The notes below the pieces were generated by a model. It did not search any database. It was given only the letters and a program-made list of their open reading frames with translations, and was not told the DNA's origin. From assembly GCA_006384855.1 (NCBI GenBank), contig VCJN01000839.1, forward strand, positions 181,484 through 245,483: DNA of 64,000 bases. Direction: 5' to 3'. The number at the start of each line of letters is the position of its first letter. Positions within the stretch are counted from its first letter, which is position 1. The DNA is from Tetraselmis striata (lineage: Eukaryota > Chlorophyta > Chlorodendrophyceae > Chlorodendrales > Chlorodendraceae). The position numbers were made by a program, and so were the translations under genes. Of this stretch, positions 1 to 64,000 are shown piece by piece.

Positions 1-734
1 ACCAACCAGGCATCGCCACCCGCCACCCGCCGCTACACGCAGTAGGGACGCTCTCCCCAGCACGCAATCCGGCCGGGGGCCACTCCAATAGCGGCACCAG
101 CAGGCCGATAGGATACCGGTGTGAATTACAAAAAAGCCAGCAAGAAATCCAACGCTAACTCAAGCAGAAGCAGTACAAAAAGATCAACATGTATCTCGTC
201 CTGGTAGTAGAAGTACGCGAGTATTCCTCTGCTTTCAGCGGTGGGTTTGTTCCTGGCGTTTTGGAATTCACACGAGTACGCGAGTAATCGGGCGGTTTAC
301 ATATATCCGGTTTATACATATCTGGATTTCTTGAATGTTGCGTCTAGCACATGTAATCACATATATCCGGTACCGAACGGCTCGCTGAAAAACGACTAGT
401 CGCTACCACGTGCGGGCACCGATTTGAAGCTGAGCTGTTGAAAATCCGTTCATTAGCGACTACTTTTGACGCAGGTGAAGATAAAATTGCTCGTACAGGA
501 ATACGGAACGATGCACTACGGGTATCCATACAGGTGGATACTGATACTGTGCTTATTTGTGTTAAAGCCCTGACGTAAGAAAAGGACCTAATATACTGTG
601 CTTGACCCCTGGTTTCAGCTTTAGCGACGATATCTCACTTTTCACAACCATGCTGGCAACCTTTCACACTTGCTTTGTGATTACATGTTATGCTAGATGC
701 AATATTCAAGAAATCCATACATAAATCCAGCTAT
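1..734. repeat. Dispersed repeat fragments, no gene
   Basis: No coding sequence was recognised. Positions 8-95 resemble the family at 735-895 and 41105-41265. Positions 118-192 (GTGTGAATTACAAAAA and what follows) match the 3' tail of the LINE copies at 15428 and 46418. Positions 600-690 resemble 17695-17790: both contain GCTGGCAACCTTTCACA after a GGTTTCAGCTT-like stretch. These look like overlapping scraps of retroelement ends. Confidence 0.5.
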
Positions 735-895
735 GGGCCACCAGAGGCGGGAACCGCCGTGGCAGCCACAGACCAGGCATCGCTATCCGCCACCCGCCGC
801 TCCACGAAGTAGTAGGGACGCTCTCCCCAACCCACAATCCCGGGCCACTCCAATAGTGGCACTAGGCCGAATGTGAGGTGGAGGCGCCGACAGGA
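735..895 (-). repeat. Dispersed repeat, copy of 41105-41265
   Basis: The reverse complement reads nearly like 41105-41265, sharing the CATTCGGCCTAGTGCC stretch, the GGAGTGGCCCGGGATTGTG stretch and GGCGGTTCCCGCCTCTGG. A third, partial copy lies at 40885-40945. It has no coding signal. The copies lie about 40 kb apart in opposite orientation. Confidence 0.7.
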
Positions 896-1002
896 AAGGG
901 GCACATTTGCTTTCAGTTGTGCTTTTAGTGCACATGTATTTAAGCCCTGATGTAATTCTAAAGAATATCACCGATATTGATAATATATTGTCCTGATACA
1001 AC

Positions 1003-1800
1003 TACGCTTCATCAAAATCAGTGGTAAGCGAACTTTACTCCAAGGGTAGTTGGTGAGCATTTTTCGAATATATCAACGCATTACGAAAACCCTCCGAGCT
1101 GGGGACGCGGGGTGACCTGCCGGTGTGTAGAATTAGTTCGGGATGCGAAAACTACTGCGTGCATCATTGGATAATTATTACGGAAATATAACCAATCTAT
1201 CCAGAATACGGACTTGCGGGGTTTTTAGATGCTCTGCGGCGTGCGCCGTAAGAGTTGGATACGTGCTTGCCCCACCGTGTAGAGCTACTAGCGCGCTACC
1301 ATATGAAGCGGTTGCCAAAAGGTGCGCATGTTCATCATTACAAAACAATTCGCCGCCTACATACGCGAGTACGTGCCTCGTGACAAGTGTAACACTTGTG
1401 TAAGGCTGATGTACGCGGGCATTACGAGCGGCTGGAAGGCGGGATGCGGGATCACTCGCGGTACCATGCGAGCACATCTATCTATGGGCAGTCTATTGCT
1501 ATAGGGCCATGCCAAAGACTCCGCATGCGCTGCGCATAGGAATAGCGACTATTTTTCTGAATATTTGTGCCGATGTAAACTCGAGATGTGCGAAATTCGT
1601 GCCTCGTTCTTACATATACATACACCTCAATGTACACGGCCAAATCAATTCAATATAAAACATGGGGGTTGTAGCCAGCACTCCTACCCAACATACCCCT
1701 ACATTAGGATTGGCGCCCCGCGCGTCGATTGCGCGTGAGCTCAGACCATACCCAAAGTAGGGTTTGCCATTTATTTTGAAGCGTAGTGAGCAAGGCGAAA
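1003..1800. repeat. Left copy of ~780-bp direct repeat
   Basis: This runs in parallel with 3258-4045. Shared blocks include GGGATGCGAAAACTACTG, CCAGAATACGGACTTGCGG and the stretch ending CCAAAGTAGGGTTTGC. Each copy is bounded by a short inverted motif built on CTACGCTTCA...TGGTAAGC, so each could itself be a non-autonomous element. No convincing protein is encoded. Confidence 0.75.
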
Positions 1801-1986
1801 CTGTAACATGCTTTGGGATGGCAGTACTTTGCATCATAGTTACAAGCTGCGCTTTTGCTAATGATGGCCACTATTTATAATGTATATATGTTGCGCTCTA
1901 TGTGACCGCCATAATGCAGCTCGATTACCTTGCGCAAGCGTCTAGGCATTGACTCGACATGCTTTTTAAAATAATCAGGCGGAATT

Positions 1987-2951
1987 TCAGCTAGGCGGCG
2001 CCCGTTGGATTGTAGATCTGAAGCTCGCCATCGTCTTGTACATCTTGCCCATGAGTTTATCATCAAGCTCGTTCCATATGTTATCTATCCAATTCAGATC
2101 CGGGGATTCATGCGGAGCTTGAAGCATCGACACTTTGGGTTGATATGTCTTCCACTTTAGGGTGGTACCCCTCGCTCGCAGTGTGAGCTGCGGCTCCATC
2201 TTAATTAATTGTGAAGGGCTGCCCACCAAACATGGGACCTTCAGGGACAACTGTTTTCTGAATGACTTGATGGTATTCTTGATTCCTTTCCACCATGTCC
2301 GCAGCCATGTAGTCGTACCGCTGACAAGGTGTGCCTTGCTTATATATGCCATGGACACTAGCACCAAAATATAGGTGCACTGTTGGGCCATGGTGTTCCG
2401 TGTCCACAGTGACGCGGTGGCGCGGATTTTGATATCGCTAGTTCCTGCCCGTGGACTTGTGCCACACTGTGTAATGCATGGGAATCGGTAACCATAACAC
2501 GCTCCTAATCCACATGTAGTTGTTGTTGGCGCCACTGCAACCTTGTAGCCATACTGCGGATTGTTAGGTGCTGACGCCGTATAAGGCTCATCCACACGAT
2601 AGGGGCTCTCCCAATCTGTAAAGCACGCTGAACGGTGCTTTTAGATACCTCATTCTGTGTATTGCCACAGATGTGCAAACGTCTCGCGATTATCTTCGAT
2701 CCAACTTTGGTGCGACCAGATGCGATATGCTTCGCGACGGTCACCGCCGCGCCATCTAGCAATCGCTTGCGCCCTTGACCTTGCTTGTTATCCGGGCCTT
2801 CTCCGGTTGCATGCCGCTCCGCCCAACGTTTCACGAAGCGCACACCACGATGCAATTGCCTAGCCACCGCTGCCACGTCTCCGTTGCATGCTTGCAATAG
2901 TACCGGCACCGCTTCCCGAACAGCTGTGCCGCTCTTCGCCCTCCGCGCCAT
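1987..2951 (-). pseudogene. Tc1/mariner-like transposase, decayed
   Basis: The gene would encode a cut-and-paste transposase. From the ATG at 2951 the minus strand encodes an N-terminal helix-turn-helix-like part (about 110 residues). The reading frame then shifts more than once. Near the C-terminus (about 2085-2125) the peptide HESPDLNWIDNIWNELDDKL matches the Tc1/mariner block SPDLNPIENxW that precedes or includes the last catalytic acidic residue. The middle of the DDE/D domain is scattered over two frames, so the copy is dead. It sits between the two direct repeats at 1003-1800 and 3258-4045, whose ends carry inverted motifs that could be its terminal repeats. The family call rests on the C-terminal motif and size and is fairly safe. 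The exact subfamily is not visible. Confidence 0.75.
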
Positions 2952-3257
2952 CTTACTGTATATGTATTCAATAGATAGATACGGCCACACGTGACGATGC
3001 ATGATGCACATGCGACCATCGTCTAAAGTGCTGAACATTAACCGATGTCACACATTATATAAAATCACGTTTACTTTAAATTGAAACATTTATTGCCGAG
3101 CGATCTCCGAAACCAAGTTCCAAAACCAATATGCGCGCATATCTTGCAAGGGAAACAAAACTAGGGCGTAATGTTGCACAAACATGTGTAGCTAGCATGG
3201 ACGCATTGCGTGGCACTGCGATCGTTGGGAGCACCATGACTTCGTATTTGGATTGCT

Positions 3258-4045
3258 CACTACGCTTCAAAATTAATGGTAAGCGAACTGTAATCCAAGT
3301 GAAGGGTAGTTGGTGAGCATTTTTTGAGTATCAACGCATTACGAAAACCCTCCGAGCTGGGGACGCGGGGTGACCTGCCGGTGTATAGAATTAGTTCGGG
3401 ATGCGAAAACTACTGTTCAAATCGTATAATTATTACGGAAATATAACCAACCTATCCAGAATACGGACTTGCGGGGTTTTTAGATGCTCTGCGGCGCGCG
3501 CCGTAAGAGTTGGATACGTGCTTGCCCCACCGTGTAGAGCTACTAGCGCGCTACCATATGAAGCGGTTGCCAAAAGGTGCGCATGTTCATCATTACAAAA
3601 CAATTCGCCGCCTACGTGAGTACGTGCCTCGTGACAAGTGTAACCTTAACACTTGTGTAAGGCTGATGTACGCGGGCATTATGAGCGGCTGGAAGGCGGG
3701 ATGCGGGGTCACTCGCGGTACCATGCGAGCACATCTATCTATGGGCAGTCTATTGCTGTAGGGCCATGCCAAAGACTCCGCATGCGCTGCGCATAGGAAT
3801 ATTTTTCTGAATATTTGTGCTAATTTAAACTCGAGATGTGCGAATTCGTGCCTCGTTCTTACATCTACATACACCTCAATGTACACGGCCAAATCAATTC
3901 AATATAAAACATGGGGGGTGTAGCCAGCACTCCTACCCAACATACCCCTACATTAGGATTGGCGCCACGCGCTTCGATTGCGCGTGAGCACAGACCATAC
4001 CCAAAGTAGGGTTTGCAAATTATTTCGAAGCGTGGTGTATAACAA
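3258..4045. repeat. Right copy of ~780-bp direct repeat
   Basis: This is the second copy of 1003-1800, in the same orientation, with small indels (for example a different stretch just after GAAAACTACTG). Its left edge GCTCACTACGCTTCAAAATT is the inverse of the motif near 1770-1795, giving four copies of this end motif in alternating orientation across 1000-4045. Confidence 0.75.
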
Positions 4046-5327
4046 AACAAAGCACCGTTGTTACTTTCGGGCTGCGGCCTTGGCGTTCAAGCGGCGCTCT
4101 CCGTACGTGCGCACGTGCATGCACAGGTTCGATTCTCGGTGTCGGCAGATTTCCTCGTAGCAAGACCGGCCCGCTGCGCGCGAACAATGCGCGCGAACCT
4201 AGCGCGGACGACGTAGCGGGTGCAGGTGCGGGTGCGACTAAGTACCGCACACAACTTGCAGCCACACTATGACCTTATGTGCTGCGCGCTTATACAGCGA
4301 TTTTTGCGCGTTTTGTTGCTAACCGGCAATTTCCGTTTTTTTCGGGGCGCACTAGCGGGCGGGTAAGGCTGATTTTTGAAGCGCATGCGCCAAGCACGGC
4401 CATGGGCTCGCGACGCAAGATAGCCGCTACTTTTTCAGAGTAGGGCATAGAAATACCCTATAGATAACCCCATGTGTACACCGCATACATGCGATGTAAC
4501 GCATTCATTCGCAGCATCTGGGAAGAGTAGCATTTCACCAATGCTAGATGTAAATGCGTATATGTCCACCGTACGCCATAGCATTCATTGTGCGACCACT
4601 AGGGGCGGCTAGCTCGAGAGAAGATGAGGATATGTGCCCAAAGGGCGGCAATCAGTATGGCGACATGTGGCGTGCAACCTGCGCACGGATTACGACTCAC
4701 ACGTTCATTACTTTAATAATGTTTAAATAAGCGTTTCAATAAATAGGCGGCAATACACAATCAAACAATGTACTTAGTGCTTTCCGAAATCGATTCGCAA
4801 TGCGACTTAAAATATATCTGTCAATTTTATTGGAAAAGCCGAATTTATATCAACACAGTTTCTGTTCCATTTTTTCTATCTATTTTGGTTACCTCACCTG
4901 CACCCTAATACACCAGTGAGTCTGTCAAGTTGACAAGTAGTTTATGGCAGGCGCGCATTTTGTATAGGAAAACTATGTCGCCGGCGGACATGCGACGGCC
5001 GTACTAAACGCTGTACAGCCTCCACATGAGTCATGCCCTGCTTTTCAAGCGTCCGTTCTATATCGTCTAATTACCAACCCTCGCCTTCGTTTCCGGCCGC
5101 GCCCTTCCATGAACGGTACGGAAGTATTGGACACCCTATGTAAGGGCGGCAGCTTCTATTGGTATCATCGGCGTTCTTGCTACAAGAGCGCAATCAGTTT
5201 TCCACTTTTGAGCGTCAATACTAAATCCGAGAACCCAATGTCATGAGGGTGTGACTTTGTTTGAGGACGTGTATACGATATACGTGTACGCCTCCACACC
5301 AAAACCTAGCTCTACCGTCATGCAACA
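4046..5327. other. Intergenic, nothing recognised
   Basis: There is no open frame with protein-like composition, no splice-consistent model and no clear repeat. The base composition drops locally toward AT near 4700-4900. Confidence 0.5.
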
Positions 5328-5455
5328 TGAAATTTGAAGTTTGTTACCACTTTATTTCTGCCAGTCTTCCGACCACACAAGCGCCAGCTGTCTCACGGCC
5401 CAGTTGCATGAACCCGCACAGGGTCGGCCGTAGCCAGTAGGATGCAGCCCTATAA
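5328..5455 (+). repeat. Short direct repeat, first copy
   Basis: About 125 bp that recur at 6214-6335 in the same orientation. Both contain TTGTTACCACTTTA, AGTCTTCCGAC, TGCATGAACCCGC and GGCCGTAGCC in that order. Confidence 0.75.
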
Positions 5456-5906
5456 AAAGCCAACTCATGCAACGCATTCACAACAGTGCGCTCTCCCAGC
5501 CGGCGGCATGCGAGCGAGCAAAATACCCGATTCTGCAGTTAGGGCGTGCTGCAACATCAGCCCACCCAAAACCGCGATATATCCGCATTCCATGCGCACT
5601 TGATAGGGCCGGGCTCCAGCCGGCATTGCGCGATGGGATGCAGCCCCCGATGGCCGCCCAGCGGGCGACTCCATGTGGTCACCTGCTAGATTATTGTACA
5701 GGGTACATGGTAGGTTGGCCATCAATAGGCATCAATTGGGCAGCGCCGAGCGCCCCCACTACGCCGATAAAATCCGGTATACGGGGCAGATACGGATTAC
5801 GGATTGAGTGGTTTTACCCTAAAACCCTTACCAAACGAAGACGAGCCGCGCGATAAGCCTTAGGGTCCCAGGGGCGATTGTAACCCTAGGGAAATGAGAC
5901 AATGCC

Positions 5907-5937
<31 letters not shown>

Positions 5938-6213
5938 AAAAAAAACAATCGAGGGGTCAAGCCCAAGTAAAAGTTGTACAAATCTCTAATTATTAATTCA
6001 GAATTTTTTTCCGCGGTAGTAGACAAAAGTATAATTCATAATCTGCTATTGAATATGTGGAGACAGAGCAGGCGATGGGCAAGCAGCCCGGCAGCTGTGG
6101 CCGGCTTTTGGATAATCGCAGCGGTGTGGCAATAGATATATGCCGGAGAGACAAATCAAACCGGCGCCAGCCTGGGTGCGCTGTGTACACCGGCAGGAGC
6201 GTTGATATATTGG
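5456..6213. other. Spacer with C/A homopolymer
   Basis: No gene is supported. A run of about 21 C is followed at once by about 19 A near 5907-5946. The rest is unremarkable. Confidence 0.5.
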
Positions 6214-6335
6214 AAATTGAAGCTTGTTACCACTTTAATCCTGCAAGTCTTCCGACTACACCGGCCAGATGTCTTGCGGCCGGGCTGCATGAACCCGCGT
6301 AGGGCCGGCCGTAGCCCGTAGCAAGCAGCCCTCTG
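6214..6335 (+). repeat. Short direct repeat, second copy
   Basis: This is the second copy of 5328-5455, about 890 bp downstream, with scattered substitutions. It lies 265 bp beyond the stop of the ORP gene, probably in its 3' flank. Confidence 0.75.
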
Positions 6336-6599
6336 AAGGCAAAATGTGGATAATATAACATGGTGCAGTAGGTGTGGGGAGCGCAGCGGCAGCTGCTTGG
6401 CTGTGGCCGCCGTCGCAGGCACAATCAATGGTGGGACTGCGCTCTAGACGCCCGGTCACCAAGTGCAGCCATTAGCTACAATAAATGTGCGCTTGGTTGG
6501 GGGACAATAGCAAGTAAACATGATAAATGCTCTATCGAATCCGTTATTCACAGTATATAATAGTACGTGATGAAGTATAGTACACACATGCACACTTAG

Positions 6600-9500
6600 C
6601 TAGGGAGCAGCGGCGCCATGTTCGAGCACGCCAAAAATGTCTAAACTGTGCGGCCAGGCAGCTGCCTCGCGGGCGGCCCAGTACTCCCCACCAAACTGCC
6701 ACCGGTCTCCGCCGCCGTTGGTGCTGGCCGGCGGCCGACGCGCAAACCAGGCGGGCCGCAGGGCGGCGCGCTGCCACTGCTGCTGCCGCTGCAGCAGCGC
6801 CACCTTTGCGGCCGTCGCCGCCTCCCAGTTGCCCTGCGCCCAATCAAAACAGCACGGCGCACGCGGTCAGCATGGCTGCAGCCCGGCTGCTCTGCCGCTG
6901 GTCAACCCCAACGTCGGCGGCATGATGTGAGAGGCCAAGCAGCCAAGGGGGGAGAGGGTTCAGGGATGTGATGTTCATTGTTAAGGCCGGTCCTGATCTC
7001 AAAGCGCACAGGGATGCGCAGTCAATGCTGGTTGGTACGTGGGGCACCCTGTGTGATTTTCCTACGGATGCTGTTGCGGACTGACGCAATGCCCTTGTAA
7101 CGATGACAAGGAACCACTGCGCAGGAGACAGCAAGGGGTCCACAGGACAATTGCCGCCACCATAGGGCGCCCCAACGACGGCACGCGCACAGCCCATGAA
7201 CACCGACACTAAATGTGTCCTTGCAGTGCGCTTTATCAGCCAGCAAATAGACAATGTTGATCACACACCCTCTAAGCAGAAAGGAATCGACAGAAACCCA
7301 TACTGGCAGTATCCGAGTCAGCAGTGCCACTGCAAACAACAACTATCGGAGGGCAGGTTGGGATGCCTGGTGCGCAGCGAATTCGAATCAACCAACAATG
7401 AGCGCTAGCGGCCAGCCAGGGTGCCCAGGAGAGCACGCAAGTAGGTCACATGCACAGAGAGGCAACGTAGAGGAAGAAGTATCACATCCACTGGCATATC
7501 TGCGACTATGTACGCAAAGCAACAGGATAATTGCCAACGGTGGGTGAGCGCATGCTGACGCTGGAGATGACAATGGTGAGGGTGAGGGTGGTGGGAATGG
7601 CGGCGGTGATGGCGATGGCGATGGCCATGGCGGTGGCGAGGGTGATGGCGATGGGGATGGGGATGGGGATGGGGATGATGATGGAATGGTGATGGTGATG
7701 GCGACGGTGGTGGTGGTGGTGATGGTGATGGCGATGGCGATGGTGATGGTGCTGGTGATGACAATGGTGATGGCAATGGCAATGGTGATGGCGATGGTGA
7801 GGGTGACGGTGATGGTGATGGCGATGATGACTATGATGATTATAGCAATGGTGGTGTTGGCGGTGTTGGTCTGCACCTCTTCTAGCGCCAGCAGGTCGGG
7901 CCGCAGGCGCGAATCGGTAGGCGGCAGCGCCGTCCTGTCATCGGCGCGCTTGAGCTCGAGTGTAAAGGCCGTGAAGTTGTACTGCTCCGCGGCGTTGCGC
8001 AGCCTGTGGTGGCGTGCGTACAGCAGCAGCTTGCCCTCGGGGCCCGCGCACCCGTCGCTGGGCGCTGGCTGCGCGTAGATGCGGTCCAGGTAGTTGCCCT
8101 GCCAGCGTCAGAGGTTCGTCCAGTCAGGCATTCATGCCAATGCTGCGTGCAGCCACACCGCCCAAAGGCTGCAAGTGACCCTACCCACAAGAGTATATGC
8201 TCTCCACTAAACCTCCGACGGTGGACATCTCCACTATCGATCCAGTCCGATTTGTCTGAGAGACCGTGACAATCTACAATGGGTGCCAGCGGCTTGCCGG
8301 GCTTGGCATAAGTGTGCGGTTTGTGACAGGGATCATTGGCACCGCTGTCTATTGTTCGACGCCCAATGGCGCAAGTGCTGTTAGTAGCAGTCCGTGGCTG
8401 AAGGACTGGGCTGCAGCAGGATATGGTGAACAAGACTCCGCGGTTTTTAAGCTGAGCCAGCTGGAAGCGCCGCCACACATGCAGCCAGGCACGCCTTGAC
8501 TTAACCAACACCTGCCCCGGGGGTGGTTGCCAGCCTGCGCCTTCTTCGGCTCCCAGCCGGGTGGGTGCCCGCACCTGCAGCGTGTAAGCCACCCGCCCGC
8601 GCGCGTCCACCACGCTGCCTGTGACGTAGCCGCGGCGTCCGGGCATCTTGCTGCACTTGGGCAGCCGCAGGGAGGCCGTGTCGCCGGTGCGCAGGTTGTG
8701 GACGGTGACGGGGCCGTGCCACTCCGCCCACAGATTCCCAAGCACGATGTTGTGGATCCAGCAACTCGCCTTGTTCCACACGTAGTGGTCGCCGGTGTCG
8801 GGGAACAGCAAGTGCACCGTCCCGGGGAAGCTCACCTCGATGCGCTGACCCCAGAACTGCACCAGACAGGGAAAGGCAGGGGGCAGCCGGGGTCAGGGCA
8901 CCCAGGGTCAGGGTTAGGCTAGGGAAGCTTGGCCGCCTCTCATGTGGCGCTCTGGCAGTCTGGCAGAGTTCAGGGCAAGAGGGTCGTAGAAGCAAGCGGG
9001 GGAAAGAGGGGAGGGCGTCATGTCAACTAGGCGGACATTCCAAGGATGGAGAATCAACATGGCAGCAAAGCCACAGGACAGGTATAGCCAAAGAGCGCTG
9101 GATAAAGCATCACTGACTGCGGGAAACATGCTGCGAGAGAGGCGGTCAGTTTAGTCAACTGTAACTAAAGAGTCCATCCTCCCTTGGCTGTTACCGGTCC
9201 CGGGCGGGGAAACGCCAGACCCTCGGCGACCCGGCGTTTGTTTTAGGCGGTGCTGCCCTCCCGGATGCGCCCTTTGCCTCCATGTCTCGGGACCCATGGC
9301 CCGGCTGCCCGCACCTTGCTGCGCATCCCCATCTCGCCCCACATCCTCCAGGCGCCGCCCGCGCCCTCCGCCCACCAGGCCGCCGTTGGAGGAGACAGCG
9401 ACACCTGCACGGGGTCAGGCACAGGGGGCGGCGTCAGGCCTGAGCTCGGAGCGCTTCCCCTTGCATGCTGCCCGTGCGGGGATAGCCCAGCCTGATGCGG

Positions 9501-12500
9501 CCGGGAGGGGACGCCGTGATTGGGACATGCAGTTGGATGGACATGGTTTGGGTCATCAATATTGCAGGTGAGGTGGAACAGCCCAACTAACAAGTCTATA
9601 TTAGCATGGAGCTTTGGCAATTAGGCATAGAATGTTATACAATATATTGGAACAGAAATGTGCCGATAATTTGGATTGTGATAAAAATCCGACAGATGCA
9701 TTTTAGTCGGATTTGCAAACATATTTCGAAACGCACCAAGTACTATGGTTGAGTTTGTATTGCCCATTGATTCAGGAAAAGTAGACACATCCATTGTTTG
9801 AAAACAGATTGCAAGACAGGGAATGCGGACCGACGCACGATGATAAGATCGAGTAAACGATTACTAAGCGTGACTAGCTAGGAGTACGGGTAATATCCTT
9901 GTCCTGTCGTCGCAATCCTTGCTGGTACTCGACCACTCGTACCGGTATATTGTATAAATTGACGCATATGCAACACGTATATACCAGTAAGGATTACATC
10001 GAGCGCGCTTGGTAAGGATTACAAGTCACGCTGTGCTTGCGTAGTATCCAAGCAGTGTAGACATGAATGACCGCATCACAATCCTCAGTAACGCAACTAC
10101 ATGGTCTACTACGATGGAACACTTTAGCAACAACAAGAATAAAGGAATAGAATAGCGGAATTGAATAGAAATAGAAAAAACCGCTAGAAGGGAGGCAAAT
10201 TAGAGACGACCAGGCCGCGCAGTAGGATTTGTTTGCCACCTGCACGCTAGTATGAGAATAACAACTACGTGTGTACAGGAATACCCGAATGCAATTTCAG
10301 TGCTCGGGGCTGGATGGGCGATGCTCGGATGCCAGGGCATATATATCATTCAGCGATGTGCTCCAGGCGGTCGCCCCCTCGCGCCGGGCCGGCTCACCTG
10401 CTCGGACACAAAGCGAAGGCCGTCCTCTTCCTCGCTCACGTACTCAAAGGTCTCGCCCAGCAGCGGGTTGAACGGCTTGTGCGTGCGCAGCGAGGAGCTG
10501 TAGGGGCTGACGGCAAATGCGGCCACCCGCGCAAGGCGCTCCAGCGGGTCCACGTTCGCTGCCGCCGCGCTGGCCAACAGGCCGTGGTACTCCAGCTCCT
10601 CCGCCAGCCGCTGAAGCCCCGACAGCGGCTCGTTGACCGTGGCGGGCAGCAGCACGGGGCGCAGCTCACGCCCAATGGACTTGTTCAGCTTGCGCCACAG
10701 GCTGAAGCCTAGCTCGGGCGGCGGCACCACCGTCAGTGGCGCCGCCTGGCCCTGTGGTTGAGGGTCGGTGGGCAAAGGGCGAGCAAGCGGGTGAGCATGT
10801 CGGTGCCAACAGGAAAGCTCGAGACCAGGCGCAATCGCACGTTGGGGGCAGGGAGGGGGGGGGGGGGGGGGGGGGGGCACCTCTGTGGGCTCTTCTGTGA
10901 TGTTTGGGAGAGGCTGAAAGGGGTTGAGCATGATGAGGTCGCCAAACAGTACGTCATCGTCGTCCTCCTCATCCTCGTCGTCTCCGTCGTCGCCGCCCTC
11001 GTCCCCGCCGCCATCCTCCGCTGAATCGCTGTCGCCCAAGGGCTCCCGCACGGCGCGGGCTGTGGTCTCCAGCCCGCCCAGGTACACATCATCCGCCAGC
11101 AGCGCGCTGGACTCCCCATCTGCGACGGGCCAGCACCAGTGCCATCAAGGGACAGAGGCCAGGGCGCCCCCGGGACCGACAGCATCCGGGTAAGCCACGG
11201 GTCAGGACAGCGCGGACAGGGAGACGGCCAAACATGAAAAGAGGGCTGTGCCAAGCCTGTCGGCAAGGCATGATGTCTTGCCGTAGGTGGTGGCAGTTAG
11301 GCGGCACCAACGGGAACATGATTGCGGCCGAGAAAGCTGTAGCTTTGGGCTCAAGTGCCACCACAACTGTGAAAATGCAATATTTGCTACAACCGTCCAA
11401 CTAACATGCATGTATAATTCTACAATGTTGTGATACGGCCCCCAAAATGGGGTGCGCACAATCCGTGCAGTTTTCTTATGACAATTATAATACCTACTGG
11501 ATTGCTACTACACACGTCGACGCAATTTATAAGAACCCACATTTAAATTCCCATAATTGGGATGCCAGCACATTGTTCCTACGTCTGCTATATATCCGTG
11601 ATTGTTTCGACTCGAAAGTCAAAGTACATGTTCTTATATAGTTGTTCTTAGAATCGCGTCGGCGCCCGTAGCGGTACACCGCAGTCGCAACGTTTTTTGC
11701 TTATTACGATGCATCCAGTTGTCCAGTTGAGCCTCGGACAGCACTCCAGTTATGCCTGTCAACTGCATTATAGGGAAAACGTACCTACCCACGCAGCGTA
11801 GGGCGATGGAATGGGGGATTGAACCTACTGGTCATGGCAAGGCAGTGGCAGTGCATAAAGCATGTTGTTGTAGCCCTTCAGAGAAGTGATCAGTGGCGGT
11901 GGTGCAGGAAAAAACAGAAAACCCTGGGCATGGTAGGGAGGCGGCCTCCCATTACCTTCCGCGTCCTCGTCGGATGACTCCGCTTCCACCTCTGACTCGG
12001 AGAGCCCCCCCGCGAGGACGCCTTCGCGCTCTCCGCCAAGGCCCCTGCCCCCAGAGGCGGCCTTGGTGCCGGACAAGGGGCGCCGTGCCTGCCGCTTCTC
12101 CAGGAGCTGCAGCGAGCTGCTCAGCAGCAAGTCCAGGGCGGGAGGGCATCAACAATGGCCTGGCTGGTGTCAGGGCCCATCCGCCCAGCTGCCTACCGGA
12201 TGAAAGCGCCTCTCATCATATACGGCATGCTGACACCCCCCCTCTGCGGGTTTCCTCCCGTTTCCCTGTGTTTACCCTCCCGTCCCACAAATCACAACGC
12301 CCTTCCCTTAATTTGTCACAGGATTCCGTCCAGTTTCTCACCGCATTCTTCCCCCCCAAAGCCACACACACCACCCTTCCTTCCACACAAAGCAGCAGAA
12401 GAGACAGCAGGGTCACGCTAGAGGCTGGGGGGTTGCAGGCTGTGCATGGGGAGGAAGGGGGGGGGGGGGGGGGCACTGGATGAGCGCTTCGTTCTCCGCC

Positions 12501-14413
12501 TCCAGCTCCGCAATGCGCAACGTGAGCGCCTCGACCGCACCAGCTGTGCCAGCCTGCAGCGCGGCCCACGATGCCGCCAGCGACGGCACCTCGCCTGCAG
12601 GAGTGACCGTGCGGACTGTACAGTCAGCCATTTAGCGACCGCAGAGGGCGAATCAGTACCGCGCCTCCACGACCACAGATCCAATGCAGTACGTCATTCA
12701 TCCCCCCCCCCTCCTTCCACCACCACGGGCACAGTGTACCCCACTCTGAACTAGCAGGCCTTCAGGTGCTCCATTAGAGTGCGGCATTGCGGGGTTGCAG
12801 GTGCGGCTCCTAAGGCCGCTTGACCCACTTCCCCTTGCCCTAAGCTGCCCCACACTCGTCCATGGCGGACAATGAGACGCATCTCGTAGCTCTAGTACGA
12901 GCAAGGGCCCCACCCGCGCGCCCCGCAACACAGCCTCTATCTGCCAGGTACGCCCTGCACACCTTCCCTCCCATCCCCGCTCCCGGGCCGCCATCCCGCT
13001 CAGGCGTGCCGGACCTGCGCTGCGTGCCTCTGCCGGCGCAGTGGTGGCGATGGGGGAAGCCGCGCCCCCGAGCGCCAGGCCGCCCAGCAGCTCGGACACG
13101 GCGGTCCGCCGCCCCTCCAGCGCAGCCTCCACACCGGCCGCCAGCGGGCGTATCTGCTGCTGCAGCACGTGGTTGGCGTGCAGCTGCCCCATGATGTGCA
13201 CCGAGTCCAGGCCCTGCGCCACCGCCACCGTCATGCCCTCCCTCGGCCTCATGCCCGCAACACCGGGGCGCCGCCCGGCCTGCGTGCGCCAGCGCAGCTG
13301 TGGCTGTCTGACCCCATGGGCGCATGGCGTGGCTGCCTCACAGCAGCACGCGGGTGGCAGACAGCGGGTGGCGCAGCACCCGGAGGGGGTGAGAGAAGGG
13401 GGGGTGGGGAGGGGCAGGGGGCAGAGAGGGGGCGCACTCGGCTGCCATGCCTGCTGCCGCTACCGTCGCCCTCAATCCCATCATCGCCATCGACGCCAAC
13501 CCCGTCGGCGCTCCCGCTCCCACCAACGCCACCGCCCTCACCCTCGCCCTCGCCCTCGCCCTCAAGCAGCTCCTCCGCGGTGGGTAGCGATCCGCTGCCG
13601 ACCCGCTGCGAGGCGAAAGACGAGATACTAGCCTGCGGCCACCGGAGGGCAGGGGGGAGGCGGGGAATCAGGGCTGCTCGGAGGGCCTGCCAGCCAGAGT
13701 AAAGTTGACAAGGCCAGAAAGGGAAAGAGGGGTGGGGGCCGGGGGGCGGAGCTCTGCGGCCACCTGCAGGCAGTCGACCCATGGCTGGCGCAGAGTGTGC
13801 TCCATCGCACGGCAGTGGTACAGGAAGGAGCCCGCCACGATGACAAACTGCCGGCGCATCTTGCCGCTGAGGATGACGCTGGCATTCCGCAAGTTGATGC
13901 TCCAGCGCTGGCCGCTCATGCTGGCGTCCTTGAAGAACAGCAGTGACCCGGGCTGGTCCGCCACAAAGAAGCGACGCTTCCAGCGCTGGAAGCGGCCGAG
14001 GTAGAGCCACAGGTAGCCGCGCGGGGGGCGCGCCAACGCGGGCCAGCCGCCGCCCCCGCTGCTGCTCAAGTCGCCAGGGCTGCCGCGCTGCCGCCGGCGC
14101 TTCCACTGGGATAGGCCGAGCTTGCGTCGCGCGCCGCCGCTGGGGCCCATGGCCGAGGCCTGCGGCAGTTCCCACTCCTGCCGGGCGCCATACGAGGAGG
14201 GGGGGGCGGGGGAGGGGGAGGGGCATCAGTGTCACCCATTGGGGCTTTGTGGCCCTGAAGTGGCCATGGCACGCTCCTCTAGCGCATCCATGCATGACCT
14301 CTCCCCCCCCCCCCCCCCTCCTCCTCCACAAGTCCCACGTGCTGGCAGGGTCCCCCCACCCCTCTTCACATGCCGCAAGTGCTGGCAGATGATCCAGCTC
14401 CTCTGCCCCCCCC

Positions 14414-14444
<31 letters not shown>

Positions 14445-14854
14445 ACACCCCACCCACACACACACACACACACCCCGCCCCCTTCCACCTGCTACACGGG
14501 CGCACGTATTACGTATACCTTGCTACATACATGATGGCGGCAGCATGCGGTTTTCCGGGCAGATGATCAGTGAGAGGGGCTGTGGGTGCGCGCCGGTCAA
14601 GTAGAATCAAGAAACACGCGCAGCGCAAAGATAACTGAGGGTGAGCGCGCCTTGCTGCGCGGGCTCGCGGCGGCGGCCTCCGTTTCCGGCGCGCCGGCGA
14701 ACCCCGCCTCCGAGCTGCGCAGCCTGCCCATGCTCGGCTGCTGCTCCCCGGCGGGCGGCGGCTCGCCGTCTCGGGTATTGCTGCGCGAGCGGCGGAGCGG
14801 CCACAGCCGGCTCCCCTTCGGACTCCCCGTCCCGGTCGCCCTGGGGCTGCTCAT
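6600..14854 (-). CDS. Oxysterol-binding-protein-related protein (PH + ORD)
   Basis: Predicted lipid-transfer protein of membrane contact sites. The exons are 14854-~14619, 14159-13764, 13632-13438, 13279-13015, 12594-12477, 12116-11956, 11119-10881, 10751-10398, 9404-9315, 8856-8575, 8098-7877 and 6833-6600. Exons 2-12 total 852 codons with every phase matching. The end of exon 1 is uncertain (donor at TCA|GTTATC or CGC|GTGTTT, both phase 0). Exon 2 is a PH domain (GYLWLYLGRFQRWKRRFFV to WVDCLQ). Acidic and coiled-coil linkers follow (IAELEAENEAL; an EDEEDDDD run). Exons 8-12 form the ORD: NEPLSGLQRLAEELEY, KPFNPLLGETFEY, then VSLSPP where the family has VSHHPP, then GDHYVWNK, HNIVLGNLW, LPPTDSRLRPD and a C-terminal YWAAREA-x-DIFG. 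The two PI4P-binding histidines are missing, which is the one odd point in a well-kept domain. The start chosen is the first ATG upstream in frame. The family call is certain; the ligand is unknown. Confidence 0.93.
7560..7865 (+). repeat. GGTGAT/GGCGAT minisatellite in last ORP intron
   Basis: About 300 bp of hexanucleotide-like units (GGTGAT, GGCGAT, GGCAAT) lie in the 1,043-nt intron before the last ORP exon. The long open frames on both strands here are by-products of the 3-bp periodicity. Confidence 0.9.
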
Positions 14855-15012
14855 CGCGCAAGGCCGTTGGGATCGGTGGTGGAACGGCGGCCGGGCGGAA
14901 GGCGGCCGCTAGGCGACGCTCCGACGACTTGCTGCACCACCGCCGTGTGATGGCTGATCGAGACCGAGTTGCTGTTCCTGTGGCAACGGGCGGTGGCTGC
15001 TGGGCATGATCC
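14855..15012 (-). promoter_or_regulatory. 5' flank of the ORP gene
   Basis: About 160 bp of GC-rich sequence between the ORP start codon and a foldback element. No TATA box or other motif stands out. It is named a promoter region only from position. Confidence 0.3.
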
Positions 15013-15264
15013 TTTTGGTTACAGGGAGAGCGTCAAGAGAATGCACGGAAAGTACTGGGGAAGGAAAAAGCTACATTTAACTAGTTAAGCAGACCCCCTT
15101 AGCGCCGGGTCGCGGGGCTCGGCGATGTGGCAGGTAAGGATTAATTATCTGCCGCATCGCAGGGCCCCGCGGCCCGGCGCTAAGAGGGTTCTGCTTAAAT
15201 GTAGGCTTTTTCCTTCCCCAGTACTTTGCGTGCATTCTCTGGACGCTCTCCCTGTAACCAAAAA
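15013..15264. mobile_element. Foldback MITE
   Basis: Two arms of about 110-120 bp (15013-15132 and 15148-15264) are near-perfect inverted repeats starting TTTTGGTTACAGGGAGAGCG, with a 15-nt spacer. The left arm carries about 8 extra bases (ACTAGTTA). There is no coding capacity. The ends resemble 18363-18400, so the family is dispersed. It lies about 160 bp upstream of the ORP start codon. Confidence 0.88.
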
Positions 15265-15427
15265 GACAAATATTAATTGCTGGGCAGCGCGCATCTGAGC
15301 AGCGTTATTGCTGATGAGCGGCTACCGGTATTAATCTGTGCAGTCTGTGCAGTTGCTAGGAAATGAGGGTCTCCTGGTTGCAGGCAGAGCGTCCGGAGAT
15401 GCTAGGAAGCGATGGGGATTGCAGATT

Positions 15428-16540
15428 TACTGGTGTGAATTACAAAAAGGGCAGCAAGAAATCCACCTACAGTACTACTAAAAGCAGTACTAAAAAATCA
15501 ACACAGCAAGCCGCCTAAAAGCGGCCCGCATCCCGCATGAGGCGGGATGGATGAGTGATGCGCACACGGTTCAGAGTCCGGGCCACGCGTGAACGTGTGT
15601 GTGTGGGTAATCCTCGGACGTGCTGATTGTGCAGCTTCAGCAACGGGATGGCAGACGAATCAACGCCGTCTGACGAGGCAGCGAGCGCGCTCTCGAGCGG
15701 CCACCATGCTCTAGACCCCGAGGAAATCTCTTGCGAGCGAGGCCTCCTGGTGAGCCCGGGTGGTGCACCGAGTGCCCCACGATGAGAGGGCACCCCGATC
15801 CGCAGCCAAGCATGCGATACCACGCACTGTGCGGCGCACCCCCTTGCTCACCTCACCCACTGTGCCGAAGACCATGCCCGTGTACTCCAACATATCCAGG
15901 ATGTCTCGAAGAGGACCCTTCGTCGTGTTGTGCCACGCCGCATCCCGCGCTGCCAACCCCCGTTGTATCTCGCCCAACATGGAGCGCTCAAACCGATCCA
16001 CAGCCGTGGCCCGGGGCACCGCAGTGTACTTGCTTGACCCCGCACCGCATAGTCTTGAACTCCAGCAGCGTGGACTTCAAGCTCCGGGGATCATAGCTCC
16101 CGGTCACGACGTTGAACGCCGGAATAAGGGGGAGCTCTGCGTCCGGCACTAGGTCCTTGAGTTCATCCCTGGGTACGGTGTTGCCGCGAGGCACTGCCTG
16201 CTGGAACAAGTCATCCACCTCCTGCCGTACAGCGATACCTAGGTCGTGAACACATTGATCGTGGAAGGCATCTGAGATAGCGTCGTGTTGTACACACCAA
16301 TGGGCGTCTCCAGCAGGCGCCGGGAGGTTCATGAGCGCGTCGCCGTATAGGTCTACAGTGACGGGGTTGTGCGTTGCTGTCGAGGGCAGAATGATTTGGC
16401 TCCCAACCATCGGGACCAAGCACGGGCTAGGCAGAAAGAAGTACCCAGCAACGATCTCCCGCAGCTCATGCGGAGTCATGACCGTCCGCGCGGTGGGGAC
16501 GGCCACTGTCCACATGCAGATTTAATGGTACCAGTACACG
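15428..16540 (-). mobile_element. 5'-truncated LINE copy (endonuclease end)
   Basis: This copy parallels 46418-47500 over about 1.1 kb. On the minus strand it encodes, across a frameshift, the C-terminal part of a non-LTR retrotransposon protein (16515-15988, then 16019-15711). The peptides LVPDAEL and, about 25 residues on, LLEFKTMR fit the PD-(D/E)XK pattern of a restriction-like endonuclease. The reverse transcriptase part is absent, as expected from 5' truncation during target-primed reverse transcription. The 3' tail ends at the GTGTGAATTACAAAAA block (15433). A matching tail occurs at 118-192. The assignment of the endonuclease is an inference from motif spacing and from the reverse transcriptase present in the longer copy. 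Confidence 0.65.
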
Positions 16541-16859
16541 GACATGCTGTCCTCAACTGCTTTACAGACTGTCATCAACCGTACATACAAATGTACATAT
16601 GCAGGTAGTCCTTACATATTTAAAACTGCATGTCCATGCGGTCGCTATGTAATATTTATCCGTAGCGAATAAGCATGTCCCGCCAGCTCAACCGTAGACT
16701 ACTTATTTGTTAACGACTATTCTCATATAAGGAGAGTATTCTCCTTATGTGGGTAGAGAACAATTTAAATACCTCGGAATAACTGTCAAATACCTCGCAA
16801 CCAGCAATTTAAAAAAACCAAAGTACGGTGTGCTACCCGGACGACACATCCTGCTGGTC
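16541..16859. other. Spacer, nothing recognised
   Basis: AT-rich flank between two retroelement fragments. No gene or repeat was noticed. Confidence 0.5.
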
Positions 16860-17020
16860 GGTTTTTTTTCCCGCCCCCGGGACAGCACTGGCACCGGTGA
16901 AACCCTTGCAGCGTCTCTACGAAGGGCGTTTAGGCAGCGATCCCGTTACGGAAAGCCCTGGGTAGGCGACGCGCCGCTGTAGTCAAGCAAATTGCCCAAG
17001 CATTCTGCCAAGACCAATTG
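16860..17020 (-). repeat. Dispersed repeat, also at 41.5 and 41.8 kb
   Basis: The reverse complement matches 41830-41945 closely and 41515-41600 partly. The shared core includes AAACCCTTGCAGCGTCTCTA and GGAAAGCCCTGGGTAGGCGA. No protein is encoded. Confidence 0.75.
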
Positions 17021-17199
17021 GAGGGTCGTGCTGCTGCAGCTGATGTAAGGACTGCATTACGGCGGCACCTCGGTACCGTAGCGAACTACAGCCTACATAT
17101 CGCATCTGCTCATCGAAGATATTAATTAACCTACGAGATAGCGACCATTTAGTGCGCCATGCTATCGATACCACCATTGCCCCCATCCTCGGCGTGTCA

Positions 17200-17640
17200 A
17201 GCTCGGATCCAACGACTGCTTTGAGGGCTGCAGAGCGCCACAAAATCCAGAAGTAAGACGAGGGTGTCCGAAACGCCGCCGGCATGCTTCGCTTTGTTCC
17301 CTTCGCCGTTTCCGAGTTTAACTCGCTGGCCCCGCACGCCGAGGCTTTCTTGGTGGAGCTCGCGAAAGCTAGCCACACACACACTGGCCAAAAAATCGGC
17401 CAGCTCTTGTCTGCGTGGCGCCGCCGTTTCTCCTTGCTCATCAACATGGCACATGCAGACAACGTTCTTGGCGGGGTCGCGTCCGCGCGTGCGGCACGTG
17501 ATGGTACTCCTGCGCCTGCGTCGCGTCGCTCGTCGGCATGTGTTGCTAATTATGACCCGGGTCATTGGCTGCAAGCGTCCTCGCCGCGGCTGATAGCCTA
17601 CCCCGGGGCGGGGGTCCCTTTGGTCCCTAGCAGCTAAGTG
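17200..17640 (+). pseudogene. Possible LINE ORF2 C-terminal fragment
   Basis: The plus-strand peptide at 17284-17637 begins MLRFVPFAVSEFNSLAPHAE and continues as a helical segment (LLSAWRRRFSLLINMAHAD). This resembles the region after the reverse transcriptase in retroelements of algae, where a PF-x-x-E-x(5)-G-like block precedes a helical tail. A stop codon interrupts the same frame just upstream (near 17252). The downstream TTGGTTCC-rich stretch and its similarity to 600-690 suggest a shared 3' tail. The call rests on resemblance only. It might be an unrelated short protein. Confidence 0.3.
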
Positions 17641-18129
17641 ATTTCGTGGTTCCCTTGGCTCCTTCTTGGTTCTTGGCTCCCTGTCCTCCTGCTCGACCTT
17701 GGTTTCAGGCTTATGTCTCTCTTTTGCTGGCAACCTTTCACAGTTGAAGTTAGTTCTGTTTGTAGTGCGCTTTTGTGAAAGGCCTTATGTAAATACAAAT
17801 GTTAGTGCGCCAGGAAGGGGCAGAAGCAGCTACAGCATGTGTACTGCAGGAAGGTACAGCAGCTACAGCCGCAAATAGGACGTGTATGTACTGCGGATGA
17901 GGGGGTGTTTTGGGTCAACCCGCAACAAACCCCCCTTCTGGCGGTGTTTCTTCCACCGCGCAATTGCTGTAGTGAACGTTTTCTATTCCCTTTTCGGGTT
18001 GTTTCCTGATCGCGTTTTGCAGCCAGCGCATGTAACCATACATTAATAGCGCGCTACAAGTAGACCTGTTGCAGAGGTGTGGAATCCAGAGAGCCGCAAG
18101 GACGGTCGTACATGCAGTAATCCTTAGTG
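17641..18129. other. Spacer with retroelement-tail similarity
   Basis: Positions 17695-17800 resemble 600-690 (GGTTTCAGGCTT..GCTGGCAACCTTTCACA). No gene was recognised in the rest. Confidence 0.4.
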
Positions 18130-18400
18130 GTCGCTACATTGTGCGACATTGTGCTACATTGCGCCGACCCGGGGCCCGGCGTCCGTTGACGGACGGGCGG
18201 CGAGGCGGACGGGCGACGGTCGTCCGGTGTCCGGCGACGGACGAACGACGGCGTCCGGGTCCGGTCCACGCGGCGGGCTCGGCGCTTCGCGCCATGCCCG
18301 CCGCGTAGACCTGACGAACGGCTACGACCGGCCTGACCGGCGGCGGCCGGCGGGTGGCCGCCGAGCATTCCCGTGCATTCTCAGGACGCTTTCCCTGTAT
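18130..18400. repeat. GACGG-rich stretch ending in MITE-like terminus
   Basis: Positions 18160-18320 are built from short CGACGG/GGACGG words. Positions 18363-18400 (GTGCATTCTCAGGACGCT, then CCCTGTA) match the right end of the foldback MITE at 15013-15264. A matching left end was not found, so this may be a deleted relative. Confidence 0.5.
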
Positions 18401-19317
18401 TAACCAACAATATTTATACCGGTAGAGGTACGCAGGAGCTGGGCAAGAGGTAGCGACCTACAGTACAGGTAAGCGCGATGGTTATTTTGGACGAAGCGGA
18501 ATTATATTGTCACGGAATTGTGACGGATACATTTTCGATATCTATAATAATATACGCGAAATCGTTCCGAAAGTCAGCGACATAAACACGCACGCACGCA
18601 CAGACTCACCTCGTGATTGGTAGGGTAGGATATATAAGATGTACAGGTATTCCAACGTGTTAGTAATTACATATGATGTATATGCGTATTGTCTTGGGTC
18701 GAGGAGAACGGAAGCCTAAAGTATGTCGGAAGACTAATTATGTCAGTTGAGTGTTAATTATTGCATACATTCATTGATTTGCGACGGAGAGTGACGATCA
18801 GTCTGCTTGTGATGTTCGCAGACTGCCTGGCGGAGGGCGATATAAACCGACAGTACGCGTGGCCGCGTGCACGCGCAACGCCCACATTGCCAATGCTGGC
18901 GGCGCGGACCTGGCCTGGCTGGCCCAACGCCTGCACCCAGAGACACCTTCGCACGTCGTGCTCCGAAGAAAGCGCTTTGCGAGCACTGCGCCTCCTTTTC
19001 TCTTAGGTCACCCAGGCTCGACTGTGACACAGCGTCGGCGACGCTTCAGACCACCGCAGCTGCGCTGGCGTTACACACACTGGAATACAGCCAGCCAGCG
19101 CAGGCCGGGGGCGCGAGTCTTTGGTGCGCAAGCAGAGTAGCCACGGCGCCAGCAATATCTCGCACGTCTAGGCAGATGCGTTGCAGCTCTATTCGCGGCC
19201 TACAACCTGTAGCTCGTCACCGTGACTCGTCCTGACGCAAAGAAGCCTGTGTTTGCTCACAACGCTTCGAGTCGTAAACAAACTAGGGTCTCTTCCCGTA
19301 CGAAAACGCCTACAGCC
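18401..19317. other. Upstream flank of the Myb-like gene
   Basis: About 900 bp with overlapping open frames on both strands in the GC-rich second half but no recognisable protein. It probably holds the promoter and leader of the gene at 19318. Confidence 0.35.
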
Positions 19318-21105
19318 ATGGCAGTCCGGCAGCAAGACTTGTCGTTTACGTCTCCCGAGAGCTTTGTCCATGTTCTAGCTAACCAGGGGCTTGACAACGC
19401 GCCGGAGACGAATGAAAGCCATTTCAGCGCGCCGCCCAGCGTCGCCAATAACAAGGCTTGCAAGAGCATCAACTTCAGCTATGACGAAGATGCTAGACTC
19501 AACGAGTGAGCTTCCCTGCCGCCGTGGCTCCATTCGCTGGATGTGCTACACTATCAAACTGGCGATTTTGATATTGCGTGACATCAGACGAAGTGTCGTA
19601 CATAGAGCTCAGGTGGCCGGGTACCTGACGGCGCGGCTGTGCAATGTGTTTGCAGGCTGACGCTGAAGCACGGGCATAAATGGCAGCACATCGCGGGAAT
19701 TCTGAACTCAGAACTGAACCCGGGATCGACTCGCAAGACGGGCAAGCAGTGCCGGGAGCGCTACCTCAACCACGTACGCTGTCTCGCTCCCTTTCCCCAT
19801 CTCCCTAGGGCCCTAAGTTGGCCGGGTTGTCAACACCGTCATAGACTCCCCCCACTCCCCCCTTCCCCTGAGAGCGCGCTCCACCTCTTCTCGTTTCGTA
19901 CTCAGCGTCTACGCACTCGTACGGGCACAGTAATACAACCGTTGTCGTCAACCCTGCCACTTGTCAGCTAGACCGCTGATGTCAGCATGTACAGACCACC
20001 AAGCCATTGCATTGTCCCGGCCAAGTGACAAGTTACGGGGCCGCCATACTCTAAGTTCAATGAAGACGACGTTAAAAGACAATAAAACTTTTGATCGACC
20101 GGCTCATAGTTTATTTTGTAGGTTATAGCAGCAGTTTCATATCGAGTGGATACCACTCGCACATATCAGGCATTTTACTGTGGCCAACAGCGCATCGGCA
20201 AGTAAGACGCAGCGTAGAGCGGTAGAGTGAAACTTCGGCATCTGACAGACAGTGCTGCCAGGTTATATAATACGGGCGGGTGGTGATTAGAGGAATTGTG
20301 GGACATCATTTAGTGGCGGGTGGTATATTGAGACGTAATGACAGCATGCTGCGCCCCTTGAAAAAGGTTTCTAGGCCGACGGGCTCAATCACTACTAGGG
20401 ATATCACCTCATGAGGACGTTACATCCACACGCATGAAATTCAACGTACATTCACCAAACTCACATCAAAAGAGAAGTCCGCCGATTGCAACTCGTTGCG
20501 GCTTGCGTGATCCTCTGAACGCTTTATCGAGCAAATGACCTAAGGGGGCGTGCACATTTGTCAAAGAAAGCGCAGTAATCGAGAACTGTGTTTTACGCCT
20601 TGGCAAAGGGATGGGAGGAAGGGGTTATTGCCACGTTCATTGAATAGAGACCACATGAAAGGGTGTTGCATTATGGATAGCGCAGCATATCTATTAGCCG
20701 CCATGTTGAGTTTTAAGGCAGAATGCATCTATAGGTAGAGTTTCCACCGCTACCCCCCCCCCCCCCCCTTACACCCACACACACACATGTTTAGAATGCA
20801 CAGCCAATTGCACGCATCGGAATTGCAGCTTGCAATCGGTCAATCTGAGATATTGTTTTCTGGATGCAGGTGGATCCAGATCTTGACAAAACCCCTTTTA
20901 CAGAGGAGGAAGAGGAAACCCTGGTCCAGATTCACCAGGCTGTCTACGAAGAGCATGGAGAGAGCAAGTGGGCGGAGATCACAAAGCGTTTCCCGCGGAC
21001 CCAAAGGGGGCGCCGAGCAGAGAACGATATCAAGAATATATTCAACAGCGCCGGCCGCAACAAGGACCCCAAGAAGCTGCCAGCTATGAACCATGGCAGC
21101 CAAAG
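19318..21105 (+). CDS. Myb/SANT-repeat DNA-binding protein (3' end unresolved)
   Basis: Predicted nuclear DNA-binding protein. Exons are 19318-19505, 19656-19773 and 20870-21105, and all phases match (AACGA|GTGAGC to GCAG|G; CAC|GTACGC to GCAG|GTG). Exons 1-2 form a first repeat: FSYDEDARLNEL, GHKWQHIAGIL, then TGKQCRERYLNH, the classic third helix of a Myb repeat. Exon 3 gives a second repeat: DKTPFTEEEEETLVQIHQ, SKWAEITKRFPR, RRAENDIKNIFNSAGR. The order and the linker VDPDLDKTPFTEEEE match two-repeat plant and algal Mybs. The start is the first ATG in frame; the frame is open further upstream without an ATG. After 21105 a GTACTT donor or a read-through of about 70 unconserved residues is possible. 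No later exon was found before the CACTA-like element at 21878, so the gene may be cut off. Confidence 0.75.
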
Positions 21106-21335
21106 GTACTTAACTTCATGCTTCTGCTTGCATGCTTCGCCTGCACCGGTCATTGATCCGACCATTGAATATATACGGTGTTGTGGTAAATTATGTCCCC
21201 CTGTCTGTATTTATGTGTGCATCTATATATTTAACAATCTTTCTAGCTGCGGGTGTGTGCGTGCGTATTCATGTAAGCACAATGTAAGCCAAACACTATG
21301 GATGTATTATGGTAGGCTTTAATACCACGTATATG
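21106..21335. other. Intron or 3' flank of the Myb-like gene
   Basis: No coding exon was recognised. It leads into the TATG microsatellite. Confidence 0.4.
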
Positions 21336-21370
21336 GTCTTATTATTATATGTATATGTATGTTGTATAGC

Positions 21371-21401
<31 letters not shown>

Positions 21402-21650
21402 TGTCTATGTATGTAATGTATAATGTAATGTATATTGTATATGTATGTATGTATATGTAATATGTTATGTGTATATGTATATGTATATGTATATTGTATG
21501 TTATATGTATGTGTATGTGTATATTGTTATCATGTATAGTATATGTATATGTATGCATATGCATGTATATGTATATGTATATGTATATGCATGTGTACAT
21601 GTATGTGTACATGTGTATGTGCATGTCCATGCGATGACCGAGACGACGTG
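21336..21650. repeat. TGTATA/TATG microsatellite
   Basis: About 300 bp of imperfect TATGTA-type units. Open frames here are repeat artefacts. Confidence 0.9.
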
Positions 21651-22461
21651 TACCTTCATTCTTGCGTAACAACTGCACTGAAGATACGGCATGTCTCAAA
21701 ATACTAGGGTACCTCAATTTGTGCATGCTACGTACATCCTTGGTTGGTCTCAAGCATCCCGCGCCCGAAGCCCGGGGGAAGAATGGGGGGGGGGGGGGGG
21801 GGGTAACCCGCCCATGGGCTCCAATTATTCGCGTATTCATTTTTTGGAATGCGTCATGCACCAGGGCGTCGGCACGTCACTGTGAGATTCAGATGTGACG
21901 TAAATGTGCCCTACTGGTGACGAACGACGACATACGGGGACGATACGGGACGGACGAGGGACGTGGATTTCATACCCAGTAGCGACGACTATCGCGCGTG
22001 ACCTGTAAAGTACTATATGAATTTCTCGTTTCCATAATTTCATCAAATTGATATGCGCACGCGGGCTCGCGTGTCGCCCGCCGACGCGGAGCACCCGGGC
22101 TAAGTACAGACGGATGTACGCACTCACTGCACATCGCCGCACATCGCTGACCCCGCGGTGTGCGGCGATGTGCGGCACGACGGGCGGAGGTGTGGGCGGA
22201 TGTAGGTGGTACGGTAGGTGGTAGGCGGTAGGTGGTGTTCGTAGGTGCGCGTTTTAATGCAGCCGCCCTAACTGCTGATGATTGTGTAACGCCCCAGCAC
22301 GCGCATGAAGTACGGGGTCGCCTCACGGTCACCGCCGCTCACCGCTAAATCAAGCGCGGACAGCCGCGCACTCGCATCTGTGTTGCCTGCCGGTGGTGGG
22401 TTACATCCACCCCAACTCTCAACCCCCCCCCCCCCCCCCGCCCCCGCGCGCGGCAGCAGGC

Positions 22462-22872
22462 ATGCCGGCAAAGGGATGGATAGCGAGTGTGTCGAAGGAT
22501 GGCGTGTACTCATGCAAGCACTGCCGGGGCAACGTGACGGGCACATGTGATAAGATGGCGCGAGAGCGGCACTTCCTAAAATTCCCGAACTGTAGCCACT
22601 CGTTGAAGCGTGCGGCTAAGTTGCGCCGCAAGGCCGCCTTATCACAAGCAGCAGCAGCAGGGGCGGCAGCAGCAGCAGCAACAACAACAGGGGCGGCAGC
22701 AGGAGTAGCTGCAGCCGTCGGAAACGGTCCGCCGGCGCCGGTCTCGGACGACGGCGGCTCGAAGGTGGACGATGTGATGGGCGTGGGGGAGGACCCCGTT
22801 GGCGAAGACGGTATGGACATCGACGCGCATGCGTGGCCGCCGGCGGGCGTGGAACCCGCGATGAGGGCGTGA
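22462..22872 (+). CDS. Unrecognised protein with BED/C2HC-like finger
   Basis: A 136-residue frame begins MPAKGWIASVSKDGVYSCKH. Cysteines and a histidine follow as C-x2-C-x(9)-C then H-x(6)-C (CKHC, GTCDK, RHFLKFPNCSH), which resembles the BED-type fingers that many transposon proteins use to bind DNA. The rest is an Ala-rich, then acidic, tail. The frame stops at 22870, where a second open frame (in-frame ATG at 22902, to 23363) takes over. A single-base shift would join them, so this may be one broken gene. The second frame contains FRGVWHYGVITSVFFG, which I do not recognise, and crosses a poly-C run. It lies 0.6 kb inside the left end of the CACTA-like element. Confidence 0.45.
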   Translation: MPAKGWIASVSKDGVYSCKHCRGNVTGTCDKMARERHFLKFPNCSHSLKRAAKLRRKAALSQAAAAGAAAAAATTTGAAAGVAAAVGNGPPAPVSDDGGSKVDDVMGVGEDPVGEDGMDIDAHAWPPAGVEPAMRA

Positions 22873-22901
22873 TACGGGAAGGCGATCCCGGCGACTTCTA
22901 C

Positions 22902-23363
22902 ATGAAGGTCATCGCCAAGAAGTTCCGGGGAGTATGGCACTACGGCGTGATAACCAGCGTTTTTTTTGGCTTGGGAAGGGACGTCTGGAGGAAATTTGTC
23001 ACCGTGCAGGGCCACATTGGATTCCGAGCTATGAAGCAGGAAGACCGGCGCCAGGCTTTAGTCCCGATACCCAGCAACTTTGAACGCGGGTTGCGCCCTT
23101 CGTTTGCAGTGTCCAAGAATCGAAAGGTAAACCCCCCCCCCCCCCCCCCCCCGGGTGTGGGCGTGGGCGTGGGCGTGACGGCATTCCCCTCCATGACTGC
23201 AGGGTCAGGCAAGGTGACGGTGCAGTCCGGCTGGGTCATGGAGGACTGCTTGCACCACATGGAAACGTTTTCCATTCTTAACGCCGGTCCGCTGTTCGAG
23301 GAGGCCCGGGTGAAGGCGATCATGCCCGAGAAGGAGCTCGCGTCCATAGCGGTGGTGCGTTAG
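22902..23363 (+). CDS. Unrecognised open frame following the finger protein
   Basis: The frame is open from about 22833; the first ATG is at 22902 (MKVIAKKFRGVWHYGVITSV). About 150 residues with mixed, protein-like composition on both sides of a poly-C run (23132-23152) that would encode prolines. The run may mark an intron, but the donor and acceptor phases I tried (AAG|GTAAAC to GCAG|GG) do not fit. It is possibly the continuation of 22462-22872 after a frameshift. No family was recognised. Confidence 0.3.
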   Translation: MKVIAKKFRGVWHYGVITSVFFGLGRDVWRKFVTVQGHIGFRAMKQEDRRQALVPIPSNFERGLRPSFAVSKNRKVNPPPPPPPGVGVGVGVTAFPSMTAGSGKVTVQSGWVMEDCLHHMETFSILNAGPLFEEARVKAIMPEKELASIAVVR

Positions 23364-23559
23364 GTGTCGCGACTGGCGGTGCTTGGGCACATGTACAAGC
23401 GATGCAAGGAGCTGCGTGGTTCGTCACGCGGTGGGGGTTGCAGAATGTGGTGACGGAGGAGGACGGCCCCGAGCGCAAGGCGCAGGTGGACGCGCTCACT
23501 AGGGAGGGGAGGACTCGATACCCAGCGCGGCGCCAAGGCGCGGCGGCCGGGGCAGCGCG

Positions 23560-24130
23560 GCGCCAACGCGAGTGGGATGGGCGGGGCAGCGCGGCGCCAA
23601 CGCGAGTGGGATGGGCGGGGCAGCGGTTGCTACCGAGTGAGGCGTAGCATCGTTTGCAGTAGCAACGCAGCCTTTCCGGTGTGACGCCGCCTGGATGTAA
23701 CCCAGCAGTACGCGCAAAGTGCAAGTGCAAGCTGCTGATGGCGGGGATCCCGCGCGGGGGGGGGGGGGGGGGGGGGGGGGGCAGCGGCTGTGGGATAGGC
23801 GCGGCAGCGGTTGCTACAGAGTGAGGCGTCGCATCGTTTGCAGTAGCAACGCAGCCTTTCCGGTTGCATAGTGTGACGCAGCCTGGATGTAACCCAGCAG
23901 TACGCGCAAAGTGCAAGTGCAAGCTGCTGGTGGCGGGGATCCACGCGAGGTCGCAGGACGGTGCGCGAGGGGGGGGGGGGGGGGGGGCAGCGGCTGTGGG
24001 ATAGGCGGGGCAGCGGTTGCTACCGAGTGAGGCGTAGCATCGTTTGCAGTAGCAACGCAGCCTTTCCGGTTGCATAGTGTGACACCGCTTGGATGTAACC
24101 CAGCAGTACGCGCAAAGTGCAAGTGTTACA
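23560..24130. repeat. Tandem array of ~150-200-bp units with poly-G spacers
   Basis: Three copies carry the same blocks in order: GCAGCGGTTGCTAC, GAGTGAGGCGT, CATCGTTTGCAGTAGCAACG, GCCTTTCCGGT, GATGTAACCCAGCAGTACG and CGCAAAGTGCAAGTG. Copies begin near 23620, 23808 and 24008 and are separated by G runs of about 18-26 bases. It is inside the CACTA-like element. Confidence 0.85.
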
Positions 24131-24167
24131 CGTCCGTGTGCCCCACCCAATGACATTGCGCCCGACC

Positions 24168-24776
24168 TCACTGACGGCATGTCTCGCTCTCTTTCAGCTC
24201 CTGGGCCGTCCGCCGCGACACCCTGCGCACCCTACCAGCCGCGCGTGCCTTCTCGGAAGCCTCACACACGGCGGCGCGAGTCGCGTCGTGGAACGCGTCC
24301 CTGACATGGCGGAACTCCGCCCTCACCGTGGCCGTGGTCGGGCAGGGGACTGCCCGCTGATGGGTCGCCATGCATGGGTACTTGGGGCCGCACAAAGCCG
24401 GGGTGCCGTCGCAGCAACACTCCCAGTCCGTCCGTTGGCCGCAGTCCACGCATGACGGGCGTCCGGCCAGGACAAGCATATGATAGTGCATGTGGCCGCC
24501 TCCCGCCACTGCTCGTAGTGCTCCGGTCAACATGGCGACGAGCAAGTCGGCATGTCCCGCAGGTGGCTGCGGGGCGGGTGGCGCGAGCGCAGCCTCGCTC
24601 GCCTCGACAACCCCCTCAGCCCGATCAGTCGCCTCGACCACGGCCTCCTCCGCCTCCTGACGCGGCGCACCAGGCGCATCATCGTCGCCTGGCAGGGCGT
24701 CCCCCCCCGCAACGGCGCCGTCGGCGGTGGCCGACGCCGTCGTGGCGGGGTGTTGTGAGGAGGTGGCCCTAGACAT
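24168..24776 (-). CDS. Cys-rich protein of unknown function
   Basis: From ATG 24776 the minus strand encodes about 200 residues. An Ala/Glu/Asp-rich first half is followed by a cysteine-dense segment: CVDCGQRTDWECCCDG, then LCGPKYPC, then a helical basic tail (EKARAAGRVRRVSRR). The even spacing of Cys pairs suggests a zinc-binding fold, but I cannot assign a family. The frame is open further upstream through a poly-G run, so the true start and any upstream exon are uncertain. It lies within the CACTA-like element and could be an element-encoded DNA-binding protein; that is an inference from context. Confidence 0.4.
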   Translation of the reverse strand: MSRATSSQHPATTASATADGAVAGGDALPGDDDAPGAPRQEAEEAVVEATDRAEGVVEASEAALAPPAPQPPAGHADLLVAMLTGALRAVAGGGHMHYHMLVLAGRPSCVDCGQRTDWECCCDGTPALCGPKYPCMATHQRAVPCPTTATVRAEFRHVRDAFHDATRAAVCEASEKARAAGRVRRVSRRTAQELKESETCRQ

Positions 24777-25791
24777 AGGTGGGGCCGGCACCGCCATGTG
24801 TTGCTCCACATGCGGTGCGGTTCCTGACGCGACAGCTCCGTCGCACCAGTACCGGCGCCGGCACCCCACGCCTGCTGGGCTTACCACCAACCGGCATGTT
24901 TCCTTTGGGAGGCGGTTCATCCGCGTCGGAGGTGAGCGGCGGTGCCTGTGTGGGTGTGGATACTGCCCGGCCATTAGGGCTCCCGCCGCCTGCCGCTCCC
25001 ATCCGCCGACCCACGCCGCGGCGTGTGCTGCGCCCCGCATAGTCGCCTCGAATATATTATACATGACGCGGGGACGGGGGGGGGGGGGGGGGGGGGGGGG
25101 GGGATTCGTGCGTTTCGTATGTCGGCGGAACGGCGTGCGAAGCTGCGGCTGGCGAAGGTGGTGGAAGTAAGCGTGGCGGCGTCGGCGGCGTATTACCGTG
25201 CGTGCATGCGTGCGCAACCCCGCGGCAGCAAGCGCCGGACTCGGCGTGTGCCGGCGGCAGAGCTGCGAAGCCATGGACACGGTACGGGATGTCAAGTCTG
25301 GCTAAGCAACTGCCGAGGCTGGCGGCTTAACCCCCATGTCCGGCGGTTGAGGGACGGAAAGTGCGTAGAAGTTGATCGGCAAAGCGGGCATATAAGCCTG
25401 GCTGTGCTAGGTTTCTATTAAGTAATGGCGGTTTGTGCTAAGTAATTCGTAGGGGTGGACCATGCAGCGCAGGTAGGGGGCGGTATAAATGAGGCCGGGC
25501 ACATATTCTGCTCCACGAAACGACACTGTCGCACGTGTAGTTGAATAGACGCCCCCCCCCCCCCCCCCAGCCGGGTCGGCCCGCCGACCCGCCACGGCAT
25601 GTAATATCTGTCATGCATCGCCGGGGTATGTGTGAGTGGATGCCCCGCCGCCACATCCCCCCCCCCCCCCCACCCACCCACCCCCCCCCCCCCCCCATTT
25701 ACACTTGTGCACTCATTAAGTTTGGGCTGGTTTCGGAGCAGTATATGTACGTATGTATATACATACAATGGAACGTAGGACCTGCGCGGAA

Positions 25792-26053
25792 AGAGGCGGG
25801 GCTGGCGGAGTGCGTTGGGGGTGCGTAGAGTAGCGTGTTGGTGAGATTCGGGGTGCATCGGACGCCGGATGCCCATCCACCCAGCGTAAAAGACGCGTAC
25901 GTAATATTCACACTATATATATTCACACGCAAATGTGTGAAAACCGGACATTCCGTGCCGGATGGGTGGGAATACGGCGTCCGATGCAGCCAAAACCCCA
26001 GCAACACGCTATTCTATGCACCGCCAATGCACTCCGCCAGCACCGCCTCATTC
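25792..26053. mobile_element. Nested foldback element
   Basis: Two arms of roughly 90 bp are inverted copies: 25792-25880 (GGCTGGCGGAGTGCGTT, GTAGCGTGTTG, GCATCGGACGCC) and 25962-26053 read in reverse. The loop is AT-rich with repeated ATATTCACAC. A third partial arm lies at 26170-26215. It is a MITE-like insertion inside the CACTA-like element. Confidence 0.75.
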
Positions 26054-26641
26054 TCTGTCGATTTCGAAAACGCCTTGACATTATCCACCGCTAATAATTG
26101 CAATTGCCACCGTGTAATGTTGTCACGATGTGCGCACGCAACAACACTTACTACCGGTTCCGACGCGGATGGAGGCGAGGCTTGCGGAGTGCACTGGCGG
26201 TGCACAGACTAGCGGGAGACTAGATCCATTGTCGCTTATTTACAAGCACGGGCGGTGCTGCGAGACCTGATCGTCTACGGCCGATATAATATTCACACTA
26301 TATCAACATCGGTGCACACCGCCGCACACCGCCGCACGCCGCCGCACAACTCTGCGCGCGCACATTCGTCGCGCACATATACGCGCGCCCTACCGCACAT
26401 ATTATCCCGGATTCACTCGCCGTATCCATTACGCCGTGCTACCTCAACAATAAACATTGCGAAATTACACCGACACAATGCCACACCGACTAGCTCTTGA
26501 CAATACGTGCATATAAATAGTAGTGGCGCGCTGCTCCTCGCCTCCGATGTGTCGTTGACTGCTGCGGAAGGCGGTCGTCGACTGGGTGTTGTTTCTCCAC
26601 CTCGCCCCCCCCCCCCCCCCCCCTTCACCGCTCACAGCGCC

Positions 26642-26931
26642 ATGGCCGACCTCGCCCCCCCCGGGCAAAAGTGGGCGGCGAGCCTTGTTGTCTCGCATGT
26701 CCGCGCCGCCGGCATCGAGGAGGACGAGAAAGACATGAGGAAACGCGTGACAAGGTGGGCGCGCAACAAAACACTCCATCCTCCACATTAGCACGCACCC
26801 ACTCGTGGCTAACTTGTGCCGCGCGCAGGTTCGTCCGGGAGCGCCGTACGGCCCACCTCAACGCCAAGGCTTCCACAGTGCCAGCGGCGCAACTCGTGGT
26901 GGCCGAGGAGGCCGCATCCTCAGCCGCTTAA
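26642..26931 (+). CDS. Small two-exon protein, unrecognised
   Basis: Exons 26642-26754 and 26829-26931 join as ACAAG|GTGGGC to GCGCAG|GTTC with matching phase and give 71 residues ending in TAA. The peptide starts MADLAPPGQKWAASLV, has a charged middle (EEDEKDMRKRVTRFVRERR) and an Ala-rich end. No domain was recognised. A 19-base C run lies just before the start codon. It is within the CACTA-like element. The model is supported by phase and composition only. Confidence 0.4.
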
Positions 26932-27003
26932 AGGCGAAACGATTGTGGCTGGTTGTGGGCGTCTGGGCACAGGGGGCGTCCCGACGCCAAGGTAAGGAAG
27001 CTC

Positions 27004-27243
27004 ATGGCGGCGTCGTCGACGGCACAGCCTCCCGGGGTGGTGAAGACACTGGCGGATGACAAGAAGCGGAAGAGGCCAGTGAAGAAGCGCCGAGGTAAGA
27101 AACTGACGGTCGCGGAGTCGGAGGCGGAGTCGGAGGCGCAGGCGCAGGCGGAGGCGGAGGCGGAGGCGGAGGCGGAGGCGGAGGCAGCGAGATCGTCGAA
27201 GCGGAGGGTCCCCCGGGCACGCAAGAACAAGAACAAGCAGTAG
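27004..27243 (+). CDS. Short Lys-rich protein with Glu-Ala repeat
   Basis: 79 residues from ATG 27004: a Lys/Arg-rich block (DKKRKRPVKKRRGKK), a Glu-Ala repeat encoded by GAGGCG units (27112-27187) and a basic end (RVPRARKNKNKQ). It could be the last exon of the gene at 26642 or a separate frame. The low-complexity composition makes coding status uncertain. Confidence 0.3.
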   Translation: MAASSTAQPPGVVKTLADDKKRKRPVKKRRGKKLTVAESEAESEAQAQAEAEAEAEAEAEAARSSKRRVPRARKNKNKQ

Positions 27244-27939
27244 CCCCCGCCCCCTTACCCCCCTCCCCTCACTCCCCCGGCGGGAGCGGCGGGCGGCGGG
27301 GGGGGGGGGGGGGGGGGGGGGCGGGGGGACCACGCCCGCCCGCCTCCCCCCCCCCCCCCCCCCCCCCCACCCGGGCCACATTTCCCGATGGCAGCTGTCG
27401 CGAATATTGTAATTCAAACATTCTTCGGCAAACCGCTGCCTGCCCCCGCCCTCCCCCTATACATATTTATGTAACGTGAGCACTCTTTGGCAAAACATGG
27501 CAGCCAAACCGCCCGTCTGATGACCTTTGATCGGACGGCGGGCAGGCCCCTAGCCGAATAGTACGGCTGCGATTTGCGCTCCCATGTACTAATAGTCGTA
27601 GTTATCCACAGGACGACTCGTCATCGCGCCCGGGTTCGTACTAGATACCCGGTACCGGCTTAATAAATATATCGCGTACTACCCGGTACCACCCGGTACT
27701 ACCCGGTACTACACGGACAACCTCGCACCTTATACTTCAGTGCCATGTAACACATCACAGGTCATGTACGACTACCTCAATGATTACAAAAAGGATTTAT
27801 CGCCCGCCGGCAATAACGCCGGATGTACTCGCACGTAACTGGATGGACATGCCGCCACCAGCAGCATCTTTCACGGATAATAGTGGTACCGGTACGGTAG
27901 TGCTTCGTCACCCGTATGTCACATCTGAATCTCACAGTG

Positions 27940-30189
27940 CGTGACGTTCGTCACAGACCTCAACCAAGATGCGCCCGCCTCCTAGCAGCCGCTCGACGAG
28001 CCTAGTTCCGCGGACGAACCGCTCGCTGATCATTTGGAATTCATCGGTGCTAAGGCCAACACCGATCCAGTGGGCCGTCCCGTTTATTCGCCAGGGCATT
28101 TCTCGCACACTGGTTATCCGATAGAAGTCTATTATACGCCTCACGTCTAGGGCGAGAAGGGCCCAGCCTTCCTGGAGCTGATGGGCTACAGCCGCTCGAA
28201 CATTACTAGTCACCGTCGGCAGTTCGAAACATACATGTGCAATCTGCCAGCGTATCACGCTCGGCTCATCAACGTGCGCGAAGTGGCGTGGTTCGACCAA
28301 TCTGCTACCTAGCTAGCCTCACGCCGCCGCAAGGGAATGGCGCGTGTCGTGGTTCGGCTGCGTTTGCTCTACGGCACCAAGCTTGCGCACGAGGGCCGAG
28401 CGCGCCCATGCCAAGAGCTGTCGTGGGACATGATTGTTCGTTATTGGTGCAACATGCACGATCACGTTTTCAGTGAGTCAGCACGCCGACGCTATTTTCG
28501 GGCCGGGGGGGGTGGGGGGGAGGGGGCTTTTTCTGCAGCATGCGGTGACGCGTCAATTGCAGCCCTTCGATGCGCTTGTGGCGCCCCACTTCCACGACGT
28601 CTTGCAAAAGGAGCTCAACCCTTTCGCGCGGCGCAACGTCAACGCTCTGTGGATCGAGCTAGTCGGGTCGGTCGCGCCCGGTGGTGGCGGCCAAGGCAGT
28701 GGAGCAGGTGGCAGGGGAGGGGGGGCGGTCCGTCACAGTTTCCCCGCAAGCCGTGTTATTTTCTGTGCGGCTCCGTCCAGCATAACGCACGCAAGCATAC
28801 CGCTAACTTTCCCATCACTATTAGAGGACAAGAATATAGCGTAAACGGTATAGGACACGGAGCTAAGAAATTGTCCCTGTTTTTGGTACAAAATCTGAGC
28901 GTTCAGCCATGTGCAGTTTTTAGGGTTTCGACCATTTCGCGTATACTTGGATAAAGTACATGCACACCTAGTGGCGGCGGGCCGGGGCTGGGGCTCCTCG
29001 TCGTTGCTGTAAGACGTCTACTAGCGCGGAGTGCGGGCAGTTGTCCGCCTCCCACAGGCGTTTAAGATCATCATCGGGTGCAGATGAGGCGGGGACGGCG
29101 GGGTCAGTATGGGCCCTTTGCATGCTATAGACAACCTAGCCGTTGCACTGGAGCGTTCGAAGGCCGTCGTTGGCGCGAATGAGGGGATGTTCGTTAGGGA
29201 AGAGGTTGTCGCGCTCACGTGAGCTATATTGGGTCTGTGGTCGGGCGCCCCACCCCCTCGCGTGGTGCAGCCACGTTTGACGCTGCTGCGCCTCTAGGAG
29301 AGTCGTTCATGGGGTCCCATGCAGCCCCACGCGTCCTTGGCCGAAGTAGTGGCGTCGGATGTGGCTGCCGAAGGCAGCCACGGGCAGCAAGGAAGCGTGC
29401 AACTGGACCAACGAGTCGTTAGAGGGTATAGGGGCCGTCGAACAGAACCGTGCCTAAGGCGTACTTGCTAGCACTGGCTTCCTGCCGAAGACGGTCACAC
29501 CGAATATGCCGACTACGAAGATGTCAAGGCGGCAATATCTGGCCTCCCGATTAAATGGCGGTACTTACATACCTCAGGGGATACTAAGGTACGTAGACCC
29601 CCCCCCCCTACCCACCCGCCCGCCTTCCTACACATTGCAGCCTTCCCGCTTTGCAATCAGTGGGCTGGAACAGCCAATCGGAAACAAGCCATTCGTTACA
29701 TGGATGGGGCCCGGTGGACCACCCCGCCTAAGGTGCAGCCATAACCACATGAGATTTGGCAGTAGCTTCCTGCCGAAGACGGCCACACCGAATATTTTGG
29801 AGTTTTTGGGCAGTGGCTTCCTCCGAGTGAGAGAAAGGCACAACAGTCGGCACCGCCGAGGCTTGCCTTTCATTCGCCATGCTGGACGGCCGCGCACAAA
29901 GGCTCCACGGTAGCGGCTCGTCGCTGGCTTGACACGCCTTGCGCTTCAGCCGAGGCTGAAAGTCGGCCTCGGTCTCGGTTGCAGTCGTCAAACGATGTTG
30001 CTTCCGAGCACGCACGACGAATGCCGGGTTGTGCTTGAACAACAGCATGTCGCCACCCGTCACGCACTAGCAAAGCGCCTATATTGCAGCAACAGCTTAA
30101 TATAATCAATTTTGCATAGGGCCCTGACATATATAGCAGAAACGCCCTTTCTCCTTAGTCTTTTTTGATAGCAACTCTGCAGCCTTGTT
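27940..30189. other. Intergenic DNA, no recognised gene
   Basis: Open frames exist (minus 27932-28300; plus 28337-28844) but match no family I know, and the first overlaps the CACTA-like terminus. Positions 29480-29510 and 29768-29798 share the block CTTCCTGCCGAAGACGG followed by CACACCGAATAT, pointing to another small repeat. Confidence 0.35.
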
Positions 30190-32210
30190 GTGCTGGCGCC
30201 GCGTCGGAGGCGCCGTAGTATCTGCCTTCTGGGTAGTGGCTTTTGTGCCACATGGCGACAAGATTGGCAAGCCGCAGAAATACAAAGGCGCAGAACAACA
30301 TTATATCGCAGTAAGGTCACCCACCTTGGCGAATGGCGTCCCTAATTCGAGGCCGGCTGCGGCTTGTCGGCAGCAACGCGGGGGGGTGCGTCGCTCGTGC
30401 TAGCTTTTGCAGTCACGGGGTGTGGGTGGAACGAACGTGCGATGGTGACATAATTAGCAAGCCGAAAAACTACAAAGGTGCACAACATCAAATCGCAGCA
30501 AGGCCGCCCACCTTGGCGACTGGCGGCGCCTCTTTCGAGGCCGGCTGCAACTAGGCCGCATTGGGGGCTGGGGATATGTCGCTCGTGCCAACTGTTGCAG
30601 TCGGGGGGTATGGGTCGAATGTGCGATGGCGACATAATCAGCAAGTTGGAATCAAACGCAAAAAAGCCCAACATACCCTTACATCGCAGCAGGGCCGCCC
30701 ACCTTGCGTCGCTTACTTTGAGGCCAGTTACGACTCGTCTACATCGAGGCGAAGGGGTGCGTCGCTCGTGCAGCTAGCAGTCGGGGGGATGTGGGTAGGT
30801 CGAACGCGCGATGGCGACATAATTAGTAAGCCGTAAAACTACAAAGGTGGACAACAACATTATGTCGCAGCAAGGCCGCCCACCTTGGCGACTTGCGTCG
30901 CCTCGATTGAGGCCGGCTACAACTAGGCCGCACCGAGGGCTGGGGATACGTCGCTAGTGCCAGCTTTTGCAGCGAGGGCAGCGGGTGTGTCGCTCGTGCC
31001 AGCTTTTGCAGTCGGGGAGTATGGGTCGAATGTGCGATGGCGACATAATGACTAGCAAGCCGGAAACTAAAAACGCCCAACATAGCCTTACATCGCAGAA
31101 AGGCCGCCCACCTTGGCGACTCGCGGCGCCTCTTGCGAGCCGGCTGCGACTCGTCGATAGCAACGCGAGGGGGTTCGTCGCTCGTGCCAGCTTTTGCACT
31201 CGGGGGCTGTGGGTGGAACCTGCAAGGGCGGCATAATTAGCAAGTCGAAAACTACAAAAACCTAGCTGCATAGCCTTACATCGCAACAAGGCCGCCCACT
31301 ATGGTGACTGGCGTCGCCTCCTTCGAGGCCGGCTACGACTTGGCTTCAGCGGGGGCAGGGTGTTCGTCGCTCGTGCCAGCTTTTGCAGTCGGGGACTGTG
31401 GGTCGAAAGTGTGATGGCGACATAAAAGCAAGCCGTAAACTACAGAAGCCCAGCATAGCCTGACATCGCAGCAAGGCCACCCACGTTGGCGACTTGCGTT
31501 GATTCTTTTGAGGCCGGCTGCAACTCGTCAACAGCGGGAGCATGGAGTGCGTCGCTCGGGGGCTGTCCGTCGAACGTCCGATGGCGACATGATAATTAGC
31601 AAGCCGAAAACTAAAACAGCCCATCATAGCCTAACATCGCAGCAAGGCCGCCCACCTTAGCAACTGGCGGCGCCTCTTGCGAGCCAGCTGCGACTCGTTG
31701 GCAGCAAGGCGAAGGGGTGCGTCGCTCGTGCCAGCTTTTGCACACGGGGGCTGTCGGTCGAACGTGCGACGGCGACATAATTAGCAAGTCGGAAACGAAA
31801 ACATCCCACCATAGCCTTACATCGCAGCAAGGCTATCGACCTTGGCGACTCGCGGCGCCTCTTGCGAGCCGGCTGCGACTCGTCGGCAGCAACGCGAGGG
31901 CGGAACGTCGCTCATGCCATCTTTTGCACTCGGGGGCTGTGGGTGGAACGTGTGATGGCGACATAGTTAGCAAGCCGAAAACAAGATAAGCTCAGCATAA
32001 CCTTACATCGCAGCAAGGCCGCCCACCTTGGCGACTGGCGTTGCTTCCTTTGAGGCCGGCTGCAACTCGTCGGCAGCGGGGGCAGGGAGTGCGTTGCTCG
32101 TGCAAGCTTTTGCAGTCGGATGATGTCGGTCGAACATGCAATGGCGACATAACTAGCAAGCCGTAAAAATGCAAAGGTGCACCACAACATTATATCGCAG
32201 CACGGCCACA
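30190..32210. repeat. Satellite array, ~187-bp unit, about 11 copies
   Basis: The block GCGATGGCGACATAATTAGC recurs near 30441, 30627, 30812, 31034, 31222 (variant), 31411, 31578, 31767, 31954 and 32140, with an older copy near 30250, so most spacings are 185-189 bp. Each unit also carries CGTCGCTCGTGCCAGCTTTTG and CATCGCAGCAAGGCCGCCCA. The unit 30812-31034 is longer through an internal duplication of the CGTCGCTCGTGCC block. No protein is encoded. Confidence 0.9.
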
Positions 32211-32251
32211 CCCCTCTTTCCCCGCCCTCCATCCCGCCTATTCCGCAGCTC

Positions 32252-32843
32252 TTATACCGTGGGCATGGTGGTTGTCGCGCCTTTAGCCTCCGAACCGCTG
32301 GCATCCGGCACGCCCTCACCCCCGCATGATGCGAGCTCAAGTCCAGAGGGTGTGGCTGCCGACGCGCCGGCTCCCTGCCCGCCGCTCTCCCCAGCATGGC
32401 TACCGCCAGGCGTAGGCCAGCCCTCGGCCGCATCGCCAGCGGCCGCCAAACTCGGCGACATGTCTGCCGCTGGCGGGCCCTGACCCGCCACTGACTGCGT
32501 ATCGGCCCGGCTAGCTAGGTCTAACGGCCAGGGCCGCCACCCGACGAGAGCGTTGGGTGGCGGTACGTCGAGCAGACGCAGCCCTTGGCCGAGAGGGTCG
32601 GACGGGCCGGGTGGCAGACTCTCGAGAGGGTGGCCGCGTGCCGGGGAGGGGGGGGGGGTGCTAGGCACCTCCATCGGAATGGGGCCTACCCCAGGATGCG
32701 TGGCAGTAACCAGTAGCGTGAGCTGCAAGTCTCGATATGGCCGGGAATATGCAGGGCAGGTAAGGCACATGACGCATGCACATGGTGGCAGCATGCCTAC
32801 TCACCAGCCGTGCAGACCTACGCCGAAGGTAGCCGGAGTCCAT
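32252..32843 (-). CDS. Unrecognised Pro/Gly-rich protein, possible two-exon gene
   Basis: ATG 32843 opens MDSGYLRRRSARL followed by GTGAGTAGG. An acceptor (GACTTGCAG) near 32732 leads into an open frame to 32252 beginning LTLLVTATHPGVGPIPMEV and continuing as a Pro/Ser/Gly-rich tail. I recognise no domain. Composition alone could arise by chance in GC-rich DNA. It directly follows the satellite. Confidence 0.25.
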
Positions 32844-34401
32844 TCATGTCAAGGATCCGGGCGTCCGCGCCATTTGAAAGTTAAGACCCTGCGGGCTTGT
32901 GTCGCGTGGGATCCTTTCCTATGAATAACTGTCTTGCCACGGCTTTGGGTTCTGGGTAGCCTTGGCGGTGGAAGAGAGGTAGAAGTACTGTGCAGCCCCC
33001 CCCACCCGAGTGGGCAGGATAACGGATGGCGGCGGCGAAGCGAGGATACAGTACTTTGCGCTGTATATATATGTATGTAGTACATTGTGTCGCGCGCCCG
33101 CTCGTAAATTGTACCACTTTAGTGGGGCAATTTATGAGCGTCGTGGATTGGACCATTTACGCTCTAATATTGCCCTTTTCCCCACCCGGCCGTGCCTTAG
33201 CTGGGGGGCCACGCACGTCCGTGCTAGGCGCCTCAAGACCAATTACGCCCCGTCCCCCATGCCGAGCTATCCAAGGGCAACGCCGATAGATGAATGACGG
33301 GGAGGGGGTTGTCTGAACCCCTTTGTGTCGGCTTTGATCTTGGTTATCTCCGACTGCTTCGACGAGGAGAATAAGCCTTTACTGCCACTTCATCTTCACT
33401 ACAGTGGTCAAGGATGTGACAACACTAGCGGCAGGATGGTGGGATGAGCGGGCATGCGACTGTCGCTGTCTTGGGCTGACCCCGGGCCCGGCTTACCAAT
33501 GGCTGGATGTTGTACAACTAGCGATGCCGTTGGGGTTGTGTAACAATGATTGTTCACCGTACTCTTCCGTGTCGCACGAGAACATGACGCAGCTAATTCG
33601 CAGCGCGAATGTTTGTCGACCGCGCTTCAAGACGGGTAGTACCCGTACCGACACCCGGAGGCATTAGCGACTATGTCGAATTAGCCATCCGGGGGAAATT
33701 GAAATTGATTACAACGTGCTAGTCTGCTGCTCTCCACCGCCCACACCGAGTTGTTCTTAGGGTTTGCCATCTAACCATAGTAGGGAACACATATGAAGTT
33801 CTTCCACATTAACGGAAAGTACTAGGTCGGCGCGCGCCACACGCATTTATTGGGCTACATTAGAGTACCGGCACCGGACCGGCACCCGTATTGGCTGCAC
33901 TAATGTTGTTTAAATCCGCGACTGCAAGTCATGTTATTCCATGGTTGAACCAAGTCGCCCACGGCGGTCAAAGGTATGCACGTCGACACTCTAGTGGCGT
34001 GCAGACCTTCCACAAGTACCGCATTGTGGGGAGCGCCGGGTTGTGAAGGCTGCTAGCGAGCTCGTTTCGACGACTTCACCGAACGATCAGCGCAAGTAGC
34101 GTCGCATCACGGCCAAGCAAATAGTGGCCGACCCACGACGCCTTGCTTGGTGTTGCGACCCACGACCTCGCAACAGTTCCCCTGTAGGTGGTGCATGTAA
34201 GTACACGCTACCGAGATGCGCCGCGTGTGCGTGACTGCGTGAGTGTGTAAATTGATATTCACCTGGCGGCGCGGTCGCCTCGCATGTCCGCGGCCCCGCG
34301 CGGGCATCCTTCCGGTCCACATTTTTTGAATATAATGTAGCTACGCGGCGACTACCATCGCCACATTGCACTGCCGCCATCAGTGAACCACAGGCAACAC
34401 C
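32844..34401. other. Intergenic DNA, nothing recognised
   Basis: No protein family, long repeat or RNA gene was seen. Short GGTACC/CCGGTACC-type words are common here (33840-33900), as near 27640-27720. Confidence 0.4.
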
Positions 34402-36118
34402 ATGGCCGACCCCGAGAAGCGCGCCGCTCGCAACTGTGTTCGCGGGCACCCCAAGTGTCGTCGACCCGTCAAGAAAGACGGGCACCGCATGTCGGCGCTA
34501 GACCCCGAGTCCCTGAACCTTGCCGTGAAAGCGCTGCTGCCCCTACCGTGCCACGTAGAAGATCGTGCATTGGTGCTCGCTAACCCCTCCCACTACCGAG
34601 CACATAAATCCCACTTCCGCGACGAAGACAAGGTTCCAAGTCAGGGTGGACGAGGCAAGAAGCTCGGACCCAAGGCTCGAGTGATCCCAATGGGGACATT
34701 ATTCCGTGACACACCAAGCCAACCAACCGACGCCCCGCTCCGCGTGCCCCAGCCACCCGCGCCACGTGTGCCTCCCACAGCACGTAGGTTAGAAGAGAGC
34801 GGCGCAGAGAAGGAAAACCGTGGCGAAGTTTCAGGCACGCCTACTCATGTTGGTGTAGGCAGCGGCATCCGCAACCGCCCTGCACTCGCCCCGTCGCGCA
34901 CGCCGATAGGACAGAGTACGGTACGCCATCCAGCTCCCACCAATTCCCCACCAGCCGGCCCCAAACGGCGCCGGCGCCTTGGAGGTGCTGCCCGCGGGGG
35001 AATCCCACCATCGCCTAGTGGTGCTACTTCATCACCAGCCTTCGCCCCTCCTCGTCATGCAGCTGCGCCTCGTCCACCGCAGCCTATCCTACCCCGAGCA
35101 GCACCACACCGGATCCTCATGACATGTGCACGTGTTGCTGGAGCGCACACAACGCAACTACGAGACTGAGAAAACAAACAGCCAAAACAAGTCACGTATC
35201 ATCGACATGGTAAAAGAGACGATAGCTGAGCTTGAGGCCCATGTGGCAGCAGAGAAGGCAACACGCGAGGCGGCAGAGAAGATGCAAGCCGACCTAGAGG
35301 CTGCGGTCACTGCAGCCCCTTTGCAGACTCTAGAAGTGCAAGCGGGGCTGACCAAGCTGCAAGAGCAAACCAACGTGAAACTGACTTGGGAGAACATCAT
35401 GAAGAAATACCGTGTGTGGTTCACAGCCATACCTGAGCTCACTGGGATGCATAATGCAGAGGTGCTTCAAGCTTTGTTTGATTGGCGGGACTGGAACGGT
35501 CAAGTCCATCGCCTGCGTGACTGGAATGGCAAGACGACCATCGCACGGATGAAAACAGTTGCCCAAGGCTCAGCTAAGAGAAAGAGCGTTGGCAGGCATC
35601 TCAAGTCCCTGTCGCCACAAGACGCACTCCTCGCGACACTGGTCAAGCTACGCACTGGGTTGGGTACGAAGGTAATCAGCTCGTGGATGGGCATACCTCA
35701 CGGCACTCTCAGCATGGTGTTTGTTACGGGGATCAGCTTCGTGGACAATTTCTTCAACCCAAAGCAATCCCTACCGTGCAGCAAATGCAAGGGCCTCAAA
35801 TGGGGGAATGGAAAAAAGACTATGGGAAACATGTTGGATTGCACGGAGCTCCGGGTTTAGCAGCCATGTAGCCGCAAGGAGAGCATGACTTTGTTCTCCT
35901 ACTACAAGCATTATCACACGGTGAAGCTTCTCGCCGGCATCTTACCTTTGGGTGCGTACTGCGGGACGTCGGAGGCATACCCATGCAGAATCTCCGACCT
36001 GGACATCTTTCAGCAATCTCCGTTTCCTGCTGCCCTAGAGAGGGGAGACTGCATCCCTACGGACAAGGGCTTCGACGGGCTGGTTCGATCATCTCCTCGG
36101 TTAGCCGCGCACCCATAG
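34402..36118 (+). pseudogene. DDE_Tnp_4-type (IS4EU/Harbinger-like) transposase, broken
   Basis: The gene would encode a DNA transposase. The first frame (34402-35169) has a basic Cys-containing start (RNCVRGHPKCRRPVKKDG) and a Pro-rich linker. A frameshift near 35110 leads to the second frame: a coiled coil (KETIAELEAHVAAEKATREA), then LSPQDALLATLVKLRTGL, WMGIPHGTLSMVFVTGI and MGNMLDCTELRV, typical of this superfamily and including the first catalytic Asp. An in-frame TAG (35858) follows. The same frame then resumes with SYYKHYHTVKLLAGI, SEAYPCRISDLDIF and TDKGFDGL (second Asp). The region that should carry the third acidic residue is missing where the frame ends at 36118. It meets the nuclease gene on the other strand there. 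The family assignment is firm; activity is excluded by the lesions. Confidence 0.82.
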
Positions 36119-37336
36119 CAGCCGCGGCAGCCAAGTTGACCTCTGCCAGCTCGCATGCATCACCATTGGGGGTTATCAACCCCAACGCTCTGTGCTCCGC
36201 CTCGTCTGCTGGTATGTGCTGGCCAAGGAAGGCCCACCTTGCCGCAGCCACAGCACCATCCTCACCAAGCTTGGGCTCAACCCGCTTTGTATCAGGGTTG
36301 TAGGCCAAAGCATGTTCAAAGACGATGAGCGCATTTGTTGCTTTTTGCACCCATTCCGCCTCATCTAGGCATGTTGACCAAATACAAAGAGAAATGTAAG
36401 TCAACACCAGCACGTTGGAGTTCCCGCTGACCGGCAGTGCGTCAACAACAAGGCAAAGCTGGCAAAGGATTGACCGACATGTAGAGAATGCTTTCAAGTG
36501 GCCAGGAAGGGAGGGCAAGTGGCAGGTGAGGTTTGAAAGAAAACCTGCTCCAAGCTGTTGCTATAGGTTCTTGCAGGCGGTCAACGCTCAGCCTGGGCCA
36601 ACTTGTGGGACCTTCGTGTCGTAGTCGCAGCCCACCGCCAAGGTGTCCGCGACGAAGAAGCCGGTACCGCACCGTGCCAATAAAGTCAAGAAGTCGGACT
36701 TCCACTCATCCTCGTTAGGCCACAACTTACAATCCTCTGCGATTGCGCGATACCAAAGAGCAGCCCGCCCGCTGCCCCATGACACGCGGAAGAATACCCT
36801 AGAGATACCGTGAATGATGAAGTCTGCGTCCACGGTAGCGACTGCCCACGGCTCCGAACTAGGCGAGCAATGCCAGCTGCGCGTCCGCTTCGTAGGGAGC
36901 GACGATGTACGGAATATTGTGTTGGCGCAACTGACTAATCGTAGCTTTAACCGCCGCCCATCCTAAGGAAATAGCAGCCTTGACTGCCACCGCTGACGGG
37001 GTGGCGTCGTCGCCATGCATGACCTTTGCGAGTGCTGCGGCGCATCGCCGTTGCGGCTCGTGGTCGGTGCAGCGCTTCGCAGGGGTGGGCCCCCCATTCA
37101 AAACAAAGAGCAAATCAAGACCATGGCAAAGCACGTACTGGGCATGTTACAAGAACTCGCGCGCTAGAGACTCATAGATCTTGTATAACACGATGTCCTC
37201 CGCGCAGTGGTAGGCGAAGCGGTGTAGCCAGACGTGGGCGCCCACCCCGATCCGCTTGCCCTCGGCCGCAGCGTAGAAATTGGTGGCTCGAATCGCGGGG
37301 CCGAGATGCTTGAGTAGCTAGCTTCGGCACCCCCAT
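36057..37336 (-). pseudogene. XPG/EXO1-like 5' nuclease, broken
   Basis: The gene would encode a FEN/EXO1-type structure-specific nuclease. From ATG 37336 the order is MGVPK, then (after about 4 extra bases, CTAG) LLKHLGPAIRATNFYAA and GVGAHVWLHRFAYHCAEDIV (N domain), an in-frame TAA, DLLFVLNGGPTPAKR, then NIPYIVAPYEADAQLALLA (I domain). After a shift come AVATVDADFIIHGI, VGCDYDTKVPQVGP (helix-two-turn-helix) and, after an intron ending near 36367, FEHALAYNPDTKRVEP, as in EXO1 relatives. At least three lesions break it. The N-terminal Asp that binds metal in the family (VDAHxWLH) reads GAHVWLH here. It converges on the transposase at 34402-36118 with overlapping ends. It may be cargo of the same element or a captured host gene. 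Confidence 0.82.
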
Positions 37337-38159
37337 GGCAGCCCACAGCTTTGTGGCACGCGTGTAGACCGCACCGCAGCTGCGAGTTGTCGAAGCATGT
37401 AGGGTGTGACATTAAATCCGCGGAATTGCGGCGTCGGAGCGGGCGGGTACTGTTAGGGAGCGGGGTTTCCTGTGGCGATGTACAGCTCTCGTGGAGCCTC
37501 TTTGCGCTTCCGCGTTCTGGACGAAGCGCCGCCAAGAGTTGCCGGGAGTCTATAACCCAATAATCCAGCTGCCCCCGGTGACGGTGCCAAAGTGGTAGTA
37601 CTTAACGTTACTGTGAAAGAACTCTACATATAGTGCTATTACATCTCAAGCTTCCGGCCATCCTCTTCCGGCCATCCTCTTTCGATGGCCGCGGTCCGCC
37701 GATGCTGCCTCCATCTCGCGCGCTTGAGCTCTTGCGGTAAGGCCCCCAAGGGGGGATTGGAGGTGGAAAGGCGGGCATGGAAACCCCGTTTTACCTTGGG
37801 GCCATTCCTATTCGACTGAGCTATACGCAGCGCGAAATACACTCATCACCTGCCCGACCTCGAGACCAACGGATGTGTGGGATCCGGACGAGCTGTGTCG
37901 CATCGGCGACCCAGCCATCTGCGAATGTGCGGCGCCGTCTGATCAAGGCATGCAGCTTGAGGACGTGGTGTTCGCGTGGCCGTTTCTTTGGGACGATGCT
38001 GGCCCGAGTACGCTCTGGGACATTCGGTTTCACCTTTGCTTACGATGCGGAATTGTTGCAACCGTTTCACGAAACCCGACACGCACCCGAGGTATCGGGG
38101 GTGTTGCGTCCATTTCACGATTTCGAGGTAATTATTTCGGACCCATCGGGTTTTGCAGG
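37337..38159. other. Spacer, possible upstream part of the DIRS-like remnant
   Basis: Open frames occur on both strands (37777-38169 plus; 37846-38262 minus) but none is recognisable. TCTTTCGATGGCC-type duplications are seen near 37660-37690 (CTTCCGGCCATCCTCTT twice). Confidence 0.35.
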
Positions 38160-39780
38160 CGGCGCCTAATGGCGTAATGAACGGATGCGTAATGACTTTA
38201 ATGACTCGTACGATTCTCGGCGTGTCATCAAATATGTGTGAACTGTACATGGTGCCGGACACTTATTATTTTACACTGGTTGGGGCCACGGTTACGCGGT
38301 ATAAACGCATTTTGTTCCGGTTGGACAATGAAGCGGCCGTTGGTGCGGTTAACAAGGGCGATTCGACGTACCCCCCACATCAACAAGTTGCTTGTTGCTC
38401 GCGTATACCATAAAATGTGCTTGACGCGCTATCTGCACGTTTGGCACGCCACATCCCCCCCCCCCCCCCCCCTTGTCCGATTGTCGTCGCTCCGTGGTCG
38501 GCATGCCGGTCTTGCTCGCCTGCGCGCCGCTTGTCACCGCAGCAAGCCCCGTCGATGTAGCAACCCGTCCATGGTCAGACTGGGCTGGCCGCCAGCTGAT
38601 CCCCCGGTACCTGGCCGCGACTCCCTCACGGCACTCCGGCTTGTGTCTTCCAGCCCTTGAGTCGATGCAAGGCCCGGCGCCTCTGCCCCCGAACGCCCGC
38701 CCCGGGCCCTTGTCTCCCCGCGCTCACCGCCCTCGCCCGTTCTCACGGGGCGGCTGAGGGTTTCCCGGGTGTTTCGAACGGGTCGGCCGCATGGCGCCGC
38801 CGACCACTACTCCGTTTAACCTAGGATTCGAGTGGTTCACATGTGGAACACATACGGGTGGGAAGGCACACCATATCTTTTGCGGATCGGTCGCGGGTCG
38901 TACCGAGGTACGAGAATACGATTATATTTCGAAAAGCCCTCGCGAGTAGGCTGACCCCGTCCAAGTTGTACACACCCCCTCCCCACCCGCCGTAGGCGGA
39001 TCTCGAAGAGGCCGACGCAAGGCCGAGATTGCACATGAATTATTTTTAGCAGCCCCCCGTACATGGCTGCTGCCCGGCGGCGCCAACGGGCACTACCGGG
39101 ACTACGAGTATTAATTAAAAGATATCAGATAGCTGAGAACTGAAGCCCCCCCGTAGGACTCCCCGGTCGTCGCACGATCTAAGGACCCGCCGCAACCGGC
39201 CATCCCGCTCTGCCCCCGGCCGCACCCAGCCGGGCACGGGTCTTAGGGCTTACCAACGCCCACCACGCTGAGGTGAAGGTGGTGCCGCCGGGCCTTCCGC
39301 ACTCATCATGACCCTCCGCTCCCGGTGGACCGTTGCCTGGCGGCGGGCGCCGTCTTCGATATCACTGGCGAAGCCGGCATGTTTTACCGCAACCCAACGT
39401 TCGCACTGATTTTGGGTCGAGTTTCACGCGCCCCCCACCACAACGCATGCCGCGTTATTACAGTATTGCCGACGTGGTTTTCTGCACCGTGGTGGAAACC
39501 GCTCGTGGGGTCCCGCGTCGTGGGTTATTTCCGGTCGGGACAAGGCCATGTTTACGCGGCCGGACTGGCGCCTTGCGTCGCGAGAGCAACCGGTGCCGAA
39601 GCAACGTGTTTGGCGGCCTCACTGAGTGGTGTGTTGTGCGAACTCATTTCTTTGCTGTGTTGTCGGAGGGCAGCGCCCCACAGGACGTCTACCTGCCTCG
39701 CTTGTCGGACAGCATATACGCGTAAATGCGATGCGGTGAAGAGCTGGCGTGAATATATTCACCGCCGGGTCAATTAGGCT
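38160..39780 (+). pseudogene. DIRS-like retroelement remnant (RNase H region)
   Basis: The plus strand at about 38230-38450 reads RILFRLDNEAAVGAVNKGDS, and in the next frame PHINKLLVARVYH. This is the RNase H block of DIRS-type elements (DNxAAVxAxNKGxS...PxIN.LL). Further on, 39325-39560 gives VLPTWFSAPWWKPLV, like the W-rich segment that follows RNase H in these elements. Frameshifts, stops and a poly-C run (38455-38472) break the frame. No reverse transcriptase was recognised upstream. A tyrosine recombinase of matching type lies far away at 49510-50440 on the other strand. Confidence 0.6.
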
Positions 39781-40816
39781 CGAACCGGAGCGCTACTGAT
39801 TTCATCGTGGATCATCTACCCATATGCCCCGTAGCGAACTACAAGCACCGCATGCATACCGCTTTATGACGAGTGGGTTGCGCCCAGCGGACCGCTCGCG
39901 GCCGTCGGACTTGACGCCGGCGGTGTTGGGGGGGGGGGGGGGGGGGGGCGTGCGATTACATGATCGACTTCGCGTGCGTGTCCTCCGTGACCCCCACTTG
40001 GAGCAACGACCCCCGCTGGTGCACCCCGGGAATCGCGGCGACCGAGCGAGGCGGAGCATGGTAAGTTGGCAGCGGACCGGGCGTCTTCCGCCCCAGTGCA
40101 GGTTGTTCACCGGTACTACCCTTTCGTGGTTGAGGGCCGCGGCCGTCTCGGGAAGTCCGCTTTGACGGTGGTCTACATCTTCGCGGTGCTGTTGGCTGTG
40201 CGCAACTTCCCTTGCGGTCCTTCCGCCCCGACCTCATGCTTCCTTCGTGGTCAATCCGTTCAGGCACTTCGGAACTTTGTCGCCAGCCAACCTGTTGAGT
40301 TCCGCCGTCACCTGTCGCGCACACGGCGGGGGCTGTTGCAGCGGGTCTCGGCTTGCGTGCATGGTACCCTGGGCGGCATTCTCTCTGCCGGTGTGCAGAT
40401 GGCCAAGTCTGATGCGTGGGCTCGTGGCTGCCCATTGTGCGTCTTCTCATGTTACTGCTTCCACCTCGCAGTCGCTGTAGAGGACCTTTCTGATTGTCCC
40501 TATTTTTTTGGTGATTTCCTGATATCGCCTTCTGCTAATTAGGCTGCGGGCCAGAATTTTGGTCCATGGGGCACAATTCATTCCCGTTTTTCTACACTGG
40601 AACAACTCGGGCGGAACAACCGGGGCGCGGGGCTCGGGAACAACCGGGGCGCGGCGTACGCATGTCATAAAGCATCATATCATAAAGCACCAGCATATTA
40701 TGGTAAAGCATGTAGTCGCCATACGGCACTGTAACGGCTAACATTTGATTATTTCGACGCGCGATCACCGCGCATATGGATCTCACTCGCGGCACCACGT
40801 CGTCACCGGGTACATG
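39781..40816 (+). other. Possible retroelement remnant, unrecognised
   Basis: A plus frame at 40066-40542 is protein-like (RNFVASQPVEFRRHLSRTRRG) but of unknown family. A 21-base G run lies at 39928-39948. The end of the frame (GGTGATTTCCTGATATCGCC, 40510) recurs near 41399, so part of this is repeat. Confidence 0.3.
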
Positions 40817-41945
40817 GTAGGGCGACCTTCCGTGGTCAATGCCGCCGGGTATTTTATTTCGCAGTGTTTTAGACTGTGATCCAACATTACATTCGGCTCA
40901 GCGCCGCTATTGGAGTAGCCCGGGATGTTGTGTTGGGGAAGGCGTTCTACGTTTGGCGGGTGGGGACGCGACCGAGCTGGCGGCGGATTTGGCGTTGGGT
41001 GGCCTGCTAGTTGCACGCCCGTATGCGTGGCGCCCTGTTCTGGGTTGGACCCTCCCACTTCCGCTCCTTGCTGCGAGACCTCTACTTCGAAGCTCCTTTC
41101 CTGTCGGCGCCTTCACATCACATTCGGCCTAGTGCCGCTATTGGAGTGGCCCGGGATTGTGTGATGGGGAGAGCGTCCCTACTGCGTGGAGCGGAGGCTG
41201 ACTGGTGGCGATGTCTGGTCGGTGGCTGTCAAGGCGGTTCCCGCCTCTGGTGGCCCTAGCTGGATTTCTTCTGGATTTCTGTATGGATTTCTTGAATTTT
41301 GCAGCTGGCTCATGTAATAAATGATTTGACCGTTGCCTCATCCAACAGTGTTGGAAATTCCGTCACCGGCCTTGATAGAGATTTCCGATTGTCCTTTTCT
41401 GGTGATTTCCTCATATCGCCTTCTGCAGCTAGCTAAAGTAGAAATAAATTTAGATTTACAGCATGCTTCGGCAATTCACTGCTTGCTTACAATGGAGCGT
41501 CGCCTGGCCTGGCCTTTCCGTGACTGGATCGCTGCCTAAACGGCCGTCGTAGAGACGCTGCAAGGGTTTCACTGTTGCCAGTCCTGTCACGGGGACGAAA
41601 AAAATAAAAACAACAAACGTCGTCATCGTCGAGCAGAATCAGGCGGCATTACTCGAATGGGCCGACGCCCAAACGGGTAGAGCGGACCTTTCGTGGTCAG
41701 TGCCGGGTATTTTGATGGCAGTGTTTTAGACGGTGATCCAACAGTGTTGGAATTTCTGTCACTGGCCTCGAATTAGTCTTGCGAAATGCTTCGGCAATTT
41801 GCTTGATGACTATAACGAAGCGTCGCCTACCCAGGGCTTTCCGTAACTGGATTGCTGCCTAAACGGCCGTCGTAGAGACGCTGCAAGGGTTTCACTGGTG
41901 CCAGTCCTGTCCCGGGGGCGGGAAAAAAAATCAGGCGGCGTCACG
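40817..41945 (+). repeat. Cluster of dispersed repeats
   Basis: 40817-40885 and 41678-41755 share TTCGTGGTCA, GGGTATTTT and GCAGTGTTTTAGAC followed by GTGATCCAAC. 41515-41600 and 41830-41945 share GCTGCCTAAACGGCCGTCG and AGAGACGCTGCAAGGG; both match 16860-17020 inverted. 41105-41265 matches 735-895 inverted. No coding sequence was recognised. Confidence 0.75.
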
Positions 41946-43120
41946 GCGGGCAATCATAACTGCTAGTGTATCTATCTGTGAATTACAAAAAACAGTCACC
42001 GCGCGCTGGCAGTGACTACCCATACATTTAAAATCCCCACCACTGGTACCGGGTACCTGCTATTAATTATTAGGATTACAGGGGACCAGTACCTGTGCAG
42101 GCCCGGCCGCCCGGGTGTAAGGATTAGTACTATATCCTCGCTACTGTATATCGTCAGTTTTGCGTCAGCAGTCCCCACCCGGCCGGCGAAAGTGGCGGTG
42201 GTTACTACACTTGCCTGCGTTGCAGACTGGTCATCCACTTGCAGACACTCCGACACAAACGTTCGCTGACAGCCCAACGTTTGTGCATCACATATGAAGA
42301 CGACGTTGATCTCGGCAAGGACTGATATCATTACTTCCGACCTGTTGATAGAGTGGTAGCGCCAGGCCACCGCCTACAGCAGCAACGCGCACTGGTATCG
42401 CGCAGCGGTACGGTGGTAATCCTTACAAGTTCGGGTGGGCGCTAACGGTCGTCACTTTTTTTACTGGCAGCCATTCCGCCGTCCATCGCAAGCCGACTTC
42501 GACTTGGTTCAGTCAGACGATTCGTGCCTCGACCCGCACCATAGCGTGCATTGTTGAATCCCGAGACTGCACTTGCGATTGACAGCTGGCGATTATCCGC
42601 CGTTGACGACGGCGTTTGCTCTGGGCGCGACCAGTACTCTGAGCGCACGCCGAACACCATCAGTTTCGTGCGCCAACCGAAGCAAGCGCATCGGGGCGTC
42701 ACAGCCGCGGCACCTGCCGCAGCAAAGGCGCGCGCGACTCGCGGTCTGAGAGGGCGCGCCTTGGCAAGTAGTCACTCATCTGTGGAATCAAGTCCTGGGG
42801 CGCGTCTTGGAGTGCTGAGTGCGACTGAGCCAGAACCTGTGCGTGTCGGGGGTGCACTCGTCGACCGATTTCGGAGCGGCCGACGGGCGCCTGGCGATTC
42901 GGCGCGGACTGGAACAGAACGGCCCCGTCGCCGTCGCTGCTCCACAGGTGACCGCTCGCGACGATCGGCGTATTACCATATATTCTTCTCATTTGCCTGC
43001 CTTTGTTGCTGTGTGGGTGAAGCGTAGCTTGGCCCATCGACCTAATGCCTGGCTCGCGGCACCGTACTGGTGGTACACAGGGCGGGGACCGGTTTACAGC
43101 CGAGAGGCGCTGCGGGCGAG
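41946..43120. other. Spacer and upstream flank of the membrane-protein gene
   Basis: 41968-41998 holds a short LINE-tail match (GTGAATTACAAAAAA). A plus frame at 42551-43027 is open but unrecognised. The last few hundred bases probably contain the promoter and leader of the gene starting at 43121. Confidence 0.35.
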
Positions 43121-44328
43121 ATGAAGATAGTCACAGACGGAAACAGGCTCAGGGTAATCACGGCGACCACACCGCAGGTGCGGCTCAGCGCAGAGATGCA
43201 GTCGATATCAACGAGCGTCTTCTAGGGTCGTAATCCCGGACGATTTCTGAACAGGTAGTGTGAACTCTGCAGGCGGTGTTGGCGCTGGGGGTGATTGCGT
43301 GCCTGCTAGTTTCCCCGAGCCAAGGAAACGATGTGATGGGGGGAGGCGTGGCAAGCGCGCAGGCGAGCAACACAGATTACTACATGCGGTTTGAGGAGGG
43401 GAGTCCGCCGAGGGTGGACGGATCGCCTGTGAGAGTGCACTATGATGACTCGGATCAGGACGCGTCTGGGTGGCAGCTGTGGGACTACTTTTGGACCAGG
43501 CTCTTCAACTCCAATAACCATGACGATAGTGTGGACTCTGCCCCGCAGCCTGGCCCACGAACAGAGGATACTAGTGACACCTCGCCGCATACCGCACAAG
43601 CAACAGCACTATTATCCCGGCCCAACGATAAGGAGCGGAAAGAAGAGGAGAACACCTCTGTGCCGGTGCCGATGCCGCCGAACAGCTCAAATGCGAATTG
43701 CAGCTTGGTTGGTGGACAGCTACTGTTCTGCAATAGTAGCAATGGCACCAGCAGCGTCGTCAACCGTAAGCCCTTTCTCGAGAGGGTACAATCACAGGTT
43801 GAACCGCCGCGCCAGAGGCGCAATCCTCACAAGACCGCCATCGTTGTCTTCCTGTCCATCTGTGCTGTTTGCTCGGGTTGTGGGCTTCTCATAACGCTGG
43901 CCACGGGCACAGCCGCCTTCCGAAGGCGCAGATTCAATTTGCAGGCCGTCGAACTTGCAGCCCGAGAATTACTGACCCGGCAGACAGAGGGCAGGAGGGC
44001 AGCAGCCCAGGGGCAACATCGAGAAGCCAAGCTTCCTCCGCGGCCAGTGGTAATTGTGGGACCTAGAAATGATATCTTGGTGGGTTTTGAGGTGGCACCT
44101 TCATTGGCCTCCAAGGGCAGCAGCGCGTCAGAGGAGGATGTCCAAATTGCGGTGGCAACACAGGAGTCTCCTGTACCCCGAAACGCAGCGCCTCCACGAC
44201 TGTTACTCAGCCCGCTATCAGCAGCAGTGCGGACTAGTCAGGACCCACGCTCTCCTGGGCAGCCTGTGTCCCCGCCGCGATTGAGTCCGGATGACCCGGA
44301 GGCACGCGCAAACCTCTGGCAAGAGTAA
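43121..44328 (+). CDS. Single-pass membrane glycoprotein of unknown function
   Basis: Predicted type I membrane protein in the secretory route. Exons 43121-43153 and 43273-44328 join as CTCAGG|GTAATC to CTGCAG|GCG with matching phase (362 residues). The joined N-terminus (MKIVTDGNRLRAVLAL, then GVIACLLVSPSQG) makes a signal peptide that neither exon gives alone, which supports the model. The luminal part is acidic and has a cluster of N-glycosylation sequons (NSS, NCS, NSS, NGT) around residues 145-175. One membrane segment follows at about residues 200-225 (TAIVVFLSICAVCSGCGLLI), then an RRRR stop-transfer and a Pro/Ser-rich cytoplasmic tail of about 130 residues. I recognise no domain. It converges on the secreted-protein gene at 45031-46115. 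Confidence 0.72.
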
Positions 44329-44506
44329 CATGGAGGTATAGCAACTGCTTGTGAAGGATATCTAATCCTCACAAGTATTCTGTGGGACAATCCCTGACAG
44401 TCTGTTTGGACTGGCACTCCGTGTCTTCCCACTGTTAGGGGGTACCAAAGAGGGATGTGATGACAATAACACACTGTCAGGATAATGTGCTCGCAGCAAC
44501 GGACAT

Positions 44507-44511
44507 TGTAA
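44507..44511 (+). terminator. Candidate polyadenylation signal TGTAA
   Basis: TGTAA lies 179 nt after the stop of the membrane-protein gene. Chlorophyte genes commonly use this pentamer. A second one occurs at about 44650, so the assignment is uncertain. Confidence 0.35.
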
Positions 44512-44884
44512 AGCTATCCAAATCTAACGCTTGGGAATACTAGGCAATGAACTTTGCTTGCTGGTGCTGACAGGTATTCTGCGTACTGTGCGTAGTCATG
44601 AAGGGCGACTAGTTGATAGCACTGGCAAGGAGATTGTCAATACAAACATGGCATGTAAAGGTCAGCAAAGCATGATATACAAACTCAGAAATGCTCATTG
44701 AATGTGGAAAAGAGTTTTCAGTTTCCCAAAACCACAGCCGGACTATTCACTACTGTACTCCTTTCCCGCAAATGCCGGAACAGTTTATCATTTACCTATT
44801 GCGCTGAGAAGTTCCATGTGCGGGTGCATGATCGAGATATGGTGAGTGTCAACATAATGCAGTGTTAATCTCGGGTCGATCTTT

Positions 44885-44889
44885 TTACA
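44885..44889 (-). terminator. Candidate polyadenylation signal TGTAA
   Basis: On the minus strand TGTAA follows the stop of the NIDO-like gene by about 140 nt. Confidence 0.35.
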
Positions 44890-45030
44890 AGAGACAATAT
44901 ACTGAGTTGTAAGGCAACTGCAGTAAATGTCATTCCAATCTGGTAAAGACATATCAGGGCCTTGCTTTGGAAGAAGGGAGCAAAACCAGTGGCCTGCGAC
45001 GGCCAGTCTTAAGGAGCAGGCTCGTTCTGC

Positions 45031-46115
45031 TCACAGCTCCAGGTGACTGTAGTAGGCGCACTCCTGCACACCAGAGATATCGACCTGGGAGGTTGTGGCC
45101 TCGCCTGTGGAGGTGCCATACGCGACGGGCGTCGCCACGCCGTTGAGAGAGGACGAAGCATAGATCTCGATCTCGCCGCTTGAGTGCAGCGCGATTTGTG
45201 AGGTCCCTGTCACGGTGAGGCCGTCCACAAGATTATCCTTCCAGGTCACAACCAGGACCGAGCTACCGATCTGGCCAAAATATACATTGGATGGATCGGC
45301 GTTGTCAATCCATGGACCAGAGATCTGGACGCCGCCAACACCACTATTTGTTGCGTCAGTGTGATCAGCCAGAGTGGGAGTAGTAGTGAGGGGTGCGGTC
45401 ACGCCGCCGGCGTAGCCCAGGATGATGTAGCCTACGTTTAAAAGCGCACAGCAAAGGGGTTTATCAATCAAGGCCCAGCACGCCCCACCATGTTGTGCAC
45501 CTTCACTCAGAGCACCTGCCTACAGGAGTGTCAGGGAATGTGCCCGCGGGAGGGTAGGGCTGGGCAGGCGGGAAAACAGCGACCAGAAAAGCGGCTGTAC
45601 ATACCGTTGGAGCTGATTTTGACCTTGGTGTAGGTAGTGCCAAAGTAAGGGAATGTGAACCCCCCCGTGAAGGTGAACTCTGTTGCAAACGCGGTATCGG
45701 CAACCGATTCCAAAGTGCCCGTGGTGTCGCTGTACATCGGGGAGCTGCTCGCGGTCTGGCAGACCGACGTGGCGTCCGCGCAGAATTTGACAATCTTTCC
45801 TCCGAGATCGAAGGCGCCAGAGGCAAAGAACTGCGAAATGCCGACGAGGCCTGTGAATGAGGAGGGGGCGGTCAGGCCGTCGCAGCGGTCCGAGGGCAGC
45901 GGGTCCAGCAGGGCGCTCGCGTTAGATGGCAGCGACTGGCTGCGCGGCCTCTCCAGCTCGAGGATGCGGTGCTTGGGGTCGCCAGTCCAATGAACGCTCT
46001 TGTTCTTCAGCCGCGGCGTAGCACCGACGACATCGCGTACCGTGGCTGAAACACCCGCCAGCAGCACACACACCAGAAGGGCCGCGCCCAGACGGGCGGC
46101 GGCATGCCGCGACAT
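45031..46115 (-). CDS. Secreted NIDO-like beta-rich protein
   Basis: Predicted extracellular or vesicular protein of 303 residues. Exons are 46115-45605 and 45431-45031. CCAACG|GTATGT joins ACGTAG|GCTAC to make SSNGYIILG in phase, across the most conserved point of the domain. The start MSRHAAARLGAALLVCVLLA is a signal peptide with a likely cut after VSA. Residues from about 145 on match the NIDO/nidogen-like pattern: FTFPYFGTTYTKVKISSNGY, then SNVYFGQIGSSVLVVTWKDN, then QIALHSSGEIEIY. In that family the segment forms a beta-sandwich in extracellular matrix or adhesion proteins. No transmembrane segment follows. The gene ends in TGA and converges on 43121-44328. The domain call is by pattern; the function is unknown. 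Confidence 0.75.
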
Positions 46116-46417
46116 GCCGACGAAGTATTGTTTGCTTTATGTACGTACAGCACGACGATCGAGACAGCGGCCACCAACCCTTGCAGACAGCGTGCGTATG
46201 CTCGAATTCACCTCTGTCACAAAGTGTTCATGTACAACTCGCGGGGGTCGGGGACTGTGTGATGCGGAGTCGCTGGTTGGGGCGCAGCGTCCGTTTGAGT
46301 AGTGGAGCCGCGCTAGAGCCACGAGGGCGGCCTGCAGCAAGAGCTTCCGCCTTACCGGCCGGGGCATGTCGCGTGGATAACTGGTAGCGACTCCCTGCTG
46401 TACCGGCATGGTACGGG
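46116..46417. promoter_or_regulatory. 5' flank of the NIDO-like gene
   Basis: About 300 bp between the start codon of the secreted protein and the 3' tail of a LINE. No motif was identified, and the role is inferred from position. Confidence 0.3.
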
Positions 46418-49030
46418 TACTGGTGTGAATTACAAAATGGCCAGTATAACAAATCCACAGCCAAAAGCAGTACTACTAGGTCAACACAGCAAGAAGTCTA
46501 GATGCGGCCCGCATCCCGCAGTTATGCGCGCACGGTTCAGAGTCCGGGCCACGCGGTGCACGTATGTGCGAGGGTGATGCGCGGACGTGATGTGCAGCTT
46601 CGGCAATGGGATGGCGGACGAATCCGCGCCATCTGATCAGGCCGCTAGCACGCTCTCGAGCCGCCACCAAGCTCATGACCCCAAGGAAATCTCTTGCGAG
46701 TAAGGCCTCTTAGTGATCCCGGGTGGTGCATCGAGTGCCCCGCAAAGAGACGGGACCCCGATCCGCGGACATGCAATAGCCATGCGACACCGCGCACAGT
46801 GCGGCACACCCCCTTGCTCCCGTCACCCAAGCAATGTGCCGAAGACCATGCCCGTGTTTTCCGACATATCTAGGATGGCTCGAAGAGGGCCCTTCTTTCT
46901 CGGCTCCGTGCTGTGCCGCGCCGCATCCCGCACTGCCAACCCCCGGTGTATGTCGCCCAGCAGGAAGTGCTTGAACCGATCCACAGCCGTGGCCCGGGGC
47001 GGCACCACAGTGTACTTGACCCCGTACCGGATAGTCTTGAACTCCATTAGCGTGGACTTCAAGCTCTGGGGATTATATCTCAAGGTTACGACGTTGAACG
47101 CCGGGAGGGAGAGCTCTGCGTGCGGCACCAGGTCCTTGAGTTCATCCTTGGGTATAATGGTGTTGCCGAGACGAGGCAATGCATGTTGGGTTGAACAAGT
47201 CATCCACCTCCCGGTGTACAACGATACCCGGGTCGCAAACACAGGGATCGCGGATGAAGGCATCTGCGAAAGCGTCGTGCTGTACCCGTCAATGAGCGTC
47301 TCCGTGTGCCGAGAGGTTCACGAGCGCGTCGCCATAGAGGTCGACAGTAAAGGGGTTGTGCTATGTCGAGGGCAGAATTATCTGGCTCCCAACCATCGGG
47401 GCCGTGCATGGGCTAGGCAGAAAGAAGTACCTGGCGGCGATCTCCCGCAGCTCATGCGAAGTCATGACCGTCCGCGCGGTGGAAATGGCCACCGCCTACG
47501 TGCCCGACGCCGCGTCGATATGGCCGAATAAGATCCGTTTCCTTCATGTGACAATGAGAGTGCCCACCTCATTCGGAAGCCGAGAGTTGTTGGCATGGTC
47601 TCGAAATGCCGCCAGCTCCTTTTCCGAGCCCGACGCAACCTCCTCCTCCCGCTCCATCACGCGGGCATCCGCGTCGCTGAGGTGGCCTGGAGTAACCGCC
47701 TGGAGGCGACCCCACGCCTCGCGCATCGCCGCGGCGTAGGTGACCGACCCACGAGCATCGTTGAGAAAGTGGTCATACCGGCGGGCGGAAGAAGTTGCGT
47801 TGTAGTTTTCTCGGCCAAGTACAGCCTATCTAAAGACGTGCTAGGTCAAAGAAACCAAGGGTGGGGTGGGGGTATCAGAGTTCCTAGTGAGGAATCTCGG
47901 GAGGATGTCATTCATGCAGCCGATAAAGGCGGCATCACGAACGGTAGCCATGGGGCGGATGCCAGCGCCCTTCAACCGAGTGAGGAGGTGAAGCCTGCTG
48001 CGCGCTCTGGCCACTGCATCCTCGCTCGAAGTAGCCGCCTCTACTACCTTAGGTAGGGTCAGGGTCGTGCAAAAGCTCCGCCAGGAAATCAGTGACCACC
48101 GGATTGGTGTTGGTGCCGTACGTGGAGGGGTCAAAAGAGACGCCTAGCTAGCACCCGCTCGACCGCCGTGCGGTCACTAGCATTGTCCACCGCCTCCGCG
48201 AAGCCCTCCACCTCGGACGGGAGGCCGTTGCGGAGCCAAAACCCCGCCATGTGCTGCTATGCAATGCTTGAGGAGGGCCCATGCGTGGTGATGCAGGGCG
48301 TGGGTGTACCGACGGCTGGGCTTGGCAGATAGGAGCCTATTCAGGCAAGCGTCCACCTCCTCTTGTAGCTCATCAGCCATGCCGCGCATGTAGGCATGCA
48401 CATACCGTGGCGATCATTCCGAGCAACACGTTGAGCACCGGAATGCCGTGGTGGCTATCTAGTTCGGGCCACTCGATGTCAGCAGCAGCCTCATGCCGCG
48501 CGGCCTGCATGTCCGCGTTGTACGCGTGCATATTGTCGAAGCGCACCTCAAGCTCCACGGATGTCTTGATGGACGTGCAAAAGGCGCGTCGGGGGCGCGG
48601 CCAAACGTGCTCCGGGAGGCCCACCGAATATCCATCGTCGGCGTTGAAGCGTGCCGCCCCGTCTGTGACATCCAACGTGCTGTCGCACTCGGGTGAATCG
48701 CGACGCAGAAGGAAGTCGTAGGTAGCAGCCGGCGCGCCATGTTGCACGCCGTCCTCCGACCGCAGAGGGGCGGATCGATCGTCCAGCACGAGCAGAAACG
48801 AATTTTTATTTTTTGAAACACTAGAAAGGGAGGCTAGAAGCGCATTGATGACAGGGTGTAGAGGAGAGCAAGCGATGTGGCGATGGATGATGGTGCGGCG
48901 CCACGCCTCGTTGTAAGCGTTGCGAAGGTGTAGACGATGACAGCGCGCGGGCACAGCTTCTCATCGGCGACAAGGCGGACACCGTGGTACGGTACGCTAC
49001 GGTATGGTACGGGTACAATAGCTTGCATGC
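46418..49030 (-). mobile_element. LINE with reverse transcriptase and restriction-like endonuclease
   Basis: A non-LTR retrotransposon on the minus strand, truncated at its 5' side and broken by frameshifts. 48954-48373 carries reverse transcriptase blocks: LRNAYNEAWRRTIIHRHIAC, EDGVQHGAPAATYDFLL (motif B) and RFNADDGYSVGLPEHVWP (the catalytic DD box). Then comes GIPVLNVLLG. 48134-47841 has LKGAGIRPMATVRDAAFIG, usual after the thumb. 47263-46823 carries the endonuclease-like end, DELKDLV then MEFKTIRYGVKY. The PD of the truncated sister copy at 15428-16540 reads PH here. The 3' tail shared with 15428 and 118 ends near 46425. The order RT then endonuclease fits the R2/CRE/NeSL group rather than L1. 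Which clade is not decidable by eye. Confidence 0.78.
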
Positions 49031-49509
49031 GCGCAGTATAATAAGGTTGATAGTAAGGTCATAGCTAGACTAGTATCACGGGATTTAACCATTGTGAGGC
49101 CACATTTGCCAAAGATGTGAATCTCTTACATTTTTGGGTGTGAGTAGACCCATGGACGTACTATCCGCATTGAAAAGGGTAGCATAGCGGGGTGGCTGGG
49201 TTGCGCTAGCTGGTCCGCAGTCGCAAAGGCAGAATGTGGACTCCCCTCGTGGTGCGGGTGCGTCATGTAGCTGGGCGGTCGCATGCTGTCGCTAGCGCCG
49301 CTGGACATCGGGAAGTCCATGCGGTACGCGTACGCGTACATACAACAAACATACACTCAAACTAGAATCCTATATGTACAAGTAAGGTGACAGAATAGCC
49401 CGGTGAAATCAAACCTATATATTACTAATAATATGGCCATTAATCGTTGTGGGACCGCATTTGCCATCATGCCGCCCATGGGCGGGCAGCCTGTCACTAA
49501 CAACCCATC
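49031..49509. other. Spacer between LINE and recombinase remnant
   Basis: 49085-49120 and 49436-49470 share a similar block (CATTTGCCA after TTGTG-GG-CC-CA), perhaps ends of the recombinase element. No gene was recognised. Confidence 0.35.
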
Positions 49510-50440
49510 TCAAAGGGTAAGCCAACCGAAGAGCTGCCACGATGCCGCACACGGCAGCGCCGTGGGATTAATGTAGTCGAGCACGACACTGGACAACTCC
49601 GCCCAACCCATGAACTTGATCTTTTGCATCACCACGCTGATGGCGTACGCAGTGACCGCGCCTTTGCGGAGAGAGTGCGGCGTCCATACAAACCCGGGAG
49701 GCGGGTACTCCAACAAATGTGCCACTAGTTGCAACCAGTATGTAACGGTGGCCGATGTCCACGAAACCGCCGGCTGGTCGTGAGTCACTGCCCTCCGGGC
49801 TGCTTGCAGTCCGCGCTGACAGCAAGAGATTGCGCGTGCGGCATCAAAGTAAAGGGCTGCGCACGCGCCGGAATCTGGCACTGTAACTTGCGGTCACGGT
49901 GTAATTGCCCTCGTTCTTCCTTTTCGGTCCCGATGGTACAATAGGATTATACTATCTGCCGAAACCGTCAAGTCGCCGGTCTGGCAACCGACGCCGGCCT
50001 TGCCGCGCGCGTATAAAACGTAAATGCCGACGATCGCCCTCACCGCGCGGAACAAGAGGATACGAGGATGCTGGCCGCGGGTCTACGTGGGTCCTAAGTC
50101 CTCACGCAGGGTCTCCTCCAGTCGCAATGTCCGTGTGATCAACCGGGCGGGCACGTCGGTGCGGACCCTAGGCGGGTCTTGCTGAACATGCGATGCCACG
50201 AGGCCCTTTATTTCTCACCTTGTTGATGAAGTCGCCTTGCGCTACCGGCTCCGCGCCGTGGTCGCGGTAGAACCCCGTTGTTCGCGGAAATGTAAGGCTG
50301 GAGACTGCCCGCCTTGACCGTCCCCCGCAAACTCTGCCATGCGATGTAGCACCTAAGGGGGGGTACACCCGCTCCGCGCAGAACTGTAGGAACGGCATGT
50401 GCCACTGCTCCGAGCCCCTCTATTGAGAAAACTAACATGT
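49510..50440 (-). pseudogene. Tyrosine recombinase (DIRS/Crypton type), broken
   Basis: The C-terminal half (49881-49510) reads FVWTPHSLRKGAVTAYAISV, then KFMGWAELSSVVLDYINP. H-x-x-R in HSLRK and the Tyr in DYINP correspond to the box II and nucleophile residues of the tyrosine-recombinase family. Upstream, 50438-50168 gives the N-terminal helical part in two frames (YIAWQSLRGTVKAGSLQPYI, then YRDHGAEPVAQGDFINKVRN), so at least one frameshift is present. About 290 bp between the two halves are not clearly coding. Elements of the DIRS group pair this enzyme with reverse transcriptase and RNase H. A DIRS-like RNase H remnant is at 38160 on the other strand, so they are not one intact unit. Confidence 0.72.
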
Positions 50441-50988
50441 AACTTTGTTAGGGCCTAACTATTGTTGCTTGCTGAACGCGGCGGCGAAGGCATCGGTGCG
50501 ATATCGGTTGAGTTGATGCCTTTCGCGGCGGGGGGTCTTTGCTCGTCACACCCGGCTCTAACAACCCCTATTGCCACTGCCCGCACTACGTGTGGCAAGT
50601 GGCGCTGCCCTCTAACGCTTGGGTGGGGAGGGGGGGCATCTGGTTCCACCCGTACTATACCAGACCGATGCGCGGTGTCAAGTCGTGCATGCACTTGTTG
50701 AAGCGTCCATGACGGCATCCATGGTATGCTGGGCGGGAGCTGATACGAGCGCCATCTTTTCGCGTTGATGCTCGCATGTCGGCGGCGAGCATGGCGGCTA
50801 CTCGCGCAGCTCATGCTCACACCCGATCCCCACGCGGATGATGCGTGCGCAAGAGATAATATGAACATGGTCATCAACATCACTTGGTGATGTATTTAAG
50901 ACTGTATTATTACTTTACGCTCTTGTATCCAACTCGTGTAACGATGCCCGTGGAAGTTGCCGTTTTTAGGGAGCGCGAATTCGAGCTG
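50441..50988. other. Spacer left of the large TIR element
   Basis: Open frames on both strands at 50455-50883 are unrecognised and may belong to the recombinase element. No repeat was seen. Confidence 0.35.
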
Positions 50989-51018
50989 AACAGTTATGTA
51001 ACCTATTTTGCCCCGAGG
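50989..51018 (+). repeat. Left terminal inverted repeat
   Basis: Begins AACAGTTATGTAACC and continues TATTTTGCCCCGAGG. It pairs with 63290-63319 in reverse, with 4 mismatches in 30. Further inside, AGGGTTTG occurs at both ends in inverted orientation (51048 region and 63270 region). Confidence 0.8.
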
Positions 51019-51130
51019 CACGCGGTGCATTGTGGTTAGGTCTAAATTAGGGTTTGGGGGCAGCTGTGGGATTGAAAGCTAATATGAATGCCGGTTGGTT
51101 CATTTTGTGCCAAGTCGGGGAAACTGATTC

Positions 51131-51305
51131 CGTCCAAGCAGGGACAAATCAAAAGAGTGAAGGAAACGGGATGGTTACAAGAAGTTTGCGCCATCGGGGG
51201 CTGAAACTCTGTCCAAACTGGGACAAAAAGAAGTGCGGGGGCCGTGATGGCTACAAGCAGTTTGTGCGGTCCGGGGCTGAAACTCTGTCAAAGCCGGGAC
51301 AAAAC
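51131..51305 (+). repeat. Subterminal repeats with GTCC/GGAC palindromic core
   Basis: Three units about 75-80 bp apart end in CGTCCAAGCAGGGACAAAT (51131), TCTGTCCAAACTGGGACAAA (51208) and TCTGTCAAAGCCGGGACAAA (51284). The last two are preceded by GGGGCTGAAAC. The same core occurs at the right end (63103-63120). They may be transposase-binding sites; that is an inference. Confidence 0.7.
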
Positions 51306-51334
51306 ATATGAGCGGCTAATTTTGCGGAATTGTA

Positions 51335-54300
51335 CTACATATCATCATCTTCGATCACATAATCCCCTCGGCGCTCTGCCGCCTCTTGCCTCCTCTTCTC
51401 CGCCGCTGCACGCTCTTCCCGCTCCTCTAACTCGGTCATTGGACGGGGTAGACCCGGCCACTTCTCGAAGTCACTTGGACGCAGTTGTTGAGTCTCGTCC
51501 CATGGCTTCTCTTTGAACCATGAGGTCATGCTGGACTTCATCCCAGCGATTTGCGTCTTCTGGTTGTCAATGAGGATCATCTTCAAGTTCCTGTGTGTGA
51601 ACGAGTAGCTATGATCCATAAGGTCCCACCACACGGAAAAGGCCGCAGCGACCTGGAAAAGGCGTGGCAAACCGCACAAGGCGTAAATTTTTTTTATGCT
51701 GACCCCATTAAGACACTCACCCGGGTTGCACCCCTCACGCACCGCGGTTGTCCCGGTTCCGGCTGTGACGTCGACGATTGTTGTCCCGTCTGTTGCCGCC
51801 ATCTTAAGGTGCTTGGCGAAGAGAGCGATAGGCTTTTGGTACTTGTTCACCGTCTGTCTGTTCTCGTCCTTCAATTTCGAACTGTCTTTGAAGTGACCCA
51901 ACATGATGGATGTAGAGAACCTGGAAAGGCACAACCGGCTTAGCGAGTAGAATATACAAGCCGGCTATTTTCCACGGATCAAATCTCACCTTCGGGGATC
52001 ATTGAAACGGATGTTGTCAGCTATGATGCTTGGCGGGGGCTTCCTGACGTAGAGGTAGTACTCAGCGTCGTGACGCAGAGAGCTGCCCATCTTCATCCCG
52101 CAATCCTTGGCCCAAGTCAGGACGTGATAGATGAGGTCCTCAGTTTGTTTTTGAACGGCTGTGATTGCGGATCCAAGTTGCTGGTCCGAGAGGTGAATGA
52201 AGAAATGGCACCCATCGAGAGCAGTGTGGACGTCGGAAGATCCAGTCAGGATATTCAACTGCCTGCGCGGGGGTAAATCGGGAATGAGATAAATGAAAGC
52301 ACAGTCATCTAGTACGCACCGGGGTTGTGGGGGTTGTCTTGCCTGGCGAAAGCAAACACGTCGTTGAAGTCGTCCGTACCCCACGCAGCATCCTTCGAGT
52401 CCCATGTGTGCGAACCAGCTCCGAAAAGCGCGTCGGCAATGAAGACTGTTGCCTTTTTGGCACGAACTGCCGACATGGCGTCCGCGACGAATTGTTTTGT
52501 CGCGGGAGCCTTGAAGTTCCCCTCCACAATGCAAGTCTTGCAAAGCTCCGTGTTCAACCACACCTCCTCATCCTTGTCGACCTCATGGCCCTTGGGCATC
52601 ACCGGAAGTTTCTCGGCCTGTGTGTATTAGAAAACAGATTCGGGTTAATAGCTCACAACGAAAATTCAGAAGAGCATTTGTGGTTGCTCAAGATCTTAGT
52701 TACCTTCATCGATATCCACAGCTCATTAGAAACATTCGGAGCGGAAACCGCGATAAGCTCCGGCGCACATGCCAGAAGAGCAAACTCTGTGAAGAAGGAG
52801 ATGACCAAGTCCGGCATCTGATTCTTGATGCGATACGCCTCACTCCTGATGGTGGTGTTGGTGGCCGCGATATGCTCTCGAACCGGTAGTGGTGTGAGAC
52901 AATCGGCGGATTTCATGTCCCCCCATGTGGCAGGATGGGTCAGCAAGACCATCAACGGACCGGAGCGATGAGCACCTTTGAACAAATCCTGGAACTTTCT
53001 GGGGAAGCCTGTTGGGCCGAGGTCATCAACCTTGGCTTGGAACTTGGTGATGGCGTCAAGGCGAGCGGCCGCTTGCTCATCCGACACTTTGTCATCCACA
53101 TCCATTTCGATGATGTGGTCCGAGAGATATTTCCCCAGTTCCTGGCCGGTTCGTCCGGCGTCAGCAGTTGGAGTTCCTGTCCGTGTCCCTTTGCCGTGCC
53201 AATAGCATTCATGAGCTTGATGCTTGCTCGACGCAAGAGATCGCGAAACCTCCAGGTCTCAATCATCGCGAGCCACTCCGCGTTGGTGTGCGTAACAGCC
53301 ATGGGGCCATTGTCGCCGGCATGCTTAATGTCATCCACCAGCTCGTAGAGGCTCGGGGTCACACTGTGCTCGCCTTGGATGAGCAGTCCAACCACCAGGT
53401 ACATCTGGCCCACAGGGAGATCCGCGCTGTTGCTCTGCTTGGCAAGAGACGGCTCGTCTAGCCAGGGCGCATGGGGTCCAAAGCCAACATCCTGGGTCGA
53501 AAAACAAACTTCAATACGGAGAAAGACATGTTAGTATTCCATGTGATTAAGACACTGAGGTCGGTCACAACTTACCTCCATGAGTGCGACTCGGAAGTGA
53601 GCTCTGTCTTTGCCGAAGCCGTACTTCTTATTATCGAGGATTGCATTGATAGGCTTCCGAATTGCTTCGTAAACCTTGCTCACTTCCTTCTGGGTGAGTT
53701 GCCTGCCGGAATTGAGGCGCTTGACTCTCTCGAGTTCTTGCTGGTAGTACACAAACAGGTCTCCGAGTTTGGTTATGGCTTCGCTCCATCCTCGAACACC
53801 GAGGTCCACATGCCGGTAGGCTTCAGAAATCTGCTCAAGGGGCTCAAAAACACTGCGCAAATCATTTGTCAGAATCTAACAGCGTTAACAACACGATAAA
53901 TTTTCATCATGTACGCAGCTCACCGTTGTGGGCGCGAACAGAGGTCAATCAAATTTGAGAACTCGCTGCACTTCTCATCTTTGATGCCGATCTTCTCAAG
54001 TTCAACTTGAAGAAGTTCAGACTTCTTGAACTCCTTCACTACCCTGATTTGCGGGAGTGCCCTAAAGCCGGGGCGATTTGCATCATGTTCTGCATACCAG
54101 CTCTCGAAACATCTGCGAAGGTTCTGCAGAAACAATTGCACCGATTTCAAAATTCCGAACGATTGTACCTCGATGACAAACCGTTTCGTCCCGCTGATGA
54201 CAAACCGTTTCGTCCCGCTGATGACAGACCGTTTCGTCCCACTGATGACAGACCGTTTCGTCCCACTGATGACAGACCGTTTCGTCCCGCTGATGACAGA

Positions 54301-57300
54301 CCGTTTCGTCCCGCTGATGACAGACCGTTTCGTCCCACTGATGACAAACCGTTTCGTCCCACTGATGACAGACCGTTTCGTCCCACTGATGACAGACCGT
54401 TTCGTCCCACTGATGACAGACCGTTTCGTCCCGCTGATGACAGACCGTTTCGTCCCGCTGATGACAAACCGTTTCGTCCCTCTGATGATAGACCGTTTCG
54501 TCCCACTGATGACATACCGTTTCGTCCCGCTGATGACAAACCGTTTCGTCCCGCTGATGACAGACCTTTTCGTCCCACTGATGACAAACCGTTTCGTCCC
54601 ACTGATGACAAACCGTTTTGTCCCATTGATGACAGAACGTTTTGTCCCACTGATGACAAACCGTTTCGTCCCACTGATGACAAACCGTTTCGTCTCGCTG
54701 ATGACAGACCGTTTCGTCCCACTGTGACATATGTTTAACACGCTAACGAAGAACGACTTTTGTCACACTTTAAGCCTATTTGCTGCCACGGTCAGCTTAA
54801 TATTAATTTGTGAGAATGGGGCACTCACCAGGAGTTTGTGCATCGACGTGTCTCCCACGACGGTGTGACCCGCCTCGTTGAGCTTCATAGACATGTAGCG
54901 GCAGACTTCCGGCGAGAGGCCGATGTACATCTTAGCCGACGTGAGGTGGATGCCTTTGTTGGCTTTGTAGATTTCCGGGTAGTTTTCTTTCACCATGCGC
55001 TTCGCCTCCCGTCTGTGGCTGCCGTCGATGTTGGCTTGACGCGCATTGCAGTACGTAAGAAAATCGATGATGACGTCGATCTCTGGCTTGTAGGAACTTG
55101 AATCCGCCAACCTCGGGTTCTCCCCGCCTTCGTGTGCAGCGACTAGCTCCTTGAAGTTGGCCATGGTCTGAGCGAGGGGCTCGAACTCATCGGAGAAAAA
55201 ATCTTGTACAGGGACTACTGGAAAGGACACCGAGAAATTCTCGGCGGATAGGGAAGGATTCCTCTGAATAACAAATGCAAGAAATGGATGTCAGTAAGTT
55301 GCCATGTGTATTGATTACCGGATAGGTACAACAGGTCGCGATAGGTTTTTACCTTGTAGCTTTGCGCCACCATATTGCAGTCTTGCAGCTTTGGGGAACG
55401 GAATTCAAATTCCGGCGGCGGAGCGACGAACTTATCGGATATGAAGCTGAAAATGTGAGGCAGCCCCGTATCCTTGTCGACGACGAGGTTGACTCTGTCG
55501 GCGTATAGCGTGTTGATGTCGCCACCGTGAGATGTCTTCACCTCTGGATCAGCAATCTCGACTCTGAGGTGGCCGTAAGAGATCCAGTCGACGGCACCGG
55601 TGTTGTGGAAGCCATTCAAGGCCGGCGGGACGGCCAACGCGTTGACGTATGGAAGCGCCTTCTTAAAATCCTTGTCAATGTTGGCCAAGTCATTGATGTC
55701 AATCTGACCAGACGCGAAACTTGTCAGCGCCTGAGCCAGCACATTGCGCTCGACCAAAGTCCATGCGTAGTAAGACTGGAACCGCGGCTGGAAGGAGAGT
55801 GGCGGTTGGATCGCGTGGAGTAGCAACCTCTCAAAGCTGACATCGATCATGAACTCCTTGTGCACTGTCAAGCGACAAGGTTCAAGGGAGATCTGCGGTA
55901 ACAAGCATAAGAATATTAATACTTATTGAAACACGACATTGACACGAATTCAGACATCATATAAGCTTTACTCACCTCGTAGTTTCCGGCCGAGTCCAGC
56001 TCGACGTCCTTGATCTTTCCGATACACGCGAGAAGTGGCCCCTCCGGATCATCGAAAAAGTCCTTGCCAGTCAGCAGGCTCGCCTTGTGCAATTCGATGT
56101 ACAAATAGATCTCGACCTCAGCACGTGCGTTCTTGAACCAGTGGATAGTCCAGCTCCTTGAGGTAAAGTCGCTGTAGGAGTCATCTTCTTGGGACCCGTC
56201 CCTCTCGTCAAAGAAGTCGTCGTAAGAGGCGACCGTCATCAGCTTTGTCTTCCTCTCGGGTCCGGGAGTGCCGGTGATGTCGAGAGCTTGCTTTCGCTTC
56301 TCTGCCGCCCGTTGCCTCTGTTCTTCCTCTGTGCCGAAGACCTCTTCATCCGTGCACATACTGAGGAATTCAGGAACCCTTCTCGGAGCCTCGGCAACAG
56401 GGGCTCGAGAACCAGAGGCTCCAGAACCAGACGCTTGCCCGGTAGTCGGCGCTGGAGTCTCGGGCTCGGCCTCTGGCGCCGGGTCAAGCCGAGTGGGCTC
56501 GGGCTCCGGCTCGGGCTCCGACTCCATCTGAGTGGGCTCTATTTCAGGCTCCGGCTCGGGCTCCGGCTCCGGCTCAGTGTGCTCTATTTCAGGCTCAGGC
56601 TATGTTTCCGGTACTTGAGATGGGCCTTTAGACAAAGAAGAGCCTTGATTTGGGGAACCTGTAAAGAATGAGTAGAGAGTACTCAACACACCTGCAGTGG
56701 GCGTCACGATTAACTACTGAACGGTATCGCCATACACCATCATAGCCAAGCGTAATTTTTCTTACCTGGGGATCCCGATTTACCAGCTGCTTCCGACGCG
56801 GTTGCTTGCGCCAATTTACGACCTGTTGGAACGTCAGATAACTCATTGACGAGAAAGTAATCGAAGGGAGTGAGAAGGCAGGGATTGATACTTTAAGTCA
56901 CAATTACCTGGCGTCACAATCGTCTCTGAAACCTTTTCTTTTCCCTTGGATTCCTTTGAAGCTTGAGTCGCTACTGGCTCATGTGCGCGTCCTTTCGAAC
57001 CTGTCAACACACATGATTTCAAACAATGTAAATATGACACAGTGCACTCACAAAGGCAGGGATTGATACTTTCAGTCACAATTACCTGGAGTCACAATCG
57101 TTTCTGAAACTTTTTCTTTTCCCTTGGATTCCTTTGAAGCTTTAGTCGCTACTGGCTCATGTGCGCGTCCTTTCGAACCTGTCAACACACATGATTTCAA
57201 CCAATGTCAATATGACACAGTGCACTCACAAAAATTATATGATTGGAGAGGCAAGGACCTGATTGATAGTAAGCTTGCATGAGTTTTTCGTAATCGATTA

Positions 57301-58680
57301 GCCTTCGCGCTGTCTGCATTTGAGCATCTGAGAGGACTTGTCCGCTCTTGATTCGGGCCCTCAAAAGCAAGGCGGCCGATCTTTCTCCTTGCGAGTGCGT
57401 GCCGTAAGCCGGCACTCTACCTCTTAAAAGGCTCGGTTTCCAGGGGTTACCTGATGCCTCAGCGCCGGCTCCAGCTGCAGAAGCTGAGGCTGCACGGCTC
57501 TTCTTCGCCGCCGGCTGCTCGGGCATAGAAGATGACGCCTTGTGTTTTCTCCCGACTAGCGCTCCGAGCGCATCGAATTCTTTTGCTTTCTCGGTAGGTT
57601 TTGATGTCCGCTTGGACCTTCGACCTAAAAATATCATATCCTGTCCGACCGTTTCGTCCCACTGATGACAGACCGTTTGGTCCCACTGTTGACAAACCGT
57701 TTCGTCCCACTGATAACAAACCGTTTCGTCCCACTGCTGACATACCGTTTCGTCCCTCTGATGACAGACCGTTTCGTCCCACTGATGACAGACCGTTTCG
57801 TCCCACTGATGACAGAACGTTTCGTCCCACTGATGACGAACCGTTTCGTCCCACTGATGACAAACCGTTTCGTCCCACTGATGACAGACCGTTTCGTCCC
57901 GCTGATGACAGACCGTTTCGTCCCGCTGATGACAAACCGTTTCGTCCCGCTGATGACAAACCGTTTCGTCCCACTGATGACAGACCGTTTCGTCCCACTG
58001 ATGACAGACCGTTTCGTCCCACTGATGACAGACCGTTTCGTCCCACTGATGACAGACCGTTTCGTCCCACTGATGACAAACCGTTTCGTCCCACTGATGA
58101 CAAACCGTTTCGTCCCACTGATGACAAACCGTTTTGTCCCACTGATGACAAACGGTTTCGTCCCACTGATGACAAACCGTTTCGTCCCACTGATGACAAA
58201 CCGTTTCGTCCCACTGATGACAAACCGTTTTGTCCCACTGATGACAAAACTATTTTCAATACATTATGTACTGCGGTTTAATAATGTAATGTCTTCAAGT
58301 ACTGCGCTTCACACTAATATTAAACCACTCCTTACGGCGGAGTACAGAGGTTCCCCCTGGCCGCTCTTCACCCCCACCCCCTCCCACCACCGATTAGCAT
58401 CCTTACTGCTTGCAACAGCTGCCTCGACGGGACGTAATACTACCATGCAGGACCCTGATGCCGCTCGTCTCGTTTGTGTTTATATTCCCACTCGTCTGCC
58501 TACACCTCGAGCGGTCCTAGATTACACCGCTTCTACAGGGAACCCTAACCGAACTCGCTAGATCTGGCCGCATCACGCGTCGAGCAGGCAGGCGGCTACT
58601 GTACGCGCGCGCAACTCACCTGGGGTGGCGTCGTCCTTGTCTTCCTTGTCCTTGGCAGGCTCGTTCTTCTTCGGCGCCAT
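51335..58680 (-). CDS. DNA N-methyltransferase-like protein, 15 exons
   Basis: Predicted nuclear DNA amino-methyltransferase of about 1,465 residues. Exons: 58680-58620, 57624-57451, 57178-57086, 57000-56908, 56822-56766, 56583-55976, 55892-55353, 55263-54829, 54123-53924, 53852-53576, 53491-52704, 52617-52316, 52262-51990, 51920-51743, 51652-51335. All phases agree except for one frameshift in a GGGG run near 53133. The N-terminus is Lys-rich (MAPKKNEPAKDKEDKDD); a Glu-Pro repeat lies in exon 6. Exons 7-11 are unrecognised. In exons 12-15, TVFIADALFGAG stands where motif IV (DPPY) is expected, followed by LTWAKDCGMK, AEYYLYVRK, KPIALFAKHL and IVDVTAGTGTTA|VAAAFS (motif I). Motif IV before motif I is the beta-class order of N4-C/N6-A methylases. 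An alternative exon 6 start (56658) meets a TAG at 56600, so the acceptor at 56583 is preferred. The altered DPPY raises doubt about catalysis. Confidence 0.72.
54172..54723. repeat. 24-bp tandem repeat array A (~23 units)
   Basis: The unit is CCGTTTCGTCCCACTGATGA plus four bases (CAAA or CAGA), 24 bp long. It lies wholly within the intron between methylase exons 8 and 9 (54828-54124). Variation is mostly at two sites (CACTG/CGCTG and CAAA/CAGA). Confidence 0.97.
56908..57178 (-). repeat. Duplicated exon-intron unit in the methylase gene
   Basis: Exons 57178-57086 and 57000-56908 are nearly identical (SKGRAHEPVAT-K/Q-ASKES, then SETIVTPG), and so are the introns between them. The tandem duplication is about 178 bp long. 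Each exon is 93 nt and phase-neutral, so the copy number can change without harm to the frame. Confidence 0.88.
57646..58249. repeat. 24-bp tandem repeat array B (~25 units)
   Basis: Same unit as arrays A and C. It lies in the first intron of the methylase gene (58619-57625). Toward 58130 units change CGTCCC to TGTCCC. Confidence 0.97.
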
Positions 58681-59220
58681 TCTGGCGGTAGGTAGGTTGA
58701 CGCGGTAGATGAGCGTGTTTCTTGGTGGGAAGCGGTGAGGGAGAGGTGGAAATGACGTGGTTTCCGTCTGCCGCCGCTCTGACCCCTGCTGGACCAACGG
58801 CGCGCGTGCGCACACTATAGTGTACCTCGTCGTCGTCATCAGGTTCATGTATTTTGCACCGCGACGAATATACAGGGCTAACTACTGCGACTATATATTA
58901 CTATTACTGGAAGATAAAATATTCCCTACTCGAGAGTCATAACGGTACGAGAGTACAGTGGCGTGGCAATAATATTCCTTCATGGGATGATATATTCCTT
59001 GGATTGGATTCGGGTGTACTTACTAGTATAGAACTATTTCCGACATACGAAAGAAGCACGAAATAACACGGTATTTGAGTCATCAATTATTTTGACCCGT
59101 ACCTGGATATTATGCACCCCGGTCAACGGCCCGTCCGAGAACGGTCATCGGCCGTCACTCTTCCTCACCACAGATCACAGTCCTCCCCCCCCCCCCCCCC
59201 ACCCACTCGCCCCGCGCTGC
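58681..59220. promoter_or_regulatory. Shared divergent promoter region
   Basis: 540 bp separate the start codons of the methylase gene (58680, minus) and the transposase gene (59221, plus). A run of about 16 C lies at 59185-59200. TATATATTA at about 58892 is AT-rich, but no motif can be assigned. Head-to-head spacing suggests joint control. Confidence 0.45.
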
Positions 59221-60055
59221 ATGGCGGCGGTCGAAAGCATGGCCTCTTCTCCAGGATCCGGCGCGTCGGACACTACAGTTACATTACCGCTGTGTTCGTG
59301 CCGCAGTGGGTACTCGTGTGATTGCGACGCGCGTGCGAGTGATCGTAAGGAGCCTGAGAAAAGGAAGTACACGTGGGGCAAGGGCTGCGATGAGGTCGCC
59401 GAAAGCGGTAATGGCAAGGTCTCGTCTCTGATCAGCAAGCGCACCTCTCGCGATTGTATCCGCCTCATGCTCGCCAAGGAGGCTAGCGAGCAGTCGCCAT
59501 GCTGTTCGCGCAAGTGCGTGCACAAGCTATACACACAGTGCGGAGAGGCCCTCGTTGATGCCGTGTTGGACCGTGCGTTGACCGTATACTCTGGCAATCA
59601 GAACCGCTCCTTTGACCGGCTCGCTCAGGTTCTCAGGGGTGGCTACGAGTCGGCATCCGACAAGTTCGATTACATGTTCGATCACGGTGGCTACTTGCGA
59701 TCTTTCGATCATCGCGGCCCCATCTACACGTGTGGGCGTGCGTGGGAGGTCTTGCATCAGGTCTCGAAACACAGACGTCTCGTGATCCAGCGGTCGGTGG
59801 TGGATAACGAACCCACGTACATCAGGCAGCGCAAGCAATACGAGAGCAGACAGACCGGACCGAGGGAGCATGTGCGCATGTTTCTCGAGCACTTCTTCTC
59901 GGATGACCTCGGTCACGTCGAGATCATGCCTTTTCATGACGGAAACAGCGAGACCTTCAAGAAGCACCTACCTCCCTGGATGACCAAGATTTGCGTCTAC
60001 TACTACTACAAGTCGTGGGCCGAGGACGACAACGCCATTCTCCGTGGTGAGGCCC

Positions 60056-60475
60056 ATTTTGTCCCACTGATGACATACCGTTTCGTCCCGCTGATGACAA
60101 ACCGTTTCGTCCCGCTGATGACAAACCGTTTCGTCCCACTGATGACAAACCGTTTCGTCCCACTGATGACAAACCGTTTCGTCCCGCTGATGACAAACCG
60201 TTTCGTCCCACTGATGACAGACCGTTTCGTCCCACTGATGACAAACCGTTTCGTCCCACTGATGACAAACCGTTTTGTCCCGCTGCTGACAGACCGTTTT
60301 GTCCCGCTGTTGACGAACCGTTTCGTCCCACTGATGACAAACCGTTTTGTCCCGCTGATGACAAACCGTTTTGTCCCACTGATGACAGAACGTTTTGTCC
60401 CGCTATCGCCAGAACGTTTAGTCCCACCGACGCCGGACCGATTTCGTCCCACTGATGACAGAACGTTTCGCACCG
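60056..60475. repeat. 24-bp tandem repeat array C (~18 units) with decaying edge
   Basis: Same unit as arrays A and B, in the first intron of the transposase gene. From about 60400 to 60715 the units become progressively degenerate (spaced GTCCCA words remain). Confidence 0.95.
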
Positions 60476-62428
60476 CTCATGGCAAACCGTTTCGTCCCAC
60501 CGACCGCAAAAGTATTTGTCCCACATAATTAGCCGATATCGTCCCACTGCAGAGAGAACGTCTTGTCCCACTGCTGAGATACGGTTTTGTCCCACTACTG
60601 ACATACCGTTTCGTCACACTGATGACAGATAGTTTCGCCATGCTGATTACAGAATTATTCACCCACTACCGATATAATTATTTCGACCCACTTCAGACCG
60701 AACTTTTCTGTCTCGCATTATGAGACCTTATTTGTATACCGACATATCACGCCCCTGCCCCTTTGTAGATTTGGCTACCGAGAGCGATGTGAAGCTCGCA
60801 TCGTTCGACACTTTCCGCCGGACTTGGAAGGAAGACTTCCCGGATGTCACCACGCCGAAGGTGAAGCGATTCAGCCACTGTCCCATATGCGCGGCGGGCA
60901 AAGCACTCAGAGACCAAGCTCGCGAGATTTGCACAAAGGACATGACGCCAGAGGAACGTCAAGTGCACCGTCAACATCAGCAGCTGGTGAGGCGTCAGGT
61001 CAGAGCTGAGCAGAAGGTACACCTCGAGAGAGTGCGCCAGGAACGAAGGGATCTGAACAACGCCGTCTTCCAGTCGCGCCTTGGCCATGGAAACTTCTTC
61101 TTCTTCGAAATTGATAGCATGGACTCCGCGAAGACCCTGCTGCCTCACTGGGTTCGCATCCCCAAGATTGTGAAGCCCGACATGCTCCTCAAGTACCACC
61201 TCACCTGTGTGAAGTACGACGGATACCGCCCGGACGACATCTACTACTACACCAACACCATCCCCCACGATTCGTCCACGACGTGCACTCTGATATGGAT
61301 CACGATCATGAAGGTGAGCTCGTTAGCCTCCCGATAGGTTCGCCGTGGTTGTCCGGTAGCCATGGACTGATGAAAGCTTGTCTGCGATGCAGGAAATTCA
61401 ACACCGTGGTAGAAAGATTCCGTAGCCAGGATCCAGATGGACAACACAAGAATAGGAACGTGGCGGCCCTCTGCAATTGGCTTGTGTCTATCGGCATCTG
61501 CGACGTCATTCATTTGGTCTTCTTGCCTGTCGGGCACACTCACGAACGGGTTGACCAGATCTTCAGCCGCATCAGTCTTGCGCTATCTCGCAGCTCCGCC
61601 TACACAATCGAGGCCTTTCTTGACTTGGTGGCGAAGGCATTCTCGCCCACTCCGGAGATTGCTGAGCTCTCATTCTCCCTCGACTTTCTCTGAGTGGTTA
61701 AGGCCCCATTTCCAAGACCACATTCAGGACATCAGTAAGCCGCACAAATTCGAGATGACCCGTGACGACGCCGCCGCGTCTGGCGGCTCGTTGCGCACCG
61801 CCTTGTGGTCCAACACACCGCTTTCTGAGCCTGTGCAGATCTTGAAGAGCGCGCCAACTGGGACGCCCGAGATTCGTGCGGGCCGGCCCCTTTTGTACGC
61901 TCTCTGCGACAAAAAGAAGCCCGACGCGGTGAAGGTCCAGAGGTACTTGGATGATTTCAAGAAGGTCAGGTCGTACATCACGGACCTGGCGGTCCAGTGG
62001 CACTTCTCCCCAGTCGAGCGCGAGAGCTGGAAGAATCTGCTCGACGACTTGGATGAGATGCAAACTGCTCCTTCGGCAGCTTTCTCCGGGTTCTGGCCGC
62101 AACGGAAAGAGGAAGTTGACGACTTCTTGCGCGAGCACGGGCAGACCGTGCCTGCTGAGGCACGTCACACGATGGCTACCAACGCAGACCTCAACAATGC
62201 CGAAGCCGCTCGCGTGGAAGCCGAGGTTCGTGCTCAAGTGCTTCAAGATGACAGCGCCTTCCGGGGAGTTCACGCCGGCGCCAAGGAGAGGCTTCATGAC
62301 AACACATCGCCCAGCGATGCAAAGGGCTCGAACCTCGTTGTCATCGACGTCTCCGATGTGAGTCCCATTGTTTGTCATTTTTGTCCTTTACGGGACAAAA
62401 CAATTTGGTTCTTCTACCTTGCTTGTTA

Positions 62429-62450
62429 TTTTGTCCCAGCTGGGACAAAA
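62429..62450. repeat. Perfect 22-bp palindrome in last transposase intron
   Basis: TTTTGTCCCAG and its exact inverse meet without a spacer. An imperfect relative (TTTTGTCCTTTACGGGACAA) lies about 50 bp upstream. The core is the same GTCC/GGAC word as in the subterminal repeats. Confidence 0.9.
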
Positions 62451-63063
62451 ATGGCGTGGCGTCTCGCTCGGGACTAACATAGCTCGCGGTCTTGGTCATC
62501 GTTAGGTGCATGAGGAAGACAAGTGTCCTGAAACTCTTGGTGATTGGGAGTCGAGATTCGTCATCGGGCTTGTGAAGTCGCGCGAGACTACCGAAGACAC
62601 GTTGACCGTGGCCGTATACGAGCCCTTCCATGCCGATGCAAAGGGCAAACCCCTCATGCCCCTATGGTTGTACGCGCAGACAAAAGGAGGGAAGAAGCCA
62701 GTTGACACAAGCTGGAGAAGTGCCTGACGCTTCCTTGGAAGCTTGTTGAAGCCGTCCCCCTATCGTACGCGAAGGCCATCCACGACGCGTCGGGAAGTCG
62801 AGAGGTGTTCAACGAGGACGGCACCATGGTCAGAAAGAAGTGGTACGGTAAAAGCGTCCAAGTCGTGAAGACATATGCGCAAACTGGGTGGCAAATCAGC
62901 CAGCCACGAAACAACTGCGTCCACGTCATGTCAACCACCCCAGCGCAACGCAAACCCGGCGGAGTCGTCAAGTTTAATGCAGCCACGAAAAAGGACTTGC
63001 TTGAGTTGGGGATGCTCAACGAATAAACTATCAGCAACGTCTTGTGGCTAGCTAGCCGCTGGA

Positions 63064-63068
63064 TGTAA
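63064..63068 (+). terminator. Candidate polyadenylation signal TGTAA
   Basis: It lies 38 nt after the TAA of the transposase gene, a usual distance for the chlorophyte signal. Confidence 0.4.
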
Positions 63069-63289
63069 TAATCATAATAAATATTGATTTCATTGCCTCA
63101 TCTTGTCCCATTTTGGACAAAATGCTCCAAAACCAACATTGGATATGCGTCGCGGCTGGCCTTCATGCTGTTGAATGCTGCACTGCACCCAAGGTCTACA
63201 AACCCAAGCTACATCACCAGTGAGTCTTAAGTACTGATAGTAAACCCGGGAACTAGGGTATAAACAAACCCTACGGTGCAAAATGAATT

Positions 63290-63319
63290 CCACGGCGCAA
63301 AATAGGTTAAATTACTGTT
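63290..63319 (-). repeat. Right terminal inverted repeat
   Basis: The reverse complement begins AACAGTAATTTAACC and continues TATTTTGCGCCGTGG, matching 50989-51018 at 26 of 30 positions. Confidence 0.8.
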
Positions 63320-64000
63320 GTTGGCACGCTCGCGATGGTACGTCAAAATGGGGCCATGCGGTCTTGCCGGCCCTCGCCCCTGCCAATATTTCCCAATATC
63401 ACCAATTAATAATCATCAACATCCGCGTAGCAGCCATGATGTTATGTCGATATGTATATATGTCTACATATCGATATTGATACACCCCCACAAAAGTCTT
63501 GCCCCCCAAAATCACACAACACGCGGGAATTCGCTGTTGCGCGGGCAGGGTATACGGCATTATCATTGGTTACCATTCAACCAACCGCAGGTACACTCAA
63601 TAGCCATTGAGTGCGTCGTCTTAAATTGGTATAGTGCGTCGAGTGTGTTGTGCTACTAATGGACTGCAATTCTAGGCCCTTTCGAGCACTGCCAAAACTG
63701 TAGGGGGGTAGTGGCGCGCGTGCACGGCTGCGATGCCCTGTCATCACCCAAATGGCACGACACTCCCACAATTGATTCATTCACTATCATATTATCCGTG
63801 CGTAAAAGCTTGGGGGCATGCGCAACCCCATGAAGATGAAACGCGTGCACTCGCATTGTGCACTTTTCTGTTGAAAAGCGGCATTTTTCAGTTTTAGCGG
63901 AAAAATCACTACAGAAAATGATGCATCAGCGCGACGTTCGGAGGGTGCGCTGCAACCAGAGTCATGGAAGCTAAGCTTCGGTATAAGTAAAAGACTACAC
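63320..64000. other. Right flank, nothing recognised
   Basis: No gene, repeat or RNA was recognised in the last 680 bases. Confidence 0.45.

Follow-up and report, generated by a model that had tools for sequence, protein, structure and literature searches.

Analysis of a 64,000-nucleotide stretch of the Tetraselmis striata genome (contig VCJN01000839.1; hereafter the window) revealed a single mobile element of 12.3 kb that contains two divergent genes. We lean towards the view that it is an autonomous terminal inverted repeat (TIR) DNA transposon, with a DUF7869 DDE transposase and a companion protein of methylase fold that would act on the element's own DNA. The action of the companion protein is inferred, and methyl transfer by it is unproven.

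Structure and copies of the element

The two arms of the inverted repeat were 26/30 identical (87% complementary) and lay 12,271 nt apart. They enclosed the two divergent genes described in the original prediction, with 15 predicted exons on the minus strand and four on the plus strand (Table 1); the splice sites of both genes were inferred from the DNA sequence alone. When the left 212 bp was used as the query, 390 candidates were obtained, and the 40 that were scored were 97-100% identical; with the right 220 bp as the query, 40 of 400 candidates were scored, and these were about 100% identical. The left end started with AACAGTAATG[TC]AACC in nine other copies read at length. The two arms thus mark the termini of a repeated element with many near-identical copies in the T. 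striata genome, and a chance inverted repeat was rejected. An exact 4-bp target duplication was found at 13 of the 21 copies whose left and right ends were both within reach, a count that excludes four further rows without the right end in reach, as against 1 of 420 shuffled flank pairs. One copy that lacked the duplication (C2423) had a left end with a doubled start, and its flanks were mismatched under either reading. The element thus showed shared terminal inverted repeats and a target duplication of fixed length, the features by which TIR (class II, cut-and-paste) DNA transposons are recognized, and its predicted mobility was borne out.

Table 1. Positions of the features of the element in the window
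Feature	Position	Strand	Details
Left flank gctg	50985..50988	.	3/4 letters shared with gttg, the right flank at 63320-63323; may be a 4-bp target duplication that has decayed
Left terminal inverted repeat	50989..51018	+	30 nt, AACAGTTATGTAACC...
Two left subterminal GGGACAAAA motifs	51208..51305	.	233 and 309 bp from left end; positions alike in 8/8 end-to-end copies
Minus gene, exons 1-8 of 15 (predicted)	51335..58680 (whole gene)	-	58620-58680, 57259-57624, 57086-57178, 56908-57000, 56766-56822, 55976-56658, 55353-55892, 54829-55263
Minus gene, exons 9-15 of 15 (predicted)		-	53924-54168, 53576-53852, 52704-53491, 52316-52617, 51990-52262, 51743-51920, 51335-51652
Exons 12-15, beta-class N6_N4_Mtase domain (C-terminal)	51335..52617	-	PF01555 31.8 bits; phrog_67 E 4e-9
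Motif I (AdoMet-binding) VDVTAGTGTT	51746..51775	-	intact
Motif X region NKYQKPIAL	51821..51847	-	intact
Motif IV region VFIADALFGA	52417..52446	-	DALFG in place of expected DPPY
24-bp array, minus intron 8	54170..54760	+	22 units counted
24-bp array, minus intron 1	57640..58260	+	24 units counted
Plus gene, DUF7869 transposase	59221..63026	+	4 predicted exons: 59221-60046, 60769-61313, 61393-62357, 62506-63026
24-bp array, plus intron 1	60050..60720	+	21 units counted
GHTHERVDQIFS core, probable third catalytic acid	61532..61566	+	DUF7869 motif; GHTHE invariant in alignment A4
Two TTTTGTCC..GGACAAAA palindromes, plus intron 3	62376..62453	.	one a perfect 22-bp palindrome
Right subterminal TTGTCCCATTTTGGACAAAA palindrome	63102..63124	.	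205 bp from right end; place alike in 8/8 end-to-end copies
Right terminal inverted repeat	63290..63319	-	30 nt; other copies with identical right end

Both genes were present in all eight copies read end to end, with ends and order alike and no single-gene copy among them, in agreement with the claim that both belong to the element. Nesting seems to occur in the T. striata genome (C1400), but the idea that two unrelated repeats were nested here, or came to lie side by side by chance, was refuted by these eight copies and by the 4-bp duplications flanking the whole unit, and its probability is negligible. Bacterial contamination was also rejected, given the 15 spliced exons, the many copies and the matches named in an algal proteome. 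The window copy was broken in both genes: the minus gene has a stop in exon 6 and a frameshift in exon 11, and the plus gene carries frameshifts as well as a deletion. Intact copies were found elsewhere in the genome, and both frames were open in two of the eight end-to-end copies. The transposon seems to have been recently active.

The probable DUF7869 transposase

The plus gene product was 956 aa long, and its frame was open in C154, C809, C2669 and C821. In a Pfam profile search, the joined plus gene of C154 matched DUF7869 (PF25273) with 149.5 bits (cut-off 26), as had been expected from its motif. The protein was modelled as an RNase-H/DDE core, and a Foldseek search of this model against the PDB gave zero matches at E 0.001 or better. 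The modelled fold, the conserved putative catalytic acids and the target duplications support the reading of the DUF7869 protein as a probable DDE transposase that would insert with a 4-bp stagger. A search of a limited set of papers found none on this uncharacterised domain. In viral contigs, 29 DUF7869 pattern matches were obtained, and none came from a relative. Compared by description only, as given in the available part of the source, the Sola2 transposons also have 4-bp target duplications, short imperfect TIRs, transposases comparable in length (one has 888 aa) and protist hosts; however, their duplications are AT-rich, whereas those of Tetraselmis are not evidently so (PMC3627910).

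The methylase-fold companion

The minus gene was open over 1569 aa in C154 and C54 and over 1580 aa in C2669. The joined exons 12-15 of C154 scored 31.8 bits against the N6_N4_Mtase profile PF01555 (cut-off 26.7), which placed them in the methylase family that had been predicted, and the whole protein scored 28.2 bits. Exons 14-15 read through alone reached 21.1 bits. Among the 10 unjoined reading frames searched, only the frame with exons 14-15 reached PF01555; since it stayed below the cut-off, the joined exons were required. Among the other proteins, P0001 (27.5) exceeded the cut-off, and P0043 (20.8) and P0002 (23.6) did not. With the methylase domain, phmmer found nothing among PDB sequences at E up to 1, and a search there with the profile of A6 brought up no more than four sequences, at E 0.12-0.33. 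The methylase relative P0043 was modelled by AlphaFold with a mean pLDDT of 40.3 and was left out of fold searches. The order of the motifs, with IV in exon 12 and X followed by I in exon 14, was that of the beta class when aligned to M.MboIIA (1g60), a weak match (E 0.22). The domain and motif order of the predicted beta-class methylase were therefore found, but its canonical DPPY was not. The exon-12 stretch was free of stops in 141 of 150 scored copies, and exon 13 contained a stop in 2 of 15. Seven of the dN/dS values, obtained at low dS, were noisy: one of the seven was not computable, and the others ranged from 0.28 to 3.17. The methylase-fold gene shows signs of selection, and this one alga has retained it in two or more families that are only distantly related.

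The canonical motif IV, [DNS]PP[YFW], was replaced by DALFG in 14 of 15 copies and by DAPFG in the remaining one. Three further lineages carried DSNYG, DANYG and DSSYG, and both prolines were missing from motif IV in all four lineages. For comparison, at least 25 methylase loci were recognized among 600 pattern matches in viral contigs, mostly by motifs X and I; with L047 left out of the motif IV count, the second proline (D-x-P-Y) was present in all 24 readable viral relatives, as DPPY in 14 and D[LF]PY in 10. Because both prolines are absent, catalysis may be lost, and the companion could be a pseudo-methylase, with fold and AdoMet pocket kept, whose part in the transposition complex is to bind DNA or to help in assembly as a subunit. 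This is a serious possibility, to which we give less than even weight: lineages that share about 29-54% identity all retain motifs X and I, the WD after motif IV and, within motif IV, its acid, aromatic residue and glycine, and a dead site would not need them. The protein could instead be an active 4mC/6mA methylase whose marks on the element change how host silencing or repair treats it. This version is less likely than not; as a narrower form of the favoured explanation, it overlaps with it in probability. The kept AdoMet motif and the acid and aromatic residue of motif IV are consistent with such an enzyme, as is the analogy with DNMT-bearing retrotransposons, for which the available part of the source proposes a mark of this kind (PMC5890265), but motif IV is non-canonical. 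In the bdelloid rotifer N4CMT, mutation of SPPY to APPA abolishes activity, according to the part of the paper at hand (PMC8885841).

Shared arrays and a possible mechanism

The 24-bp repeat that had been noted in introns of both genes was located in two introns of the minus gene (1 and 8) and in intron 1 of the plus gene. An octamer common to these arrays and to the subterminal palindromes was counted 71 times within the element, against a single occurrence in the remaining 51.7 kb of the window. The arrays could be passive minisatellites. Under the explanation that we favour, the DUF7869 transposase would bind the ends and insert the element with a 4-bp stagger, and the divergent gene would supply the companion protein with its C-terminal beta-class amino-methylase fold. 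The companion might recognize TTTYGTCC, the motif that recurs in the intron arrays and the subterminal palindromes. It would then methylate this motif or hold it with AdoMet bound. Such action on the DNA could tune transposase access, silencing or repair.

Other DUF7869 families

A second DUF7869 family (group B), about 30% identical to the present one (transposases about 31%, methylases 29%), had the same divergent pair. In eight cases a DUF7869 gene and a methylase of this group shared a contig, and one copy had inverted ends of its own. The single copy inspected lacked a 4-bp duplication, its flanks being gcat and acgg, and an adjacent copy has its end 75 bp away. Short windows around C385, C1519 and C1345 contained no methylase, but group B contigs hold methylase loci beyond the short windows, and the idea of methylase-free DUF7869 families outside the present one was dropped. 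Among the candidates that were scored (73 of 1038 in one search and 150 of 259 in another), none of the 31 group A DUF7869 loci had a methylase on its contig, and this transposase class may therefore not always need one. The same observation would fit a methylase gene that is a chance passenger, dispensable for movement, and other transposons do carry dispensable cargo. A passenger is nevertheless improbable, with the divergent pair kept in two families so far apart and the exon-12 stretch open in most scored copies.

Comparison with known systems

The original prediction called methylases in eukaryotic transposons rare, which is fair, yet several are in print; transposon-encoded DNA methylases are already known elsewhere, and the Tetraselmis element is a variant on them. 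In the available parts of the source, DIRS retrotransposons are described with a Dam-like adenine methylase and thus also encode an amino-type DNA methylase in a eukaryotic mobile element, but they use reverse transcription and a tyrosine recombinase, whereas the Tetraselmis element has a DDE-type transposase, TIRs, 4-bp duplications and a PF01555 beta-class match (PMC5890265). The same parts describe DNMT-bearing LINE, DIRS and Gypsy elements in Symbiodinium and K. nitens, with purifying selection reported for the K. nitens element (PMC5890265). These are likewise multi-copy algal elements with a methylase, but they are retroelements with C5-cytosine methylases, whereas the Tetraselmis element is a DNA transposon with an amino-methylase fold whose motif IV is altered. 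Giant-virus Mariner elements, as far as the available text describes them, are TIR DNA transposons with both transposase and methylase; they differ in that an endonuclease is encoded by a gene of its own, the domains are Methyltransf_26 or C5, and the targets are TA, as against a DUF7869 transposase in a cellular alga (PMC3627910). The rotifer N4CMT is also a PF01555 beta-class methylase of a eukaryotic nucleus; the part of the paper at hand describes it as a gene of the host whose product contains a chromodomain and the canonical SPPY, and states that it has no eukaryotic homologs (PMC8885841).

As a tentative extension, DUF7869 transposases and a distinct amino-methylase subfamily with motif IV D[AS][LNS][YF]G might form an old two-protein transposition system, a transposon superfamily of its own. 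Tetraselmis, and perhaps other hosts, would have kept the divergent pair, and the methylase-like member would read AdoMet or mark the intron-borne arrays of binding sites. Transposons are usually targets of DNA methylation, and the Tetraselmis transposon makes it possible to ask directly if a mobile element can write or read marks on its own DNA. Its companion protein could likewise show if an amino-methylase fold is able to function when the catalytic prolines are missing, and the uncharacterised DUF7869 gains a likely function, that of a DDE transposase with 4-bp target duplications.

Both genes lie within one mobile element

The host, Tetraselmis striata, is a free-living marine green alga, and its genome assembly (224 Mb, 2903 contigs) was searched with both ends of the element. 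The left-end query (212 bp) gave 390 first-look candidates and the right-end query (220 bp) gave 400; the best 40 scored for each were 97-100% identical. Ten loci were read at length: six with both ends pre-matched at the right spacing, three left-end matches and the window. The methylase-fold minus gene and the DUF7869 plus gene were both present in 8/8 end-to-end copies (C2669, C1470, C809, C154, C54, C821, C1513 and the window), a count in which the choice of six loci by paired ends at the right spacing favoured complete copies. C450, truncated by its contig end, retained the minus gene along with the greater part of the plus gene, C2891 had the first 2.2 kb of the element only, and at an eleventh locus, C421, the contig end interrupted the element at once. 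Twenty further left ends were taken, with far-side sequence within reach for 15. The survey of target duplications comprised 25 rows, with both ends present in 21. Among these 21 copies, 13 were flanked by an exact 4-bp duplication, three more, including the window, matched at three of four positions, and five showed a weaker match; shuffled flank pairs, used as a control, gave a 4-bp match in 1/420. The shared ends, complete copies and 4-bp duplications therefore identified a recent, mobile element bounded by terminal inverted repeats. That one transposon holds both genes, as the original prediction proposed, is virtually certain.

At least two copies had both reading frames open. The plus-gene protein has a core that was 100% identical, at full length, to several jgi/Tetstr1 proteins with TSEL names. 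The same jgi/Tetstr1 label was carried by 42 of about 44 methylase matches, and the match P0043 was metagenomic.

Coordinates of the element, related units and adjoining features
Feature	Sequence	Position	Remarks
Inverted repeats of the first element	window	50989-51018 and 63290-63319	87% match over 30 positions
Tandem duplication in the minus gene	window	56875-57230	178 bp; doubles one small exon; shared by other copies
Intergenic stretch	window	58488-58606	119 bp; single here, tandem pair in other copies; possibly part of the promoter
Additional 1.4 kb in the minus gene, around exon 8/intron 8	C821	about 3.9-5.4 kb into copy	possibly another insertion
Inverted ends (AACATT...) of a group B unit	C401	137295 and 153164	15.9 kb apart; 20/30 ungapped matches
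Group B pair, apparently interrupted	C1400	56824-81874	24.7-kb spacing
Strong PF01555 match	C1010	99804-100724	outside both transposon families
Retroelement frames, by eye	L088	1898-4574	reverse-transcriptase-like and integrase-like; adjoin a group A DUF7869 gene

The minus gene encodes a methylase domain with an altered motif IV

The 15 exons of the minus gene encoded 1569 residues in C154 and C54 and an open frame of 1580 residues in C2669, and the gene was open in 3/8 copies modelled. The exon 12 donor was placed 4 nt downstream so that the frame holds; the stretch after this junction was skipped by the protein models P0001 and P0002 and present in P0040 and P0043. The first ~330 residues appeared by eye to be of low complexity, with basic and Glu-Pro-rich stretches and one exon occurring twice. 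The N6_N4_Mtase profile was matched by exons 12-15 with 31.8 bits against a cut-off of 26.7; the match covered positions 47-199 of its 221 and left out the motif IV end. These exons also matched the phage methylase family phrog_67 with an E of 4e-9. A Pfam search at E up to 1 found no further family in the minus protein beyond its methylase domain.

All four lineages showed a clear motif X (QKPIAL) and motif I (D[VL]T[AC]GTGTTAV). At motif IV, the first-family protein had IADALFGAGSHTWD, which the family profile aligned with DPPYN...WD of M.MboIIA (1g60) in a weak match (E 0.22). Among 15 genomic copies, 14 had DALFG and one had DAPFG. The metagenomic relatives P0043 (33% identical) and P0121 had ADANYG and ADSSYG, respectively; the second T. 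striata family had ADSNYG. Viral beta-class relatives (25 contigs among the matches listed, 24 readable) had DPPY in 14 and D[LF]PY in 10. Comparison across the lineages therefore indicated that the acid, the aromatic residue, G and WD were retained and both prolines were lost. Changing S and Y of SPPY is reported to abolish the activity of the bdelloid 4mC methylase (PMC8885841).

An 85-residue stretch of exon 12 was free of stops in 141/150 scored copies (best 150 of 331 candidates), and exon 13 had a stop in 2/15 copies. Where dS against C154 reached 0.1 or more (seven copies), dN/dS over exons 12-13 was 0.28-0.79; the remaining seven gave noisy values of 0.28, 0.39, 0.85, 1.12, 1.97 and 3.17, with one not computable. 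Only the longer branches support constraint.

A second family carries the same gene pair

The genome was also searched with P0093, a protein 31-37% identical to the first-family transposase, and the best 73 of 1038 candidates were scored. Sorting by identity placed 31 further DUF7869 loci in group A and 27 in group B among the matches listed. A PF01555 search (best 150 of 259) recovered the first family, five stronger single matches, 24 loci scoring 34-39 bits and some that scored lower; of the last two classes, C401 alone was read. When the 27 group B loci were compared with 38 listed methylase matches, eight same-contig pairs were found, 8/8 divergent, spaced 10.0-12.2 kb apart in six and 20.9 and 24.7 kb apart in the other two. 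In the widest pair, on C1400, a first-element copy appeared to be inserted between the group B transposase and methylase genes.

Group B was distant from the first family, with ~31% identity in the transposase (C1519) and 29% in the methylase (C401). The C401 copy was read at its ends and methylase. The aligned score of its inverted ends was reached by 2/2000 shuffles, and the end was matched on C1519 where homology between the copies stops. A target duplication was sought at the C401 copy only, and none was seen there. The divergent pair in two distant families therefore indicates that the pair is old and no accident of one family.

Group A, a third DUF7869 group (C652, C385, C1024 and 28 other loci), had no same-contig methylase pair when its 31 listed loci were compared with the listed methylase matches in the same way. 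The five strong PF01555 matches (61-117 bits), on C1010, C2009, C1597 (two) and C803, lie outside both transposon families and may represent a host gene, a virus insertion or a contaminant.

Octamers are concentrated in the intron arrays

The octamer TTTTGTCC/TTTCGTCC occurred 71 times in the window's element versus once in the other 51.7 kb. The three intron arrays held 64/71 of these and seven lay outside. In 8/8 end-to-end copies, subterminal octamer motifs lay 233 and 309 bp inside the left end and 205 bp inside the right, and two octamer palindromes, also outside the arrays, lay in the last plus intron. Octamer orientation was nearly uniform along the element in the eight copies counted (66 plus and 5 minus in the window). 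The two genes that hold the arrays are transcribed from opposite strands, yet nearly all octamers share one direction, which would suit a function exerted on the DNA itself. The arrays are candidate binding sites for the transposase or the companion protein, or they may have grown as simple minisatellites from one site.

Relation to known systems and proposed working

To our knowledge, Sola2 is the nearest named group by anatomy, a likeness drawn by description only. PMC3627910 reports 4-bp target duplications for Sola2. Transposon-borne DNA methylases are already described, in giant-virus Mariner elements (PMC3627910) and as DIRS adenine methylases and DNMT retrotransposons (PMC5890265). No mention of DUF7869 was found in the literature searched, nor any description of its pairing with PF01555 in the portions covered of the literature on methylases and eukaryotic transposons.

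The assignment of the DUF7869 protein as a putative DDE transposase is well supported. The methylase-fold protein would bind AdoMet as well as repeats within the element, and might tune transposition or silencing; whether the predicted companion acts on the element at the DNA level we judge to be evenly balanced.
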